This document shows positions 1 through 64,000 of a stretch of 64,000 nt of DNA, in pieces. The notes under the pieces are model-generated. The model saw only the letters and a list, made by a program, of their open reading frames with translations, was not told the DNA's origin and ran no database searches. Positions within the stretch are counted from its first letter, which is position 1. Each line of letters opens with the position of its first letter. A program made the position numbers and the translations under genes. This DNA comes from Gordonia malaquae NBRC 108250. Its GTDB lineage: Bacteria; Actinomycetota; Actinomycetes; Mycobacteriales; Mycobacteriaceae. The stretch is from positions 1 through 64,000 of the forward strand of contig NZ_BAOP01000029.1 in NCBI RefSeq assembly GCF_000344135.1, in the 5' to 3' direction.

Positions 1-519
1 GAGGAGAGCAGTGCTTCGCCGGAGAACGGCGAGGAGTCCAGGGCCGGGATCTTCTTCGCTCGGAGCTTGGATGCGGTGAGGGTGATGTCGACACCTTCAC
101 GCGTGTGATGGGTCCGGGCATCGGCAGGTCCGGCGAGCAAACTTTAAGCCAACGCGAACGCGGCGATGACGGCAAGGACGAGTGGTGTCGCGATGCGACG
201 CAACATAGGTGACCCCCAAAGTCGGAACAGGCCAATCAGCCTGTGTAACAACCGCTCCCGAACCAGCGATACTCGTTACAGATTCGGTGCGCGGTGGAAG
301 CGTTGTGCTTCCGCAGGTGATTCCACCCGCCAGGCAACTATTCGGCAAACTCTGGTCGGAAATGCTCGGCGAACGGCCAGTTCAGGCTATGTTTCCATTT
401 GTCCGGTCCGGACACGGACTTCGGTCCGTTTGGTTCATGGCGGTCTATTTCCGACATTCAGACGGGACGTTGTGTCGTAATGAGTAACGCGTGCGCCTGG
501 CGGGGAATGCCGTCACCGC
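1..519. other. Gene-poor left edge, remnant of an integrated element
   Basis: No confident gene is seen here. On the minus strand a 20-codon ORF (206 down to 144) starts with ATG after a G-rich ribosome-site-like stretch and encodes a signal-peptide-like sequence (MLRRIATPLVLAVIAAFALA) before TAA. The same frame then stays open to position 1. This could be a tiny membrane peptide, a gene broken by a nonsense change, or chance. A plus-strand reading frame at 209-487 has weak codon bias and no recognisable domain. The stretch lies on the element side of the integrase gene, so it is probably element DNA. Confidence 0.35.
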
Positions 520-672
520 ATGGCCACTGACCCTGACGACGACTGGACCTACACCCACGACGCGCTCGCCGAGACTGGACACGAGGACGACCCGAAAGCG
601 TGGGCCGCGATCGAGCGCGTGCGGGCAGACCTCGCTGAGTACGGGCAACAGCTCGGGGTGGGGAAAGCCTGA
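520..672 (+). CDS. Small acidic hypothetical protein (50 aa)
   Basis: This 50-codon ORF begins MATDPDDDWTYTHDALAETG and ends in TGA directly abutting the stop codon of the convergent integrase gene. It is rich in Asp and Glu at the N-terminus with a predicted helix after residue 25. Codon use favours G/C at third positions, unlike the flanking unassigned DNA. No family is recognised. Its position at the 3' end of the integrase suggests it belongs to the same integrated element. It is too short for certainty. Confidence 0.45.
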   Translation: MATDPDDDWTYTHDALAETGHEDDPKAWAAIERVRADLAEYGQQLGVGKA

Positions 673-1764
673 CTACCCGAACACCTTGCCGATCGCCGCC
701 GCCGCATCGTCGTAACTCGACCGGTCCAGATGCCCGTACACGTTCGACGTCGTCCCGATGTCCTCGTGGCCCAGGTGTCGCGACACCACCACTAGCGGCA
801 CGCCGGCACCGATCATCCAGGACGCACACGTGTGCCGCAGGTCGTGCACTCTCGGCGCCCGCGGCGCGAGCACCTTCCGTGCCTCCAGCCAGGCCCGGTT
901 GTAGAACTCCTGCGTCGTCGCCGCCGTCCCCGCGGAGTTGCAGAAGAGGACCTCGTCGACAGTCGGGTCCGCGATACGCCGCTTCACAACCTCCACCGCC
1001 TGCGTCGGCAGGCTGATCGTCCTCACCGACCGCTTCGACTTCGGCGGCCCGATCGTCCGCTTCCGGCCCGTGTCGTGCTTCCATGCGCGCGTGACCCGGC
1101 ACTCCGCACGGTCCAGATCAATGTCTTCGGCCCGCAATGCCGTCGCATCCCCGAACCGCATGCCGGTCGACACCAGCCACAGAGCGAGGTCTGCCCACCG
1201 CTCCTGCGTGATCCGGCCGTGCACCTTGTCGAACTCGGCCCGCGACAGGAACACCATCTCCTGCCGCAGTGTCTTCGGCAGGCGTCGTCCCTCGCATGGG
1301 TTTCTGTCGATCTTCCCCTCGCGCACCGCCGCCTTCAGCACGCCGGACAGGAAAGCGTGCTTGTCCTGGATCGTCTTGCCGGACGACTCCGCAGCCTCTT
1401 GTCGCTGCACCCACCCGCCGATCGCGGCCTCGGTGACGGTGCCAGGGGGAGGTCGCGTAGCTCAGGGAAGGCCTTCTCTGCGAACCGCTCGTATTTGTCG
1501 CGGGTCGCGCCCTGGAGACCCGTGCGGCCTGCGACGTGATCGTCCATCCACTGGCCGAGGGTGAGCGCCGGCGCGTCAGAGTCGACGATGTCGAGGATTG
1601 CGAGAGCTTCGCGGGGGCCATGGGCTTCGACGTTGCGCTTGAAGCGCATCGCGGATTGGAGGTCAACGAAGGGTAAGGGAGCGTTGCTTGCCGTCCTGTC
1701 GCCACATCACGCGGTGAGTGGTCGCGCCGTCGGAGGTCCGGGTGCGAGTGGAGATCGACGCCAA
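673..1764 (-). pseudogene. Tyrosine-family phage integrase with two frameshifts
   Basis: Three consecutive minus-strand frames join into one tyrosine recombinase. The N-terminus from a TTG near 1764 reads LASISTRTRTSDGATTHRVM. The frame changes near 1675 at a GGG run (one extra base), continues with FVDLQSAMRFKRN, then changes back near 1443 (one missing base) before TVTEAAIGGWVQRQE. The catalytic half is intact: Arg in TGMRFGDATALRAED, HDLRHT, LGHEDIGTTSNVYGHL with the Tyr nucleophile. The +1 and -1 shifts compensate, so the ORF could be intact if these are sequencing errors in short homopolymers. Otherwise the gene is dead. Its start lies about 125 bp from the tRNA-Ala 3' end, the normal place for a tRNA-targeting integrase. 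Confidence 0.8.
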
Positions 1765-1887
1765 GATGTTGCCTTCCCGGAGTGGGGGCAATACGCGCTG
1801 ACCTGCGGGGCGTCCGGCGAGTGTTGCCTAGGGATGTTGCCCAAGCGTCATTCTCGCACACTTACCGCTGTGACCAGCGGTTATCGG

Positions 1888-1960
1888 TGGAGCTAGGGAG
1901 AATCGAACTCCCGACCTACTCGATGCGAACGAGTCGCGCTACCAACTGCGCCATAGCCCC
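1888..1960 (-). tRNA. tRNA-Ala(CGC)
   Basis: The minus strand folds as a complete tRNA. The acceptor GGGGCTA pairs with TAGCTCC, the anticodon stem ACTCG/CGAGT holds loop TTCGCAT with anticodon CGC, and the T-arm GGGAG/CTCCC holds TTCGATT. The discriminator is A and CCA is not encoded. The integrase pseudogene points away from its 3' end, so this tRNA was very probably the attachment site of the element at the left edge. Confidence 0.95.
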
Positions 1961-2011
1961 GGGTGTCACCTGAGTGAACCGAAGCCCACTATAACAGTGA
2001 CGTCGACGGCA

Positions 2012-2054
2012 GACGGCATCCAGGTTCCCTGGAGGAGGAGGCCTGGATGCCGTC
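2012..2054 (-). terminator. Intrinsic terminator-like hairpin after the 31-aa peptide gene
   Basis: Perfect 13-bp arms (GACGGCATCCAGG and CCTGGATGCCGTC) surround a 17-nt loop. The hairpin lies 17 bp beyond the stop codon of the small minus-strand peptide gene and before tRNA-Ala. No long U-tract follows, as is common in actinobacteria. Confidence 0.7.
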
Positions 2055-2071
2055 GGCCGTCGAGGCGACGA

Positions 2072-2167
2072 CTACTTGCCGAAGCCGAAGGTGAACGAGA
2101 GCGACAGCAGGTCGCCGCCGAAGATGGTGAGGTCGTTGAAGAACTGGGTCAGTGCCGGGAAGGTCAC
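2072..2167 (-). CDS. Small hydrophobic peptide (31 aa)
   Basis: A GTG start at 2167 is preceded by GAAAGGAATCATC, a near-ideal ribosome site with 6-nt spacing, followed by 31 codons and TAG. The peptide begins VTFPALTQFFNDLTIFGGDL and ends in a Phe/Gly-rich tail (FTFGFGK). It is hydrophobic or amphipathic with only two Asp near the middle. A perfect 13-bp hairpin follows the stop. Own ribosome site plus own terminator argue for a real monocistronic small gene. No family is recognised. Possible roles are membrane-associated peptide, toxin-like peptide or leader, and none can be preferred from sequence. Confidence 0.6.
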   Translation of the reverse strand: MTFPALTQFFNDLTIFGGDLLSLSFTFGFGK

Positions 2168-2426
2168 GATGATTCCTTTCGTGGGGGATGCGATCGTTTG
2201 TCGCACCGGAATCGTTACACGGAATGGCCCGTTCGGCACGCTTGCAAACGTGAATCACACCACGTGCCTTGTGTGGTGTGCATCTCTCTCGAATCTGACA
2301 GGTCTCTGACCTGCACTTAGGTTACCCTAAGTGGGTTCTCGGGTAGTGGATTCGCGATGACAGATCGAAGGATCGTGGCGATTTCAGGTCGGCCGCCGCG
2401 GACGAAATCTCAAGGGGCACTTGAGG
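2168..2426. promoter_or_regulatory. Upstream region of the 31-aa peptide gene, with hairpin
   Basis: This non-coding 259 bp holds an inverted repeat (ACACCAC near 2257 and GTGGTGT near 2273) and the iron-box-like palindrome at 2314-2333. It should carry the promoter of the minus-strand peptide gene; no clear -10/-35 pair could be fixed. Confidence 0.4.
2314..2333. promoter_or_regulatory. Candidate IdeR/DtxR iron box
   Basis: The palindrome has 8-bp arms, CACTTAGG and CCTAAGTG, around TTAC. Its core TTAGGTTACCCTAA matches 13 of 14 bases of the first part of the known DtxR/IdeR consensus TTAGGTTAGCCTAACCTAA; the last five consensus bases do not match. It lies about 150 bp upstream of the 31-aa peptide gene and beyond the 3' end of the HNH lipoprotein gene, so the peptide gene is the likely target. 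Iron control is inferred. Confidence 0.4.
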
Positions 2427-3233
2427 TCAGCAGGATGCGAGGACTCGACGCATCGCGTCGCGTTCAGCGGATGTCACCCACAAACGGTAGCGAGCTTTCA
2501 CTTCGATCTGACGGGTGACGTACGTGCAGCGGTAGGCCTTGTTCGGTGGCAACCAGCTCGCGGCGTCGGACGCGCTCTTCTTCTGATTCGTCGGCCCGTC
2601 GACGGCCTGGAGGTTCAGCGGGTCGTTGGCGAGATCGGTGCGCTCCTCCGAGGTGAGTTGCTGCGCGCCTTTCTGCCACGCGTCGGCGAGCGCGACCACA
2701 TGATCGATCTGCACCTTCGATGACGTGCTCTGGCCGCGGGTGAAGGCGATGGTGGTTCGCGTGTACGGGTCGTTCAGGGTGCCGGTGAGCACCACGCAGT
2801 CTCGGGTGCGGGGTTTGAACGTGATGTCGGTCAGGTCGCGGCTCAGGATGTCGTTGCGGGTGTCGCAGCCATTGTGTCCGCCGTCGACGTTCACATCGTC
2901 CGACCACGACTGCCCGAACAGATCGCGGGCGTAGCCGGTCTTCGGCGCGCGGCCTTTCACCGGAAGAGAGTCGAGGGTCGCCAGAGCGCTCGACGTCGAC
3001 GGCGCTGCCGGTGTGCTGCTCGTCGAGACGGGGGCTTCTGGGGAGTCCTCGGCGTATGTGGACTCCTGCGTTGTCGTCGATGTCCACTGAACGTCCGTGC
3101 GGTCCGCGGTCACGGGTGCGCACCCGGCAGTTCCGACGGTCACCGCGCCGAGCAGAACGACGGCGAGGGCACGGGTGACGGGGGAGAGCTCCATGCCGAC
3201 CATTGTGCCGAGACCCTCTGACATTTCCGTCAT
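2427..3233 (-). CDS. Secreted lipoprotein with HNH (DUF1524) nuclease domain
   Basis: The product has an N-terminal hydrophobic segment ending in a lipobox (GTAGC), a Thr/Ser-rich linker, then a DUF1524/GmrSD-C type HNH fold: DHVVALADAWQKGAQQ, NDPLNLQAVDG and NQKKSASDAASWLPPN, with two Cys near the C-terminus (YRCTY and ASC). Such exported proteins are predicted nucleases anchored outside the membrane; the substrate is unknown. The annotated ATG at 3233 overlaps the upstream stop (ATGA). An internal ATG at 3194 (MELSPVTRAL) gives a more typical signal peptide and may be the real start. It is last in a three-gene unit with the DUF1023 hydrolase. Confidence 0.8.
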   Translation of the reverse strand: MTEMSEGLGTMVGMELSPVTRALAVVLLGAVTVGTAGCAPVTADRTDVQWTSTTTQESTYAEDSPEAPVSTSSTPAAPSTSSALATLDSLPVKGRAPKTGYARDLFGQSWSDDVNVDGGHNGCDTRNDILSRDLTDITFKPRTRDCVVLTGTLNDPYTRTTIAFTRGQSTSSKVQIDHVVALADAWQKGAQQLTSEERTDLANDPLNLQAVDGPTNQKKSASDAASWLPPNKAYRCTYVTRQIEVKARYRLWVTSAERDAMRRVLASC

Positions 3234-4909
3234 CCGACCAGACGGAGAACACCGCCGATCGTGTCTTTGAGCCCGTCGACGACACCGTCGAACACCTCAT
3301 CGGCGATGATGATCGGCGCGAGTTCAGGCCTCTCCAGGATGCGTGGCATGTCGGGGGCGCGTTCGACGTACGGGGCCGGCTCCTGTCCGGCGATCACTTT
3401 CGCAAGTGCGTTGAACGCATCCGAGTCGAAGTCGTTGAGATAGTCGGTGTGCGACGACGTTCCCTGGAGCAGACGGCGACCTCCGCTGTCGTCAGGGGAC
3501 AGGTACCCGGAGTCGAGGCGGGTGACGCCCGGCGCGACATCCGGATCGCCGCCGTGCAGAGGTGCACCGAACTTCTGCGCGAGGTGGATCGGGTCGCCCG
3601 GCGGCGTGATCGAGTACCGCTTGACGTCCGATTCGGGGTTGCTCCATCCGCGGTCCGGGTCGACGCCGGTGCCTGCCGCCGAGGCGTACACCACGCGGTC
3701 GGCGCGCATGCCCAACTGCTCGGCCGTACCGACAATCGATCCGCCGTACGAGTGCCCGATGACAGTCGTCTTCGCATCGGGCGCGACGGCACCCAGCTCG
3801 GCGTCCAACGCTCGCGTGAACTCGACGAGCCTGGGGGCGTTCACTGCGGCAAGCGTGGGATCGACAGCCATTTCAATGGACTTCGTCGTCCTCGGATCGG
3901 CGACGATGTGCTGCGGGAAGGGGCCGTCGGCCCACACGATGACGGGTGCATTCGACTTCTCACTCAGCTTCAACGCCTTCTTCCGGAGCGAGTCGATGTC
4001 GTCGAGTCCTGTGCCGGTGCCGGGGACGAAGACGCCGACGTTGGTGGTCGTCGGAGTCAGCTCACCGACGATCTCGATGAACTCACCCGTGTCCGGGTCG
4101 AAAGCCAAGAAGGTCCGATCGTCGGCGAGCATCGACCTCAACCGGTCCGCACGATCGGCGTCGACATTGCCCGTCCACCCGCCGCCGAGCGCTTCGCGGA
4201 GCTCGGCTCGGATCGTCACCTCGTTCGCCACCGCGCGGTCGGCGAACGGAATCCCGTCCAGGTTGCCGATCACGGTGGACTTGTCCTTGATGATCTCGTT
4301 TCGTTCGGACTCGGAGAACGACGCCCATGCTCGACGACGCATCTCGGGATCGGTCATCGCAGAGAGCAGGCCTGCCGCACGTGCCGGCGTGACGACCGCT
4401 CCGGACGGCATGACGACGGCGTTCGGGTCGGACCCCGTCAGTTGGGCTGCGAACGAGTCGAGTGCGGCGCTGTGTGTTCGATCCAGGCGTGTGGCTTGCC
4501 CGAGCAGAGCCTGGATCTGCTCGGTGGCATCCAACGCGGCGGCACGATGCTCCGCGTCCGGATGTGTCACGGTCCCGTCGGCGGCCACCAGGTATCGGTC
4601 GGCGCGCAGCGTGTCCACGGCGCTGCGCAGTACAGTCTGGAGGTCGGCGAGCTCGGAGTGCGCGGTCCGCACGGATTCGGCCGCGTCGTCGACGGTGTGA
4701 GCGGTTCGGATGAGCGACGCGGTGACGGTGCCGATGCGGGTGCGCGCGGCGACTTCGGTGACGCCCTGCCACGCCCGATCTTTCAACGCGCTGCGCTCGC
4801 ATGTGCGCCCGGTGTCGATGAGCCGGCCGGTGAGAGTGGTCAGTGACGATGCGGCCGCCGGCAGTCCACTCAAGTCCCAGCCGAGCACATCGTCGACAGC
4901 GACGGTCAT
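3230..4909 (-). CDS. DUF1023-type alpha/beta hydrolase, ESX-associated style
   Basis: The 559-residue protein starts MTVAVDDVLGWDLSGLPAAA. The ATG at 4909 overlaps the upstream stop by 4 bp, and the longer open frame reads into that gene. The first ~200 residues are helical, resembling a WXG/PPE-like helical bundle. The C-terminal half holds the hydrolase fold with nucleophile elbow TVIGHSYGGS (Ser near residue 388) and a late acidic/His-containing region. DUF1023 proteins are common in mycobacteria and often sit beside WXG100-like genes. Esterase or lipase activity is inferred and the substrate unknown. Translation is coupled to both neighbours. Confidence 0.8.
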   Translation of the reverse strand: MTVAVDDVLGWDLSGLPAAASSLTTLTGRLIDTGRTCERSALKDRAWQGVTEVAARTRIGTVTASLIRTAHTVDDAAESVRTAHSELADLQTVLRSAVDTLRADRYLVAADGTVTHPDAEHRAAALDATEQIQALLGQATRLDRTHSAALDSFAAQLTGSDPNAVVMPSGAVVTPARAAGLLSAMTDPEMRRRAWASFSESERNEIIKDKSTVIGNLDGIPFADRAVANEVTIRAELREALGGGWTGNVDADRADRLRSMLADDRTFLAFDPDTGEFIEIVGELTPTTTNVGVFVPGTGTGLDDIDSLRKKALKLSEKSNAPVIVWADGPFPQHIVADPRTTKSIEMAVDPTLAAVNAPRLVEFTRALDAELGAVAPDAKTTVIGHSYGGSIVGTAEQLGMRADRVVYASAAGTGVDPDRGWSNPESDVKRYSITPPGDPIHLAQKFGAPLHGGDPDVAPGVTRLDSGYLSPDDSGGRRLLQGTSSHTDYLNDFDSDAFNALAKVIAGQEPAPYVERAPDMPRILERPELAPIIIADEVFDGVVDGLKDTIGGVLRLVG

Positions 4910-5199
4910 CGTGGGCCGCCGCGAGACGCCGTGTCGAGGGCCGCTGCGGACGCGCGGTCGGACTCCTCGGTGAGCGCATCGAACCGCGCCAAGGCGTCGC
5001 CGAGAGCTGTCAGGCGGTGTGCATCGGCTGTTGTCGCCTTCGACGCCGCCGAACAGAACTCCGCACATGCGGCGACGAGGCGGCTGGTGCCCGATCCAGT
5101 GGGAGGCACCAGCCGTTCCTCTGACAGCGTTTCGCCACCGACGCGCCAATCGGCCGCGATCTGAGCGATCTGACCGGGTGTGATCCCGAACTTCGACAT
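4906..5199 (-). CDS. Small ESX/WXG100-like (EspC-like) protein
   Basis: The 97-residue protein begins MSKFGITPGQIAQIAADWRV and is almost entirely helical with Ala/Ser-rich heptads. A tryptophan-turn (DWRVGG) near residue 18 recalls the WXG signature. Length and composition fit the ESX secretion-target or EspC-like class, which dimerise and may be exported by type VII systems. The Trp-turn is not a canonical WXG, so this is a family-level guess. It overlaps the DUF1023 hydrolase gene by ATGA, suggesting the two proteins are made together and may interact. Confidence 0.6.
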   Translation of the reverse strand: MSKFGITPGQIAQIAADWRVGGETLSEERLVPPTGSGTSRLVAACAEFCSAASKATTADAHRLTALGDALARFDALTEESDRASAAALDTASRGGPR

Positions 5200-5283
5200 G
5201 CCGTTCCCCGTCCCGAGCCCCGTGCCGGGCCTCTACTACTTAGACGCACGGGACGGCGGGAACGGTTCTGTCGAATTCCACAG

Positions 5284-5305
5284 CCTCTCGACTCCGGTCG
5301 AGAGG
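5284..5305 (-). terminator. Terminator hairpin after the ferredoxin-reductase gene
   Basis: A perfect 9-bp stem (CCTCTCGAC/GTCGAGAGG) with a 4-nt loop lies 4 bp beyond the stop codon of the minus-strand reductase gene. Confidence 0.7.
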
Positions 5306-5309
5306 AAGG

Positions 5310-6761
5310 TCAGGCGTGGACGCCTGCCTCGATGTCGGCGAGGAGATTGGCGACGGTCTCGCCGGAGTCGGTCTTGTTGGTGCCGATGAATCCGGACGGG
5401 CCGCGTTTGATCCAGCCGGTCACGTACACGCCCGGCGTGTCCGTCACACGGCCGGCGACGTTGGCGACGGTGCCGGTCTCGTCGTCGAACGGGAGGCCGG
5501 GAACGGGGACGCCGCGATAGCCGATCGACGTGAGGACCAGGCCGGCCTCCACCACAGTCTCGGTGTCGCTTCCGGTCTGTGCGAAGCGGACTCGCCTCGC
5601 ACGGGAATCGCCCTCGATCGCGACGGGCGTCTGCCCGAACGCGAGACGGATGAACGGCTCCGCAGGCTTCTCGTTCTGTGAAAGCTCCTGCAAGAGGGAC
5701 ACCTTCGCGGCGATCGTCGGATCGTCGATGCCGTCGACGGATGCACCGTCGAGGTCGGCCGGGTCGACCCACACACGCGCCTTGCCGTCGGCCAGGCCGA
5801 TCAGCTCGGGCAGGGTGAACGCTGCGTGCTCGGGGCCGCGTCGCGCGGCGACGACGACTTCCTTGACCTTCGACTCGCGCAGCACGGCGAGAGCCGCACG
5901 CGAGATGTCTGTCGCTGCCAGAGCTTCGACGTCGGCGGTCAGGATGCGGGCGACGTCCAGAGCCACGTTGCCGTTGCCGATCACCACGACACGCTCGGTC
6001 GACAGGTCGGGTACGGCGGACGCGAAATCAGGATGGCCGTTGTACCAGCCGACCAGAGCGGTGGCGCTCTGAACGCCAGGCAGATCGGCGCCGGGCACGG
6101 GCAGCGGCTTGTCGGTCGGCGCACCGCCCGCCCACAGCACCGCGTGGTGCTTGGACCGCAGTTCGTCGAGCGTCACATCGCGTCCCACCTCGGTGTTCAG
6201 CAGGATCGTGATGTTCGGATGGCGAGCGACCTCATCGAACAGGTCCATCACCAGGCGCGTCGACTTGTGGTCGGGTGCGACGCCGAACCGGGACAGGCCG
6301 AACGGCATGGTCAGGCGTTCGTACACGGTGACACGCACACGTGGCTGCTTGAGCAGTTCATCTGCTGCGTACATCGCCGACGGTCCGGATCCGACGATCG
6401 CCACGTCGACGATGGCCGGCCCGTTCTGCAGTGCCTTCGGCTTCTCGATCGGAGCGAGCGGCAGTCGCCAGTCCTGCTGAACAGGGAAACGGACCGAATC
6501 CTGCTGTGTGTAGCCGTAGTGTGCGGCGTTCACGTCAACGAATCGGGCGGCCTTCTCTTCGAGCCGATGGCCGGGGACGATCGCGCCGACCGGGCACGCA
6601 GACACGCACGCGCCGCAGTCGACACATGTCGACGGGTCGATGTAGAGCATCTCGGCGATGCCGAAATCCGGCTCGTCGGGAGTGGGATGGATGCAATTGA
6701 CGGGGCATGCGTAGACGCACGAGGCGTCGCCGCAGCACGCCTGGGTTACAACGTGGGGCAC
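5310..6761 (-). CDS. fprB: Ferredoxin-fused ferredoxin-NADP reductase (FprB-like)
   Basis: Residues 1-75 are a bacterial ferredoxin: CCGDASCVYACPVNC, then CVDCGACVSACPVGA, able to hold two clusters (a 7Fe or 8Fe type). From residue ~120 follows an adrenodoxin-reductase-type flavoprotein with FAD site VAIVGSGPSAMYAADEL and NADP site VVVIGNGNVALDVARIL. The protein (483 aa) is roughly 90 residues shorter than mycobacterial FprB because the C-terminus ends soon after VNLLADIEAG. It should pass electrons from NADPH through FAD to its own ferredoxin. It begins 7 bp after the stop of the diiron oxygenase gene, which is probably its electron acceptor; M. tuberculosis has the same pair (Rv0885/Rv0886). 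Confidence 0.85.
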   Translation of the reverse strand: MPHVVTQACCGDASCVYACPVNCIHPTPDEPDFGIAEMLYIDPSTCVDCGACVSACPVGAIVPGHRLEEKAARFVDVNAAHYGYTQQDSVRFPVQQDWRLPLAPIEKPKALQNGPAIVDVAIVGSGPSAMYAADELLKQPRVRVTVYERLTMPFGLSRFGVAPDHKSTRLVMDLFDEVARHPNITILLNTEVGRDVTLDELRSKHHAVLWAGGAPTDKPLPVPGADLPGVQSATALVGWYNGHPDFASAVPDLSTERVVVIGNGNVALDVARILTADVEALAATDISRAALAVLRESKVKEVVVAARRGPEHAAFTLPELIGLADGKARVWVDPADLDGASVDGIDDPTIAAKVSLLQELSQNEKPAEPFIRLAFGQTPVAIEGDSRARRVRFAQTGSDTETVVEAGLVLTSIGYRGVPVPGLPFDDETGTVANVAGRVTDTPGVYVTGWIKRGPSGFIGTNKTDSGETVANLLADIEAGVHA

Positions 6762-6768
6762 CGGCGGG

Positions 6769-7782
6769 TCAGCTCGCGTTGTAGGCGGGCTCGCTGCGGA
6801 ATCGCGACTCGCGGCCGTCGATCTTCATCGCGCGCCACACCTGGCGGGAGACCGGGTTCATCAGGCCGCACTGCTCCGACAGCATTCGGACGTCGCCGAA
6901 CACGCCGGACAAGAACACACGCGACTTCTCGGACTCCCAGAAGATGTCCTTCATGACCTCGCGCGGAACGTTGAACTCCTTGCGGAACTCGCTCGGCGGG
7001 ATGACGATCGCGTCGCACAGGATGCGCATGACGATCGGCATGAACACCGACAGGGCGAACTTGGTGAGGCGGCCCTTGCCGGGGATGGTCGCACGCAGGT
7101 GATTGTGCGCGAACGAGATGTGACGCGCTTCTTCGGCGACGTGCAGTTCCATGACCGCCGACATCGCGGGGTGCATGTTCGACTTCGGGCTGCGCAGGAA
7201 GTCCTTCTGGATGTGGTCGATGGGCTCTTCGCCCGCGAGCACGCCGAAGTAGAAGATCGTCGGTGTGATCGTCGAGAACAGCGGGATGATCGGCGAGATC
7301 GCGCGCAGCCAGGTGCGCATGCCCGGAGTCTTCATGCCGATGCGGTTCACCAGCTCCTGGAACATGAGGGTGTGGTTGCACTCCTCCTTGGCCTCATGAG
7401 TGGTGTAGCGGAATCGCTTGTCGCCGTTGGGGAGACGGTCCGCGTACTGCATCAGACCGCGGATGAGGATCGACTCGAACTGGAGGCCGACCTTCGCGAC
7501 GTTCGCCTGGCGCCACATGCCGATGCGGATCTGCTCCGACTCGGGGAGGGCCTGGTACCACGGGTGGCGGCCGATCGGGTCGACCTCGTAGTTGAGGATC
7601 CACCGCGGATCGTTCTCGAAGATCTCGAGCTCGGGTGAGTCCCACGCGATGTCGAGGTAAGGGTCGAAGTTTCGGTGCACCGACGCCGATGACAGGTCGT
7701 CGAGGACCTGCTCGTAGTTCAGTTCGGCTGCCTGCTTGGCCGGCGGCTGGTACGCGGTGGGCCGGGGCTGCGTCGACGTCAT
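6769..7782 (-). CDS. AurF-like diiron oxygenase
   Basis: The 337-residue helical protein carries iron-ligand motifs EAKEECNHTLMFQE (Glu-x2-His) around residue 130 and VAEEARHISFAHNH around residue 210, as in the AurF p-aminobenzoate N-oxygenase family (PF11583). Family members use a dinuclear iron centre for N-oxygenation or hydroxylation. The mycobacterial homologue Rv0885 has no settled substrate. It is the first gene of a two-gene operon with the ferredoxin-reductase fusion, which probably reduces it. A palindrome (7854-7870) lies upstream. Confidence 0.85.
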   Translation of the reverse strand: MTSTQPRPTAYQPPAKQAAELNYEQVLDDLSSASVHRNFDPYLDIAWDSPELEIFENDPRWILNYEVDPIGRHPWYQALPESEQIRIGMWRQANVAKVGLQFESILIRGLMQYADRLPNGDKRFRYTTHEAKEECNHTLMFQELVNRIGMKTPGMRTWLRAISPIIPLFSTITPTIFYFGVLAGEEPIDHIQKDFLRSPKSNMHPAMSAVMELHVAEEARHISFAHNHLRATIPGKGRLTKFALSVFMPIVMRILCDAIVIPPSEFRKEFNVPREVMKDIFWESEKSRVFLSGVFGDVRMLSEQCGLMNPVSRQVWRAMKIDGRESRFRSEPAYNAS

Positions 7783-7853
7783 TGTCGTGTCCTCTCGCTG
7801 TCTCGACGGGATGTCCGTCGTAGCAACTTCTCACTGACTACCGTGACACTCTT

Positions 7854-7870
7854 CATTGATCTTGTCAATG
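7854..7870. promoter_or_regulatory. Candidate operator between diiron oxygenase and antiporter genes
   Basis: CATTGA-TCTTG-TCAATG is a perfect 6-bp inverted repeat in the divergent intergenic region (7783-7962). It is AT-rich against a GC-rich background and is sized for a dimeric TetR/MarR-type repressor. No repressor gene is adjacent. Confidence 0.35.
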
Positions 7871-7962
7871 GGCAATGGCACGATCCCCGGCGATGAATGA
7901 TTGGTGACCCGCGTCACCTGGAGGTGGAGGAACGGCACCGCCTGATGCGGGAGGATATGCGT

Positions 7963-9699
7963 ATGGAAGCAGTGCTGATAGTCGTTCTCTGCGTGCTTGC
8001 GATCGCGGCCGCGAACCAGCTCGCGCCGCGTCTGCGGCTGGCCGCTCCGCTGTTGCTTGTGCTGGCGGGGGTTGTCGTCAGTTACCTTCCGAACGTTCCT
8101 GAGATCGACGTCGACCCCGAGATCATCCTGATCGGCGTGCTGCCTCCGCTCCTGTACGCGGCCGCTGTCGCGATGCCGACGATGGAGTTCAAGCGGGACC
8201 TCCGAGCCATCAGTGGTCTTGCCGTGGTGCTGGTCGTGGTCAGCTCACTCGGGCTCGGGCTCGTGTTCATGTGGATCCTGCCCGACGCGGACTTCGCGAC
8301 CGGCGTCGCGCTCGGCGCCATCCTCAGCCCGACCGATGCCGTCGCGACGACGACGGTCAAACGTGTCGGTGCACCCAACCGGCTCATCACGGTGTTGTCG
8401 GGGGAGAGCCTGTTCAACGACGCCAGTGCTCTTGTGCTGCTGCGGGCGGCGATCGCCGCGATGGCGGCCAGTGTCTCGCTGTGGGGTGTCGCGGTGTCGT
8501 TCCTGTGGGCCGTGGTCGCGGCGGTCGGTGTCGGCGCGGCAGTCGGGTGGATCGTCGTTCGCGTTCGCGCGATGATCTCGAACACCGCTGTCGCGACCGC
8601 CGTCTCGTTCGTCACGCCGTACCTGGCATACGTTCCGGCCGAGCTCCTCGAAGGCTCGGGTCTTGTCGCTGCGGTGGCAGCCGGACTGGTGACCGGTCGT
8701 GTCGGCGTCCGACGGCTGACCGCCGCCCATCGCCTGTCCGACGTTCAGAACTGGCGGATGATCGAGCTGCTGCTTGAAGGCGGTGTGTTCCTGTTGATGG
8801 GGCTGGAGCTCAAAGCGCTGGTCTCCGAGGTGAGCGAATCGAACGAATCGGTGTGGCATGCGGCCTGGCCCGCGGCGCTCGCGTTTGTCCTCCTCATCGT
8901 GTTCCGGTTCATCGTCGTGATGCCGCTCGTCGCGTGGATCGAGCGTCGAGCGCAACGAGTGATCTCCCATGAGGACAAACTGGCCCGGATTCAGGAGACG
9001 TTGGCGGGTCCCGACTTGCCGGAGCGTTTCACCGAGCGGCGCACCGAGATGGTGCGCACCCGCATCGACCGCCGGCTCGCCGACATCGCCTACTACCGTG
9101 CGGAGTCGATCGGTGCTCGGGAGGGATTCGTCCTGGTGTGGGCGGGCATGCGGGGAGTCGTCACGCTTGCCGCCGCCCAGACGCTGCCGACCGACACGCC
9201 ATACCGAGCCATGCTCGTCCTCCTGGCGTTCTTCGTCGCAGTCGGATCGCTGGTGATTCAGGGGACCACGCTCGGGGCGTTCGTCCGGTGGATGAAGCTC
9301 CCCGATCACGGCGCTCAGGTGGAGTCGGAACGAAGGGAGCTCGGCCGGGAGATGGCGGCGTTGACGGCGCAAGTGATGTCCGACCCGAAGGTCGGCGGTG
9401 CCGATCCCGAGATCGCGCTGCGGATCAGGACGCTTCGTGAGCTGGAGGCAACGGCAAGCGATGCGGACCTCGGTGAAGACGCCGACACTGCGCCCGACGT
9501 CCTTGATCGCCGGATTGCCACAGCCGACCGAATGCGTGTGATCCGCCGCCACGTCATCGATGAACAACGACGGCATCTCCTTGACCTGAGCCAGCGTGCC
9601 GCCTACAGCTCCGAAGTCCTCACCGCTGTCCTCGACAAGCTCGACGCCGAAGAGATCAGCCTCGACGCGCAGACGCCGACTGTGGACGATCGTCCTTGA
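7963..9699 (+). CDS. Na+/H+ antiporter, CPA1 (NhaP/YjcE) family
   Basis: About 420 residues form 10-12 membrane helices with CPA1 hallmarks: the ion-binding stretch GAILSPTDAVATTTVKR and LSGESLFNDASALVL. A ~170-residue hydrophilic tail with a coiled-coil-like region follows (REMAALTAQVMSD onward). It exchanges cytoplasmic Na+ or K+ for protons. The start was set at ATG 7963 (MEAVLIVVLCVLAIA) because GGGAGG lies 8 nt upstream. A longer frame open to 7897 lacks a ribosome site. The gene is monocistronic and ends at a strong hairpin. Confidence 0.88.
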   Translation: MEAVLIVVLCVLAIAAANQLAPRLRLAAPLLLVLAGVVVSYLPNVPEIDVDPEIILIGVLPPLLYAAAVAMPTMEFKRDLRAISGLAVVLVVVSSLGLGLVFMWILPDADFATGVALGAILSPTDAVATTTVKRVGAPNRLITVLSGESLFNDASALVLLRAAIAAMAASVSLWGVAVSFLWAVVAAVGVGAAVGWIVVRVRAMISNTAVATAVSFVTPYLAYVPAELLEGSGLVAAVAAGLVTGRVGVRRLTAAHRLSDVQNWRMIELLLEGGVFLLMGLELKALVSEVSESNESVWHAAWPAALAFVLLIVFRFIVVMPLVAWIERRAQRVISHEDKLARIQETLAGPDLPERFTERRTEMVRTRIDRRLADIAYYRAESIGAREGFVLVWAGMRGVVTLAAAQTLPTDTPYRAMLVLLAFFVAVGSLVIQGTTLGAFVRWMKLPDHGAQVESERRELGREMAALTAQVMSDPKVGGADPEIALRIRTLRELEATASDADLGEDADTAPDVLDRRIATADRMRVIRRHVIDEQRRHLLDLSQRAAYSSEVLTAVLDKLDAEEISLDAQTPTVDDRP

Positions 9700-9724
9700 A
9701 CGAAAATTACAGAATGCCAGAAAT

Positions 9725-9764
9725 GTCACGCCCTGTCCGCGGACGAACGCGGACAGGGCGTGAC
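9725..9764. terminator. Bidirectional terminator
   Basis: A perfect 17-bp stem (GTCACGCCCTGTCCGCG and its complement) with a 6-nt loop lies between the convergent antiporter gene and the small membrane-protein gene. Confidence 0.85.
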
Positions 9765-9791
9765 TTCTGCGGCTAGGCGTGCGGACAGGCG

Positions 9792-10076
9792 TCAGGAGAC
9801 GAGGGCGGGAACCGCGCCGAAGACCCAGACGACGGTGGTGGCGAGGAGGAAGATCGACGCGCCCTGCCAGATCTGCCACCCGCTGTTCGCACGCCACGCG
9901 AGAAGAGTCCGACCCATGGCGGCGACGGCGCCGAGGCCGACGGCGACCGGGCCGGCGATGATGAACGCGGTGTGGACGCCTCCGCTCGTGTTGAGCGCTA
10001 TGACAAGCAACACGAAGCCGATCGCGTACGTCGCGCAGACGTGCAGGGCCGCGCTCTTGCGCTGGTCAGTGCTCAC
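9792..10076 (-). CDS. Small integral membrane protein (94 aa)
   Basis: The protein starts MSTDQRKSAALHVCATYAIG and has three hydrophobic segments (about residues 12-32, 38-58 and 68-92) separated by short basic or polar turns. No enzymatic motif is seen and the family is not recognised; similar short membrane proteins are frequent in actinobacteria. It is convergent with the antiporter gene and shares its terminator. Confidence 0.7.
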   Translation of the reverse strand: MSTDQRKSAALHVCATYAIGFVLLVIALNTSGGVHTAFIIAGPVAVGLGAVAAMGRTLLAWRANSGWQIWQGASIFLLATTVVWVFGAVPALVS

Positions 10077-10256
10077 CGGGGGTTCCGCCTTTCAAGGCTC
10101 TGGAGAATATGCGGCTTTCGCCTCCATCGTACCGAGGGACGTTCGGCCCACCGGTGTCGATGCATTTCGAGAGTGATTGGGACAGAATGAAAGTGAGGCG
10201 CAAGACGAGGACCGAACTGCGGTCCCCGAGCCGGTCCGTGAAGGAGTGCATGAGCG

Positions 10257-11123
10257 ATGAGCTTGATTCTGGTCGGTGTGGACGGATCCGAGGCGTCGAC
10301 GGACGCGGTGAAGTGGGCGGCCCGGACCGCACAGGCCGAGCACTTGCCGCTGAAGATCGTCGCGGCGTACACATCCACCACCAGTGACTACGCGCCTGGA
10401 CTCGTGATCCCGCAGGACGTGATCGACGCGATCCGCAGTGAAGCGACCAAGGCTGTCCAATCGGCCGCCGACACCGCCCGCGAGGAGGTTCCCGGCATCG
10501 AGCTGAGCGGATCGATCGTCGAAGGCGACGCGGCTCGCGTGATGCTCGAGCTCGGCGCGCAGGCACAGACCATCGTCCTCGGAACGCGAGGCCTCGGCAG
10601 CGTGAAGGGTCTGTTCCTCGGATCCGTCAGCACCAACGTCGCGGCGCATGCGAAGGGCCGAGTCGTCATCGTTCCCCACGGCGCCCTCGGCGGCGACGGA
10701 CCGGTTGTGGTCGGCGTCGACGACTCCGCCATCAGTGATCCCGCTGTCGCCGAGGCCTACCGTCAGGCCGATCTGCGGTCTCGTCCGCTCGTCGCCGTCC
10801 ACACATGGACGCCGCTCGACGCGGATGCGCTGCACGGGTTCGGACTCGACGAGACCGAGATCGATGAGATGTCGAAGCAGGCAGTCGAGGCAGTCGCAGA
10901 GCGGATGGCAGGCTACTCGCAGGACTACCCGGACGTCGACGTGCAGCGTGTCGTGATCCCTGAGGAGCCTGCGAAGGCGATTCTCGACGCAGCAGGCGAC
11001 TCGGCGTCGCTCATCGTGATGGGAAGCCGCGGGCGCGGCGGATTCACCGGACTGCTCCTCGGGTCACGTAGCCAGAAGGTTCTGCACCACGCCAAAGTGC
11101 CGGTGATGATCGTCCGTAAGTGA
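10257..11123 (+). CDS. Tandem-domain universal stress protein
   Basis: Two UspA domains are fused (residues 1-140 and 150-288). Each ends in the ATP-binding signature G-2x-G-9x-G(S/T): GTRGLGSVKGLFLGSVS and GSRGRGGFTGLLLGSRS. MSLILVGVDGSEAS opens domain 1 and VVVGVDDSAISDP domain 2. In mycobacteria such proteins are typically induced in hypoxia or stationary phase and bind ATP. An AAGGAG lies 10 nt upstream of ATG 10257. The stop overlaps the GTG of the MFS gene by 4 bp, so the two are translated together. Confidence 0.9.
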   Translation: MSLILVGVDGSEASTDAVKWAARTAQAEHLPLKIVAAYTSTTSDYAPGLVIPQDVIDAIRSEATKAVQSAADTAREEVPGIELSGSIVEGDAARVMLELGAQAQTIVLGTRGLGSVKGLFLGSVSTNVAAHAKGRVVIVPHGALGGDGPVVVGVDDSAISDPAVAEAYRQADLRSRPLVAVHTWTPLDADALHGFGLDETEIDEMSKQAVEAVAERMAGYSQDYPDVDVQRVVIPEEPAKAILDAAGDSASLIVMGSRGRGGFTGLLLGSRSQKVLHHAKVPVMIVRK

Positions 11124-12400
11124 CCTCTCGACCCCTCGACGCGCAAGGCGGCAGCGCAGGGTTGCCTCGTGGACTGTGGGTGTTGTTGGCGGCGAACGTC
11201 GTCATCGCACTCGGTTTTGGACTGATCGCTCCTGCGCTGCCGATCTTCGCAAGTGAGTTCGGCGTCGGGGTGACTGCCGCGACGGCAGTCGTCTCGGCGT
11301 TCGCGGTGATGAGGTTGGCGTTCGCGCCGACCACCGGGCGGCTGGTCACCAGACTCGGCGAACGCCGCATCTACCTGACCGGACTGCTGATCGTCGCGTT
11401 GTCGACCTTGGCATGCGCATTCGCGCAGGACTACTGGCAGCTCCTGGCCTTCCGCGCGGCCGGTGGCATCGGGTCCACGATGTTCTCCGTGTCCGCGATG
11501 GCCCTGCTCATCCGACTGGCGCCGCCGGAGATGCGCGGACGTTCGTCGGGATACTTCTCGGCGGGCTTCCTCATCGGCAGTCTCGCCGGGCCGCTGATCG
11601 GTGCCGCGCTCGTTGACTTCGGGCTGCGTCTGCCGTTCATCGTCTATGCGATCGCACTGCTCATCGCTGCGGTCGTGGTCGCGGCGAACATGCCCGCGGC
11701 ACCGCTTGCGGCCAGTTCGGCTGATACGGACAGCACCAAGGCTCCCGCCGCGGGATTCCTCGAGGCGCTTCGGTGGCCCGAGTACCGTGCGATCCTGGCG
11801 TCGAACTTCGCGCAGGGCTGGGCGTCGATGGGCGTGCGCATAGCGGTGGTCCCACTGTTCGTCGGTCAAGGTCTCGGAAGATCTGCAGGCTGGGCGGGCG
11901 TGGTGCTCGCGTGTTATGCGGCAGGCAACATCATCGCGATCCTGGTGTCCGGGCGCCTCTCCGACAAGTTCGGCCGACGGCCGGTGATGATCCCGGGATT
12001 GATGATCGCGGCGGCGTCGACCGCGGTACTCGGCTTCTCGCCGAACATCGGCACGCTCCTGGCGCTGACGGCGATCGGCGGGATCGGGTCGGGGCTGTTC
12101 GCGCCGACTCATCAGGCGGCACTCGGCGATCTCCTCGCCGACCGCCAGCGCGGGGGATCGGCGCTCGCCGCGTACGGGATGTCGTCCGACTTCGGTGCGG
12201 TGAGCGGGCCGTTGATCGCGGGTGTGATCGCGGACCGGTGGGGCTACGGACCCGCGTTTGTGGTCACCGGCGGAGTGGTCGCCATCGCGCTGCTGCTCTG
12301 GCTCGTCGCCGGAGATCCCGCACGCCGATCCTGCACTACGACCAGCTCGGAAGCCACATCTGTCGACCCCACTCCACATCCGAGATCGGAGCTCCAGTGA
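11120..12400 (+). CDS. MFS transporter (drug/metabolite exporter type)
   Basis: The 426-residue protein has about 12 membrane segments with motif A-like loops: GRLVTRLGERRIYLTG in the first half and GRLSDKFGRRPVMIPG in the second. The pattern fits DHA-type exporters; the substrate is unknown. The GTG start overlaps the stop of the universal stress gene (GTGA). The 3' end overlaps the convergent pmt gene by 65 bp, including the last ~20 codons, so there is no room for a terminator between them. Confidence 0.85.
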   Translation: MTSRPLDAQGGSAGLPRGLWVLLAANVVIALGFGLIAPALPIFASEFGVGVTAATAVVSAFAVMRLAFAPTTGRLVTRLGERRIYLTGLLIVALSTLACAFAQDYWQLLAFRAAGGIGSTMFSVSAMALLIRLAPPEMRGRSSGYFSAGFLIGSLAGPLIGAALVDFGLRLPFIVYAIALLIAAVVVAANMPAAPLAASSADTDSTKAPAAGFLEALRWPEYRAILASNFAQGWASMGVRIAVVPLFVGQGLGRSAGWAGVVLACYAAGNIIAILVSGRLSDKFGRRPVMIPGLMIAAASTAVLGFSPNIGTLLALTAIGGIGSGLFAPTHQAALGDLLADRQRGGSALAAYGMSSDFGAVSGPLIAGVIADRWGYGPAFVVTGGVVAIALLLWLVAGDPARRSCTTTSSEATSVDPTPHPRSELQ

Positions 12401-13913
12401 GGATCGGCCACAGCCAGACGAAGTTGGCGATCACCAGCGCCGCATAGAAGGCGACGACGAGCACCGAGATCGTCTGGCGGTCCGATCGTCGTCGTTGTGC
12501 TCCGGCCGACAGGATGTCGCCGCAGACCAGCGCCAGGCCCATCACGAGGAACGGCGCCATCGGGGTGGCGTAGAAGAAGTACATCTGACGGTCGAGCTGG
12601 GTGAACCACGGCAGGATCGCGGCGCCGTACGCGACCAGGACTGCGGCGTATCGCCAGTCGCGACGCGATGCGATGCGCCACAGCGCCCATGCGATCATCG
12701 GGAACGCCAGCCACCACAGTGCCGGAGTGCCGATCAACATCTGACCGCGGACACAGTCCGAACCGCCGCACTGGTCGGGGCCGTAGTCGATGGCGTACAG
12801 CATCGGACGGAGACTCATCGGCCACGTCCACGGCTTCGACTCCCACGGGTGATGATTGCCCGCGGAGTTCGTGAGACCCGAATGGAACTCCAGGATCCCC
12901 GACTCGTAGTACCAGAGCGACCGAAGAGCCGCGGGCACCCACGAGAAGGCTCCCCCGGTTCCGACTTCGGTGCCCACCACGTAGCGGTACACCGACGTCT
13001 CCGACGAGAACCACGCGGCGAACGTGCCGAGGTAGATCACCACGGGCATCACGGCCAGCGAGAACCCGGACGGGATCACATCGCGTCGAAGGACACCCAA
13101 CCACGGTCGTTGGACGTGGTACGCGCGGCGCGCGGCGACGTCGAAGGCGAGGGACAGCAGGGTGAAGAACACCACGAAGTAGAGGCCCGACCATTTGGTG
13201 CCGCACGCCAGACCGAGCATGACGCCCGCGGTGAACCGGTACCAACGGAAGCCCAGACGCGGCCCGAACGGCGAGTCGTCGATGCGTCCCTCGACGAACA
13301 CCTGGTGCAGGCGGGCGCGCATCTGATCGCGGTCGGAGATCAGTGCTGCGAACGCCAACACCACGAACAGCACCTGGAAGATGTCGAGCATGCCCATCCG
13401 CGACTGGACGAACAGCACGCCGTCGCAGATGGCGAACAGTGCGGCCAGTGCGCCCACCAGCGTCGACCGCGCCATCCGTCGCGCTGTCAGGTACACGGCG
13501 AGCACAATGATCACGCCCGACACCGCCGACATGAAACGCCAGCCCATCGGCCCGTACCCGAACAGGGCCTCGCCGAACGCGAGCATCCACTTGCCGACCG
13601 GCGGATGCACGACCAGCCCGTAGGCCGGATTGTCCTCGATCCAATTGCCGCCGGTCAGGAGCTGCCAGCCCTGCGGGACGTAGTGCTTCTCGTCGAAGAC
13701 GGGCGTGCCGTCGTCGGTCGGGTGAGTGAGGTCCCAGAACCTGGTGACCACCGCGAGCAACGTGACGACGATGCCGACGATGAGTCCCCGTCGGCGGTCG
13801 ACGGCGCCGAACACAGGGTCGGGGATCACCGGCCCGGGCCGGGAGCCGAGATCCTCGGTCTGCGGTCGCGGCGCGTACCGCACGCGGTCGTCAGTCGGGG
13901 CGTCAAGGGTCAC
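12336..13913 (-). CDS. pmt: Protein O-mannosyltransferase (GT39)
   Basis: This polytopic membrane enzyme transfers mannose from polyprenyl-phosphomannose to Ser/Thr of exported proteins. After a cytoplasmic Arg-rich start, the first extracytoplasmic loop holds the acidic catalytic motif FDEKHYVPQGW. About ten further membrane helices follow, with TKWSGLYF and GNHHPWESKPWTWP typical of actinobacterial Pmt (Rv1002c orthologues). The open frame extends to 14117, but GTG 13913 (VTLDAPTDDRVRY) fits the family length (525 aa) and leaves room for the TetR promoter. It is divergent from TetR and next to rsmI as in M. tuberculosis. Confidence 0.9.
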   Translation of the reverse strand: MTLDAPTDDRVRYAPRPQTEDLGSRPGPVIPDPVFGAVDRRRGLIVGIVVTLLAVVTRFWDLTHPTDDGTPVFDEKHYVPQGWQLLTGGNWIEDNPAYGLVVHPPVGKWMLAFGEALFGYGPMGWRFMSAVSGVIIVLAVYLTARRMARSTLVGALAALFAICDGVLFVQSRMGMLDIFQVLFVVLAFAALISDRDQMRARLHQVFVEGRIDDSPFGPRLGFRWYRFTAGVMLGLACGTKWSGLYFVVFFTLLSLAFDVAARRAYHVQRPWLGVLRRDVIPSGFSLAVMPVVIYLGTFAAWFSSETSVYRYVVGTEVGTGGAFSWVPAALRSLWYYESGILEFHSGLTNSAGNHHPWESKPWTWPMSLRPMLYAIDYGPDQCGGSDCVRGQMLIGTPALWWLAFPMIAWALWRIASRRDWRYAAVLVAYGAAILPWFTQLDRQMYFFYATPMAPFLVMGLALVCGDILSAGAQRRRSDRQTISVLVVAFYAALVIANFVWLWPILTGAPISDVEWGRQMWLPSWS

Positions 13914-14048
13914 CCGACCAACTGTAGTGCCACCCTCGCCACGGCGGCTCCACCGTCGACGGCGATTGCCCCATGATGTCGGAGGTGAGCGGACAATCAC
14001 GGGTCCTGTGCCAGAAACAAGGCGCGTTGTTGATATTTGCGGGGTGTG

Positions 14049-14062
14049 GTGACTACCGTCAC
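14049..14062. promoter_or_regulatory. Candidate TetR operator upstream of the TetR gene
   Basis: GTGAC-TACC-GTCAC is a perfect inverted repeat 48 bp upstream of the TetR start in the pmt-TetR intergenic region. Its position suits autoregulation; binding by this TetR is inferred. Confidence 0.4.
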
Positions 14063-14110
14063 GGTTGAGTCGATCGACCGATCGTCCTGGCGCGGAACGA
14101 GGTTCACCTG

Positions 14111-14734
14111 ATGGCACGGCTGTCCCTGGAGCAGCGACGGCAAGCGGCGATCACCGCGACACTGCGCGTGATCGGCACCGATGGTGTGGAGGCCGCGACG
14201 ACGCGTCGTATCGCAGCCGAAGCGAAGATGGGTCAATCGAGCATCTTCTACGCGTTTGCATCCCGAGACGAGTTGCTCGCGGCGGTGGTCGAGTACGGCA
14301 TCGCCGAGGAACTGGCGGCGATGGACGGATGGCTGCAGTTGCTTGCCGAGTTCCCGGCGAACGATGCGCCGATCGAAGACCTCATGCGGGGCGCCCTGCA
14401 GTCGTTCGCCGAGAATGCGATCAACGACTCCGCGCGACAGCACGCGCTGATCGGATTGGCGCTGTACGCCCGCCGGACCGAGGGCCTGGAGTACCTCGCG
14501 GAACGTCTGTACGACGGCTACTACGCCGTCGCGGAACGACTGCTCGACGAGGCCGCCCGCATCTCCGGCGTCCGATTCACCAAGTCGACCCACGAGCTCG
14601 CGCCGTCCGTCATCGCGATCACCGACGGGCTCACCCTGTGCTGGCTGGGCACCGCCTCGCGCGAGCAGGTGGACCGTGTCATCGAGACCGGCGTCTCCCT
14701 GTTCATCGGATTTGTCGACACCTCCGACGAGTGA
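14111..14734 (+). CDS. TetR-family transcriptional regulator
   Basis: The 207-residue protein has an N-terminal helix-turn-helix (TRRIAAEAKMGQSSIFYAFA, residues ~27-47) and a helical ligand-binding C-domain. The ligand is unknown. It is divergent from pmt with a 14-bp palindrome between them, so it probably controls itself and possibly pmt. rsmI follows 52 bp downstream on the same strand and may be co-transcribed. Confidence 0.85.
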   Translation: MARLSLEQRRQAAITATLRVIGTDGVEAATTRRIAAEAKMGQSSIFYAFASRDELLAAVVEYGIAEELAAMDGWLQLLAEFPANDAPIEDLMRGALQSFAENAINDSARQHALIGLALYARRTEGLEYLAERLYDGYYAVAERLLDEAARISGVRFTKSTHELAPSVIAITDGLTLCWLGTASREQVDRVIETGVSLFIGFVDTSDE

Positions 14735-14786
14735 CGGTCTGACCAGGTGAAGTGCCTGCGGGCCGAGTGGTCGTAGTCTGAGTGGC

Positions 14787-15626
14787 GTGACTGGGACCCT
14801 CATTCTGGCCGGAACTCCGATGGGACAGCCGGGCGACGCGTCGACCCGGCTCCGTGAGGCGTTGGCGACCGCGGATGTGGTCGCCGCGGAGGACACCCGT
14901 CGGACGAAATCCCTCGCGGCGTCGTTGAACGTCGAGATCACCGGCCGGATCGTCTCCTACTACGACCAGGTGGAGGCGGCGCGCGCCCCGAAACTGGTGG
15001 AAGCGGTCGCGTCCGGGGAGACGGTGCTTCTGGTGACCGATGCGGGGATGCCGTCGGTCAGCGATCCCGGATACCGCCTGGTCGTGGCCTGTGCGGATGC
15101 AGGGCTGCCGATCACCTGTCTGCCGGGGCCGTCGGCGGTCACCACGGCTCTCGCATTGTCGGCCATGCCGTCGGAGCGGTTCGCGTTCGACGGTTTTGCT
15201 CCGCGGAAGTCCGGCGCCAGGAACGACTGGTTGACCAGCCTGGTGCACGAGCAGCGGACCGTGGTGTTCTTCGAGTCTCCGCACCGTCTCGCTCAGACGC
15301 TCTCCGACGCCGCCGACGTACTGGGCGCGGATCGTCGTGCGGCCGTCTGTCGGGAGCTGACCAAGACGTATGAAGAGGTCAAGCGCGGCGGCCTCGGAGA
15401 CCTTGCCGCCTGGGCCGCGGACGGCGTGAAAGGCGAGATCACCGTCGTGATCGCGGGTGCGGCCAAGATCGACGAGAACGTCACCCTCGAATCGCTCGTC
15501 GCTGCAGCTCAGGCGCTCGCGGATTCAGGCGTCCGACTGAAGGACGCCTGCGCCCAGGTGATCGTCGGCACGCCTTTCTCCCGCCGCGACGTGTACGAAG
15601 CGGTGCTCGTGGCTCGCGACACCTGA
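14787..15626 (+). CDS. rsmI: 16S rRNA 2'-O-ribose C1402 methyltransferase
   Basis: RsmI methylates the 2'-hydroxyl of C1402 in the 16S rRNA decoding centre. Visible signatures of this tetrapyrrole-methylase-fold family are LILAGTPMGQPGDAS, EDTRRTKSL, TDAGMPSVSDPGY and GPSAVTTALALSAMP. The length (279 aa) is normal. Start is GTG at 14787. It is convergent with pabB across a hairpin, as in the M. tuberculosis Rv1003 region. Confidence 0.93.
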   Translation: MTGTLILAGTPMGQPGDASTRLREALATADVVAAEDTRRTKSLAASLNVEITGRIVSYYDQVEAARAPKLVEAVASGETVLLVTDAGMPSVSDPGYRLVVACADAGLPITCLPGPSAVTTALALSAMPSERFAFDGFAPRKSGARNDWLTSLVHEQRTVVFFESPHRLAQTLSDAADVLGADRRAAVCRELTKTYEEVKRGGLGDLAAWAADGVKGEITVVIAGAAKIDENVTLESLVAAAQALADSGVRLKDACAQVIVGTPFSRRDVYEAVLVARDT

Positions 15627-15647
15627 CGGAGCAAACGAGGTGTTCGA

Positions 15648-15683
15648 CGACAGACGAGGCATGCATGCGTGCCTCGTCTGTCG
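15648..15683. terminator. Bidirectional terminator between rsmI and pabB
   Basis: Perfect 14-bp arms (CGACAGACGAGGCA and its complement) with an 8-nt loop lie between the two convergent genes. Confidence 0.8.
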
Positions 15684-15720
15684 CTGAAGCCAGCGTTTGT
15701 GTCGGCCACACCCGCGGGTG

Positions 15721-16881
15721 TCACACGAGGCCTCGGCTGACGATCGACGCCGCTTTGTCGAGGCACTCCTGCCATTCGGCGTCGGGATCGGAGTCGATGG
15801 TTATGCCGCCGCCGACGCCGAGCGTCAGATCACCCGACGGCGACACGGCGACCGTGCGGATCGCGACCGACATGTCGAGGAGACCGCCGGGCCCGGCCAC
15901 GCCGACCGCGCCGCAGTAGACGCCGCGTTCGTGCGCCTCCCACTCCGCGAGTAGGTCCGCGGCCCGGATCTTCGGTGTACCCGTCACCGAGGCGGGAGGG
16001 AACGTCGCGTCGAGCAGGGCGGAATTGCCGACATCGGCGCGCAGCGTCGCCCGGACCGTCGACACGAGATGCCAGACGCCGGGGGCGGCCACGACGGTCA
16101 ACAGGTCCGGTACGTCCACCGATCCGATGTCGGCGACCCGCCCGAGGTCGTTGCGGACAAGGTCGACGATCATCACGTTCTCCGCGACATCCTTCGTCGA
16201 GGACAGCAGCGCCGACGGGTCCGCGCTCGCCGGTATCGTGCCCTTGATCGGCGACGACGTGACCACCCGGCCTCGCCGGTTCAGGAACGACTCGGGGCTG
16301 AAACTGGCGACCGATCCCCACGACCCGGTCAGCCACGCGGACTTCGCGGGCCCGGTGGCCGCGGCGACGTCACAGAAGAAATCGAGCGGCGAACCGTCCA
16401 ACCGGCCGGTGAACCGCGTGCACACACACGCTTGATACACCTCACCGGCCCTGATGGCGTTGAGACACTGCTCCACCGAGTGGACATGCGGCGCTTTCGC
16501 GGGCGGCGTCCACTCCGCGGCCCACTCGCGGACCGGGCCCGGAGCATCGAGGCAGTCGAGAACCCACTGGGGACAAGGGGAGCGGTCGACCGATTCCCAC
16601 GTCCACTCACCGCTGCGCAGACGGAGGACGCCGTCGGAGAATCCGCCGACTACTCGTCGGGGCTTACCGGGACGCGCGAAATCGTATGCGCCGAACCAGA
16701 ACCTGTCGGGCCGATCGGGGACGCCAACACCCTCGCGCAACGCGACCGACGGGGCGATCACCGCGTCGGCGTCGGCCCAATCGCCGACCAGCGCGGCAGG
16801 CGGCGGAAGGCCGTCGCGAACAGTCCGCGCGGTCAGCGTTCGGACGACGTCCAGTGCAGTCGCGCCGCCCGCAGCACTCAT
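15721..16881 (-). CDS. pabB: Aminodeoxychorismate synthase component I
   Basis: This chorismate-using enzyme makes 4-amino-4-deoxychorismate for folate. It carries the C-terminal chorismate-binding domain: [42 protein letters not shown] and [10 protein letters not shown]. At 386 residues the N-terminal lobe is short, as in other actinobacterial PabB proteins. No fused glutaminase or lyase domain is present, so partners must be encoded elsewhere. The ATG overlaps the upstream metG stop by 4 bp. Confidence 0.88.
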
Positions 16882-18437
16882 GCCTCGTGGCGGGGGAACA
16901 CCGGCTTGGGAGTCGGGAGCACGGTGCCGGGGACGATCCTGGATGTCACGTCCGCGAACGTCCGGGCGTCAGGGGCCACGGACAGCAGGTCGAGCAGCGT
17001 CGAGGTCGACGACGGCATCACCGGCTGAGCCAGCAGCGTGACGATGCGGACCACTTCGGCACACACGAACAGAACGGTGCCTGTTCGTTCCAGGTCGGTC
17101 TTGGCGAGCTTCCACGGTTCTTGCGCCGAGATGTATCGGTTGGCGTCGGCCAGCACAGTCCACAGCGCTTCCAGGCCGAGGTGGATGGCTTGGACGTCGA
17201 AGTGTCCGCGGACCCGTTCGAGCAGGGCGTCGGCCGAGTCGAGGAGCGCGCGGTCGTCGTCGGTGAGGTCGCCGGGTGTGGGGACGACGGAGTCGAAGTA
17301 CTTCCCGATCATCGACAGGCTGCGCTGCGCGAGGTTGCCGTATTCGTTGGCGAGGTCGGAGTTCTTGCGGGAGACGATCGCCTCGGCCGAGTACGACCCG
17401 TCCTGCCCGTACGACACCTCGCGGAGGAAGAAGTAGCGGACCGGGTCGAGGCCGAACTCGGAGATGAGGTCGTCCGGGTCGACGACGTTGCCGACCGACT
17501 TGCTCATCTTCTCGCCCTTGTTGAACAGGAACCCGTGTGCGAACACGCGCTTGGGCGTCGGGATCCCGGCGGACATGAGGAACGCGGGCCAGTACACGCA
17601 GTGGAAGCGGATGATGTCCTTGCCGATGACGTGCAAGTCGGCAGGCCAGTACCGTTCGAGCGTTGCGGAGTCGTCGGGAAATCCGACGCCGGTCAGGTAG
17701 TTGGTGAGGGCGTCGACCCACACGTACATGACGTGACCGTCGGCGCCGGGGACCTTGACGCCCCAGTCGAACGTGGTGCGCGAGATCGACAGGTCCTTCA
17801 GACCGCCCTCGACGAACTTGGTGACCTCGTTGCGTCGAGAATCCGGGCCCATGAAGGTGGGGTTGTCGCGGTAGAACTCGAGCAGCGGCTCGGTGTACTT
17901 GGACAGGCGGAAGAAGTACGTCTGCTCCTCGGTCCACGTCAGGACGTGACCGTTCTCGGTCGCGACGCGCTCCCCGGCATCGTTCACGCTGGTCTCGTCC
18001 TCGGTGAAGAACGCCTCGTCGCGGACGTCGTACCAGCCGGCGTAAGAGTCGAGGTAGATGTCGCCGGCCGCTTCCATCCGCTTCCAGATCTCCTCCGACG
18101 CACGATGGTGATCGGCGTCGGTGGTCCGGATGAAGCGGCTCAGATCGGTGCCGAGCGCGGTGTGCAGCGACTCGAATCGGTCGGAGTTGGTCTTGGCCAA
18201 CTCCGCCGTCGAGATGCCTTCCTTCTCGGCTGTCTGCTGCATCTTCTGGCCGTGCTCGTCCGTGCCCGACTGGAAGCGCACGTCGAAACCGTCGAGCGCC
18301 TTGAAGCGAGCGAGGGTGTCCGCGGAGATGAACTCGTAGGCGTGCCCGATGTGCGGTGCGCCGTTCGGGTACGCGATGGCGGTGGTGATGTAGTACGGCG
18401 TCGACGCGCCAAAGGACTCGCTCGGCATAATGTTCAC
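16878..18437 (-). CDS. metG: Methionyl-tRNA synthetase
   Basis: A class I synthetase with the HIGH motif ([11 protein letters not shown]) near residue 30 and KMSKS ([14 protein letters not shown]) near residue 300. The catalytic domain is the form without a four-Cys zinc knuckle, and a C-terminal anticodon domain follows. The protein lacks the C-terminal tRNA-binding extension, as in M. tuberculosis (519 aa). The start could be ATG 18437 or the third codon later (MPSESFGAS). It is the first gene of a metG-pabB pair. Confidence 0.93.
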
Positions 18438-18454
18438 GATTGTACTGGTCAGCT

Positions 18455-18528
18455 ATGGCGCGGAATTCGCGCCATGGCCGGAAAGTCACGCGGCGGTGCG
18501 GTACGTACCCGACCCCGGCGTGACTTTC
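18455..18528 (-). terminator. Tandem hairpins after the GH65 gene
   Basis: Hairpin one, 18455-18475: ATGGCGCG/CGCGCCAT with loop GAATT. Hairpin two, 18481-18528: GAAAGTCACGC/GCGTGACTTTC with a 26-nt structured loop. The second lies 13 bp beyond the GH65 stop and should end that operon; the first sits just upstream of metG. Confidence 0.65.
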
Positions 18529-18541
18529 ACGGCACAAGGGG

Positions 18542-20989
18542 TCAGAGGGAGCGGCGGTAGGGCTCGCAACCGGGCGGGGCGGACGGCGCTTGCTGGGGTG
18601 TCGGAGCCGGGATGCTCCGTCGGACGGGGACGTCGCCGAGGACGAACGTCTCGCCGTGATGCGCGAGTTCGATCGTCGGCCCCGACAGCAGCCGGTACGT
18701 CGCCGACTCGGCGTCGATGGCGACGACGATTCGCGACTCCCGGACCACCATGCGGAAGCTCATGTAGGTGAGCTGCCGGGGTAGTTGCGGGGCGAAGGTG
18801 ATCGAGCCGCCGAAGTCGCGCATGCCGCCGAAGCCTGCGACGCAGTCGGTCCACGCTCCTGCGAGGGCGGCGATGTGCAGACCCGACGACACATTGCTGT
18901 GCAGGTCGTGCAGGTCGGTGAACACCGACTCGCTCATCAGGTCGTACGCGAGGTCGAGGTAGCCGACCTCGGCTGCGGTCACGGCCTCGCAGCACGCGGA
19001 CAGCGACGAGTCGCGCACGGTGATCGGGTAGTAGTAGTCGAAGTTCTTGAGCTTCTGCTCGGGCGTGAACCGGTCGCCGAACAGGTACATCGCGAACACG
19101 AGGTCGGCCTGCTTCACGACCTGCTTGCGATAGAGGTCGTAGTACGGGTAGTTCAGCAGCAGCGGGTATCGGCCGCGGGACCGTTCGAAGTCCCACGGCG
19201 CCAGCAGCGTGAAGGCCTCCGACTGCTGGTGGACGCCCAGGGCGTCGTCGTACGGCATGGTCATGTCGTCGGCGCAGGATGTCCACAGGGCAGTCTCGGC
19301 AGCAGTGACTCCGAGGTCGCGGGCGACTGCGGGCTGGCGTCCGACGGATGTCACCGCGTCGCGCAGCGCCTGCTGGGCGGCGAGGTTGGTGAACATGTTG
19401 TTGTTCACGATCGCCGTGTACTCGTCGGGGCCGGTGATGCCGTCGATGCGGAACTGCCCGTTGGCGTCGTGATGTCCGAGGCCTGCGAAGAATCGGGCGA
19501 TCTCAACGAGGAGTTCCACGCCGCACTCGACTTCGAACGCCTCGTCGCCGGTGGCGCGGATGTACTTGGCGGTGGCGTTCGCGATGTCGGCCGAGACGTG
19601 GACGCCCGCCGTTCCCGCAGGCCAGTAGCCGGAGCATTCGTCACCGTTGATCGATCGCCACGGGAACATCGCGCCCGACTCGCCTAGCTCAGTGGCACGG
19701 GCCTTCGCCTTGTCCATCGTGCCGTGTCGCCAGCGGAGTTCCTCGCCGGCGGCCGCGGGCACGGTGTAGGTGAGCATCGGCATGATGAACGTCTCGGTGT
19801 CCCAGAAGGTGTGGCCGTCGTACCCGGGGCCGGTGAGCCCCTTTGCGGGGATCGCGCGCGACTGCCCGCGAGCGCCGGCCTGCAGCACATGGAACAGGGA
19901 GAACCGAACGGCTTGCTGCATCTCGGCGTCGCCGTCGAGTTCGATGTCGGCGTCGCGCCAGAAGTCGGCGAGGTACGCGGCCTGCTCTTCCTTCAAAGCG
20001 TCCCATCCGGTCTCGCGGGCCATGGCGATCGCGGCGTCCACCTGGGCGCGGAGGGCGGGGACGCTGCGTCGGGCCGACCATCCGTATCCGAGGAACTTCG
20101 TCAGCACGATCTTGGTGCCCTGCGGAACAGTGGCGGCGACGGTGAGGCGGGCGAGGTCGCCGTCGGCGCGGATCGACGTGTCACCGCTTCCGGGGAGCTC
20201 GAGCTCGTGGTCCATCGCCGCGGCGACGGTCAACCCCGACTGGCGGGTGTGGTGGACGAGGACCGCGGAGTAGTCCTCGCTGTCGGCCAGGTCGGCGACG
20301 AGCGGGGCGTCCAGGGCCGCGGCCAGCCGCGGGTCGTCCGCTGCCGATTTGCCGCCGGCACCCGCCAGCGGTTCGTTGGCGAGGAGGTCGGACTGCAGCA
20401 CCAGCTTCATGTCTTCGCCGATCGGCTCCACCTCGTAGCGGATGGCGGCGACGGTCCGCTTCGTGAACGAGACGAGGCGCTCGGACGTGATCCGGACGGT
20501 GCGGCCGGTGGGCGAGGTCCACATCGTCTCGCGACGCAGGGTGCCGGTCCGGAAGTCGAGGACCCGTTCGTGTTCGACGGTGCTGCCGTACCGGAGGTCC
20601 ATCGGCTCGTCCTCGACGAGGAGGCGGATGATCTTGCCGTCGGTCACGTTGACGACGGTCTGGCCCGACTCGGGGTAGCCGTAGCCGCTCTCGGCGTACG
20701 GCAGGTCCCGCAACTCGTAGAAGCCGTTGAGGTAGGTGCCCGGAACGTCGACCGGCTCGCCCTCCTCGAACGTGCCGCGCAGGCCGATGTGCCCGTTCGA
20801 CAAGGCGAACAGGGCCTCGGTCCGGCCGATGGTGTCGATGTCGAATCCACGCCACCGCAGTTCCCACGGGTGGACGTCGAACCCATGGTCCGGACGGGTG
20901 CCGTGGGTGGGGATGTGCAGCGTGTCGGGATGACTGGAGGTGTCGCCGTGGGTGGTGTGCACGAGCCCGGCTGTGTTCGATTCGATCAC
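18542..20989 (-). CDS. Glycoside hydrolase family 65 protein (trehalose/maltose phosphorylase type)
   Basis: The 815-residue protein has the GH65 architecture: N-terminal beta-sandwich (GHIGLRGTFEEGEP near residue 70), (alpha/alpha)6 barrel with FWDTETFIMPML and the catalytic Glu in GITGPDEYTAIVNNN, then a C-terminal beta domain. GH65 enzymes phosphorolyse or hydrolyse alpha-linked disaccharides such as trehalose, maltose or kojibiose. The gene follows a beta-phosphoglucomutase-like HAD gene by 10 bp. That pairing favours a phosphorylase releasing beta-glucose 1-phosphate, although the mycobacterial homologue (Rv3401) is not fully defined. The exact disaccharide cannot be told from sequence. 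Confidence 0.88.
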   Translation of the reverse strand: MIESNTAGLVHTTHGDTSSHPDTLHIPTHGTRPDHGFDVHPWELRWRGFDIDTIGRTEALFALSNGHIGLRGTFEEGEPVDVPGTYLNGFYELRDLPYAESGYGYPESGQTVVNVTDGKIIRLLVEDEPMDLRYGSTVEHERVLDFRTGTLRRETMWTSPTGRTVRITSERLVSFTKRTVAAIRYEVEPIGEDMKLVLQSDLLANEPLAGAGGKSAADDPRLAAALDAPLVADLADSEDYSAVLVHHTRQSGLTVAAAMDHELELPGSGDTSIRADGDLARLTVAATVPQGTKIVLTKFLGYGWSARRSVPALRAQVDAAIAMARETGWDALKEEQAAYLADFWRDADIELDGDAEMQQAVRFSLFHVLQAGARGQSRAIPAKGLTGPGYDGHTFWDTETFIMPMLTYTVPAAAGEELRWRHGTMDKAKARATELGESGAMFPWRSINGDECSGYWPAGTAGVHVSADIANATAKYIRATGDEAFEVECGVELLVEIARFFAGLGHHDANGQFRIDGITGPDEYTAIVNNNMFTNLAAQQALRDAVTSVGRQPAVARDLGVTAAETALWTSCADDMTMPYDDALGVHQQSEAFTLLAPWDFERSRGRYPLLLNYPYYDLYRKQVVKQADLVFAMYLFGDRFTPEQKLKNFDYYYPITVRDSSLSACCEAVTAAEVGYLDLAYDLMSESVFTDLHDLHSNVSSGLHIAALAGAWTDCVAGFGGMRDFGGSITFAPQLPRQLTYMSFRMVVRESRIVVAIDAESATYRLLSGPTIELAHHGETFVLGDVPVRRSIPAPTPQQAPSAPPGCEPYRRSL

Positions 20990-20999
20990 GGGAGTCCCT

Positions 21000-21719
21000 T
21001 CAGTTCGTGAGGAGATCGTCGAGGTCGGCGACGACGACGGAGGCGCCCGCGGCGCGCATGGATTCGGCCTGGGGCGACGACGCCGACGCGTCGCCGACCC
21101 TGTCGATGCCTACGACGTATCCGAACGATCCGGCGTGACCTGCGGCGACGCCGGAAATGGCGTCCTCGAAGACGGCCGCCTGCGAAGGTGCGACACCCAT
21201 CAACTCTGCGCCCCGCAGGTACGAGTCGGGTGCGGGTTTGCCGTTCAGACCCTCGTCGACGATCGTGTTGCCGTCCACGCGGTGCTCGACGTAGTCGGAC
21301 AGGCCCGCGGCGTCGAGGACCTTCGCGCCGTTTTTCGACGACGTGACGACGGCGATCCGAAGGCCGGCGGCGCGTGCCGCGTCGAGGTACCGGACCGATC
21401 CCGGGTACGGGGTGACGCCGTCGGCGTCGATCGCGGCGAGGAACTCGGTGTTCTTCGCGTCGGCGATCGCGGTGACCGTCGACTCGTCGGCGGTGATGGA
21501 CCGCGAGGCGAGGAACGCGCGCACACCGTCGAGCCGCGGTCGGCCGTCCACGTACTTCAGATAGTCGTCGGCGGTGAACGGGCCGGACGGGTCGCCCTGC
21601 GAGAGCAGGAACTCGTCGAAGGCGTTCTTCCACGCCGACTCGTGCAAGGCGGCGGTGGTGGTCAGCACGCCGTCGAGATCGAAGAGTGCAACGGTCACGT
21701 CATCGGGGAGGCCCAACAT
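21000..21719 (-). CDS. HAD hydrolase, beta-phosphoglucomutase-like
   Basis: The 239-residue HAD protein has motif I LFDLDGVLT with both catalytic Asp (near residues 14 and 16), motif II VTSSKNG and motif IV FEDAISGVAAG. The helical cap after motif I fits beta-phosphoglucomutase, which converts beta-glucose 1-phosphate to glucose 6-phosphate. It lies directly upstream of the GH65 gene in one operon, giving a logical two-step path from disaccharide to glycolysis. M. tuberculosis has the same pair (Rv3400/Rv3401). Confidence 0.85.
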   Translation of the reverse strand: MLGLPDDVTVALFDLDGVLTTTAALHESAWKNAFDEFLLSQGDPSGPFTADDYLKYVDGRPRLDGVRAFLASRSITADESTVTAIADAKNTEFLAAIDADGVTPYPGSVRYLDAARAAGLRIAVVTSSKNGAKVLDAAGLSDYVEHRVDGNTIVDEGLNGKPAPDSYLRGAELMGVAPSQAAVFEDAISGVAAGHAGSFGYVVGIDRVGDASASSPQAESMRAAGASVVVADLDDLLTN

Positions 21720-21731
21720 TGCCGCAACGCT

Positions 21732-21758
21732 ACCCGGCAGAGCACTACGCTGCCGGGT
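21732..21758 (-). terminator. Hairpin overlapping the TetR stop
   Basis: ACCCGGCAG/CTGCCGGGT with a 9-nt loop spans the 3' end of the minus-strand TetR gene and lies just upstream of the HAD gene. It may separate the two transcription units. Confidence 0.55.
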
Positions 21759-22377
21759 GACTCGTGGGGTCTGGAGCCGACAGTGCGGTGTGCCACACGT
21801 CGGTGAGCACCTCGACAGCGAGTTCTCGTGACCCGTCGATGGTTCCGAGGGTGTCCCAGCGTTGGAAGAACCGCTCGAGCTGGGTGACGAGCAACTCGAT
21901 GCGCAGCCGCGCCTCGTCGCGTCTGTCGTCCGGCCATCGTGCGAGGTATCGGGTCATCGAGTCGGGGAGTGCGGCGATGCCCGCGCGGGCGATCTCGCGG
22001 AACTCCGGTTCCAGCGCCGTTGCTTCGTCCCATGCCCGGAACAGTTCGTTGTTCGTGGCGAACCAGTCGAGCGCCCGGCTGACCCATCCGGCGAAATCGT
22101 CGCGGGAGCCGCCGTCGAGCACGTGATCGAGGTCTTCGTAGAACGACAACCACGACGGTGTGTCTCCTGATTGCGCAAGGGCGAGGAGGATGTCCAGCTT
22201 TCCGGGAAAGTGCAGGTAGAACGTCGCACGGCTGCAGCCGACGTCGGCGGCCACATCGTCGATGGTGACGGCGGCGTACCCGCGTTCGGCGAACAGGGCG
22301 CGCGCCGAGGACATCAGCTTGGCGCGGGTCTGCCGCTTCTGCTCTTCGCGGAGGTTTCCGCGGCCGGCTCTGGTCAC
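21745..22377 (-). CDS. TetR-family regulator of the monooxygenase operon
   Basis: The 210-residue protein has an N-terminal HTH (VTIDDVAADVGCSRATFYLH) and a C-terminal helical sensor domain. It is divergent from the flavin monooxygenase operon with about 104 bp between starts, and that gap holds a TGACA-GTG-TGTCA palindrome. It is therefore the likely local repressor, inactivated by a substrate or product of the pathway. This is inferred from position. Confidence 0.85.
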   Translation of the reverse strand: MTRAGRGNLREEQKRQTRAKLMSSARALFAERGYAAVTIDDVAADVGCSRATFYLHFPGKLDILLALAQSGDTPSWLSFYEDLDHVLDGGSRDDFAGWVSRALDWFATNNELFRAWDEATALEPEFREIARAGIAALPDSMTRYLARWPDDRRDEARLRIELLVTQLERFFQRWDTLGTIDGSRELAVEVLTDVWHTALSAPDPTSHPAA

Positions 22378-22410
22378 GATGTGAAGTGTAGCTGAGTAGA
22401 TGCTCCGACA

Positions 22411-22438
22411 TTCACTTGACAGTGTGTCAGCGAATGGG
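22411..22438. promoter_or_regulatory. TetR operator for the monooxygenase operon
   Basis: Inner arms TGACA/TGTCA flank GTG at 22417-22429. They are extended outward by CATTC (from 22410) and GAATG, with one unpaired base in the left arm. The site sits between the divergent TetR and monooxygenase genes, about 45 bp before the latter. Confidence 0.6.
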
Positions 22439-22481
22439 CAGTATGGCCTGCATCACGTTTCCTCCCTCCCAAGGAGCCCCG

Positions 22482-23819
22482 TTGAAGTCATCCACCCTTC
22501 CGACGGTCTGCGTCATCGGCGCAGGCCCGTCGGGTATCACCACGGCCAAACGACTGAAGGACCACGGCATACCGTTCGACTGCTTCGAGGCGTCCGACGA
22601 AGTGGGTGGCAACTGGTACTTCAAGAACCCGAACGGGATGTCGGCCTGCTACCAGAGCCTGCACATCGACACGTCCAAGTGGCGGCTCGCGTTCGAGGAC
22701 TTCCCGGTGCCCGCGGACTGGCCCGACTTTCCGCACCACTCGCAGCTCTTCGGCTACTTCAAGGAGTACGTCGATCACTTCGGGCTTCGCGAGTCGATCA
22801 CGTTCAACACGTCGGTCGTCCACGCTGCGCGGGGATCCGACGGTCAGTGGACGGTCGAGTTGTCGGACGGTCGGGTGCGGACGTACGACGCGCTGATCGT
22901 CTGCAACGGTCACCACTGGGATCCGAACCTTCCGGACTACCCCGGCGAGTTCGACGGCGTGCTCATGCACTCGCATTCCTACAACGATCCGTTCGACCCG
23001 ATCGACATGCGCGGCAAGAAGGTCGTTGTCGTGGGAATGGGGAATTCCGGCCTGGACATCGCATCCGAGCTCGCACAGCGGTACCTCGCCGAGAAGCTCA
23101 CAGTGTCTGCACGACGAGGCGTGTGGGTGCTGCCGAAGTATCTCGGCGGGAAGGCGGGCGACAAGATGTCGGCGCCCGCGTGGATGCCGCGCTGGATGTC
23201 CCTCGGTCTGAGCCGACGGTTCCTCCGCAAGAACCTCGGGACCATGGAGGGCTACGGCCTGCCTGCGCCGGACCATCAGCCGTTCGAAGCGCATCCGTCC
23301 GCCAGCGGCGAGTTCCTGGGCCGCGCGGGCTCGGGCGACATCGCATTCAAGCCCGCGATCACCGCGCTCGACGGCCGCAACGTCCACTTCGCCGACGGCA
23401 CCGTCGAAGAGGTCGACGTGATCATCTGCGCCACCGGATACAAGATCAGCTTTCCGTTCTTCGACGATCCCGACCTGCTGCCCGATGCGGGCAACCGTTT
23501 CCCGCTGTTCAAACGCATGATCAAGCCGGGCATCGACAATCTCTTCTTCATGGGCCTCGCGCAGCCGATGCCCACCCTGGTCAACTTCGCCGAACAGCAG
23601 AGCAAGCTCGTCGCCGCATACCTCGACGGGTCGTATGCGCCGCCGTCGGAATCGGAGATGCACGCCGTGCTCGCCGCCGACGAGAAGTACTACCTCGGCC
23701 CGTACTACGAGTCGCCACGCCACACGATTCAGTGCGAATTCGACCCGTACGTGCGCAATCTCGTCAAGGAGATCGCTGCGGGTCGCAAGCGTGCACGTTC
23801 GTTGCAGGCCGCTCGATGA
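22482..23819 (+). CDS. Flavin-containing / Baeyer-Villiger type monooxygenase
   Basis: A class B flavoprotein (445 aa). The FAD Rossmann motif TVCVIGAGPSGITTAKRL is at the N-terminus and the NADPH motif VVVVGMGNSGLDIASEL near residue 180. A trailing ATGYKI motif near residue 320 is typical of this superfamily. TTG 22482 was chosen because AAGGAG lies 5 nt upstream; the frame is open earlier but without a ribosome site. The enzyme inserts oxygen into ketones or oxidises N/S atoms. It is first in an operon with esterase, alcohol dehydrogenase and acyl-CoA synthetase genes, which favours the ketone-to-ester reaction. Confidence 0.85.
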   Translation: MKSSTLPTVCVIGAGPSGITTAKRLKDHGIPFDCFEASDEVGGNWYFKNPNGMSACYQSLHIDTSKWRLAFEDFPVPADWPDFPHHSQLFGYFKEYVDHFGLRESITFNTSVVHAARGSDGQWTVELSDGRVRTYDALIVCNGHHWDPNLPDYPGEFDGVLMHSHSYNDPFDPIDMRGKKVVVVGMGNSGLDIASELAQRYLAEKLTVSARRGVWVLPKYLGGKAGDKMSAPAWMPRWMSLGLSRRFLRKNLGTMEGYGLPAPDHQPFEAHPSASGEFLGRAGSGDIAFKPAITALDGRNVHFADGTVEEVDVIICATGYKISFPFFDDPDLLPDAGNRFPLFKRMIKPGIDNLFFMGLAQPMPTLVNFAEQQSKLVAAYLDGSYAPPSESEMHAVLAADEKYYLGPYYESPRHTIQCEFDPYVRNLVKEIAAGRKRARSLQAAR

Positions 23820-24979
23820 CCACGATGCACGGAATGTGCGACCCGCGGTTCGACGCCCTGCGCGACGAGTTCGCCGCGCGCCTCGACTCCGGCGAGGAAC
23901 TCGGCGCGTCGATCTGCGTGATGCTCGACGGCGAACCCGTCGTCGACCTGTGGGGCGGACACGTCGACCCAGACCGCACCGAACCGTGGCGACGGGACAC
24001 GATCGTCAACGTCTTCTCCATCACCAAGACGATGACCGCCCTCTGTGCGTTGGTCTTGGCCGACCGGAACCTGCTCGACCTCGACCGACCGGTCGCCCAC
24101 TACTGGCCCGAGTTCGCCGCCAACGGCAAGGACGACGTCCTCGTCCGGCATCTCCTGTCGCACACATCGGGCGTCTCCGCGTGGGAGCGGCCCGTCGAAC
24201 TCCAGGACATCTACAACACAGACGAAGCCGCAGCCCGGCTTGCGGGGCAGCCGCCGTGGTGGGAACCCGGCACCGCCTCCGGCTATCACGCCCTCAACTT
24301 CGGTCACCTGATCGGCGAACTGGTCCGCCGGATCGACGGCCGTTCGCTCGGCGACTTCTTCGACGACGAGATCGCCCGGCCGGTCGGTGCCGACTTCCAC
24401 ATCGGGACCGGACCCGAACACCACGGCCGCATCGCGCCGATCGTCCCGCCGCCTCCCCTCGAATTCGACCTCGGCTCACTCGATCAAGACAGCGTGCTGG
24501 TGAAGACTCTCACCTGCCCGCTGCTCGACATGAACGAGGTGAACAGCGCCTCGTGGCGGCAGGCGCAGATCGGCGCGGCCAACGGACACGGGAACGCTCG
24601 CTCGATCGCCCGCATCCAGTCGCTGGTGTCGTGCGGAGGTGAGGTCGACGGCGTTCGTCTCCTGTCGCCGTCGACTGTCGAGAGGATCTTCGACGAACAG
24701 ATCGACGGTGTGGATCTGGGCATCGCGACTCCGCTCCGCTTCGGAATCGGGTACGGTCTGCCGCACCCTGTGACGGTGCCCACAGTCCGCGGCGGGAAGG
24801 TCGCCTGGTGGGCGGGATTCGGCGGATCAATGCTGGTCAACGATGCAGACAATCGGATGACGTTTGCGTACGCGATGAATGCGATGGCCCCCGGGCTCAT
24901 CGGATCTGACCGGAGCGAGGCGTATTTGCGTGCCACGAACGAGGCGCTGGCCGGCACGGACAAGGAGGCGATCGGATGA
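23816..24979 (+). CDS. Serine hydrolase of the class C beta-lactamase / EstB esterase family
   Basis: The 387-residue protein starts at ATG 23816, which overlaps the monooxygenase stop (ATGA). The nucleophile motif S-x-x-K is SITK at residues 68-71 (NVFSITKTM), the Tyr motif is YHALN near residue 160, and a late Gly-rich motif (WWAGFGGS) replaces the KTG box. There is no signal peptide, so a cytoplasmic esterase is more likely than a lactamase. In this operon it would cleave the ester made by the monooxygenase into alcohol and acid. Confidence 0.82.
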   Translation: MTTMHGMCDPRFDALRDEFAARLDSGEELGASICVMLDGEPVVDLWGGHVDPDRTEPWRRDTIVNVFSITKTMTALCALVLADRNLLDLDRPVAHYWPEFAANGKDDVLVRHLLSHTSGVSAWERPVELQDIYNTDEAAARLAGQPPWWEPGTASGYHALNFGHLIGELVRRIDGRSLGDFFDDEIARPVGADFHIGTGPEHHGRIAPIVPPPPLEFDLGSLDQDSVLVKTLTCPLLDMNEVNSASWRQAQIGAANGHGNARSIARIQSLVSCGGEVDGVRLLSPSTVERIFDEQIDGVDLGIATPLRFGIGYGLPHPVTVPTVRGGKVAWWAGFGGSMLVNDADNRMTFAYAMNAMAPGLIGSDRSEAYLRATNEALAGTDKEAIG

Positions 24980-26016
24980 GGGCGCTGCAACTGACCGACC
25001 CCGGCGTGGTCGAGATCAGAGACGTCCCGGTGCCCGATGTCGGCCCGTCCGACCTGTTGATCGAAGTGGGTGCGGCAGGCATCTGTCACTCAGACCTGCA
25101 CCTGCTCGACTTCCCGTTCAAGATGCGCGAGGAACCACTGACCCTCGGACATGAGATCGCGGGCACCGTCGCAGCAGTCGGCGCAGACGTCGACTCGGCG
25201 CGGATCGGGGAGCGGGGAATCGTCTACCTCTGCTGGTCGTGTGGTCACTGCAGTGAGTGTGCGAGCGGCAACGAGAACGTGTGCCTCGCGGCGGGCCGTA
25301 CCGCGATGCCGCCCTGCCCCGGGCTCGGCCCCGACGGCGGCATGGCCGATTACGTCCGTGTCCCGGCGCGCTCGTTCGTCCCGATCGGCGACCTCGACTT
25401 CTGCCAGGCAGCACCGATGGCCGATGCGGCCCTCACGAGCATGCACGCGATCCGCGGCGCCCAGGACCATCTGACCCCGGGGTCCACCGCGGTGGTCATC
25501 GGCGTGGGTGGACTCGGGCACGTCGCCGTTCAGATTCTCCGGGCGGTCAGCGCCACGAGGGTGATCGCCGTCGACGTCGGTGATCGGCAGCTCGAACTCG
25601 CCAAGCGCTGCGGCGCCGACGTGGTCCTCGAATCGGGCTCGGAAACCGCACAGCAGATCCTCGAACTCACCGGCGGTCGCGGAGCGGCCGCGGTCTTCGA
25701 CTTCGTCGGCGTCGACGCCACCGCGCAGACGGCGGTCGAGGCCGTCGCACCCAACGGTGCGTATCGCATGGTCGGACTCGGCGGAGGCGCCCCCGCGATC
25801 ACGGCGGATCCCTCGGGCGGTCCCGGCTGGCCGTGGGGCGCGCCGGTCCGGAAGTCGTACGGAGGCACCCGCCGTGACTTGATCGAGTCGATCGCGCTCG
25901 CACAGGCAGGACGTCTCACTGTCGAGTTCGATCGATTCACCCTCGACGACGCGCACGACGCCTTCGCCAAGCTGCGTGCAGGTGACGTCAACGGCCGAGC
26001 GGTCCTCGTCCCGTGA
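24976..26016 (+). CDS. Zinc-dependent alcohol dehydrogenase (AdhD-like)
   Basis: A medium-chain dehydrogenase (346 aa). Catalytic-zinc residues are in [10 protein letters not shown] and TLGHEIAG. The structural zinc lobe is [18 protein letters not shown]. The NAD(P) fold is [16 protein letters not shown], with Asp at the end of strand beta-2 (VIAVDVGD) favouring NAD. It overlaps the esterase gene by 4 bp. Its predicted role is oxidising the alcohol freed by the esterase. The set resembles the mymA-lipR-adhD-fadD13 operon of M. tuberculosis in function, though not in regulator type. Confidence 0.87.
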
Positions 26017-26065
26017 CCACTGTTGCCGCACCCCGATTGAAGAACCACCACCGAAGGAACTCACG

Positions 26066-27730
26066 ATGACCGACACCATTGATCCCCAGGCCTACATCGC
26101 CTCCGTCATGGCCGGGCTTCTCGGACCGGGCGGGCGGTTCGAGATGGTCCCCGAGGACGTTCTCGGCGTGACGATGCCGGTGATGCGACACCGCGACCGT
26201 GCCCTCGCCGATCTGCTCACGGCGTCGGAGGCCTACGGCGACCGGGACTACATCGTCACCGAGGACCGTCGGATGTCGTACGCCGAGCACGCCGCCGCGG
26301 TCGCGGCCCTCGCGACCGCCCTCCGAGACGACTACGGGGTCGGCAAGGGCGACCGCGTCGGCATCCTCGGCGCCAACAGCCCAGAGTGGCTCATCGCGTT
26401 CTGGGCCGCGCAGACTCTCGGAGCCGTCGCGATCGGCTTCAACTCGTGGTGGGCGCCGCAGGAAGTCGCGTACGGCCTGACGCACACCGAGCCGACGGTT
26501 GTCGTCGCCGACGCCAAGCGCGCGGCGATCATCGAATCACTCGGAAGCGGCACCCGCGTTCTCAGCATGGAGTCGGACGTGCCGCGTCTGATCGCCGACC
26601 ACAACGGGGCCCCGGCGCCGATCACGGACGTCGACGAAGACGATCCGGCCGTCATCCTCTTCACCAGCGGAACGAGTGGACGGCCGAAGGGTGCGGTGCA
26701 CTCCCACCGCAACGTGCTCGCCACTGTCGACTACCACCGTTTCAGCGACGCGCTGCTCGCGGCGTTCACCGGTGGCGACCCGAACTCCACCGCTCCGAGC
26801 GATCGCCGCTACATGGTGACCTCTCCTTTGTTTCACATCGCCAGCCTGCACAACCTCGCCATCCCGCGACTCGCGACTGGCGGCGCGATCGTCCTGCACC
26901 AGGGAGCATTCGACGTCGATCACGTGCTCCGCCTGATCGAACGGGAACGAGTCACCAACTGGGCCGTGGTCCCGACGATGGCCAGTCGCATGCTCGAACA
27001 CGGGGACCTGTCGCGATACGACCTGTCGTCGATGACGGCGTTCGCCCTGGCGTCTGCGCCGTCGTCGCCCGCACTGCAGGAACGCCTCCGACAGCAGGTC
27101 GACTTCGCCCGCGACTCCCTCGTGGACAGCTACGGGCAGACCGAGTCGAGCACTGCTGTCGCCGTCGCCACCCCGCAGGAACTGCAGGCGTTCCCCGGCA
27201 CTCTCGGCCGCCCGATCATCGGCGTCGCACTGGAGATCCGCGACGCCGACGGCGTGGCGCTGCCGGAGGGCGTCGAAGGAGAGGTGTGCGTCCGCAGTCC
27301 CTACGTGATGCTCGGGTATTGGAACGATCCGCAGGCCACCGCGTCTGCGATCACCGCCGACCGCTGGTTGCGGACCGGCGACTTCGGTCGGATCGACGAC
27401 GGGCGACTGAGCCTGACCGGCCGACGGTCGGACCTGATCCTGCGCGGCGGTGAGAATATCTACCCGGTCGAGGTGGAACAGTGCCTCGACGAGCATCCCG
27501 ACGTCCTCGAGAGCGCCGTCCTCGGCGTCGACCATCCTGACCTCGGACAAGAGGTCGGCGCTGTTGTGGTCACCCGACCCGGCTCCGAAGTGACCGACGC
27601 CGACCTCGCGGCGTTCGCCGCGGAACGGATCGCGTACTTCAAGATCCCGACCCGGTGGCGGATCACCACCGACTCGCTCCCGCGCAACGCGACCGGAAAG
27701 ACCATCCGGCGTGACATCGCAGCCTTCTAG
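26066..27730 (+). CDS. AMP-forming acyl-CoA synthetase
   Basis: A 554-residue ANL-family ligase with P-loop [23 protein letters not shown], the aspartate motif [12 protein letters not shown], the hinge [11 protein letters not shown] and the catalytic Lys near the end ([11 protein letters not shown]). It activates a carboxylic acid as its CoA thioester. Start ATG 26066 has GAAGGAAC upstream; an in-frame extension to 25976 runs into the dehydrogenase gene. It would activate the acid produced by the monooxygenase/esterase pair for beta-oxidation. Confidence 0.88.
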
Positions 27731-27752
27731 AGTCTCTGAACGGACCACTCCC

Positions 27753-29495
27753 ATGACTTACGACGTCATCATCAAGAACGGCGCCTGGTTCGACGGCGCC
27801 GGATCGCCCTCTCAGCAGCGTCACCTCGGCATCACGGACGGGATCGTGTCTGCGGTCTCGGCTGATCCCCTCGACGAGACCGGCTGCCCGGAGGTGATCG
27901 ACGCCGCAGGCAAGTGGGTGATGCCGGGCATGGTCGACATCCACACTCACTACGACGTCGAGGTGCTGGTGAGCCCGGGCCTGGCGGAGTCGGTGCGGCA
28001 CGGTGTCACCTCGATCCTCGTCGGGTCGTGCTCGCTGTCGACGATCCACGCGAGCCCGTCGGACGCGGGCGACCTGTTCGGACGGGTCGAGGCGATCCCG
28101 CGACGTCATGTCGTCGACTCGTTGGAACGACTGCAGACGTGGACGTCGGCCGCCGAGTACGCGGCCGCACTGGAGGCGCTTCCGCTGGGGCCGAACGTCG
28201 CGGCGTTCATCGGGCACTCCGACATTCGAGCAGCTCAGCTGGGTCTGGAACGTGCCACCAGTTCCGACGTTCGGCCGAGTGAGCAGGAACTCGCATCGAT
28301 GGAGGCGGCGCTGCGAGAAGCGCTGGACGCGGGCTTCGTCGGCATGTCGTCGCAGCAGTTGCTGTTCGACAAACTCGACGGTGAAGTCTGTCGGTCACGG
28401 ACGCTGCCGTCGACCTACGCGAAGAGCAAGGAGCGTCGTCGTCTGAACCGCATCCTCCGACGCAGGGGCCGAGCCCTCCAAGGCGGACCCGATGTGGGAC
28501 GTCCGCAGTCGATGGTGTCGATGGCGTTCAGCAGTGTCGGCATCGGTCGGAACCCGCTGAAAGTGAGCCTGCTGTCGGCGGCGGACGTGAAGGCGATCCC
28601 GTTCGTCGCGAAGGTGTTCCCGGCGCTCGCCAAGGTCGTCAACTCGCTGGGCGGCGACTTCCGGTGGCAACACCTCCCGGTTCCGTTCGAGGTGTACTCC
28701 GACGGCATCAACCTGCCGGTCTTCGAGGAGTTCGGGTCGGGCGCGGCGGCGCTCGACCTGTCGAATCGACTGGAGGAACGCCACGCGCTGCTCCAGGACG
28801 AGGCCTACCGTCGTCGCTTTCGGGAGGACTATGACAAGAAGTACGGTCCGCGGGTCTGGCACCGTGACTTCTTCGACGCAGAGATCGTCGAATGTCCCGA
28901 CGACTCGGTCATCGGCAAGACATTCGGTCAGGTGGGCGTCGACCGCGGGGGAGTGCACCCGGTGGATGCGTTCCTCGACCTCGTCGTCGAGCACGGAACC
29001 AAGGTGCGGTGGCGCACCACGATCTCCAATCATCGGCCCGACGTGCTGAACACGTTCGCCTCCGACCCCGGCATCCAACTCGGCTTCTCCGACGCGGGCG
29101 CCCACCTGCGGAACATGGCGTTCTACAACTTCGGTCTCCGACTTCTCCGTCGCGTGCGGGACGCGGAGCTCGCGGGTTCGCCGTTCATGACGATCGAGCA
29201 CGCCGTCCATCGCCTGACCGGGGAGCTGGCCGACTGGTACGGCCTCGACGTCGGACACCTACGTGTCGGCGATCGCGCCGATGTGCTCGTCGTCGATCCC
29301 GAACGACTCGACGAGACGTTGGAGGATTACGCGGAGAATCCCGTCCCCGAGTACGACGGCCTCTCGCGGATGGTGAACCGCAACGACGCGACGGTCACCG
29401 CAGTACTGGTCGGCGGCGACTGCGTGGTCCGCGACGGAGTCCCGCTCCCGCATCTGGGCGTCCGACGGACGGGCTCGTTCCTCCGCGCCCGCTGA
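27753..29495 (+). CDS. Amidohydrolase, N-acyl-D-amino-acid deacylase-like
   Basis: A 580-residue member of the metal-dependent amidohydrolase superfamily. MVDIHTHYDVEVLVSPG gives the first metal motif (HTH plus Asp), ISNHRPD and SDAGAHLRNMAFYN late motifs, and DVLVVDPERLDETL the C-terminal beta-sandwich. Relatives include D-aminoacylases and uncharacterised deacylases. It begins 22 bp after the acyl-CoA synthetase stop as the last gene of the operon. Its role there is unclear: it may hydrolyse an amide or lactone intermediate. Confidence 0.8.
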   Translation: MTYDVIIKNGAWFDGAGSPSQQRHLGITDGIVSAVSADPLDETGCPEVIDAAGKWVMPGMVDIHTHYDVEVLVSPGLAESVRHGVTSILVGSCSLSTIHASPSDAGDLFGRVEAIPRRHVVDSLERLQTWTSAAEYAAALEALPLGPNVAAFIGHSDIRAAQLGLERATSSDVRPSEQELASMEAALREALDAGFVGMSSQQLLFDKLDGEVCRSRTLPSTYAKSKERRRLNRILRRRGRALQGGPDVGRPQSMVSMAFSSVGIGRNPLKVSLLSAADVKAIPFVAKVFPALAKVVNSLGGDFRWQHLPVPFEVYSDGINLPVFEEFGSGAAALDLSNRLEERHALLQDEAYRRRFREDYDKKYGPRVWHRDFFDAEIVECPDDSVIGKTFGQVGVDRGGVHPVDAFLDLVVEHGTKVRWRTTISNHRPDVLNTFASDPGIQLGFSDAGAHLRNMAFYNFGLRLLRRVRDAELAGSPFMTIEHAVHRLTGELADWYGLDVGHLRVGDRADVLVVDPERLDETLEDYAENPVPEYDGLSRMVNRNDATVTAVLVGGDCVVRDGVPLPHLGVRRTGSFLRAR

Positions 29496-29500
29496 GCTGA

Positions 29501-29567
29501 CCCTTCGGGCGCGGTCTTCTTGGTTCTTCGAGCGCAGTCTTTCTTGGTTCTTCGAGCGCAGTCGAGA
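29501..29567. repeat. Short tandem repeat (about 2.8 x 24 bp)
   Basis: Two near-identical units beginning TGGTTCTTCGAGCGCAGTC (29521-29544 and 29545-29567) follow a diverged copy, CCCTTCGGGCGCGGTC, at 29501-29520. The unit resembles dispersed extragenic repeats of Gordonia/Rhodococcus-type genomes and lies between two same-strand genes. Confidence 0.7.
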
Positions 29568-29584
29568 AGCGGCACAATGAGCGG

Positions 29585-30436
29585 ATGACTCCACGCACGA
29601 GACCGTTCGCTCAGGTGGACGTCTTCACCGACGCTCCGACGCTCGGCAACCCGGTAGCCGTCGTCTTCGACGCCGACGACCTGTCCGACGCTCAGATGGC
29701 GGCATTCGCGCGCTGGACGAATCTGTCGGAGACGACGTTCGTGTTGCGGCCGACAGATCCTGCTGCGGACTATCGCCTGCGCATCTTCACCACAACCGGC
29801 GAGCTGCCGTTCGCCGGTCATCCGACACTCGGGTCGGCTCACGCCTGGCGTGACCGCGGCGGAGTGCCGCGCGGCGAGCACATCGTGCAGGAATGCGGCA
29901 TCGGTCTCGTCGACATCAAGGAGGAGTCCGGCAGGCTCGCGTTCGCCGCACCGCCGCTTACCCGATCCGGGCCGGTGGAACCGGAGGTGTTCGCGACGAT
30001 CTGTCGGGGTCTGCGGATCACTCCCGGCGAGGTCGTCGCCGCAGAGTGGATCGTCAACGGCCCGCAGTGGATCGGCGTGGTGCTGCACGACGGCGACGCG
30101 GTGCTGAGCATCGACCCCGACATGCGCGCGCTCGGAGACCTGGACGTCGGGGTGATCGGCGCCTGGCCTGCGGAACTGGCACGCGAGAAGGGCGCCGACG
30201 TCGAAGTGCGAGCGTTCGTTCCAGGCGACGGCGTGCCGGAGGACCCGGTGACCGGCAGTCTCAACGCCGGTTTTGCGGTCTGGCTGCGCAGGACAGGCAG
30301 CCTTCCGGAGTCGTACGTCGCGTCCCAGGGGACCGTGCTCAGGCGGTCGGGGCGCGTGCACGTCGTCGACGACGGGACGCACATCTGGGTGGGCGGCGAC
30401 AGCGTCACCGTCGTGTCGGGCACAGTAGTGCTGTGA
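29585..30436 (+). CDS. PhzF-family isomerase-like protein
   Basis: The 283-residue protein has the duplicated diaminopimelate-epimerase-like fold of PhzF. Motifs: QVDVFTDAPTLGNPVAVVFD at the start, ELPFAGHPTLGSAHAW near residue 80 and GVPEDPVTGSLNAGFAVWL near residue 220. PhzF isomerises a dihydroanthranilate in phenazine synthesis, but most relatives lie outside phenazine clusters, as here, and have unknown substrates. The stop overlaps the GTG start of tatD by 4 bp. Confidence 0.85.
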   Translation: MTPRTRPFAQVDVFTDAPTLGNPVAVVFDADDLSDAQMAAFARWTNLSETTFVLRPTDPAADYRLRIFTTTGELPFAGHPTLGSAHAWRDRGGVPRGEHIVQECGIGLVDIKEESGRLAFAAPPLTRSGPVEPEVFATICRGLRITPGEVVAAEWIVNGPQWIGVVLHDGDAVLSIDPDMRALGDLDVGVIGAWPAELAREKGADVEVRAFVPGDGVPEDPVTGSLNAGFAVWLRRTGSLPESYVASQGTVLRRSGRVHVVDDGTHIWVGGDSVTVVSGTVVL

Positions 30437-31284
30437 GTTCCAGCAAGAAGGACAAGCGTCGTCTGCCCCCGCCCGACCCGGAGCCGTTGCCCGGCTTGAT
30501 CGACGCGCACACACATCTGGCGGCGTGCGGCGGTCGGACACCGGAGGCGGTGAAGGAGATCCTCGACCACGCGGAGGCGGTGGGCGTCTCCCACGTCGTG
30601 ACCGTCGCCGACGACATGGTCGACGCACGATGGGCGGTGCAGGCCGCGAAGTGGGATTCCCGGGCGTTCGCGGCAGTGGGACTCCACCCCACACACGCAG
30701 CCGACCTGAACGATCAGACGCGCGCCGAACTCGAGGAGATGCTCAGCGACGAGCGGGTGGTTGCGGTCGGGGAGACCGGCCTGGACTACTACTGGACCAC
30801 CCGTTCGCAGGACTGCGCTGATCCGGCGACACAACGTGACGTGTTCGCATGGCACATCGACCTCGCCAAGCGCACCGGCAAGGCGCTGATGATCCACAAC
30901 CGGGACGCCGACGGGGACCTTCTCGACGTGCTGAAAGCCGAAGGCAGCCCGGACACGGTGGTGATGCACTGCTTCTCGGGAGATCGTCACATCGCGGCCG
31001 AATGCGTCGAGCGCAACTACTACTTGAGCTTCTCAGGCACTGTGACCTTCACCAATGCCGACGAGTTGCGTGCCGCGGCGCACATCACGCCTGCTGAACT
31101 CATGCTGGTGGAGACGGACGCACCGTTCCTGACGCCGCATCCGTACCGTGGCCAGCCCAATCAGTCGTACTGCGTGCCCTACACGGCGCGTGCCCTGGCG
31201 GCGGTGAAGGGGCTCGACGACCGTGAGATGGCGACGATTCTCGGGGCGAATGCACGCCGTGCGTATTCCCTGCCGTTGCGGTAA
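30433..31284 (+). CDS. tatD: TatD-family metal-dependent deoxyribonuclease
   Basis: A 283-residue TatD protein with all metal-binding motifs: DAHTHL near residue 25, GETGLDYYW, MIHNRDAD, MHCFSGD and ETDAPFLTP. These nucleases act as 3'-5' exonucleases in DNA repair and turnover. The GTG start overlaps phzF. A longer open frame upstream is the shadow of phzF. The gene precedes rpfB as in M. tuberculosis (Rv1008-Rv1009). Confidence 0.92.
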   Translation: MSSSKKDKRRLPPPDPEPLPGLIDAHTHLAACGGRTPEAVKEILDHAEAVGVSHVVTVADDMVDARWAVQAAKWDSRAFAAVGLHPTHAADLNDQTRAELEEMLSDERVVAVGETGLDYYWTTRSQDCADPATQRDVFAWHIDLAKRTGKALMIHNRDADGDLLDVLKAEGSPDTVVMHCFSGDRHIAAECVERNYYLSFSGTVTFTNADELRAAAHITPAELMLVETDAPFLTPHPYRGQPNQSYCVPYTARALAAVKGLDDREMATILGANARRAYSLPLR

Positions 31285-31336
31285 CAGCAGTCTGTTCGTT
31301 ACCGTATCGTGATCGAAGAATCACCCGTCAGGATGA

Positions 31337-32455
<1,119 letters not shown>

Positions 32456-32472
32456 CGCCTATCCTTGGGGGT

Positions 32473-33348
32473 ATGCAGAGCACACCCCGACTCCTCGGTC
32501 CCGCCGAGATCCGCGTCTTGGCGGCGGAACTGGACGTCCGACCGACGAAGACGCTCGGGCAGAACTTCGTGCACGACGCCAACACGGTCCGCCGGATCGT
32601 CACGACGTCGGGGGTTGGTCCTGACGACGTGGTCCTCGAAGTCGGACCGGGTCTGGGATCCCTGACCTTGGCGCTGCTCGGTGTCGCAGGCCGTGTCGTC
32701 GCCGTGGAGATCGACCCGAAATTGGCGGGGCGCCTCCCGCAGACGATCGGCGAGTTCGCGCCGGACGCCGCGTCGAACTTCGACGTCGTGACCGCCGACG
32801 CCCTCACCGTGACACCCGACGACCTGCCGGTGACCCCGACAGCGCTGGTCGCGAATCTGCCGTACAACGTCGCGGTGCCTGTCCTGCTGCATCTGATGGC
32901 CGAGTTCCCCACGCTGCGCACGGCGCTCGTGATGGTCCAGGCCGAGGTCGCGGACCGTCTCGCCGCGACGCCGGGTGGACGCATCTACGGTGTGCCGAGT
33001 GTCAAAGCGCGTTACTACGGCGACGTGACACGCGCCGGCGCCATCGGAAAACACGTCTTCTGGCCGGCGCCGAAGATCGAGTCCGGGCTCGTCCGGATCG
33101 AACGCACGGACCCCTACGGTCACGACGCGGACCATCGCCTGCGAACGTTCGCCGCCATCGACGCAGCCTTCTCCCAGCGCCGGAAGACGATGCGGTCGGC
33201 CCTCGGGGCCTGGGCGGGTAGCCCTGCGCGCGCCGAAGAGCTGCTCCGCAGTGCGGACATCGACCCGAGCATCCGTGGGGAACGGCTCGAAGTGGACGAC
33301 TTCGTGCGTCTGGCCCAAGCGGCTCAGACAGCGGAGACCGGCCGGTGA
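32473..33348 (+). CDS. ksgA: 16S rRNA dimethyladenosine transferase
   Basis: KsgA dimethylates A1518 and A1519 of 16S rRNA late in 30S assembly. It has [15 protein letters not shown], the SAM motif [14 protein letters not shown], the catalytic NLPYNVAVP and the C-terminal [12 protein letters not shown]. Start ATG 32473; the longer open frame overlaps rpfB. It overlaps ispE by 4 bp. Confidence 0.95.
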
Positions 33349-34262
33349 TCGGCGGGGCGACCGCGCGGGTCCCCGCCAAGATCAACCTGCATCTCGGTGT
33401 CGGACCCCTGCGCGACGACGGCTTCCACGAACTCTCGACGCTCTTCTGCGCGTTGTCCATGTACGACGACGTCACGATCCGGCCGTCAGACGAGCTCACT
33501 CTGACGGTCACCGGCGAGAACCGTCGCGCGGTGCCTGCCGACGCCACCAATCTCGCTGCCCGTGCGGTCATCGCACTCGCCGAACGGACCGGGCACGATC
33601 CGTCCGTCGCGATCACCATCGACAAGCACATCCCCGTCGCAGGCGGAATGGCCGGCGGATCCGCCGACGCCGCAGGTGCACTCCTGGCCGCCGCACGACT
33701 GTGGCGCTCCGATCTGCCGCGCACCGAACTCCTCGAGATCGCTGCCGAATTGGGCTCCGACGTGCCGTTCTCCCTGACCGGCGGTGCGGCGCTCGGCACG
33801 GGCCGCGGCGAGAAGCTGCTCCCCGTTCTTCATCGCGGCGAGTTCCACTGGGTTCTCGCCGTCTCCGGCACGGGACTGTCGACGCCCGCGGTCTACCGCG
33901 AACTCGATCGTCTGCGCGCCGACGGCGAGCGCACCACCGACGCCGGGACACGGCGGCCCGACGAGCTGATGGTCGCGATCGCCTCCGGCGACGTACACGC
34001 CGTCGCGCCGCTGCTCCACAACGATCTGCAGCCCGCAGCATTGTCGTTGCAGCCGATGCTGCGGCGCACGCTCCGCGCCGGCACCGAGGCGGGCGCCCTC
34101 GCCGGGATCGTCTCCGGTTCGGGCCCCACCTGCGCCTTCCTGTGCGCGGACGCCGACTCGGCCGTCAGCGTGGCGGCGGAGCTGTCCGGCTCCGGCGTCG
34201 CGAAGGCGGTGCGGACCGCATCCGGCCCCGTCGCAGGCGCCAGGCTGATTCCACAGACCTGA
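33345..34262 (+). CDS. ispE: 4-diphosphocytidyl-2-C-methyl-D-erythritol kinase
   Basis: This GHMP kinase performs the fourth step of the MEP isoprenoid pathway. [13 protein letters not shown] opens the protein, the ATP loop is [20 protein letters not shown] and [14 protein letters not shown] is the third GHMP motif. GTG start overlaps the ksgA stop. The length (305 aa) is normal. Confidence 0.95.
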
Positions 34263-34305
34263 ACGCTCTGATCGTCACCCTCGAAACTAAGGACACCACC
34301 TCCGC

Positions 34306-36111
34306 ATGGCAGCCAACCCCGGCACCAACACGTCACTGATCACCGCCGAGAAGATCAGCAAGAGTTTCGGCATCCGTGCCCTGCTCGACGACGTCAGCGT
34401 CGGTGTGCACGAGGGGGAGCGGATCGGCGTCGTCGGCCTCAACGGCGGCGGCAAGACGACTCTGCTCGAGATTCTCGCCGGAATCACCGAGCCGGATTCC
34501 GGCCGCGTGTCCCGGGTCGGCGGAGCGGTCGTCGCGACCGTCACCCAGCGAGGCGAGATGCCCGAGGACCACACCGTCTCCGACGTGGTCGTGGGCGTCG
34601 GTGTGGCCGAGCACGAATGGGCGTCCGACGCCCGGATCCGCGGCATCTTGACCGGAATCGGCATCGACGGGCTGCTCGACCGCAAGGTGACGGAGCTGTC
34701 CGGCGGCCAGCGTCGACGCACCGCGCTCGCGGCGGCCCTCGTCACCGACGCCGACCTGCTGATCCTCGACGAGCCGACCAACCACCTCGACATCGAAGGC
34801 GTCTACTGGCTCGCCGAGCATCTCGTCAACCGACGCAGCGCGCTGCTCGTCGTGACTCACGACCGCTGGTTCCTCGACACCATTGCCACGCGGACCTGGG
34901 AGGTCCACTCGGGTCGGGTCGACGAGTACGAGGGCGGCTACAACGACTGGGTGTTCGCGCGTGCCGAGCGGAACCGGCAGGCCGATGCCGCGGAGGAGCG
35001 TCGTCGCAACCTCGCGCGCAAGGAGCTGGCGTGGTTGCGCCGCGGGGCCCCGGCGCGCACGTCGAAGCCGAAGTACCGCATCGAGGCCGCTGAGAAGCTC
35101 ATCTCCGACGTCCCGCCTCCCCGCGACAGTGTCGCCCTGTCGGCGTTCGCGAAGCGCCGACTCGGCAGGGTCGCGATCGAACTCGAAGACGCACGGCTGA
35201 CCACGCCGTCGTCCGACGGCGAACCCGGACGAGTGCTGCTCGACGACACCACCTGGCGTCTTGCTCCCGGTGAGCGGATCGGCCTGGTCGGAGTCAACGG
35301 CTCCGGCAAGACCACACTTCTGCGAGCCCTCGCAGGCGACGTGCCGGTCACGCCCGGCCGACGCATCGAAGGCAAGACCGTCTCGATCGGCTGGCTGCGG
35401 CAGGAACTCGACGACCTCGACGAGTCGCTGCGGCTGATCGAGGTGGTCGAGGCCGTCGCCGGTCACATCATGCTCGGCGACAAGGAGATCTCGGCGAGCC
35501 AGCTCTGCGAGCGTCTCGGCTTCTCGCCCGCCCGCCAGCGGACGCCGGTCGGCGACCTCTCCGGAGGCGAGCGGCGCCGTCTCCAGTTCACCGCCGTCCT
35601 GATGAGCGAGCCGAACGTGCTGCTGCTCGACGAGCCGACAAACGACCTCGACATCGACACCCTGCAGCAGGTCGAGGACCTGCTCGACTCGTGGGCCGGA
35701 ACTCTTGTCGTCATCAGTCACGACCGGTACCTCATCGAGCGGATCTGCGACTCGACGTGGGCGCTGTTCGGCGACGGGAAGCTGACCAATCTTCCGCGCG
35801 GGGTGGACCAGTACCTGGAACGACGAGCCGAGGACTCCCGCCCGAGTGCTCCGTCGAAGCCCGCCGCAAGTGCGGCGGCTCCGGCGACGAGCGCAGCTGA
35901 GCATCAGGCCGCGCGCAAGGAGTTCAACGCAGTCGAACGCAAGATGGAGAAGCTGAACACTCAGATCGCGAAGCTGCACGAGAAGATGGCCGCTCACGAC
36001 CAGAGCGACTACACCGGACTCGGTGACCTCACCGCGAAACTCCACGCCGCACAGGCCGAAGTCGACGAACTCGAAGAACGCTGGCTGGAACTGTCCGAGC
36101 TCGTCGGCTGA
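34306..36111 (+). CDS. ABC-F family ATPase
   Basis: Two ABC domains with no membrane part. Walker A GLNGGGKTT and GVNGSGKTT, signatures LSGGQRRRTAL and LSGGERRRLQF, and Walker B LLILDEPTNHLD and LLLDEPTNDLD. Between them is a ~80-residue linker rich in Arg (RRGAPARTSKPKYR), and a C-terminal coiled coil (residues ~540-601) follows. ABC-F proteins act on the ribosome in translation or antibiotic protection, or (Uup-like) in DNA metabolism. The C-terminal coiled coil favours the Uup-like group. It lies 43 bp after ispE. Confidence 0.88.
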   Translation: MAANPGTNTSLITAEKISKSFGIRALLDDVSVGVHEGERIGVVGLNGGGKTTLLEILAGITEPDSGRVSRVGGAVVATVTQRGEMPEDHTVSDVVVGVGVAEHEWASDARIRGILTGIGIDGLLDRKVTELSGGQRRRTALAAALVTDADLLILDEPTNHLDIEGVYWLAEHLVNRRSALLVVTHDRWFLDTIATRTWEVHSGRVDEYEGGYNDWVFARAERNRQADAAEERRRNLARKELAWLRRGAPARTSKPKYRIEAAEKLISDVPPPRDSVALSAFAKRRLGRVAIELEDARLTTPSSDGEPGRVLLDDTTWRLAPGERIGLVGVNGSGKTTLLRALAGDVPVTPGRRIEGKTVSIGWLRQELDDLDESLRLIEVVEAVAGHIMLGDKEISASQLCERLGFSPARQRTPVGDLSGGERRRLQFTAVLMSEPNVLLLDEPTNDLDIDTLQQVEDLLDSWAGTLVVISHDRYLIERICDSTWALFGDGKLTNLPRGVDQYLERRAEDSRPSAPSKPAASAAAPATSAAEHQAARKEFNAVERKMEKLNTQIAKLHEKMAAHDQSDYTGLGDLTAKLHAAQAEVDELEERWLELSELVG

Positions 36112-36196
36112 CCAAGTCGGCGGCGTGGCGCAGAACACGCCGGGATTTACTTGGACGCCCAACCATCGGGGGAGGGCCTGCGATAACGTGGCGGTC

Positions 36197-37192
36197 ATGT
36201 CGTACATCCGCACCACCGTCGCGAACGGTGTCGGGGAGATCGTCCTCGACCGCCCGAAAGCCCTGAACGCTCTCGATCAGACGATGATCGACGACCTGCA
36301 TGACGTCCTCGAACGCTGGGCCGACGACGACGCGGTCGAGACCGTGCTCGTCACGTCGGCAAGCGAGCGAGCCTTCTGCGCGGGCGGCGACATCCGCGCG
36401 ATCCGAGACAGCGCGATCGCGGGCGACGCCGCGGCCGTCACCAAGTATTTCGCGAGCGAGTACCGCGTCAATCAGATGATCGCCGAGTACCCGAAGCCGT
36501 ACGTCGCACTGATCGACGGCGCTGCGATGGGCGGTGGGCTCGGCATCAGCGTCCACGGTGAGATCCGCGTGGTCACCGAGAAGGCGCTCATCGCGATGCC
36601 CGAGACGGCGATCGGGTTCTTCCCCGACGTGGGCTCCACCTACTTCCTGCCGCGACTGCCGCGTGGTGTCGGCATGTGGCTCGGCCTCACCGGCGCACGT
36701 CTGCGAGGCGCGGACGCCGTCGCCGTCGGGCTTGCGACGCACTATGTCCCGTCGGCCGAACTCGGGGCCGTGGCCGACGCCATTCGCTCGGGCGAGGGCC
36801 TCGCCGCAGCGCTGGCGGATCACCGTGATCCCGTTGAACCCACCCTTCCGCTGACAAAGATCGCGGACTACTTCGGTGACACGAGTGTCGACGCGATCAT
36901 CGGCGGCCTCCGAGGTGCGGTCGGCGACGAGTGGGCGACCGAGATGTTGACGCTTCTCGGATCGGCGTCACCGACCAGCCTGTTCGTCACCGCGAAGCTC
37001 ATCGAGCTCGGCACGACGTCGTCGTTGGCGGAGTGCCTCGAACGCGAGCTGTCGACCGCCGAGCGGATCACGGCGCATCCCGACTTCGCGGAAGGGGTTC
37101 GCGCGGTGCTGGTGGACAAGGATCGCAACCCGTCGTTCACTCCTCGCACCATCGAGGAGATCGACCCCGCCTCCATCAGCGAGATCGTCTAG
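36197..37192 (+). CDS. 3-hydroxyisobutyryl-CoA hydrolase-like crotonase
   Basis: The 331-residue crotonase-fold enzyme has the oxyanion motifs FCAGGDIRAI and GAAMGGGLGISVHG and PETAIGFFPDVGSTYFL, with Glu/Asp placed as in 3-hydroxyisobutyryl-CoA hydrolases of valine catabolism. The extended C-terminal domain (after residue 250) also fits that group rather than plain enoyl-CoA hydratases. Start ATG 36197; the frame is open earlier into the ABC-F gene. It ends 5 bp before a strong hairpin. Confidence 0.85.
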   Translation: MSYIRTTVANGVGEIVLDRPKALNALDQTMIDDLHDVLERWADDDAVETVLVTSASERAFCAGGDIRAIRDSAIAGDAAAVTKYFASEYRVNQMIAEYPKPYVALIDGAAMGGGLGISVHGEIRVVTEKALIAMPETAIGFFPDVGSTYFLPRLPRGVGMWLGLTGARLRGADAVAVGLATHYVPSAELGAVADAIRSGEGLAAALADHRDPVEPTLPLTKIADYFGDTSVDAIIGGLRGAVGDEWATEMLTLLGSASPTSLFVTAKLIELGTTSSLAECLERELSTAERITAHPDFAEGVRAVLVDKDRNPSFTPRTIEEIDPASISEIV

Positions 37193-37196
37193 CGCG

Positions 37197-37243
37197 CTAA
37201 GGGGTGATTCGGTGTCACCAGATGACACCGAATCACCCCTTAG
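37197..37243. terminator. Strong bidirectional terminator
   Basis: A perfect 21-bp stem begins CTAAGGGGTGATTCGGTGTC, with a 5-nt loop. It separates the convergent crotonase and lipoprotein genes. Confidence 0.9.
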
Positions 37244-37246
37244 ACG

Positions 37247-37873
37247 TCAGTAGACGTCGAACCGCCCGGACAGGACGGCCGTTGCGGGCGGGGGAGAGGC
37301 CGGCGGGTCGTCGAAGGAGACGTCGTCGGACGGGTCGAACGGGTTCGCCGTCTGAGCGAGAGCCTGCGGGCACGCGAACCGCCCGGCCGCGCGACGGGAG
37401 TTGCTCACCGTCAACGTCAATGCGCAGGTCGGCGACGTGTAGTAGACGCCGTCGATCGACACACCGACCGTCGCGTTGATCGGATGGTCGAGCCGCCCGA
37501 GCGGACGAGTGTCAGGGAGTTTGCCGCCCGCCAGGTCGACGGCGCGGAACTCCACCTGGGCGCCGTCGCCGCGTCCACCGGAGAAGTAGTACAGCAGCGA
37601 GTCCGGCGGAACGTCGATGTTCGCGTTGCCCCATTTGGCGAACTGGACGCATCGCTCACCACGGACGTCTCGGACCTTGATGCGAATGGCGCCGCGCGTG
37701 AACCGGAGGTCGTAGCCGAGTCTGTCGATCTTCCCGGTCGGCGTGGGCTCATCGCACTTCTCGGCGGCCAGCGCCTTCGCGGGCCGCGGAGCAGGCGGTT
37801 CGTCGACGGCCGCGTTCGTCGAGCAGCCGGTCAGCAGGAGTGCCGCAGCGACGACCGCAGCGAGACGTCGCAC
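37247..37873 (-). CDS. Secreted lipoprotein of unknown function
   Basis: GTG 37873 gives VRRLAAVVAAALLLTGCS, an ideal lipoprotein signal with lipobox LTGC. The mature part (~185 aa) is beta-rich with Cys at three further positions, probably an extracytoplasmic domain. The family is not recognised. The start lies one base past the stop codon of prfC, so the two are co-transcribed. A longer open frame to 37975 is prfC shadow. Confidence 0.75.
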   Translation of the reverse strand: MRRLAAVVAAALLLTGCSTNAAVDEPPAPRPAKALAAEKCDEPTPTGKIDRLGYDLRFTRGAIRIKVRDVRGERCVQFAKWGNANIDVPPDSLLYYFSGGRGDGAQVEFRAVDLAGGKLPDTRPLGRLDHPINATVGVSIDGVYYTSPTCALTLTVSNSRRAAGRFACPQALAQTANPFDPSDDVSFDDPPASPPPATAVLSGRFDVY

Positions 37874-37874
37874 G

Positions 37875-39488
37875 TCAGTCGGCCGCGGCGACGAGCGGCT
37901 CGAGGTGGAGGTCCTTGTGCTCCTTCTCGATGTACTGCAGGCGCCACTTGTCGCTGAACAGCGCGAGGATCGCACCGTCGCTCCGCGTGAACACCTCGAC
38001 GCCGCGCTGACGATTCAACTCGGCGACACTGGCCTCGTCGGTGCGGCGGGCGAGTGCGTATCCCAGCGGCTCGATGATGGTGTCGACGTTGAACTCGGCC
38101 TTCATGCGAGCCGTGACGACCTCGAACTGCATGGGTCCGACAGCGGCGAGCACCGGCGAGGCGTCGCCGCGGATGTCGTTGCGCAGCACCTGGACCACAC
38201 CTTCGGCATCGAGCTGGTCGATGGCCTTGCGGAACTGCTTGTACTTGTCGGCGGTGGTGACGCGCAGCGACGAGAAATGCTCCGGCGCGAACGACGGGAT
38301 CGGCGGGTACTGGACCTTCGGATCGAGATACAGCGTGTCGCCGGGGGCGAGGGTCATGGCGTTGACCAGACCGACGACGTCCCCGGGGTATGCGGTGTCG
38401 ACGGTGGCGCGATCTCGGCCGAAGACGGCCTGCGCGTACTTGGTCGCGAACGGTTTGCCGGTCTGGGCGTGGTTGACGACCATGCCGCGCTCGAACTCGC
38501 CCGACACGATGCGCATGTATGCGAGCCGGTCGCGGTGCGACGAGTCCATGCCCGCCTGGACCTTGAACACAACCGCGCTGAACGGGTCGGTGACCTCACG
38601 TGCGACGCCGTCGATCGATTCGCGTCCGCGGGGCGGGGGAGCGAACTCGACAAGCGTCTCCAGCAACTGGCGGACGCCGAAGTTCAGCATCGCCGAGGTG
38701 AAGATCATCGGCGACGTCTGACCTGCCAGGAACATCTCCTGGTCGTGGTCCTGGCCGAGTTCGGACAGGAGTTCGCTCTCCTCGGCGGCAGCGGTCCACG
38801 CGTCGCCCTCGGCCTGGGCTGTCGCATCCGCGTCGAGCAGTTCCTCGGGCGCGATCTTGGCGCCGCCCGCGGTGCGCGTGAACTTCACATAGTCACCTGT
38901 GCGACGGTCGAGCAGTCCGCGGAAGTCGCCTGCGATGCCGACGGGCAGGAACATCGGGGTCGGGATCAGACCGATGCGTTCGCTGATCTCGTCGATCAAT
39001 TCCAGCGGCGTCTGACCGGGACGGTCCCACTTGTTGATCACGGTGATCACTGGGATGCCGCGGTGGCGACACACCTGGAACAGCTTCAGCGTCTGCGGCT
39101 CGAGGCCCTTCGCGGCGTCGATCAGCATGACCGCTGCGTCGACGGCGGTCAGCACGCGGTAGGTGTCCTCGGAGAAGTCCGAGTGGCCCGGAGTGTCGAC
39201 CAGGTTGATGACGTGCGGGAAGTCCTTGTCGTCGCCGGTCGCCTCGCACGCGTACTTGAACTGGAGCGCCGTCGAACTGACTGAGATGCCTCGGGCCTTC
39301 TCCATCTCCATCCAGTCGGAGACGGTGGAGCGTCGTCCGCCCTTGCCGTGGACGGCGCCCGCCTCGCTGATCATGCGGGCGTGCAGCGCCAGCGCCTCCG
39401 TCATCGTCGACTTGCCCGCGTCGGGATGGGAGATGATGGCGAACGTACGACGGCGCTTGACTTCGCGCCCGATGACCTCGGAACTCAC
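37875..39488 (-). CDS. prfC: Peptide chain release factor 3
   Basis: RF3 is a GTPase that recycles RF1/RF2 from the ribosome. Motifs: G1 HPDAGKST, G3 DTPGHSDFS, G4 NKWDRPG, and the RF3 C-terminal region FEVVTARMKAEFNVD. The 537-residue length is typical. No other translation gene is nearby. Confidence 0.95.
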   Translation of the reverse strand: MSSEVIGREVKRRRTFAIISHPDAGKSTMTEALALHARMISEAGAVHGKGGRRSTVSDWMEMEKARGISVSSTALQFKYACEATGDDKDFPHVINLVDTPGHSDFSEDTYRVLTAVDAAVMLIDAAKGLEPQTLKLFQVCRHRGIPVITVINKWDRPGQTPLELIDEISERIGLIPTPMFLPVGIAGDFRGLLDRRTGDYVKFTRTAGGAKIAPEELLDADATAQAEGDAWTAAAEESELLSELGQDHDQEMFLAGQTSPMIFTSAMLNFGVRQLLETLVEFAPPPRGRESIDGVAREVTDPFSAVVFKVQAGMDSSHRDRLAYMRIVSGEFERGMVVNHAQTGKPFATKYAQAVFGRDRATVDTAYPGDVVGLVNAMTLAPGDTLYLDPKVQYPPIPSFAPEHFSSLRVTTADKYKQFRKAIDQLDAEGVVQVLRNDIRGDASPVLAAVGPMQFEVVTARMKAEFNVDTIIEPLGYALARRTDEASVAELNRQRGVEVFTRSDGAILALFSDKWRLQYIEKEHKDLHLEPLVAAAD

Positions 39489-39528
39489 CCGTCTACGCTA
39501 TCGGTCCGCAGGCAGTGGCAGCAAAATG

Positions 39529-40548
39529 CTATTCGAAGGGAATCGGGGGCATCGTGACGACCTGGGCGGCGTAGCTGAGGCCTGCGCCGTAGCCGAGCAA
39601 CAGCGCGGTGTCGCCAGGCTTGGCCTGCCCGGTCGACAGCATCTGCTCCATGGCCAACGGAATGGACGCCGCCGACGTGTTGCCGGTGTTCTCGATGTCG
39701 TTGGCGACGCGGGTGGTCTCCGGGAACTTCAGGCTGCGAGCGAGCAGATCGTTGATGCGCGTGTTCGCCTGATGGGGGACGAACACGTCGATCTCGCTGG
39801 CGTCGACCTTCGCCACGTCGAGCGCGCGTTGCGCGGCCTTGCCCATCTCGAACGCCGCCCACCGGAACACCGCGGTTCCCTCGAGACGCAGGTAGGGGCG
39901 TGCCGAGTGATCGTCCTGATCCATGTACGAGATCCAGTCGATGTCCTGGCGGATCGCGTTGAACTGCGTGCCGTCGCTGCCCCACACGACCGGTCCGAGA
40001 CCCTGCTTCTCGCTCGGACCCACGACCACGGCACCTGCACCGTCGCCGAAGATGAAGCAGTTGGTGCGGTCGGTCATGTCCATCGTCACCGACAACTGTT
40101 CGGCGCCGACGACAAGAACGTTGGTCGCGCTGCCGCCGCGGACCATGTCGGAGGCCAGTGAGAGGGCGTACCCGAAGCCTGCGCAGCCGACCGTCACGTC
40201 GAAGGCCGGCACACCGTTGGCGCCGAGCTCGGTCGCGATCTTCACCGCGCCGGCAGGCGTCAGTAGGAGGTGCGTGTTCGTCGCGAGGATCACTGCGTCG
40301 ATGTCCGCAGGCGACAGCAGGGCGTTCGCGATCGCGGTGCGTCCGGCGTTGACGCCCATCTCGACGACCGTCTCGTCGCGCCGAGCGAAGCGACGCGACT
40401 TGATTCCGGTGCGGGTGAAGATCCACTCGTCGGACGAGTCGATGTTCGCGCAGATCTCGTCGTTGGTGACGACGCGTTCGGGCCGGTAGGCGCCGATGCC
40501 GAGCATGGAGATGTTCTTGATGCCGACTGCTTCGTGAAGGTCCACCAT
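39529..40548 (-). CDS. 3-oxoacyl-ACP synthase III family (FabH paralogue 1)
   Basis: A 339-residue ketosynthase III with catalytic Cys in [12 protein letters not shown], His in [10 protein letters not shown] and Asn in [12 protein letters not shown]. It condenses an acyl-CoA starter with malonyl-ACP or forms other acyl transfers. AAGGAG lies just upstream of ATG 40548. It is divergent from the DrrAB-type exporter genes. A second FabH paralogue lies on the far side of that exporter. One may be the housekeeping FabH; sequence alone does not tell which. Confidence 0.87.
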
Positions 40549-40703
40549 GGGACGACTCCTTCGATCACGGGTGCTTCATCTGTGGGCACAGCTCTTTCCA
40601 CAGTCTCATGTGACCCCGGTTACCCGAAAGTATCGAATGGAATTGTCGGTGCCGTCGGGTAGACACAGAGGACAACCTTCACCATGACAGCGAGAGGCGT
40701 CAC

Positions 40704-41699
40704 ATGATCCATGCCAGAGGTCTGGTCCAGACCTTCACGACAGGCAGAGGGAAACAGGCGAAGGAGGTGCGGGCCGTCGACGGCGTCGATCTCGACATCG
40801 CCGAGGGAGAAGTCGTCGGATTCCTCGGGCCGAACGGCGCAGGCAAGACGACGACCCTGCGAATGCTGACGACACTGCTGCGGCCCACCGCAGGCACCGC
40901 GACGGTGAACGGATACGACGTGCTCACGCAGTCGGTGGATGTCCGCCGCAGCATCGGGTACGTCTCGCAAGCCGGATCGACGTTCTCCCAGGCGCTCGCG
41001 GGCGACGAGGTGAGTGACCACGGACAGCTGTACGGCATGAGCAGGCGAGACGCCGTCGCCCGCGGCAAGCAGCTCTTCGAGGAGCTTCAACTCGACGGAC
41101 TCTGGGATCGCATGCCCAAGAACATGTCCGGTGGACAGAAACGTCGCCTCGACATCGTGATGGGGCTGATCCACGACCCGACGCTCGTCTTCCTCGACGA
41201 ACCGACCACCGGCCTCGATCCGCAGGCGCGAGCCAACCTGTGGGAGCACATCTCGAAACTCCGGACCGACCGGGGTGCGACGGTCTTCCTCACCACGCAC
41301 TACCTCGACGAGGCAGACGCGCTGTCCGACCGGATCCTCATCATCGACAACGGGCGCATCGTCGCCGCCGACACTCCCGACAACCTGAAATCGCAGGTGT
41401 CGGGCGACCTCGTCCGACTCGAGTTCGACGACACCGCACACGTGCCGGGTGTCGCTCAACTGCTCGACGGTGTCGGCTCGGACGTGGTGGTGGACGGCGG
41501 CGCAGTCAGCGCTCGTGTCCGTGGCTCGGCGCGGATCGTGCCGGGACTGCTCCGCGACCTCGAATCGCGTGGCGCGACGCTCGACTCGATCGAGATCGTC
41601 AAACCCACCCTCGACGACGTGTTCCTCACCCTCACCGGGCGGTCGTTGCGCGACGAGACGTCCACACCCGACGCTGCAGACCAGGAGACCGCACAATGA
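40704..41699 (+). CDS. ABC exporter ATPase, DrrA type
   Basis: The 331-residue ATPase has Walker A GPNGAGKTTTLRML, signature MSGGQKRRLDIVMG, Walker B LVFLDEPTTGLD and the DrrA-type C-terminal extension (PTLDDVFLTLTGRSLRD). It powers export of a drug or lipid together with the downstream permease, whose ATG overlaps its stop by 4 bp. Confidence 0.9.
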   Translation: MIHARGLVQTFTTGRGKQAKEVRAVDGVDLDIAEGEVVGFLGPNGAGKTTTLRMLTTLLRPTAGTATVNGYDVLTQSVDVRRSIGYVSQAGSTFSQALAGDEVSDHGQLYGMSRRDAVARGKQLFEELQLDGLWDRMPKNMSGGQKRRLDIVMGLIHDPTLVFLDEPTTGLDPQARANLWEHISKLRTDRGATVFLTTHYLDEADALSDRILIIDNGRIVAADTPDNLKSQVSGDLVRLEFDDTAHVPGVAQLLDGVGSDVVVDGGAVSARVRGSARIVPGLLRDLESRGATLDSIEIVKPTLDDVFLTLTGRSLRDETSTPDAADQETAQ

Positions 41700-42457
41700 G
41701 TTTCTTCACCGAGTCGTACATCGTCTTCCGTCGTCAGTTGCGGATGAACTTGCGCAACCCGGCGTGGGTCCTGATCGGCATCATGCAGCCGGTGATGTAT
41801 CTGGTCTTGTTCGGACCGCTTCTGAAACCGTTGGTGGCTCAGTTCCCGGGCGCAGGCGACAACGCGTACACGTTCTTCGTCCCGGGCCTGCTGGTGCAGC
41901 TCGGGATCTTCGGTGCGATGTTCGCCGGTTTCAGCCTCATCGGCGAGTGGCGTGAAGGCGTCATCGAGGCCGAACGGGTGACTCCGGCCAGCCGTACGGC
42001 GCTGCTGTTCGGCCGAATTCTGCGTGACCTCCTGCAACTGCTGGTGCAGGCGTTGATCCTCGTGGGTCTCGGTTACGCGATGGGAATGCGTGGTCCGGTC
42101 GGCGGAGTGATCGTCGGACTGGTCATCACCCTCCTCGTCGGCGGAGCGTGCGCCGCCGCGTCGAACGCTCTCGCGCTGACCACCAAGAGCGAAGACGTGA
42201 TGGCGCCCGTGATCAACATGGTGATGATGCCGATCCTGTTGCTCTCGGGCATCCTGCTCCCGATGACGATCGGCCCCGATTGGCTCAAGCGAGTCAGCGA
42301 CTTCATCCCGTTCCGCTGGATCACCGATGCCGTGCGCAGTTCGTTCCTCGGCGATGTGCTGACGACGCAGGTTCTCTGGGGACTCCTTGCGTCCGTCGTC
42401 CTCAGCGCTCTCGCCGGCTGGTGGGGGACGTCAGTGTTCCGCAAGGAGAACGCCTGA
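41696..42457 (+). CDS. ABC-2 exporter permease, DrrB type
   Basis: The 253-residue permease has six membrane segments of the ABC-2 type, beginning MSFFTESYIVFRRQLRMNLR and including PVMYLVLFGPLLKP and FIPFRWITDAVR near the end. It pairs with the upstream ATPase. It is followed by a large imperfect inverted repeat that probably terminates transcription. Confidence 0.88.
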   Translation: MSFFTESYIVFRRQLRMNLRNPAWVLIGIMQPVMYLVLFGPLLKPLVAQFPGAGDNAYTFFVPGLLVQLGIFGAMFAGFSLIGEWREGVIEAERVTPASRTALLFGRILRDLLQLLVQALILVGLGYAMGMRGPVGGVIVGLVITLLVGGACAAASNALALTTKSEDVMAPVINMVMMPILLLSGILLPMTIGPDWLKRVSDFIPFRWITDAVRSSFLGDVLTTQVLWGLLASVVLSALAGWWGTSVFRKENA

Positions 42458-42463
42458 CCTCTG

Positions 42464-42602
42464 CCTTTCGACTCCCTGCGCTCACGGACGACGGCCTTTC
42501 GACTCGCTTCGCTCGCTCAAGGAGCAGGGAAATCGCCGCTCCTCCTGCATATTCAGCGGGACGCGACCTACTGCTCCTTGAGTGCCGCAGCGAGTCGAAA
42601 GG
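42464..42602. repeat. Dispersed palindromic repeat, likely terminator
   Basis: Left arm 42495-42529 (CCTTTCGACTCGCTTCGCTC...) and right arm 42567-42602 are ~35-bp imperfect complements. A third, truncated copy of the same unit (CCTTTCGACTCCCTGCGCTC) is at 42464-42487. The unit looks like a REP-type extragenic repeat. It separates the convergent permease and FabH genes. Confidence 0.75.
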
Positions 42603-42607
42603 TCCGC

Positions 42608-43726
42608 TCAGCTGATGCGGAGGTGCTTTGCGAGGGGGCCGGGGACGGCGTCGTCGAGGCCGTCGAAGCTGGTCACCTTCGGTGCCGGGGGCATCGTGAC
42701 GACGCCGCCCGCATAGGAGAGGCCTGCGCCGAATCCGAGGATCAGAGCGGTCTGGCCGCCCTGAGCCTTTCCGGTTGCGAGCATCTCCTCCATGGCGAGC
42801 GGGATCGACGCGGCCGACGTGTTGCCGGTGTTCTCGATGTCATTGGCCATCGGCAGATCGTCCGGGAACCCGAGGTTCTTCTTCATCAGCTCGTTGATGC
42901 GTGCGTTCGCCTGATGGGGGATGAAGACCTCGATGTCGTCGACACCCGCGCCCGACTCGGTGAGCATCGTGGTCAATGCCTTGGGGAGAGTGATCGCGGC
43001 CCAGCGGAACACGCGGGGACCCTCCATGCTGATCACCAGACGTCCAACGGGGTCGGTCTCGGGATCCTTGCCCTGGTACTCCACGGCACGAGCCATGTAC
43101 TCGACGGTGTCGCGGTTCTGGCTGATCGCCTCCGCGTTGTCGCCGTCGCTTCCGGACACCATCGGGGAGATGCCGTTCACGTCACTCGGGCCGACGACCA
43201 CCGCGCCCGCACCGTCACCGAAGATGAAGCCGGTGCCGCGGTCGGTCACGTCGAGGCCGACGGACATCGTCTCCGCGCCGATGACGACCACATAGTTCGC
43301 GCTGCCTGCGCGGATGGCGTCGGCGGCGACGCCGAGTGCGTATCCGAAGCCGCCGCATCCGGCGGAGACGTCGAACGCGGAGATGCCGTTGATGCCGATG
43401 TCGGAGGCGATGATCGGCGCGCCGTGGGGCACGTTGTAGGGCCAGCTGCTCGCCGCGAGGATCAGCATGTCGATCTTCTCGCGGTCGACTCCGGAGTTGA
43501 TGATCGCGCGCTCGGCTGCGGCGGCCGACATCGACCGCATCGTCTCGTCGCCGCTGATCCACCGGCGGTTGTGGATGCCGCTGCGCTCGAAGATCCACTG
43601 GTCCGACGAGTCGAGCACGGTGCACAGTTCGTCGTTGGTCACGAGCCGCTTGGGTCGGTACGCGCCGATGCCGAGCATCGCCACATTCGGATGTCCCGAG
43701 GGTGTCACCAGGGTCGCCACGTGCAT
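42608..43726 (-). CDS. 3-oxoacyl-ACP synthase III family (FabH paralogue 2)
   Basis: A 372-residue ketosynthase III with catalytic Cys in DVSAGCGGFGYAL, His in PHQANARINE and Asn in [12 protein letters not shown]. It is clearly paralogous to the FabH gene at 39529 but ~30 residues longer at both ends. AGAAGGACG precedes ATG 43726. The pair flanking an exporter suggests a small biosynthesis/export locus or a past duplication. Confidence 0.87.
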   Translation of the reverse strand: MHVATLVTPSGHPNVAMLGIGAYRPKRLVTNDELCTVLDSSDQWIFERSGIHNRRWISGDETMRSMSAAAAERAIINSGVDREKIDMLILAASSWPYNVPHGAPIIASDIGINGISAFDVSAGCGGFGYALGVAADAIRAGSANYVVVIGAETMSVGLDVTDRGTGFIFGDGAGAVVVGPSDVNGISPMVSGSDGDNAEAISQNRDTVEYMARAVEYQGKDPETDPVGRLVISMEGPRVFRWAAITLPKALTTMLTESGAGVDDIEVFIPHQANARINELMKKNLGFPDDLPMANDIENTGNTSAASIPLAMEEMLATGKAQGGQTALILGFGAGLSYAGGVVTMPPAPKVTSFDGLDDAVPGPLAKHLRIS

Positions 43727-43777
43727 CGTCCTTCTGTAGAGCGCAGGGTTGTCGTCTGTCCGGTCGAACGCCGACCG

Positions 43778-45055
43778 TCAGGTGGAACTGATTCTAGTGA
43801 CTGCCGGAACCTTGCGGGCACCCAGAGTCACCAGAGCGCCGACGATCGACAACACGAAGCCCATGAAGAACACCAACCAGAAGCCGCCGACGAGCGACAC
43901 CAGGCCGGCACCGAGCACCGGTCCGACGAGTTGGCCGAGCGCTGCGGTGGTGTTGACGATGCCGAGATCGCGACCGTGGTCGTCTTCGTGGGGCAGTAGG
44001 TCGGTGGCGTACGCGAGACCGGCTGTCGAGAACGCGCCGTAGCCGACGCCCATGAATGCGGCGCCGATCATCGTCGCCGTGAACGTCGGGCTGATCACGA
44101 TGATCAGACCCGACAGCGACTGGATGAGAGCCGACACGATCGTCAGGCCACGACGATCCCATCCGCGGTCGGCGAGCGAACCGGAGACGATCGACGCGAT
44201 CACCACGAACACCGTGTACACCACGACGAGGAGGATCAGGTTTCCCTCGGCCGTGTCTTTGTCCTGGTCTAGCCCGTACAGGAGGAAGAACAGGAACAGT
44301 GACGTGCCGAGCGCGTTGCCGACGTTGGCGATGAAACGCCCGGCCAGCATCCACGAGAAGTCCTTGTCTCGCAACGAATCCCATCGGCCGCGATCGGGGT
44401 CGAGCGAGTTCTGCGCGGCGAGGTGGTCGACGGGCGGGTCGGGCAGCCGCAAGGTGGCCCACGTTCCGACGACAGTGATGAGGACGGCGAGGATCAGGTA
44501 CCCGGCCCACGGGTCGAGACCGAGGCTGCCGATCACGCCCACGCCGACAACGATGCCCAGGGCCTGCGATGCGCCGACCGCGGCGGATGCGGAGCCGCGC
44601 TGGTCGTCGGGCAGTTGGTCGGCGATCAGGGCGGTGAACGACGCCGACGCCACGCCGACACCGATGCACACGCCGATCCATGCGCCGCCGATGACCCAGG
44701 TGGAGTGCGTGATGCCGACGAGCACGAGGAACACTGCCATCAGCCAGGTGCCGATCAGCGACCACACGCGTCGTCGTCCGCCGAGCCACTCAGGCAGACG
44801 AGAACTGTCGGTGCGGTCCGACCACGCTCCCGCGAGCGGACCTGCGATGACGCCTGCGAGGCCGCCCGCGCCGAGGATCAGGCCCGAGATGACCACGGTG
44901 TGGATCCACTCGTCGCCGCCCTGCGAGTTCTCCTGGTCGAGCTGAAGGGGCAGCAGCAGTTGCAGCGGCGTCAGCTGAACCATCCAGATGACGAGCCAGG
45001 CGACCGTGAACAGGGTCAGCCAACGGCGGCTGCCCGCCTTCATTGCAGTGCTCAC
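43778..45055 (-). CDS. MFS transporter beside beta-glucosidase
   Basis: A 425-residue carrier with about 12 membrane segments, including GPLAGAWSDRTDS and GSLADRGWDRRGL, the motif-A-like loops. GTG 45055 (VSTAMKAGSRRW) overlaps the stop of the beta-glucosidase gene by 4 bp; the longer open frame is beta-glucosidase shadow. Co-translation with a GH1 enzyme suggests it imports beta-glucosides such as cellobiose, or exports sugar. Confidence 0.82.
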   Translation of the reverse strand: MSTAMKAGSRRWLTLFTVAWLVIWMVQLTPLQLLLPLQLDQENSQGGDEWIHTVVISGLILGAGGLAGVIAGPLAGAWSDRTDSSRLPEWLGGRRRVWSLIGTWLMAVFLVLVGITHSTWVIGGAWIGVCIGVGVASASFTALIADQLPDDQRGSASAAVGASQALGIVVGVGVIGSLGLDPWAGYLILAVLITVVGTWATLRLPDPPVDHLAAQNSLDPDRGRWDSLRDKDFSWMLAGRFIANVGNALGTSLFLFFLLYGLDQDKDTAEGNLILLVVVYTVFVVIASIVSGSLADRGWDRRGLTIVSALIQSLSGLIIVISPTFTATMIGAAFMGVGYGAFSTAGLAYATDLLPHEDDHGRDLGIVNTTAALGQLVGPVLGAGLVSLVGGFWLVFFMGFVLSIVGALVTLGARKVPAVTRISST

Positions 45056-46407
45056 TTGCGATTCTCCGCGATCACTCGGCGATACCAGTCGTACGACGCC
45101 TTGGGCGTGCGCTTCGCGGTCTCGAAATCGACGTGGGTGAGACCGAAACGCTGGGTGTAGCCGTCGGCCCATTCGAAATTGTCCAGCAGCGACCAGACGG
45201 TGTACTCCTCGATGTTCACCCCGGCGCTCATCGCTTCGCCCACGGCACGGATATGACCGTCGATGTACGCGATGCGGTCGACATCGTCGATTCCCCCGTC
45301 CGCTGTGTCCGGTTCAGGGAATGACGCCCCGTTCTCACTGATCACGATGGGCGGCAAGTTCGGGTAGCGGCCGGCGAGGTCGATCAGCAGGTCGCGCAGC
45401 GAGTCGGGTTTGATTCCCCAATCGGCGCCGAAACCGGTGGTCGGGACGCCGGGTGTCGGCACGATCTCGAATGGGATGGGGATGTCCGGCGCGGTCGCGA
45501 CAACGGTGGTCGGGTTGTAGTAGTTGACGGCGTAGAAGTCGGGTCGGGTGGCGATGATCTCCATGTCGCCGTCGCGGATCGGCAGGTCCACGTCGCCGTA
45601 TGCCGACATGTCCGGGTACTCGCCGGTCAACACGGGATCGGCGAAGAGTCGGTTGTGCAGTGCGTCGTATGCGACCGCGGCCGCCCGGTCGGCATCGGAG
45701 TCGGTGAGCGGATAGACGTGTGTGTGATTGTTCGCGACGCCCACGGCGGTGGCGCCGTGTTCGCGGAACACACGCGTCGCGTGACCGTGTGCCAGCAACT
45801 GGTGATGGGCGGTGGGGATGGCGTCGAACAGGAGGAATTCGCCGGGCGCGAGTTCTCCGACCGCGTATCCCTGCAGTGTTGTCATTGCGGGCTCGTTGAC
45901 GGTGTACCAGTTCGTCACGCGGTCGCCGAGGCGTTCGGCGACGATGCCTGCGTAGTCGGTGAACCGTTCGACCACGTCGCGACCTGTCCAGCCTCCCGCG
46001 TCGTGCAGGGGAACGGGCAGGTCCCAGTGGTACAGGGTGGGGAACGGAGTGACGCCCGCTTCGAGCAGGTCGTCGACCAGCCGTGAGTAGTAGTCGAGGC
46101 CTGCGCTGTTGGCCGCCCCGGTTCCGTCCGGCTGGATGCGCGTCCACGAGATGGAGAAGCGGTAGCGATCGAGTCCGAGCCCCTTGGCCAGCGCGACGTC
46201 CTCGGTCCAGCGGTGGTAACTGTCGGCGCCTGGCTCGGCGGTGGAGCCGTCCTTCACCTTGCCGGGGGTGTCGACCCAGGTGTCCCAGACGGAGCGTCCG
46301 CGGTCGCCTTCGGTGCGGGCGCCTTCGATCTGGAAGGCTGCGGTGGCGGACGACCAACGGATGCGTCCGGGCAGCGTGGGCAGGTCGGGTGGGGTGGCGC
46401 TCGACAT
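45052..46407 (-). CDS. GH1 beta-glucosidase
   Basis: A 451-residue family 1 glycosidase. The acid/base Glu is in NWYTVNEPAMTT, the nucleophile Glu in PIVISENGASF, and WSLLDNFEWADGYTQRFG gives the C-terminal aglycone region. There is no signal peptide, so it acts on imported sugars. It is the first gene of a two-gene operon with the MFS transporter. The upstream region has two inverted repeats that may bind a sugar-responsive repressor. Confidence 0.93.
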   Translation of the reverse strand: MSSATPPDLPTLPGRIRWSSATAAFQIEGARTEGDRGRSVWDTWVDTPGKVKDGSTAEPGADSYHRWTEDVALAKGLGLDRYRFSISWTRIQPDGTGAANSAGLDYYSRLVDDLLEAGVTPFPTLYHWDLPVPLHDAGGWTGRDVVERFTDYAGIVAERLGDRVTNWYTVNEPAMTTLQGYAVGELAPGEFLLFDAIPTAHHQLLAHGHATRVFREHGATAVGVANNHTHVYPLTDSDADRAAAVAYDALHNRLFADPVLTGEYPDMSAYGDVDLPIRDGDMEIIATRPDFYAVNYYNPTTVVATAPDIPIPFEIVPTPGVPTTGFGADWGIKPDSLRDLLIDLAGRYPNLPPIVISENGASFPEPDTADGGIDDVDRIAYIDGHIRAVGEAMSAGVNIEEYTVWSLLDNFEWADGYTQRFGLTHVDFETAKRTPKASYDWYRRVIAENRK

Positions 46408-46440
46408 GGGCGGCTGTCTCCTGAGTCCTCAGTCACTAGT

Positions 46441-46503
46441 GGATCATTCGATCCAGTTCGTGAATGCTAGCCCAGATGGGTCCCTCGTGACGAGCGTCAC
46501 GAG
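46441..46503. promoter_or_regulatory. Candidate operators upstream of the beta-glucosidase operon
   Basis: Two perfect inverted repeats: GGATC-ATTC-GATCC at 46441-46454 and CTCGTGAC-GAGC-GTCACGAG at 46484-46503, the latter of LacI-operator size. They lie 34-96 bp upstream of the gene. Confidence 0.45.
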
Positions 46504-46548
46504 ATTCATGCCGGTGAGGCGCGTACGACTATCACCGTGAAACGACTT

Positions 46549-46588
46549 CGGCACCCGAACCGCGGCCGGCCGCCGGGTTCGGGTGCCG
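46549..46588 (-). terminator. Terminator of the rplY-pth operon
   Basis: Perfect 13-bp arms CGGCACCCGAACC/GGTTCGGGTGCCG with a 14-nt loop lie 20 bp beyond the pth stop. Confidence 0.8.
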
Positions 46589-46607
46589 ACGTGTAATCAG
46601 TGGGCGG

Positions 46608-47174
46608 TCACCATGCGTGGACGGTGTTCTGTGCCCCTTCGAGTCCGTTCTGGACGAGCAGTTCGGCTGCGTCCACGCCGTTCGCGATGAGGAGTTCCAC
46701 GTCGCTCTTCGCGGCCGACGGAAACGGCTTGAGCACAAAATCCGCGGGGTCCTGGCGGCCGGGTGGACGGCCGATGCCGAGACGGACGCGGAGGTAGTCA
46801 CGCGTGCCGACGGCTGAGGTGATGGACCGGAGTCCGTTGTGGCCGCCTTCTCCGCCGCCCTGTTTGAGTCGGACCTGACCGAAGTCGATGTCCAACTCGT
46901 CGTGCAAGACGATGAGGTCGGCGGGGGCCACCGAATAATAGGCGGCGAGCGGGCCGATCTGGCGGCCCGTCACGTTCATGTACGCCCGTGCTTTCGCGAC
47001 GAGGACGGGCTCTCCGCCGATGCGGACGGTCGCCGTCTCGGCGCCGGAGCGCTTGTGAACGGAGAACTTCTCTCCATACGAGAAGACCAGGCTGTCGGCG
47101 ACCATTGCGCCGATGTTGTGCCTGGTCTTCTCGTAGGAGGGACCGGGGTTACCCAGTCCGACAATCAGTTTCAC
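46608..47174 (-). CDS. pth: Peptidyl-tRNA hydrolase
   Basis: Pth releases peptides from prematurely dropped peptidyl-tRNA. It starts [20 protein letters not shown] with catalytic His in RHNIG, plus [31 protein letters not shown] and [12 protein letters not shown]. Length is 188 aa. It lies 16 bp after rplY, the standard actinobacterial order. Confidence 0.95.
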
Positions 47175-47190
47175 TGATGAAGCGGCAGAA

Positions 47191-47793
47191 TTACTCTGCG
47201 GCCGCTTCTGCGTCGTCGCCCTCGGCTTCTGCGTCGTCCGAGCTGGAGCCCTTGGGCTCGTTGACGGCGACGATCAGGGTGCCCGGGTCCGAGACCAGGG
47301 TGCTGCCCTCGGGCAGAACGAGATCGGCTGCGGTGATGGACGAACCCGCACCGAGGCCCTCGACCGAGACGACGATCTGCTCGGGGATGTGCAGAGCCTC
47401 TGCCTCGATCTCGACGACGCTGGCGTCCTGGACGACCAGGGTGCCGGAGACGGCGTCGCCTTCGACGGCGATGGCGACCTCGACGGTGACCTTCTCGCCG
47501 CGCTTCACGACGACCAGGTCGACGTGCTGGATGTAGTTGCGCAGTGCGTGGACGTCGACCTGCTTGGTGAGTGCGAGCTGGCTCGCGCCCTCGATGTCGA
47601 GGTCGATGATGGCGTTGAGGCCGTTGTTACGCAGGATGGCGGCGAGGTCGCGTGCCGGCAGAAGGAGGTGCTGCGGGGTGGTGCCGTGGCCGTAGAGCAC
47701 GGCGGGGACCTGGCCCTCGCGGCGAGCGCGGCGGGCGTCGCCCTTGCCCTTGCCGGTGCGGATGGAAGCAGACAGCTTCGAGGTGTTGGACAT
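47191..47793 (-). CDS. rplY: 50S ribosomal protein L25/general stress protein Ctc
   Basis: The 200-residue protein joins an N-terminal L25 5S-rRNA-binding domain ([20 protein letters not shown]) to the Ctc/TL5 C-terminal beta domain and an acidic Asp/Glu/Ala tail. Start ATG 47793 has GGAGGACACC directly upstream. It is co-transcribed with pth. Confidence 0.93.
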
Positions 47794-47952
47794 GGTGTCC
47801 TCCAATCGGTTTCGAGAATCGGTAGCGCCGCGACTAGCGGCCTCGACACGCGATCTCATCCGCACAAGGCAGTGGAGGTCTGCGCAATCGCGCCGATAAC
47901 GGTGATCAGATCACCCTCGCCGTGACAACGGGAGACACAATACCATGGGGGA

Positions 47953-48384
47953 ATGACCTCACAGAATCCTGCTGACCTGGTCCGACACTTCCTCACGGCG
48001 CTCGCCCGCGGCGACGTCGACGCCGCGCTCGCCGACGTCAACGACGACATCGTCTACACGAACGTCTCGCTGCCCACCGTCCGCGGGATGCGGCGGTTCG
48101 CGCCGGTCATGCGGAAGCTGAACTCACCTGGAATCGGATTCGACGTCGAATTCCTGTCCGTCGCGGCCGACGGCGTCGTTGTCCTCACCGAGCGGTTGGA
48201 CGAACTGCGAGCGGGACCGTTGAAGATCCGGTTCTGGGTGTGCGGCCGTTTCGAGGTCCGCGACGGTCAGATCGTCGTCTGGCGCGACTACTTCGACTTC
48301 TTCGACTGCACCAAGGGCTTCGCCCGCGCTGTCGTCGGCGTCGTCGTTCCGGGCCTCAACCGCTCCTTCCATGGCGTCGGCTGA
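47953..48384 (+). CDS. Limonene-1,2-epoxide hydrolase-like (SnoaL fold) protein
   Basis: The 143-residue cone-fold protein resembles the limonene epoxide hydrolase family. An Asp-Arg-Asp set is suggested by TERLDELRAG and WRDYFDFFD. Family members hydrolyse epoxides of lipids or terpenes; M. tuberculosis EphG is the nearest model known to me. It is divergent from rplY, and its stop codon forms the first bases of a large hairpin. Confidence 0.78.
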   Translation: MTSQNPADLVRHFLTALARGDVDAALADVNDDIVYTNVSLPTVRGMRRFAPVMRKLNSPGIGFDVEFLSVAADGVVVLTERLDELRAGPLKIRFWVCGRFEVRDGQIVVWRDYFDFFDCTKGFARAVVGVVVPGLNRSFHGVG

Positions 48385-48457
48385 CTGAAATCGTCCCCCA
48401 GTGCACTGTCCGAGGCGATTCGCCCTCGGACCACTCTCACGGGGACGATTTCAGTCA
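48382..48457. terminator. Large compound hairpin terminator
   Basis: 17-bp arms TGACTGAAATCGTCCCC and its complement enclose a second hairpin, CCGAGG...CCTCGG at 48410-48429. It separates the convergent epoxide-hydrolase-like and arsC-like genes, and the left arm includes the stop codon of the former. Confidence 0.85.
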
Positions 48458-48464
48458 CTGGGCA

Positions 48465-48806
48465 TCAGAGGATGTCGTCGACGTCCTGGATCGGGCGGGC
48501 GAGGCGGGTGCCCTTGTCGGTGACGACGAAGGGGCGCTCCACCAGGACCGGGTTGGCGACCATCGCGTCGAGAATCTGATCATCGGACGCGTTGGCGAGG
48601 TCGAGTTCGGTGTAGAGCGACTCCCGCTTGCGGACGGCCTGGCTCGCGGTGAGTCCGGCGTCGCTGAAGAGCTTTTGCAGCTGCTCTCGGGTCCAGCCCT
48701 CGGTGAGGTACTTGACGACGGTCACCTCGATGCCGGCTTCGGTGAGCTTGTCCAGCGTCTTCCGCGACGTCGAACAGCGGGGATTGTGATAGATCGTTGC
48801 GTCCAC
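48465..48806 (-). CDS. arsC: ArsC-family arsenate reductase-like protein
   Basis: The 113-residue thioredoxin-fold protein has the active-site Cys in YHNPRCSTSRKTL (residue 12) and the Arg cluster near VLVERPFVVTDKGTRL. This matches glutaredoxin-type ArsC and the closely related YfgD/Spx group. There is no ars operon around it, so the housekeeping YfgD-like branch is possible. Confidence 0.82.
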   Translation of the reverse strand: MDATIYHNPRCSTSRKTLDKLTEAGIEVTVVKYLTEGWTREQLQKLFSDAGLTASQAVRKRESLYTELDLANASDDQILDAMVANPVLVERPFVVTDKGTRLARPIQDVDDIL

Positions 48807-48849
48807 CAGACCAGCCTAGCGCCGCGAGGTTTCGCGCTACGGTCGGATC

Positions 48850-49416
48850 ATGAGGGGACTGTGGAGAATCGCACTTGTCATCGGGCTGGTGGCGACCACG
48901 CTGGGAGCATCATGGGCCACGGCGGGGAAGGCGTGCGCCTGCAGTTGTGCGCCGATGACCGCAGAGGAGACAGTCGCGAGGGCGGACGCGATCGTCACCG
49001 GGCGGGCCGTGTCGGCGTCGGAATCGGCCGACGGCATGGACCGCACGTACGTCTTCCAGGTCGACTACTCGTACAAGACCGTCGTACCCGCGTACATCGA
49101 AGTCTCGACCGCGTCGAAAGGGCCGGCATGCGGGGTGGAACTCACGATCGGTGCGACCGACACCGTCGTCCTCGGCGGGCACCGTGGGGCGTGGAGTGCC
49201 GTCTCTTGCAGCAATTACGGGCTGCCCACCGTCATCCCGCCATCGGCGGGACCGCGATTGGAGCCGACCCACGCCGATGTGCCCGATGCAGCTCATTCGG
49301 ATGCGAGCGTCGGCACTGCGCTGGTCCGGCCCGGGTGGATGGTGGCGCTGTGGGCGTTCGGTGCCCTCGTGCTGCTGGTGGGTGGAGTCGTGGTGGCGAC
49401 GCGTCTACGCAAATAG
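48850..49416 (+). CDS. Membrane-anchored secreted protein with NTR/TIMP-like Cys pattern
   Basis: The 188-residue protein has a signal peptide (residues 1-26), a Cys-rich mature start KACACSCAPMT, a ~100-residue beta-rich domain with two more Cys, a linker, and a C-terminal membrane helix (~160-182) followed by Arg/Lys. The CxCxC start after the signal is reminiscent of netrin/TIMP-like (NTR) domains described in some bacteria. Function is unknown; surface-exposed and anchored at both ends of processing is inferred. Confidence 0.65.
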   Translation: MRGLWRIALVIGLVATTLGASWATAGKACACSCAPMTAEETVARADAIVTGRAVSASESADGMDRTYVFQVDYSYKTVVPAYIEVSTASKGPACGVELTIGATDTVVLGGHRGAWSAVSCSNYGLPTVIPPSAGPRLEPTHADVPDAAHSDASVGTALVRPGWMVALWAFGALVLLVGGVVVATRLRK

Positions 49417-49448
49417 CTCCCCGTCAGGCGGATCGATCGGACGGGGAG
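49417..49448. terminator. Terminator between the surface-protein gene and prs
   Basis: Perfect 9-bp stem CTCCCCGTC/GACGGGGAG with a 14-nt loop, immediately after the surface-protein stop and before the convergent prs end. Confidence 0.7.
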
Positions 49449-49491
49449 TCCGGAATGCGAGCCTGACGAGGAGCCATTGACGAACGGGACG

Positions 49492-50469
49492 TTACGCGAC
49501 GCCGTTGAACAGGCTGGTGACCGAGCCGTTCTCGAAGACCTCGCGGATGGTCTGGGCGAGCAGCGGCGCGATCGACAGCACGGTGAGGTTCTCGAACTGC
49601 TTGTCCTCGGGGATCGGCAGGGTGTCGGTGGCGATCACTTCGCGTGCGCCGCAGTTGGCGAGGCGCTCGGCGGCGGGGTGCGAGAACACGCCGTGCGTCG
49701 TGGCGATGATGACGTCGCCCGCACCGGCCTCCTTGAGGACGTTGACGGCGCCTGCGATGGTGCCGCCGGTGTCGATCATGTCGTCGATCAGAACGCAGGT
49801 CTTGCCCGACACGTCGCCGACCACGCGGTTCGACTTGATCTGGTTCGGCACATCGGGGTCACGCGTCTTGTGCACGAACGCCATCGGCGCGCCGTCGAGA
49901 GAGTCGGCCCACTTCTCGCCGACCTTCACGCGGCCGGCGTCAGGCGACACGACGCAGATGTTCTCGGTGCCGTACTTGTTGCGCACGTACTCGGCGAGCT
50001 GGCCCTGAGCGTGCATGTGATCGACCGGGCCGTCGAAGAAGCCCTGGATCTGGTCGGTGTGCAGATCGACCGTGATGATCCGGTCGGCGCCCGCAGTCTT
50101 GAACAGGTCGGCGATGAGGCGGGCCGAGATCGGCTCGCGCCCGCGGTGCTTCTTGTCCTGGCGGGCGTACGGGTAGAACGGCAGGATGGCGGTGATGCGC
50201 TTGGCCGACCCGCGCTTGAGCGCGTCGATCATGATGAGCGTCTCCATGATCCACTGGTTCATGGGGTACGGGAAGCTCTGCAGGACGAATGCGTCGCTGC
50301 CGCGGACCGAGTCCTCGAAGCGGACGAAGATCTCGCCGTTGGCGAAGTCGCGAGCAGTCTGGGGCGTGACCGGGACGCCGAGCGCGTCGGAGACCGCCTG
50401 CGCCAGCTCGGGGTGCGCCCGACCGGCGAACAGCATCAGATTCTTCTGGTTGTCGGTGGTCCAAGTCAT
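49492..50469 (-). CDS. prs: Ribose-phosphate pyrophosphokinase
   Basis: PRPP synthase (325 aa) supplies nucleotide, His and Trp pathways and, in these bacteria, decaprenyl-phosphoryl arabinose. Motifs: ILPFYPYARQDKKHRGREPI, VDLHTDQIQGFF and the PRPP loop VLIDDMIDTGGTI. It lies 3 bp after glmU. Confidence 0.96.
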   Translation of the reverse strand: MTWTTDNQKNLMLFAGRAHPELAQAVSDALGVPVTPQTARDFANGEIFVRFEDSVRGSDAFVLQSFPYPMNQWIMETLIMIDALKRGSAKRITAILPFYPYARQDKKHRGREPISARLIADLFKTAGADRIITVDLHTDQIQGFFDGPVDHMHAQGQLAEYVRNKYGTENICVVSPDAGRVKVGEKWADSLDGAPMAFVHKTRDPDVPNQIKSNRVVGDVSGKTCVLIDDMIDTGGTIAGAVNVLKEAGAGDVIIATTHGVFSHPAAERLANCGAREVIATDTLPIPEDKQFENLTVLSIAPLLAQTIREVFENGSVTSLFNGVA

Positions 50470-50472
50470 CAG

Positions 50473-51945
50473 CTAGCTCTTATTCTCCTGATCGAGGTCG
50501 TTCTTGGCGCGGACGGCTGCGTCTGCAGCCGCCGTTCCGGGGCGCTTGGTCGGCACCCAGTCTTCAATGATGCGCTGTGATCCAGCTGACACCGCGAGTG
50601 CACCCGCAGGCACATCCCCTCGGAGCACGGTACCCGCACCTGTGTACACACCGTCACCGATCGTGAGCGGTGCCACGAACATGTTGTCCGAGCCGGTCCG
50701 GCAATGGGACCCGACGATCGTCTTGTGCTTGTTCACGCCGTCGTAGTTGACGAAGACGCTCGACGCGCCGATGTTCGTGAACTCGCCGATCTCCGCGTCG
50801 CCGACGTACGTGAGATGAGGGATCTTGGTGCCGGTGCCGATCTGCGCGTTCTTGGTCTCGACGAACGCGCCGATCTTGCCGGAGTCGCCGAGGTCGGTGC
50901 CCGGCCGCAGGTAGGCGAACGGGCCGATGTCGGCGCCCGCGCCGATGATCGCGCCCGACCCGTGCGTGCGGATCACAGAGGCGCCCTGCCCGACGACGAC
51001 GTCGGTCAGAGTGGTGTCCGGGCCGACGACGGCGTCGTCTGCGATCACGCATCGGCCGCGGAGCTGGGTGCCCGGCTCGATGTGCACATCTTGGCCGAGC
51101 ACCACGTCGACGTCGATCCACGTCGTCGCCGGGTCGACGACGGTGACGCCTGCGAGCATGTGGCGACGGACGGTGCGTCGATTGAGTTCGGCGCCGAGGT
51201 CGGCCAGCTGGGCGCGGTCGTTGCAGCCGGCGACGACGGACGGATCGTCGACGACGTGGGCGCGGACCACCCGGCCTGCGTCACGGGCGATCTCGACGAC
51301 GTCGGTCAGGTAGAACTCGCCCTGCGCGTTGTCGGTCGACAGGCCGGCGAGAGCGGCGCGGAGGACGTCGGCGTCGAATGCGTAGATGCCCGCGTTGACC
51401 TCGGTGATCGCCAGTTCGGCGTGGGATGCGTCCTTGTGCTCGACGATCGCCGTCACTGCGCCGTTGGGGTCGCGCACGATCCGCCCGTATCCGGTGGGGT
51501 CGGCGACGACGAAGCTCGTCAGGGTGACGGCGGCTCCGTCTCCTGCGGTGTGTGCGTCGACGAGTGCGCCGAGGGTCGCCGCGTCGAGCAGGGGGGCGTC
51601 GGCGACGGTGACAAGGACGGTGCCGTGGAATTCGGGCAGCGCGTTGAGGCCGACACGGGCCGCGTCGCCGGTACCGCGCGGCAGATCCTGCTCGGCGATC
51701 ACGATGTCGCGTCCCAGCTCGCCCGCGACGGAGTCGATCTCAGCGATCACACGCGCGCGTTCATGACTGACGACGCCGACCAGGGCATCCGGTGAGATCC
51801 CGTTCGCGCCGTGCATGGCGTGTCCGACGAGGGACCGTCCGCCGATGCGGTGCAGAATCTTGGGGGTCTTCGACTTCATCCGGGTGCCGGCTCCGGCGGC
51901 CAGGACGACGACCGCGATTCCCGTTGTCGCGGGCAGACTGCTCAT
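50473..51945 (-). CDS. glmU: Bifunctional GlmU, UDP-GlcNAc synthesis
   Basis: The N-domain is the uridyltransferase ([20 protein letters not shown]) and the C-domain a left-handed beta-helix acetyltransferase with hexapeptide repeats ([30 protein letters not shown]). It makes UDP-GlcNAc for peptidoglycan and lipids. The 490-residue length is normal. It forms the glmU-prs operon as in M. tuberculosis. Confidence 0.96.
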
Positions 51946-51989
51946 CGGTGATCCTTCGCTTCAGACGTTGTCCACTGCGGTGACGAATC

Positions 51990-52673
51990 CTACGCACTCG
52001 GGGAGGCAGTCCAGAATCCGACGGATTCCAGATGCTTCACCAGCCGGTCGCGAGCGTTCCCGAACTGGGTTCGGATCTCATCGGCGATGCCGTCCTTGTC
52101 GCGGGCTTCCAGCAGCTTGATGAGGCGACGGTGGCTGGCGACGGCGCTCTCGCCCCAGGCACGGTCGTGCACGTACACGTCGTACGGGCTGTAGCGGCTC
52201 GCTGCAGTGAGGAACCAGGCGACCTTCTTGCTGTCGGCCATGATGTTGATGGTCCGGTGGAAGGTGAACTCGCCTGCGATCACATCGTCGGACGCGCCGT
52301 CTTTGACCGCTGCCTCGATGTCGTCGACTATCGCCGTCAATTCGGGAAGGCGATCGGGGATGTCGTCGGATTCGGCCGCCTGGGTGGCCAATCGCGCCGA
52401 CAACTCGGCCTGAATCCAGAAGATGTCAGTGACGTCTCGCCTGGTCAGTGTTTCGACGATGAAGCCTCGATGTCGGGAGGACCGGACCAGGCCTTCACCG
52501 CGAAGGGTCACCAGCGCCTCCCGGACCGGGGTGACGCTGCATCCGTACGCGATCGCGGTCTCGTCGAGCCGGACGAAATCTCCGGCACGCAGCTTGCCGG
52601 TCATGATCTGGATCCGCAGGTCGTCGGCGACGACTTCGGTGAGTTGGCGTCGCGGCATGCTGGGACGGGGCAT
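51990..52673 (-). CDS. GntR-family (FadR/FCD) regulator
   Basis: The 227-residue protein has an N-terminal winged helix (YGCSVTPVREALVTLRGEGL) and an all-helical FCD domain with likely metal ligands (EFTFHRTINIM, SHRRLIKLLE). The effector is probably a small carboxylate; target genes are unknown. It lies between glmU and tRNA-Gln, 44 bp upstream of glmU on the same strand. Confidence 0.87.
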   Translation of the reverse strand: MPRPSMPRRQLTEVVADDLRIQIMTGKLRAGDFVRLDETAIAYGCSVTPVREALVTLRGEGLVRSSRHRGFIVETLTRRDVTDIFWIQAELSARLATQAAESDDIPDRLPELTAIVDDIEAAVKDGASDDVIAGEFTFHRTINIMADSKKVAWFLTAASRYSPYDVYVHDRAWGESAVASHRRLIKLLEARDKDGIADEIRTQFGNARDRLVKHLESVGFWTASPSA

Positions 52674-52763
52674 CGCTCCATTCTCACAGCAACTATCGAG
52701 CGAAGTCGAGAGGTCGACGAACGTGGGTCCGTCGGTCCTGTGGCAGAATCTTCACCGCAGCAT

Positions 52764-52835
52764 TCCGCCGTGGTGTAATCGGCAACACTCCTGATTTTGG
52801 TTCAGGCATTTCAGGTTCGAGTCCTGGCGGCGGAG
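52764..52835 (+). tRNA. tRNA-Gln(TTG), integration target
   Basis: Acceptor TCCGCCG/CGGCGGA, anticodon stem CCTGA/TCAGG with loop TTTTGGT (anticodon TTG), and T-arm CAGG/CCTG with TTCGAGT. The last 24 bases belong to the 26-bp attachment core repeated at 62906, so the gene stays whole after integration. Confidence 0.95.
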
Positions 52836-52837
52836 CA
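52812..52837 (+). other. attL core (26 bp)
   Basis: The sequence starts CAGGTTCGAGTCCTGGCGGC and covers the T-arm, acceptor 3' strand and the two bases after the tRNA. It is identical to 62906-62931. Confidence 0.93.
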
Positions 52838-52842
52838 AGGCA

Positions 52843-52864
52843 AACACCCAGATAGATGGGTGTT
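52843..52864 (+). terminator. Element-supplied terminator for tRNA-Gln
   Basis: AACACCCA/TGGGTGTT with a 6-nt loop lies 6 bp inside the element. Integration displaces the native tRNA downstream sequence to the other side of attR, so this hairpin probably ends tRNA-Gln transcription. Confidence 0.6.
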
Positions 52865-52886
52865 CCGCTCGTCCCTCGCGGGACGC

Positions 52887-52905
52887 CGTGCACCAACTGT
52901 GCACT
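52887..52905. promoter_or_regulatory. Candidate integrase arm site, left end
   Basis: CGTGCAC-CAACT-GTGCACT. The same CGTGCAC-N5-GTGCACT pattern occurs at 62768-62786 near the other end. Matching spacing in both element ends suggests arm-type sites for the integrase or excisionase. Confidence 0.45.
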
Positions 52906-52981
52906 TGGCCTCTGAATGAGTCAGCCCCGGACGGTGTTCGCGCACCAGTCCAGGGCCTCGACACACCGGAGGCATGACCCG

Positions 52982-53128
52982 ATGCATCGTCCCACAACCC
53001 TATCCGCGACCACCGACACGAGCGCACCCCGCTCGATGCGGTGGTCGTTGTGCGTTCGTGACGACGTCGCCGAGCTTCGGCCCGCGTCGATCGACGAACT
53101 CCTCGACTTCGCCGAGGTGATCGCGTGA
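52982..53128 (+). CDS. Small element protein, first of rightward trio (48 aa)
   Basis: Starts MHRPTTLSATTDTSAPRSMR and ends LLDFAEVIA. ATG 52982 has GGAGG 9 nt upstream. The C-terminal tail is nearly repeated at the end of the next gene (AAAEVIA), hinting at tandem duplication and decay. It overlaps the next gene by 4 bp. No function is recognised. Confidence 0.55.
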   Translation: MHRPTTLSATTDTSAPRSMRWSLCVRDDVAELRPASIDELLDFAEVIA

Positions 53129-53400
53129 ACGCCGCTGACGCCCTCGAAGGCATCCTCAACGATCCGCGCGCTGTGGCAACCCGAACGGACGGGTTCTACG
53201 ACTGCTCCGACACCGACAGCCCATGCGGCCTGTCAGACACGTTCTGCGGGCACGTCTGGAACAGCATCCACCAGACCGACGACGCCGTCGTTCACGTCCT
53301 GCACGGTGCGATCACGATGCCCGAGCCGAGCGCCCTATCGGGACCGGCGGCACTGAACCTGGCACGCACCCTCATCGCAGCGGCAGAGGTGATCGCATGA
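53125..53400 (+). CDS. Small Cys-containing element protein (91 aa)
   Basis: Starts with GTG overlapping the previous stop, with ribosome site GAGGTGATC shared as coupled signal. It reads MNAADALEGILNDPRAVATR, has a Cys/His group (YDCSDTDSPCGLSDTFCGH) and ends in a helix (LNLARTLIAAAEVIA). The beta-strand plus final Ala/Leu helix pattern recurs in several proteins of this element and recalls DUF6907-type proteins of actinobacterial mobile DNA. That assignment is tentative. Confidence 0.6.
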   Translation: MNAADALEGILNDPRAVATRTDGFYDCSDTDSPCGLSDTFCGHVWNSIHQTDDAVVHVLHGAITMPEPSALSGPAALNLARTLIAAAEVIA

Positions 53401-53822
53401 GCAACGACGAACTGATCGACGTCGCCGGTCGCTGCGCTGACTTCTGCGAGGGCGCGATCTGCGGCGACCACGGCGCCACCGACACGCCGCTCGCCGAGCA
53501 TGGCGAGTTCTGCACCGGCACCTCACGCGCCGGTGTCGGCCGCGGCCCCAACTACGAACGCGTCGAAGTGTGGCTGTCCGCGGCCATGCCGTACCGAGTC
53601 GGCCCGACAACCCGGTCCGCGATGATCCGCGACCGCGAGACGCGCGGCAACGCCGAAGGTTTCGTCGGCGTCTACGTCGAGCACGGCAACGCGTCCTCGG
53701 GGATCCCTGACGTGCTTCTGACCGCCGGTGAGGCGCGCCAGCTTGCCGCGGCCCTGCTGTGGATCGCTGACGGTCTCGACAGCCTCGACCGGCCGCACCC
53801 GTCGATCCGACGACAGAAGTAG
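53397..53822 (+). CDS. DUF6907-like small zinc-binding-type protein (141 aa)
   Basis: Starts MSNDELIDVAGRCADFCEGA. It has an N-terminal Cys/His cluster (CADFCEGAICGDHG then HGEFCTG), a beta-rich middle and the terminal helix LTAGEARQLAAALLWIADGL. The helix pattern x-EAR-x-LA-x-AL recurs in DUF6907-like proteins. ATG overlaps the preceding stop with the same GAGGTGATCGC signal. A role in element control or host modulation is possible but not shown. Confidence 0.65.
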   Translation: MSNDELIDVAGRCADFCEGAICGDHGATDTPLAEHGEFCTGTSRAGVGRGPNYERVEVWLSAAMPYRVGPTTRSAMIRDRETRGNAEGFVGVYVEHGNASSGIPDVLLTAGEARQLAAALLWIADGLDSLDRPHPSIRRQK

Positions 53823-53831
53823 ACCCGCTCC

Positions 53832-53909
53832 CGCCTCGACGGTCCCTCGACAGGGCTCGCATTCCAGATGCGGCCCCTCGCTGGCCGGGTTCGACTCCCG
53901 GCGAGGCAC
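53832..53909 (+). tRNA. Degenerate tRNA-like sequence, possibly tRNA-Trp(CCA)
   Basis: The T-arm is excellent (CCGGG-TTCGACT-CCCGG). The acceptor is good (GCCTCG/CGAGGC with an outer C-A mismatch). An anticodon arm TCGCA-TTCCAGA-TGCGG reads CCA. The D-arm is irregular, lacking the GG of the D-loop, and the variable loop is 11 nt, longer than normal for Trp. It may be a decayed element-borne tRNA or a tRNA mimic. Confidence 0.4.
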
Positions 53910-54592
53910 GAACCGCGGCGCTCATTACCCGCGGTAGATCGACGTCGTTCTTGCAGAGCTAGACGAAAACCAGCCTGCTCCCAGTAGCCTCGTCGACGCC
54001 TGGGACGTCGCCACCGGAGGATCGCGACCATGCCGGTGCCATGACTCGACGCGCGCTGTCTCAGCGGGCGCTACTCGTCGTGGCCGGACGCGATAGGGGC
54101 GTGGTTCGTGGGTCGATCGACCGGGATGGGGCCAACGCTCCGGCACACCTGTAGGTGTTCCATTGGCAGTGACCACAACCCGACATGACCACGTAGCCGG
54201 GTCGCCTAGCTGTCAGTCCTCGAGTCCCGAGCATCGCCAACGTCTGATCGATCCGAGCCAGCACGACTTCCGCACCTAGAGATGCGAGAGTGAAGATCAC
54301 CGTGACTTTGTGGACATCGCTTCTGGATGACAGACCAGTGCTGACCACCCTATTGCTCCCCTCGGAGGGTCGCCGCGCACCCTCAGGCATTGGCGGTGTC
54401 TCTCTCCGCTGTTTTTCCACAACCGCCGACCGGTGCTCGACCGGCAGCACTCGAACCGATGCCCGTACCCAGGCATATGCCCCTCCGCGCCGGGGTGCCG
54501 TGGTCCCGTTGGTCATACGTGTTCTGTTCGGCTACGGGTCTGGGGATCTGGCGGCCGCTCGCGAGGGCAAGGTCCGTGGCGCTGCCACCCGC

Positions 54593-54619
54593 GATCATCG
54601 TGTTGATAACACGATGATC
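54593..54619. promoter_or_regulatory. Perfect 27-bp palindrome
   Basis: GATCATCGTGTT-GAT-AACACGATGATC: 12-bp perfect arms around 3 bp, AT-rich within GC-rich DNA. It has no following T-run, so a protein-binding operator or origin element is more likely than a terminator. Confidence 0.6.
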
Positions 54620-54647
54620 CACGTCGGCGCGGCGTAGCCTGAGCGGT

Positions 54648-54707
54648 GCAGGGCAGTCCCGTTCCAGCCGCGAAATAATCGGCCGTCAGAACGAGCGGGG
54701 GCCCTGC
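54648..54707 (+). other. Branched stem-loop upstream of the 102-aa gene
   Basis: GCAGGG (54648) pairs with CCCTGC (54702); within it CCCGTTC faces GAACGagCGGG, and within that GCCG faces CGGC around an AT-rich loop. The structure ends 32 nt before ATG 54740. It could be a 5'-UTR structure or single-strand origin. Confidence 0.45.
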
Positions 54708-54739
54708 ATCTATCTGGAAGAGGTGATCACCGATGAGGT

Positions 54740-55048
54740 ATGACTGTGATCACAGTTTCCGGTTCGCAGGTAGCCGATGACCTGGACGCGAAACTTGGGG
54801 ATGTCCTCTCCGCGAAGCGGGTTCCTGATGGGTATGGCGACAGGTCTCACTGGGAGACTTCCGCCGGCACTCGGCTGTACGTCCATCAAGGGGGCCGCGG
54901 TGCAAGTCTGACCATGGCGTCAGGGCTCGACGATGGGCACCACAACAGTGATGCAGTCGCCGTGTTCGATGCGGTCATCCGCTGCGTGCCCGGGCACGCG
55001 GAACTACTTGATGAGGACGACAACGTCATCCGATCGAGAGAGTGGTGA
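54740..55048 (+). CDS. Hypothetical element protein (102 aa)
   Basis: Starts MTVITVSGSQVADDLDAKLG. It is predicted mixed alpha/beta and acidic, ending DEDDNVIRSREW. There are no Cys-rich motifs and no recognised family. Codon use is strongly GC3-biased, supporting a real gene. It stands alone between the palindrome region and a hairpin (55064-55091), convergent with the long leftward operon. Confidence 0.6.
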   Translation: MTVITVSGSQVADDLDAKLGDVLSAKRVPDGYGDRSHWETSAGTRLYVHQGGRGASLTMASGLDDGHHNSDAVAVFDAVIRCVPGHAELLDEDDNVIRSREW

Positions 55049-55063
55049 CCAATGGACCCCTGA

Positions 55064-55091
55064 CCTCCCCCTCGGTCAACGGGGGGGGAGG
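55064..55091 (+). terminator. GC-rich terminator hairpin
   Basis: CCTCCCCC/GGGGGAGG with a 12-nt loop, 15 bp after the 102-aa gene. Its right arm lies inside a G-rich tract. Confidence 0.6.
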
Positions 55092-55108
55092 GGGGTAGTC
55101 GGGGAGGG
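55081..55108 (+). other. G-quadruplex-forming tract
   Basis: Four G-runs (8, 6, 4 and 3 G) are separated by A, TAGTC and A. This meets the standard G3+N1-7 quadruplex rule and is unusual even in high-GC DNA. Confidence 0.6.
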
Positions 55109-55231
55109 TGAACGCCTATGACCCGAGGGGCGTCGGAACTGCTCGAGGGGTCCGCCCCCCCCTGGGGAACTTCTAAACAAGGAGAACTCCACTTCCGCGC
55201 CTGACCTGGTAGGTAGACCGACATCGACCAG

Positions 55232-55277
55232 CGAGGCCCCGAGCTAGCCCGCGGTCTTCGCGGTGCTCGGGGCCTCG
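55232..55277 (-). terminator. Terminator of the long leftward element operon
   Basis: Perfect 13-bp arms CGAGGCCCCGAGC/GCTCGGGGCCTCG with a 20-nt loop, 17 bp beyond the last gene of the operon. Confidence 0.85.
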
Positions 55278-55293
55278 TGTTGTTGTGCTCGGG

Positions 55294-56199
55294 TCAGGCG
55301 AGTCTGCGGGTCGTTCCTGGTTGTGGGAGCGGTTCGTGGTGGGTGATGTTGCGGATGGTGGCGGTCAGGTTGGCGAAGTGTGCGCGGTCGCGGCCGACGT
55401 TCCCGCTGTGCCAGTTGTGGCGGCAGAGCTGGTCTGCCGCGTTGTCGATGGTGCGGAGTTCGTCGGCGCTCGGTAGCCATGGTTGGTGGTCGGCGACGGC
55501 CAGGATCGTTTCGGCTCGTGTGCGGTCGATGGGCACGGTGAGTCCGCGGAACCATCTGAGTATCGCCGGGTCGGGGTACTCCTCGAGGATGCTGGTGACG
55601 CTGCGTCGTCGGAGCCAGTGGGGGTCGACGTCGAGGAAGTCTCGGCAGTGCACGGAGTCGATCGCTGTTCCTGTGAGTCCTTCGTCGCGGAGCCGGATCT
55701 GTCGCTTGTACTCGGCGCGGAGCCGGTCGTAGTCGTCGAGGATCTGTTCGGCGGTCTGGTATTCGTCGGCGGTCCCTGCTGCCATCGCGGTGCGGGCGTC
55801 GGTGGTGTGCCGTTCGATCAGGTCGCGGTGTTTGTCGACGCGGGCCATGATGCTGTCGAGTTCGTCTTGGCACATGTCGAGTGCGGTGTCGACGAAGCTC
55901 TTCTCGAGGCTCACCGGGAGCACGGTGTGTTGCAGGGTGCTGGCGACGACGTTTGAGCCGAACAGGTCGACCGCGATCTGGCGGGCCTTGGCGTCTACGT
56001 AGTCGTTGACGAGGTCGTCGGGGTCAGCTCCGTTGCGGAGGCGGTCTCGGAACTGTTCGTCGACGTCGACCCGTTCCGCCCGCGCAGTCGAGGAGTACGC
56101 CATGAGTCGGGCCTTTAGTCCGCGGGCGTTCTGCAGGTCGGTGTTGGCTGCTTCGATCCGTTCTCGGATCGGCAGCGTCTTGGTGGCGGTCTTGCGCAT
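55294..56199 (-). CDS. Large hypothetical element protein (301 aa)
   Basis: Starts MRKTATKTLPIRERIEAANT. The first ~180 residues are helical with coiled-coil character (RIEAANTDLQNARGLKARLM; DDYDRLRAEYKRQIRLRDEG). The rest has a Trp/His-bearing region (DVDPHWLRRRSV and RHNWHSGN). There is no signal or membrane segment and no recognised family. It is the last gene of the operon, just before the terminator. In phage satellites this position may carry a protein interfering with helper phage, but nothing here proves it. Confidence 0.7.
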   Translation of the reverse strand: MRKTATKTLPIRERIEAANTDLQNARGLKARLMAYSSTARAERVDVDEQFRDRLRNGADPDDLVNDYVDAKARQIAVDLFGSNVVASTLQHTVLPVSLEKSFVDTALDMCQDELDSIMARVDKHRDLIERHTTDARTAMAAGTADEYQTAEQILDDYDRLRAEYKRQIRLRDEGLTGTAIDSVHCRDFLDVDPHWLRRRSVTSILEEYPDPAILRWFRGLTVPIDRTRAETILAVADHQPWLPSADELRTIDNAADQLCRHNWHSGNVGRDRAHFANLTATIRNITHHEPLPQPGTTRRLA

Positions 56200-56201
56200 G
56201 G

Positions 56202-56384
56202 TCAGAGTCCTCGTCCCTGCTTGAACCGTTCGCGGCCGCCTTCAACGCTGCCGGTCGGCTTCTTCTCGGGGTCGGCGGGTTCGCGGGTTTCGGCGACGAG
56301 GGAGTCGAACTGGTCGTCGTCCATGTCGGCGATGTACTGCTTGACTCCGGCGACGAGGGCTTCGGTGTTGGGTGTGCTGGCCAT
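56202..56384 (-). CDS. Small hypothetical element protein (60 aa)
   Basis: Starts MASTPNTEALVAGVKQYIAD. It has a helix with an acidic end (DMDDDQFDSLVAE) and a basic tail (GGRERFKQGRGL). It lies tightly between two operon genes (2 bp and 1 bp gaps). No family recognised. Confidence 0.6.
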   Translation of the reverse strand: MASTPNTEALVAGVKQYIADMDDDQFDSLVAETREPADPEKKPTGSVEGGRERFKQGRGL

Positions 56385-56385
56385 G

Positions 56386-56715
56386 TCAGGATCCTTGTTT
56401 GAGGTGTGCGTATTCGTTGACGGTCGCGCGGCGGAAGATCCACCGGCCGGCGACCTGTTCGCCGTCGAGGTCGGTGGCGATCCTGCGAACGTTCCGACTA
56501 GTGCACCGCAGGATCCGCGAGGCGGTCTCGGTGTCGATCAGGTCATCCGGTTCTGAGTGTTGTTCCTGCGGCCTTTCGCTTGTTCCGTATGCGGACGCCT
56601 CGGCGAGTAGCCGCCGCACCTGCTCGGGAATGGGTTGGCCGGTGAGCTGTCGGCGGCGTACGAACTCGGCGGTGACGTAGACGATCAGGCGTGCCTGGTC
56701 GTCAGAGACGTCCAC
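56386..56715 (-). CDS. HTH DNA-binding protein (109 aa)
   Basis: The C-terminal half (LIDTETASRILRCTSRNVRR, then WIFRRATVNEYAHLK) matches the MerR/excisionase-type winged HTH that opens with an 'x-E-x-A-x-x-L' helix. The N-terminal half is a helical cap (QARLIVYVTAEFVRRRQ). A regulatory or recombination-directionality role is plausible. It overlaps the upstream gene by 14 bp. Confidence 0.65.
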   Translation of the reverse strand: MDVSDDQARLIVYVTAEFVRRRQLTGQPIPEQVRRLLAEASAYGTSERPQEQHSEPDDLIDTETASRILRCTSRNVRRIATDLDGEQVAGRWIFRRATVNEYAHLKQGS

Positions 56716-57049
56716 TGCTGCCCTTGGCGAGTGCGTCGGCGATCTTGTTCGCGAGTTCGAGGGCGTCGGCCGGGCTGTGCATGATCCCGTGAATCGACAG
56801 GTGACCGCTGGCGTGAACGGTGACTGTGCCGACCGGCGACTGTCGATGCTCGGTGCACAGTCGCGATGCGGACCGGGTACGTCCTCGGCAGCCGGCGGCG
56901 GTGCAGTCGTACATGGGGCGGTGTGTGGGCATGGCGGGATCTCCTGGGGTCGTTGTGAGGGGGATGCACTGTTCGCATGTCCAGCCGTGGGCTGGGCCGC
57001 GGTAGCGCGGGCAGGGCCGCGTGCAGATTCGGCAGACGAACGGCGTCAC
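56702..57049 (-). CDS. Zinc-ribbon-type small protein (115 aa)
   Basis: The N-terminus has two Cys pairs (CRICTRPC and CEQCI), then CTAAGCRGRTRSASRLCTEH, enough to hold two zinc ions. The C-terminus has a beta segment and the Ala/Leu helix (SPADALELANKIADALAKG) shared with other element proteins. Unknown function. ATG overlaps the WhiB-like stop by 4 bp. Confidence 0.65.
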   Translation of the reverse strand: MTPFVCRICTRPCPRYRGPAHGWTCEQCIPLTTTPGDPAMPTHRPMYDCTAAGCRGRTRSASRLCTEHRQSPVGTVTVHASGHLSIHGIMHSPADALELANKIADALAKGSSGRL

Positions 57050-57357
57050 GATGCGGCCTTACGCGGTCGACCGGGGATGGCCGGTTCGGGTGTGTGTCCC
57101 GCGATAGTGTGGCCGGTCGGGTTCGGTTCTGTGGCCGCCCAAGCAGTGCAGGCGGCGCGTGCTGGGCACCTGTCGCAGAGGGCCCTGGCACGTTCGCCTT
57201 TTTCGCGCGCGTGCGCGTGGGTTTCGGTGGCGTGCCGGCCGTCGAACAGTTCATGCCGTCCGATGCACGCGGCATCCTCAAGTTTCGGCGTGGACCGCAG
57301 AACCTTGATCAACAGCTGCTCGCACCCGGCCGGGTCGAAGTTGCGACCGAGGGTCAT
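57046..57357 (-). CDS. WhiB-like iron-sulfur protein, atypical
   Basis: The 103-residue protein has the four-Cys WhiB arrangement: EDAACIG (Cys 1), then ARALCDRCPARAACTAWA with the C-x2-C-x5-C cluster. WhiB proteins hold a redox-sensitive [4Fe-4S] cluster and bind sigma factor to control promoters. The usual G[VI]WGG turn is missing (GHTIAGHTP instead), and the C-terminus is basic (GRPRKAAS). Phage WhiB (e.g. mycobacteriophage TM4 WhiBTM4) can silence host WhiB genes, so host takeover or superinfection control is possible. It sits mid-operon. Confidence 0.8.
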   Translation of the reverse strand: MTLGRNFDPAGCEQLLIKVLRSTPKLEDAACIGRHELFDGRHATETHAHAREKGERARALCDRCPARAACTAWAATEPNPTGHTIAGHTPEPAIPGRPRKAAS

Positions 57358-58088
57358 CGGCGGGCCTTCGACTCAAGACGCGCGGCCGCCTCTGTAGCGC
57401 TCTCACGCGCATGGCGCTGCTTAAGCCCACTGAGTTCCGGCGCAGTACCGTACGACTCGCGATCGCTCTGGTGACCCTTCACGACATCAGCGAACGACTC
57501 CGGGGCAGTTTCGTCCCACAGGCTCTCGATCGCCCACGCGTGTTTCAAGTTGATGCCCTCGACTAGTGGGCAGCTGTAGGTCTCACGGAGCTTGCGAAGG
57601 TCGAAACCGGGGCCTCCCGTCATGATCCCGAGGATTCGGTACCGGCCCGTGCGCCGCGGACGAATACCCCACCGTTCTGCGGACCGATCTACTTCGTGCC
57701 CGTTGAGGGCGACTCCCCAGGTCGCGACGATCCCGCTCGCATCGAACCGCGGTTGGCCGCTGAGGAAATCGAGGGTGTCGGTGAAGTGGAACATGTCGTG
57801 GACGTAGAAGATCCCACACGAGCACTCGGGTGATGGTGGCGTGTGGCCGTGATGGCACGACGCGACGATCACAGGGGCGTCGTACTCGCTGGCAACCAAC
57901 GGTGACGCAAGCAGTCCGTTCGGGCCAACCTTCCAGTACCGCCAACCGAAGTCGTACACGTGGTCGCGGCGGAGTTGGCTGAATCCAAGTTCATCGAGCC
58001 TGGCCAGGCATTCAGCATGGAGACGCTGATCGTCGACCTCGTCATGGATTGTCGGGCGATTCTTCCGTCGTCGAGGTTTCGTACTCAT
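57354..58088 (-). CDS. Hypothetical element protein (244 aa)
   Basis: Starts MSTKPRRRKNRPTIHDEVDD. It has a basic N-terminus, a Cys/His region (CHHGHTPPSPECSCG) that may bind zinc, an internal WGVALNGHEVDRS, and a charged C-terminal helix ending ESKARR. No known family. ATG 58088 overlaps the stop of the next-upstream gene; the longer open frame is shadow. Confidence 0.65.
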   Translation of the reverse strand: MSTKPRRRKNRPTIHDEVDDQRLHAECLARLDELGFSQLRRDHVYDFGWRYWKVGPNGLLASPLVASEYDAPVIVASCHHGHTPPSPECSCGIFYVHDMFHFTDTLDFLSGQPRFDASGIVATWGVALNGHEVDRSAERWGIRPRRTGRYRILGIMTGGPGFDLRKLRETYSCPLVEGINLKHAWAIESLWDETAPESFADVVKGHQSDRESYGTAPELSGLKQRHARESATEAAARLESKARR

Positions 58089-58309
58089 CAGATGTGTCCT
58101 TCGTCGAGAGCATCGTGGAGGGCGTCGGCGAGTCGACGCGCTTGGGAAGAGGTGAACGTGAGGCCGGCGAAGCTGATGCTGTCGCCGGGGACGCGGTGCA
58201 CGAACGGGATCGCATCGGCGGGCCGGTGGTCGGTGCAGTATCCGGTGACCGATCGAGTGCCACGGGCGCAGGAGTCGCATTTGCGTGTGGGGCGTCTGCG
58301 GCGGGTCAT
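58088..58309 (-). CDS. Small zinc-finger-like protein (73 aa)
   Basis: Starts MTRRRRPTRKCDSCARGTRS. The Cys/His set CDSCARGTRSVTGYCTDH can bind one zinc, followed by a beta hairpin and the recurring terminal helix SSQARRLADALHDALDEG. It overlaps both neighbours by ATGA. Function unknown. Confidence 0.65.
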   Translation of the reverse strand: MTRRRRPTRKCDSCARGTRSVTGYCTDHRPADAIPFVHRVPGDSISFAGLTFTSSQARRLADALHDALDEGHI

Positions 58310-58746
58310 CGAACGGCCCTCAACCCTCGGCGGGGATCCGGTGGCGCCGTGTAGGTCGCGGTGCCGGTGAACGTCATCGGATCCCACGCGACGGTTACTT
58401 GTCCGCGGTCTCCGGGCTTCTCGTTCGGTGCCAGCGAGTACGGCCCGACAACCACTGGTTCGACCGGATGCTCTGCGGGATCGGCCGGCCACAGGTGCGA
58501 CACGCGTAGGCCTCCGTCATCGAGGGACAGATACGACACCATCGGTCGGCCGTCCGAGTAGAGGGTGAACGCGTGGAGAAGCCGCGGCAGGTCGAGCTTG
58601 GCGGCGCTGAGGGCGTCGAGCGGCCCGGAACAGCAGTCGTCGGCGTGTCCGTGATCGGATGCGGTCTGGTCGAGCCATTCGACTACGCCGAGGAGTCGGC
58701 GGACTTGTGCGATCAACTCGTCGGTGTGACGGTTCGGGGAGTGCAT
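58306..58746 (-). CDS. Hypothetical element protein (146 aa)
   Basis: Starts MHSPNRHTDELIAQVRRLLG. It has an N-terminal helical part with HGHADDCCSG, then a beta-rich part (YLSLDDGGLRVSHLWPAD). No recognised family. It ends overlapping the 73-aa gene and begins next to the stop of the helicase gene. Confidence 0.6.
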   Translation of the reverse strand: MHSPNRHTDELIAQVRRLLGVVEWLDQTASDHGHADDCCSGPLDALSAAKLDLPRLLHAFTLYSDGRPMVSYLSLDDGGLRVSHLWPADPAEHPVEPVVVGPYSLAPNEKPGDRGQVTVAWDPMTFTGTATYTAPPDPRRGLRAVR

Positions 58747-60051
58747 TTACTCGGCCTCCTGTCGGTTGAGGATCTGTTGAACTCGGCTGGTCACTCCGGG
58801 CGTGGACGCGGTGATCCCTCCGGGAGGTGTCTGACTGGTGCCACCGGTGTGCTCGCGCGTAGACCGTGGCACAGGTGGCACGGGTCGTTTCGAGTCACTA
58901 CCAATGCTCTGACCTGGTGTTTCGATCACTCGCTGACCTGTGCCACCTGTGCCACGTGCCACGTGTGGTGAGCCGGTGGCATGGGTTGAGGGCAGGCGCC
59001 ATGTCGATTTCCGGCCGTCGAAGTCGATCGCGACGCCGAGGTCCTGGCGGGCTCGCTGCAACGTTCGCTCGCTGAATCCTGCGGCCTTGCCGTCGCGCTT
59101 GGCATCGGCCGAATCGCGGATCTGGTAGCCGAGGTAGGCGCTGAGCCAGTCCGACGCCGCGGTTCGTTCGGGGCCGTCCGACGCTTCGACGGGCCGGCCG
59201 GCGTCGCGGAGGACGTCGCCGACGCTCTTGTCGGAGTCGCCGAGGATCACGAACCGGCCGACCTCGGCGACACGTCCGGAGTCCGTGCGGATCTCGGTGG
59301 ACTCGATGCGGTAGCTCAGGGCGAGGCTCTCGTCGCCGAGACTGTTCTTCTCCTGGGACATGACGCGTTCGCCGTTCTCGGCGTCGGGGTCCTTGGCGAA
59401 ACCGAAGACGGAGCGGGCGATCTCGCCGAACGCGGACGACCCGTTGATTCCGGCGACGACGTCGCCGTTGCCGCTCTTGTTGAGGTGGGCGATCCCGACG
59501 ACGACGCCGTCGATCTTCTCGGCGAGCTGGCGCCACGGTTCCAGATGCGATCGGACCTCGTTGTTCCGGTTCACGTCGGCCTTGCCGCCGATCATCGACA
59601 TGAGCGGGTCGACCACGACGAGCCGCACTCCGTTGGTGCGGCACGCCTCGATGAGGAGGTCCATGTCGGCGGTCGCGACGGGCGTCTGTCGGACTCCGTC
59701 GTCGAACCGGATCTCGACCTCGGGGAAGAACACTCGGGCGAGGTCGGCACCGTGAGCGCGAAGACTCGGTTTGACCACGTAGCTGATGGACTCCTCGCGG
59801 GCGACGTAGGCGACGTTGGTCGGTTGTCCGAGCCAGCATCCGGCGAGGGTCCCTCGGGTGACCTGAGCGACGAACCATCGTGCGCTCGTCGACTTGCCGG
59901 CACCGGGGCGTCCGGCCCACAGGGACACGGTGCTCAGGGCGATTCGGCCGCGGTCGCCGTAGGTCCATGCCCAGGTCGGGACGTCGTCGGGAATGTCGCT
60001 GGCGCGGTTCATGACGATCTGACGCGTGTAGTCCTGGTCGGGAGTGCTCAC
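58747..60051 (-). CDS. RepA/DnaB-type helicase ATPase
   Basis: A 434-residue RecA-fold hexameric helicase-like ATPase: Walker A SLWAGRPGAGKSTSARW near residue 45, Walker B RLVVVDPLMSMIGG, and the DnaB/RepA motif IAHLNKSGNG with a following Arg-bearing loop. After residue ~310 comes a winged-helix-like segment (SERTLQRARQDLGVAIDF) and a disordered Pro/Thr-rich tail. GTG 60051 overlaps the upstream DnaB-N-like gene by 4 bp. It probably opens the element's own origin. Confidence 0.85.
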   Translation of the reverse strand: MSTPDQDYTRQIVMNRASDIPDDVPTWAWTYGDRGRIALSTVSLWAGRPGAGKSTSARWFVAQVTRGTLAGCWLGQPTNVAYVAREESISYVVKPSLRAHGADLARVFFPEVEIRFDDGVRQTPVATADMDLLIEACRTNGVRLVVVDPLMSMIGGKADVNRNNEVRSHLEPWRQLAEKIDGVVVGIAHLNKSGNGDVVAGINGSSAFGEIARSVFGFAKDPDAENGERVMSQEKNSLGDESLALSYRIESTEIRTDSGRVAEVGRFVILGDSDKSVGDVLRDAGRPVEASDGPERTAASDWLSAYLGYQIRDSADAKRDGKAAGFSERTLQRARQDLGVAIDFDGRKSTWRLPSTHATGSPHVARGTGGTGQRVIETPGQSIGSDSKRPVPPVPRSTREHTGGTSQTPPGGITASTPGVTSRVQQILNRQEAE

Positions 60052-60512
60052 GCGGCACCTCCTCGGACCGCGGCGAGGCGTTCCCAGATCGCGCGGAGTT
60101 CCTTCCCCTCGCGGATCAGGAGCGACCACAGATCGAACTCGGGTGCGTCCTCGGCGCTCGCGGTGAATGCTTCGCCGGCGGCTGCGAGCCGCGCGCGGAA
60201 CACTCGTGCGAGGACGGACGCCGCGTACTCCGGCATGAGTTCCGGGTAGGCGACGGTCGTCACTGCTTCGGCCAGACGCGTGCGGACGAGATCTCCGGCA
60301 TGCCCGGCATAGTGACCGCGGCGCAAGAGTTCGGCTCCGACGAAGGCAGCGTCCGGCGCGCGGCCCGACGCCGCGAGCTCGAGCGATAATTCGAGGATGG
60401 TCGCCGTTGGCGCATCGAGCAGACGGACGCTGTCCGGTTGGCAGACGCCGAGGATCTCGGCGACCTGGTGGGCCGGCGCGAGAAGCGTTGCAGCTAGCAG
60501 GGTTTTAGGCAT
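60048..60512 (-). CDS. DnaB N-terminal-domain-like protein
   Basis: The 154-residue all-helical protein reads like an isolated DnaB N-domain: LLAATLLAPAHQVAEILGV (the opening helix), ILELSLELAASGRAPDAAF, VGAELLRRGHYAGHAGDLVR. In ordinary DnaB this domain forms the ring collar and binds primase, and is fused to the ATPase. Here it is separate and ends by overlapping the ATPase gene. Start ATG 60512 was chosen because it fits the fold; an open frame to 60761 overlaps the neighbour. Confidence 0.75.
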   Translation of the reverse strand: MPKTLLAATLLAPAHQVAEILGVCQPDSVRLLDAPTATILELSLELAASGRAPDAAFVGAELLRRGHYAGHAGDLVRTRLAEAVTTVAYPELMPEYAASVLARVFRARLAAAGEAFTASAEDAPEFDLWSLLIREGKELRAIWERLAAVRGGAA

Positions 60513-60717
60513 CGGCGCCGCCTCGGCACTTCGGGCCGACGTGCTCGGCGACACTGCGATCGGCCACCAACCACGACCGGCAGACTCTGCAGCGGACCGC
60601 CAGGCGGTATCCACGCGCTCGAGCTTCGGCATGTAGTTGGGCGTCGGGGCCGAGATCGGGATCATAGGAATGATCGGGCGGATTTTGGGTACGCGAAGTA
60701 GGATTGTCCTTGGACAT
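60505..60717 (-). CDS. DUF6011-like zinc-finger protein (70 aa)
   Basis: Starts MSKDNPTSRTQNPPDHSYDP and ends with a single zinc site, CRVCRSWLVADRSVAEHVGPKC, in which the Cys-x2-Cys, His-x-Gly-Pro and final Cys match the DUF6011 pattern common in actinophages. A TTG-started version to 60789 lacks a ribosome site. It overlaps the DnaB-N-like gene by 8 bp. Confidence 0.65.
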   Translation of the reverse strand: MSKDNPTSRTQNPPDHSYDPDLGPDAQLHAEARARGYRLAVRCRVCRSWLVADRSVAEHVGPKCRGGADA

Positions 60718-60836
60718 CTGGTGTGATTCCATTCCTGCCCCCGGGTTTCCCGAAATATCATTTCGGGCCGGGGGCGGTTCAGTTTCCAACAGGAGCGGTC
60801 AGGAGCCTTTGGAACTGCGAAAGAATGCCGCCGAAT

Positions 60837-60965
60837 CTAGCGGCGTAGATCGTCGGTGTTGTCGACGTCGAGTGGGTAGTCGAGACCGAGATCTTCAGTG
60901 TCAGCGATTTCCTCGTAGCGATCAGCGCGCGAAGATTGCCGATGCCCATCGCTGAACAATGGCAT
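60837..60965 (-). CDS. Very small acidic protein (42 aa)
   Basis: Starts MPLFSDGHRQSSRADRYEEI and ends in a run of Asp-rich motifs (DYPLDVDNTDDLRR). ATG 60965 lies 5 bp after the excisionase stop. The acidic, patterned composition and operon position support it. No family recognised. Confidence 0.5.
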   Translation of the reverse strand: MPLFSDGHRQSSRADRYEEIADTEDLGLDYPLDVDNTDDLRR

Positions 60966-60970
60966 GGCGA

Positions 60971-61147
60971 TCAGGCCGCGGATCCGCGGAGCCATGCCGC
61001 GAGGTCATCCTCACGGATTCGGATTGACCTTGGTCCGATGCGTGTAGCAGGGATTGAACCGTCCGCAATGCGGCGTCGAACTGTCTTCTCGCTGAAGCCG
61101 CTCTTCTCGGCTGCTGCACGAATCGAGAGATAGGTCGGTACGCTCAC
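60971..61147 (-). CDS. xis: Excisionase (HTH_17 type)
   Basis: GTG 61147 has GGAGG 7 nt upstream. The 58-residue protein is a compact winged HTH: YLSIRAAAEKSGFSEKTVRR, then IADGSIPATRIG and IRIREDDLAAWLRG. Such proteins bend attachment-site DNA and direct integrases to excision. It heads the replication-gene series and overlaps the preceding ORF by 4 bp. Confidence 0.85.
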   Translation of the reverse strand: MSVPTYLSIRAAAEKSGFSEKTVRRRIADGSIPATRIGPRSIRIREDDLAAWLRGSAA

Positions 61148-61362
61148 TCTGACACCTCCGGGTGTTGGTGTAGGGAAGCGTCGACGTCGGATCCGCCAAG
61201 ATTGAGCGTCGGCGCTTCCCCTGTATTTGATTGGGTCAAGTCCGTCCACGGATTTCCTCGGGGGGATTCCTTGGGACTGTCCAAAAGTAGATCAGAGTTC
61301 ACCGGCATTGTCAGGGTCGGATTCCACAGGTGTGCCCGGAGCTCGTCCGAGTAAATGCGCAA
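61144..61362 (-). CDS. Hypothetical small protein upstream of xis (72 aa)
   Basis: Starts at TTG 61362 and ends overlapping the xis GTG. It is polar with little predicted structure (PKESPRGNPWTDLTQ). Coupling with xis is the main support; an internal ATG at 61308 is an alternative start. Could be a leader ORF. Confidence 0.4.
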   Translation of the reverse strand: MRIYSDELRAHLWNPTLTMPVNSDLLLDSPKESPRGNPWTDLTQSNTGEAPTLNLGGSDVDASLHQHPEVSE

Positions 61363-61618
61363 CGCGCACGCCTCAAGATGACCTCTCGGTCACCTCTCGC
61401 GGCGTCCCGTAGGCAACACAAGGACATACTCGTCTCCGTAGGCACGGCGTACGCGGAGGGGGCTGTTCGGTGCGCTATATGCAAAGACCAGCCGTAATGT
61501 CGAGATCCCGGGCAGCGTGGAGTCGGAGCCGAGAAGCTCCCTAGCTCCCCCTACTCCGCAACGCGAGACAGTTCATCTGAATGGGGGACACGACATGCCG
61601 ACCGACACGCCGATAGTG
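61363..61618. promoter_or_regulatory. int-xis intergenic region
   Basis: 256 bp without a gene between the integrase stop and the xis operon. It should hold the promoter of the leftward operon. Short complementary runs (GGAG/CTCC near 61520-61560) are present, but no clear operator stands out. Confidence 0.4.
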
Positions 61619-62767
61619 CTATTCGGAGTCCTCGTCCGGCTTCGCGACGAGCGCGCTCATCGCAGCTGCGACCGATGCATCCCGACCCGCGGCGATGTGC
61701 TGATAGTTCATCGCGACCGCCGGCGTCGTGTGGCCGAGACGACCCATGAGCTCCCTGACTGTCGCACCGGCCTGCGCGGCGAGCACGGCACCGGTGTGGC
61801 GAAGATCGTGGACGCGGACGTTCTTCTTGCCGGCGGGTAGCGCTGCCTTGAACGTTTTCGTGAACGCCGACTGTGACAACCGTTTGCCGCGCGTGGTGCG
61901 GAACAGCAGCGACTCAGGGCCGGGGCCGACGTACTCGGTGATGTGCGCCTCGAGGATCGTCGCGATGTGCGGCGGCAGGACGACATCGCGGGCACCCGCT
62001 TCGGTCTTGGTGTTGCCGACGACGATCTGCCCGTCCACGAGCGTCGCAGCGCGGCGGATGCGGAGCGAGACCACACCGTTCTCGCGGACCACGTTCTTGC
62101 GGCGTAGTTCGATCAGTTCGCCGAATCGGAGACCGGCCCATGCGGCGACGAGGACCGCGGCACGGTACGACTTCGGCATGGCGGCGTACACGTCGTCGAG
62201 CTCGGCCGGAGTCAGGATCTCGTGATCGCGGCGCTTCGGGGCCTGCCCGGCGCCCTTGATCTTGCACGGGTTCTCGACGATCAGGTGGTCGTCGACTGCC
62301 GTGTTGAGGATGGACCTCAGCAGTTGGTACGCGTGCGCGGAGCGCGTCGGGTACTCACTCCCGAGTCCTGCCCACCAGGTGCGGATGAGAGCGGGGGAGA
62401 GGTCGGACAGGTACTCGTCGCGCATCGTCGGGAGGATGCGGCTGTCTAGCAGTCCGCGATAGAGCGATCGCGTCTTGGGAGTGAGGTCGCGCTCGACGAG
62501 CCACTGTTCGGCGTACTCGCCGAACATGACGAGCGACGCGGCCTTGGTCTCGGATCGCTCGGCCGGCGGAGTCCATTCGCCGAGTTGGATCAGGCGGGAC
62601 TCGGCGGCGAGCCAACCCTCGGCGTCGATCTTCGCGTCGTACGTGTGCGGTGCCGTGTAGTAGCGGCCGGACCCGCGCGGGTCGGGATATGACGCCTGGT
62701 ACCGGCCGCTCGGCAGCTGGCGGAGCTTGCCGAACGTGCGGCGCTTCGCCGAGCGTGCCCTAGCCAT
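61619..62767 (-). CDS. int: Tyrosine integrase of the tRNA-Gln element
   Basis: The 382-residue protein has an AP2-like arm-binding N-terminus (GKLRQLPSGRYQASYPDPRG), a core-binding SAM-like domain (residues ~60-160) and the catalytic domain with Arg in AWAGLRFGELIELRR, HDLRHTGAVLAAQAG, GRLGHTTPAVAMNYQH with the Tyr nucleophile. All catalytic residues are present. ATG 62767 was chosen; a longer frame to 62830 crosses the palindrome. It lies about 140 bp inside attR and reads inward. Confidence 0.93.
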   Translation of the reverse strand: MARARSAKRRTFGKLRQLPSGRYQASYPDPRGSGRYYTAPHTYDAKIDAEGWLAAESRLIQLGEWTPPAERSETKAASLVMFGEYAEQWLVERDLTPKTRSLYRGLLDSRILPTMRDEYLSDLSPALIRTWWAGLGSEYPTRSAHAYQLLRSILNTAVDDHLIVENPCKIKGAGQAPKRRDHEILTPAELDDVYAAMPKSYRAAVLVAAWAGLRFGELIELRRKNVVRENGVVSLRIRRAATLVDGQIVVGNTKTEAGARDVVLPPHIATILEAHITEYVGPGPESLLFRTTRGKRLSQSAFTKTFKAALPAGKKNVRVHDLRHTGAVLAAQAGATVRELMGRLGHTTPAVAMNYQHIAAGRDASVAAAMSALVAKPDEDSE

Positions 62768-62786
62768 CGTGCACGGTCCGTGCACT
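62768..62786. promoter_or_regulatory. Candidate integrase arm site / operator, right end
   Basis: CGTGCAC-GGTCC-GTGCACT; GTGCACGG-T-CCGTGCAC at 62769-62785 is a perfect 17-bp palindrome. It abuts the integrase start codon, so binding there could both form the recombination complex and repress int. The matching site at the left end is 52887-52905. Confidence 0.5.
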
Positions 62787-62905
62787 ACATGAGTTTGACT
62801 GTGGGTTGTTGTGCCCGCTCGTGTCCACATGTAGAGTCTCTGTCACCTGCACAGTTAACGTCAATATCTGCAGGTAGTCCAACTGAAACGACTCAGTTCA
62901 GCGGC

Positions 62906-62931
62906 CAGGTTCGAGTCCTGGCGGCGGAGCA
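62906..62931 (+). other. attR core (26 bp)
   Basis: Perfect copy of the tRNA-Gln 3' end (52812-52837). Upstream bases diverge at once, defining the crossover region. Confidence 0.93.
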
Positions 62932-62955
62932 GTGTTGGGCTTTCGAGCCCTGCGG

Positions 62956-62973
62956 GTCGGCGCGAGTGCCGAC
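62956..62973 (-). terminator. Short hairpin after the marR gene
   Basis: GTCGGC/GCCGAC with a 6-nt loop, 9 bp beyond the minus-strand MarR stop. Before integration it also lay just downstream of tRNA-Gln. Confidence 0.5.
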
Positions 62974-62981
62974 AGGCGTCC

Positions 62982-63434
62982 TCACGCCCAGTCCGACAGA
63001 TCGGTGTCGGAGCGTCCGCTTGCGCTGACGATGGTCAGGGTCGCGAGAGTCGTGGCCACCGCGTCGTCTCCGGCAGCGGCTCGCCATTGACTGATTTCGT
63101 GTCGGAATCGGTCGGCCGAGAGCTCAAGCAGCCGATGCCCCCGAGCGCTGACGGTGATCACTCGTTCGCGGCGATCGTGTTGGTTCTGCCGTCGTTCGAT
63201 GAGTCCTAGTGATTCCAACGACTGCGCCGTTTTCGTCGCAGCCTGCTTGGACACGCCGAGGCGCGCGGCGAGATCGACACTGGTGCACCCGGTGCCTATC
63301 GCCTGGAGGGCGAAGCCGTGTGTGGCACGGACTCCGGGGAAGCCGTGGTCGGCGAGATGTTCGTGAACGGCGTCGACGAGGCTGCGGAAGGCCCGCATCA
63401 GGAGGAAGGGGGCGGCGGAGTCGTCGGAATTCAT
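62982..63434 (-). CDS. MarR-family regulator
   Basis: The 150-residue winged-HTH protein has TSVDLAARLGVSKQAATKTA and the wing IERRQNQHDRRERVITV. ATG 63434 (MNSDDSAAP) is preferred; a TTG-started frame to 63461 runs into the operator. It is divergent from the cupin gene, with a long palindrome between, and probably represses both. Confidence 0.87.
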   Translation of the reverse strand: MNSDDSAAPFLLMRAFRSLVDAVHEHLADHGFPGVRATHGFALQAIGTGCTSVDLAARLGVSKQAATKTAQSLESLGLIERRQNQHDRRERVITVSARGHRLLELSADRFRHEISQWRAAAGDDAVATTLATLTIVSASGRSDTDLSDWA

Positions 63435-63456
63435 GGAATCAGCATATCTCGATATC

Positions 63457-63494
63457 GACAATGTGGTTGACTACTATTCGTCAACCACATTGTC
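63457..63494. promoter_or_regulatory. MarR operator
   Basis: Perfect 15-bp arms GACAATGTGGTTGAC/GTCAACCACATTGTC around an 8-nt spacer, between divergent marR and cupin genes. The site overlaps where both promoters should lie. Confidence 0.75.
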
Positions 63495-63509
63495 TATTGG
63501 AGGTTTGCA

Positions 63510-63887
63510 ATGACGCACCTGACCACCACGAATGCGCGCCGTTTCGACATCCACGGAGTCGAATTCACCTCATTCGTGTCGAGTTCGACCGGATCGACGT
63601 CCCTGGCCGCGTGGCGCGCCGACTTCCGTCCGTGGACGCCGGGCCATGCGCACACGATGAGCCGCGAGGAGGTCCTGTACGTCGTCGACGGCGTACTCGA
63701 TGTGGAGATCGACGAAGAGGGCTTCGCCGCGGTCGCCGGAGATGCAGTTCTCGTACCCGCGGGAGCGACCTTTCGTGTCAGCAACAACTCGGGGCGGCCC
63801 GCTTGCGCCTGGGTGACGACAACTCTGGGCATGACCGCGACGATGCTCGACTCCGGTGCCCACCTTGTTCCGCCGTGGGCGCAGTGA
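63510..63887 (+). CDS. Single-domain cupin protein
   Basis: The 125-residue protein has cupin motifs 1 (GHAHTMSREEVLYVVDG) and 2 (GDAVLVPAGATFRVSNNS), with two His and a Glu as likely metal ligands. Such proteins are dioxygenases, isomerases or sensors; no substrate can be told. GGAGG lies 6 nt before ATG 63510. Controlled by the divergent MarR, by position. Confidence 0.85.
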   Translation: MTHLTTTNARRFDIHGVEFTSFVSSSTGSTSLAAWRADFRPWTPGHAHTMSREEVLYVVDGVLDVEIDEEGFAAVAGDAVLVPAGATFRVSNNSGRPACAWVTTTLGMTATMLDSGAHLVPPWAQ

Positions 63888-64000
63888 CTACTGGCCCGGC
63901 CACCCTTCGACAGCGTCGACGGCGCCGTCTTCGACGGCCTTCGCGAGTTGTGCGTGGTCTCGGTCGTTCTGATCCGCGTAGGCGAACGCGAAACGGCCGA
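63888..64000 (-). CDS. DUF2252 family protein, 3' end only
   Basis: The last ~36 codons are visible; the gene enters from the right edge. FAYADQNDRDHAQLAKAV is the typical C-terminal motif of DUF2252 proteins, which have a kinase-like fold and unknown function. It is convergent with the cupin gene, with no spacer between stops. Confidence 0.75.
   Translation of the reverse strand, partial: GRFAFAYADQNDRDHAQLAKAVEDGAVDAVEGWPGQ

Follow-up and report, generated by a model that had tools for sequence, protein, structure and literature searches.

A 10-kb element at tRNA-Gln of Gordonia malaquae is probably a cos-type phage satellite

Borders and integration site

We asked what kind of mobile element occupies the tRNA-Gln site in the 64,000-nucleotide stretch of Gordonia malaquae DNA analysed here (the window), which the initial annotation had read as a phage satellite or an integrative replicon. 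Two direct repeats, identical at 26 of 26 positions and spaced 10,094 bp apart, bear out the perfect att pair described there: the left copy (52812-52837, plus strand) lies at the 3' end of a tRNA-Gln(TTG) gene (52764-52836, plus strand; ARAGORN; Rfam RF00005, 56.2 bits), which the insertion leaves intact, and the right copy is at 62906-62931 (plus strand). The site is empty in Gordonia G038, where the joined flanks align continuously (query 1-600, 85% identity). The remaining 57 Gordonia genomes matched mainly near tRNA-Gln and the state of the site was judged in G038 only; this empty site speaks against the possibility, raised earlier, that the same block stands at this tRNA in all relatives. 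ARAGORN also reported a tRNA-Trp(CCA)-like sequence (53832-53909, plus strand), which we rejected as a true tRNA because the Rfam tRNA model was silent up to E 0.5.

Integration and replication genes

Family profiles recognised both the integrase and the excisionase that had been called intact. The tyrosine integrase (61619-62767, minus strand; upstream start at 62830 possible) matched PF00589 (9.5e-17) and phrog_1 (2.6e-59); it is 65% identical to the integrase of G011, and beside that G011 gene the att core of our element finds a 25/26 match. The excisionase-type HTH protein (60971-61249, minus strand; start uncertain) matched PF12728 (9.5e-12), phrog_66 (2.2e-9) and phrog_1840 (9.8e-7). At the sequence level, the insertion is an att-bounded element with its own integrase and excisionase-type gene, as in PICI-like elements.

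The replication-type genes named earlier were also recovered. A RecA/DnaB-like (AAA_25) replication helicase (58747-60051, minus strand; the ORF may start at 60129) matched PF13481 (4.2e-23) and phrog_10729 (3.5e-89). It matches the primase/polymerase/helicase of Mycobacterium phage Boilgate at 49.5% and mycobacteriophage proteins at 44-50% among the 15 matches listed; its plasmid relatives (two from Streptomyces, one from Corynebacterium) match at 36-38%. As a lone query the helicase had no match in IMG/VR, and a four-sequence alignment matched two contigs. Adjoining it is p154 (60048-60512, minus strand; 46% to L024, 44% to L023, 47.5% to L049). The small zinc-binding-like p94 (60505-60789, minus strand; DUF6011 at 5.1e-5, below the family cut-off) has relatives that precede the helicase in L023, L024, L025 and L027. 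By homology, the helicase and its neighbouring protein would form the replication module of a PICI-like element. The dN/dS values (NG86 only) were 0.31 for the helicase, 0.24 for the integrase and 0.28 for the HTH gene.

Regulators and remaining ORFs

SaPI and PICI core regulation consists of an Stl-type repressor divergent from an adjoining alpA-like activator. Some sister elements have, by eye, an HTH gene beside int (clusters 15 and 43); none was noticed by eye in the window element, whose regulators are the WhiB-like protein already named in the initial annotation (57046-57357, minus strand; PF02467 7.7e-6; phrog_472 4.9e-7) and a second HTH gene directly before p60 (56386-56715, minus strand; 77% to L048, 60% to L049; phrog_66 0.0032). 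Around these, on the minus strand, lie the Cys-rich p115 (56702-57049, from the ORF list; weak HNH profile match only, 0.069; 61% to L048 10108-10338 when the shorter frame of the gene caller, 56702-56932, is compared), an ORF from the same list whose true start is probably internal (57354-58280; no family match), the Cys-containing p73 (58088-58309; 51% to L049 8466-8687, 53% to L096) and p146 (58306-58746; 57% to L049, 53% to L048, 51% to L096), which is kept in sister satellites.

The plus strand holds p70 (52916-53128; ORF list and gene caller; start uncertain, 52982 possible), whose C-terminal 20-25 aa match stretches in L018/L039 and in L042 at 72-86%; p91 (53125-53400; ORF list, no family match); the Cys-containing p141 (53397-53822; 44.5% to L096 4451-4855, 35% to L049), with relatives in two G004 satellites; and p102 (54746-55048; ORF list and gene caller; alternative start 54740).

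Scans of 20 ORFs against Pfam and PHROGs, down to E 0.1, matched no family for conjugation or lysis and none for capsid, portal, terminase or tail proteins. For some of these ORFs the frame scanned extended beyond the gene call (p141 as 53223-53822), and for the 52-aa called ORF 60837-60995 the scan was by PADLOC alone. A complete virion gene set is absent from these 20 ORFs, which agrees with the helper dependence of PICI-like elements.

A cos-like site in the element

A matrix of six putative actinophage cos sites, used without any satellite sites, gave its top score in the 64-kb window at a 48-nt sequence in non-coding DNA of the element (54504-54551, plus strand; 21.4 bits; runner-up 8.8); the maximum on 60 Markov resamples was 14.1 bits. 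By BLASTN this cos-like site matches that of the satellite G007b (48 nt, 83%, 5e-6), which in turn aligns to nt 2-44 of the linear ReT1v-1 and ReT1v-2 records (Rhodococcus phages; 88%, 2e-6). In all six matrix phages or prophages the motif follows an HNH gene and precedes TerS (ReT1v-1 and Cornie counted across their joined ends). Several rows are weak by BLAST alone (prophiGD51-2, 2e-2; McProf, 0.3; FVLQ, 0.3; FSIL, 3; Cornie, 9) and were retained because they sit beside terminase genes; 12 of 19 candidate records were dropped (Vibrio 3, Burkholderia 4, Arthrobacter 4, Escherichia 1). In leave-one-out scoring, five sites reached 41-53 bits and the sixth, Cornie, -8, a score that includes -26 as the charge for 13 missing columns.

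Over 59 Gordonia genomes, the cos model found seven places at E <= 2e-5, three of them already in the model: five satellite loci, the HNH-TerS spacer of a prophage in G027 and an integrase remnant at tRNA-Ser in G003. Seven more matches were weak (E 0.027-0.08). Among the satellite copies, the window site scores lowest (21.4 bits vs 28.9-43.8). Against the ReT1v-1 end alone it scored 16, no better than shuffles (300 resamples, mean 13.2, maximum 19); direct BLASTN of the region against phages gave no actinophage match, and an exact-pattern search for the motif in viral contigs gave 0 matches. The site and the p301 operon have opposite orientations, and the window element yielded no HNH gene resembling those of the sisters; this copy could therefore be partly decayed. 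As judged from its letters, 54504-54551 is a putative packaging signal of the kind that PICI-like elements carry. The motif is absent from most of the 16 elements that we annotated, and sisters without it may use other cos types.

Sister elements in Gordonia and relatives

The initial annotation had proposed a search for the gene set in other genomes. This returned 13 further att-bounded elements of 6-20 kb in Gordonia and relatives, with an integrase, a small HTH gene and usually a related replication helicase. Their att repeats are 20-59 bp long (11 exact, two at 95-96%) and lie at tRNA-Leu, Ser, Arg, Pro, Thr, Val, Gly and Lys, with one site at which no tRNA was found; 8 of 20 candidate loci yielded no att repeat.

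Behind the helicase and regulators, the 16 annotated elements have a major capsid protein in eight cases, a tape-measure protein in two and p60-p301 in three (the window element, G004 and G007b). In two satellites the proteins scanned gave no structural virion family other than the tape-measure protein, and the ORFs scanned in G007a, G124 and G082, a part of the total, gave no recognisable virion gene. Relatives of the HTH gene that precedes p60-p301 occur in six elements; downstream of it stand p60-p301 in three (window, G004, G007b), a capsid gene in two (G014, G011) and a tape-measure gene in one (G012). At a further G004 locus, p146-p73-WhiB is followed by a candidate scaffold and a capsid gene. 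After p301, both G007b and G004 encode HNH endonucleases of family phrog_333, which is also the best family of the HNH protein beside the cos of the G027 prophage; they share 43-46% identity with the final gene of ReT1v-1. A 150-aa protein of G082/G083 was rejected as TerS, since it matched only DNA-binding, regulator or unknown families. The genes p146-p73-WhiB also precede p301 in the window element. G054 encodes a cargo-like protein with a Fic-type motif (by eye).

The label 'non-structural' given in the initial annotation thus holds for the window copy and not for the family, because sister elements carry virion genes. Between the two readings offered there, the cos-like site and the sisters that encode a capsid or tape-measure protein at the equivalent position favour the satellite. 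We consider it highly probable that the 10-kb block is a cos-type, PICI-like phage satellite of Gordonia that would be packaged by a helper terminase.

The p60-p301 cassette

What could p60-p301 do in such a satellite? The protein p301 (55294-56199, minus strand; 57% to a G007b protein, 47% to a G004 protein) is predicted to be helical (pLDDT 54.6 from a three-sequence alignment, too poor for a fold search), and the small p60 (56202-56384, minus strand; 60% to G007b, 56% to G004) lies just upstream of it in all three elements. Searches of phages, IMG/VR and PADLOC gave no relatives of p301, PDB sequences gave chance-like matches only (best E 0.55), and no profile match identified it as a capsid homologue. 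Draws of 301 family and 397 order genomes, probably without G007, gave matches at the 1e-6 and 1e-5 levels in the window and G004 alone; weaker matches in G036 (1.3e-4) and G038 (9e-4) were dropped, as BLAST found no satellite gene set in the 20-kb stretches. These two apart, p301 was found only in three Gordonia satellites. Its dN/dS values (0.52 and 0.74; NG86 only) indicate fairly fast evolution.

By position, p301 is a candidate virion-assembly or interference protein. The pair stands in the slot that holds the capsid or tape-measure gene in sisters, and an assembly role is therefore the most likely; from this position we give slightly less than an even chance to the proposal that p301 and p60 act in particle assembly, redirecting capsid size or favouring satellite over helper DNA, and are not host cargo. 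That the satellite instead carries p60-p301 as anti-phage or host-benefit cargo has an appreciable probability, well short of even. Other satellites seem to carry cargo, such as the Fic-type motif protein of G054 (by eye), and restriction to three Gordonia satellites together with fairly fast evolution would suit such a role, but p301 has no PADLOC match, and upstream of the pair stands the HTH gene that sisters have before a capsid or tape-measure gene; in G004 and G007b an HNH gene comes after the pair.

Known assembly redirectors include Sid, CpmA/B, Ccm, TcaP and Rcm. We tentatively suggest, as a possible but rather doubtful generalization, that cos-type satellites of Gordonia and relatives share an exchangeable 'hijack slot' behind the regulator block, filled by phage virion genes (capsid, or, unusually, a tape measure that would target tails) or by p60-p301 as an assembly redirector unrelated to the known ones. 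The tape-measure protein, if used, would suggest that the tail step is the one hijacked.

Other readings of the element

AICEs and AIMEs are integrative or mobilizable elements of actinomycetes whose hallmark is a TraB/FtsK-type translocase or a relaxase. It is improbable that the block is such an integrative plasmid or mobilizable element, moved by the FtsK-like translocase of another element and resembling a phage incidentally. Integration at a tRNA gene, the Int/Xis pair, the plasmid-like helicase (36-38%) and a window copy without a virion gene would all fit; however, the 20 ORFs scanned gave no Pfam family of a relaxase or TraB/FtsK-type translocase and no other transfer family, the helicase is 44-50% like mycobacteriophage proteins (among the 15 phage matches listed), and the cos site and the sisters bearing capsid or tape-measure genes argue against it. 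A prophage remnant that has lost its structural genes and any present mobility is also improbable: the integrase, Xis, helicase and cos are all phage-type, and the weak cos site and the HNH gene not found would agree with decay, but the compact plan recurs in the 13 other att-bounded elements, the frames are open with dN/dS < 1 (NG86 only) for helicase, integrase, HTH and p301, and p301 has no phage relative.

Comparison with known satellites

Elements of this profile had been described as poorly catalogued in Mycobacteriales. This stands in part, but candidate PICIs of Mycobacterium with an integrase and a major capsid gene were listed in 2023 (Abad et al. 2023, PMC10654092). In the sections of that paper drawn on here, these share with our family a tyrosine integrase in a tRNA gene, att borders, a DNA helicase, sometimes tRNAs and a small set of virion genes (capsid, in some cases also scaffold or terminase). 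They differ in host genus, and their definition (integrase plus recognisable major capsid) covers the sisters but not the window element, which has no recognisable capsid and would therefore be missed by it. The window element is a variant with no recognisable capsid gene beside these already known candidates, and a search that requires a capsid gene overlooks part of the satellite family. A term search of PMC10654092 found no HNH, and its lone 'cos' match was a species name.

Parallels also exist outside Mycobacteriales, as far as the excerpts of the following papers go. Cos-type SaPIs such as SaPIbov5 are likewise small chromosomal islands packaged through a helper cos (here predicted), and their single capsid-protein homologue, Ccm, which redirects helper capsid assembly, offers the nearest working model for those sisters that have a capsid gene; the likeness is one of description, SaPIbov5 is staphylococcal, and p301 is predicted helical and no capsid homologue by profile (PMC8569155). 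Capsid-forming PICIs and the Streptomyces satellites MulchRoom and MiniFlayer, from an actinobacterium, also have HNH endonuclease and capsid genes, but their genes cover the whole head and packaging machinery (terminase, portal, capsid), of which the sisters have one or few genes and the window element none (PMC10690885). Vibrio PICMIs are, like our element, minimal satellites without capsid-remodelling genes, mobilised in helper particles. PICMI115 integrates next to fis and is packaged in a headful-like manner as an 8-copy concatemer; no cos or pac site was identified for its helper, whereas the window element has a cos-like site (PMC10803314).

Candidate helpers

If the block is a cos-type satellite, a phage of the HNH endonuclease-cos-TerS class would enter or be induced, the element would excise as a 10.1-kb circle, and its helicase module would replicate it to concatemers. 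The helper terminase and HNH protein would then cut at the element cos and helper-made heads would be filled with element DNA, while p301 with p60, to judge from their position, may redirect or disturb helper assembly. A concatemer of four element copies would measure 40.4 kb, close to the 39.2 and 41.7 kb of the ReT1v phages, a likeness that may be chance.

The same genome contains a resident prophage (contig C86, L077/L078) with HNH genes and TerS- and TerL-like genes in phage order; it has structural genes, whereas none was recognised in the element, and its capsid protein is 33% like that of satellite G014. Its HNH-TerS spacer is different and does not contain this cos motif, and the prophage was therefore rejected as the matched helper. 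The candidate helper class consists of HNH-cos-TerS phages such as ReT1v, Cornie and McProf, and together with the packaging signal it makes satellite transfer in Gordonia directly testable. Gordonia is a genus with many sequenced phages.

The tRNA-Gln element and its empty site

The element (52812-62931) ends, as the initial annotation had described, in perfect 26 bp att repeats (identical copies at 52812-52837 and 62906-62931), and the tRNA-Gln is intact, its 3' end being the left att copy. From the right end leftwards its genes encode an integrase, an excisionase-type HTH protein, a small zinc-binding-like protein, p154 (proteins are named by length), a RecA/DnaB-like helicase, p146, p73, an unknown ORF, WhiB, p115, a second HTH protein, p60 (56202..56384, minus strand) and p301 (55294..56199, minus strand), and a group in the opposite direction (p70, p91, p141, p102) lies at the tRNA end. 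The integrase, xis-type, replication-type and WhiB-like genes reported at first are thus all present. The accompanying claim that capsid, portal, terminase, lysis and conjugation genes are missing also held, as no virion, lysis or transfer family was found in 20 ORFs of the element (Pfam and PHROGs, up to E 0.1; a called 52-aa ORF stood outside these scans). In the same scan p115 gave a weak HNH match (0.069).

We asked whether the block occurs in all relatives at this tRNA, which the initial annotation, in combination with the absence of any circular form, would have counted against its reading. The joined flanks found some match in each of 59 Gordonia genomes, in most of them confined to the tRNA surroundings, and the one genome judged, G038, matched them without a break (85% identity), indicating that the site is empty there. 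Inside the element, a tRNA-Trp(CCA)-like sequence (53832-53909) is called by ARAGORN and not by the Rfam tRNA model.

A family of related elements

At E <= 1e-20, 21 of 151 genomes contained the helicase, the window's own among them. Of 20 helicase neighbourhoods, 11 held an element bounded by att repeats of at least 20 bp, one (G020a) had a weak 16-bp repeat and eight had no repeat found; a search with p301 added two att-bounded elements, giving 13 besides the window. Repeats were exact in 11 of these 13; the two exceptions are G007a (38 nt, 95% identical) and G004 (24 nt, 96%). Among the 16 elements annotated (below), the bounded ones were 5.8 to 19.6 kb in size, and their targets were tRNA-Gln, Leu, Ser, Arg, Pro, Thr, Val, Gly and Lys; no tRNA was found at the G124 and G020a elements. 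With our own gene caller we annotated 16 elements: the window's, the 13 bounded ones, G020a and G011, whose ends are not known. Near-identical copies in G009 and G017 (loci L037 and L038) were counted once, as G009. The related genomes include Gordonia sp. 'Campus' and Gordonia sputi NBRC 100414, from the window's genus, and Jongsikchunia kroppenstedtii, from its family.

All 16 elements share one integrase cluster and 14 share the helicase cluster, G004 and G007b having a different protein at that place; the one in G007b (796 aa) has an 85-aa stretch in common with a replication protein of locus L042. Two related proteins (46% identical) at L049 10805-11644 (279 aa) and L023 879-1688 (269 aa), in satellites with different virion cassettes, are possibly shared cargo.

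The cassette behind the helicase

Behind the helicase, 8 of the 16 elements carry a major capsid protein (G014, G009, G011, G020a, G020b, G034, G074 and G069), called by profile in four cases (phrog_10 or phrog_1650, PF05065 or PF25209) and by membership of the same BLAST cluster in four. G014 also encodes a head-scaffold-type protein, a head-maturation-protease-like protein and an HNH endonuclease, so a rule of one virion gene only is not strict. Two elements have a tape-measure protein of 1750 aa instead of the capsid: G012, from Gordonia sp. 'Campus' (L023 2923-8181; element of 16.2 kb with 46 bp att repeats; phrog_10780, E reported as 0), and G054, from G. sputi (L024 2764-8013; 19.6 kb, 31 bp repeats; 37-43% identity to Gordonia phage tape measures among 12 matches listed). 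No other structural family appeared among the further proteins scanned (4 of 19 in G012, 5 of 15 in G054), and the five from G054 included an HNH endonuclease. A neck-protein match at 0.0099 in these scans was ignored. At the distal end of the G054 element, a Fic-type-motif protein and a second protein, a putative nuclease, both read by eye (L060 15126-16307 and 18342-19178), are possible cargo.

The p60-p301 pair stands at the cassette place in three elements (window, G007b and G004), followed by an HNH endonuclease in the latter two; a virion cassette was recognised in none of G007a, G124 and G082. Relatives of the HTH gene that precedes p60-p301 occur in six elements, where they are followed by p60-p301 (three), a capsid (G014 and G011) or a tape measure (G012). 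Outside the 16, G004 has a second satellite-like locus (L096, G004:C1:3943000-3953000), covered over 10 kb, in which neither ends nor an integrase was seen. Its order is p146, p73, WhiB, a 109-aa ORF, a candidate scaffold (without profile match), a truncated capsid, a capsid, cos and a p141 homologue, and the capsid occupies the place held by p301 in the window.

A cos-like site

The non-coding DNA of G007b, G004 and the window has a motif in common, in the window 48 nt at 54504-54551 (plus strand). In Rhodococcus phages ReT1v-1 and ReT1v-2, both linear records, its G007b form matched nt 2-44 (88%, 2e-6). The small terminase gene of ReT1v-1 stands at nt 100, and the last gene of this phage (L062 41337-41636, annotated hypothetical) codes for an HNH protein that shares 43-46% identity with the HNH proteins of G007b and G004. 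In prophiGD51-2, prophiFSIL01-1 and prophiFVLQ01-1 a related site separates the HNH endonuclease gene from that of the terminase small subunit (TerS). McProf likewise has its site between HNH and terminase, with three genes in that interval, and phage Cornie has one at its left end and its HNH gene at the right end. We took the ends of these linear genomes, on the authority of their records, as cut virion DNA ends. With a matrix built only from six phage sites (ReT1v-1, the three prophi sites, McProf and Cornie), 54504-54551 had the highest score of the 64 kb (21.4 bits, the next 8.8; maximum of 60 Markov resamples, 14.1). The window site did not exceed shuffles against the ReT1v-1 end alone, and direct BLASTN of the region gave no actinophage match; the link to phage cos runs through the sister satellites and the matrix.

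A scan of 793 kb, made up of loci at least 5 kb long (overlaps counted, phage loci excluded, cut-off 12 bits), gave satellite hits in G007b (43.8), G004 (39.6), the second G004 locus (35.3) and G054 (30.8). The G054 site shares bases with a predicted ORF at its 3' end, so that protein coding could contribute to the match. A further hit marks a satellite remnant in G003 (28.9; L097, G003:C111, 7951-8554), where only an integrase fragment at tRNA-Ser accompanies the site. In the prophages of G027 (36.4) and G038 (16.4), HNH flanks the site on one side and a TerS-like gene on the other. No site above 9 bits occurred in the 12 elements that remain of the 16 once the window's, G007b, G004 and G054 are set aside. 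A sequence-only model, built with the window, G007b and G004 included, found seven places at E <= 2e-5 and seven weaker ones at E >= 0.027 in 59 Gordonia genomes. A prophage resident in the window's own genome (L077 and L078, contig C86) has genes resembling those for terminase, portal, capsid and tape measure. Its spacer between HNH and TerS has 56 bp in common with the G038 prophage (91%) and is without the satellite motif.

A probable cos-type satellite and a possible role of p301

The cos-like site, together with the capsid- or tape-measure-bearing sisters, favours the satellite in the initial choice between phage satellite and integrative replicon, and we conclude that the element is very probably a phage satellite of the cos type. 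Integration, gene set, cos-like site and family are seen in the sequence; from these we infer a course modelled on cos-type SaPIs, in which Int and Xis would excise the element, its own module would replicate it, a helper terminase with HNH would cut at its cos, and satellite DNA would exit in helper particles. In cos-type SaPIs a single capsid homologue, Ccm, redirects the helper capsid (PMC8569155). Abad et al. (PMC10654092) define candidate Mycobacterium PICIs by integrase plus capsid and place three of four mapped PICIs in tRNA genes, and a survey of actinobacterial prophages raises the possibility that elements smaller than 15 kb are satellites (PMC10023795). Candidate integrase-plus-capsid satellites are thus already described for Mycobacterium; among the open-access matches listed, judged mostly by title, no title dealt with Gordonia satellites or satellite-borne tape-measure proteins. 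That the family forms a satellite set with an exchangeable hijack slot, the tape-measure protein included, is a tentative proposal that we rate as less likely than not.

By profile p301 is not a capsid protein, and its model is helical at low confidence (pLDDT 54.6). Searches of phages, viral contigs, PDB sequences and genomes of the family and order gave no clear relative outside the three Gordonia satellites. A part as assembly redirector or interference factor is a real prospect, if slightly short of an even one, and its main rival is that p301 is cargo. The dN/dS values of p301, by one method, were below 1 (0.52 and 0.74).
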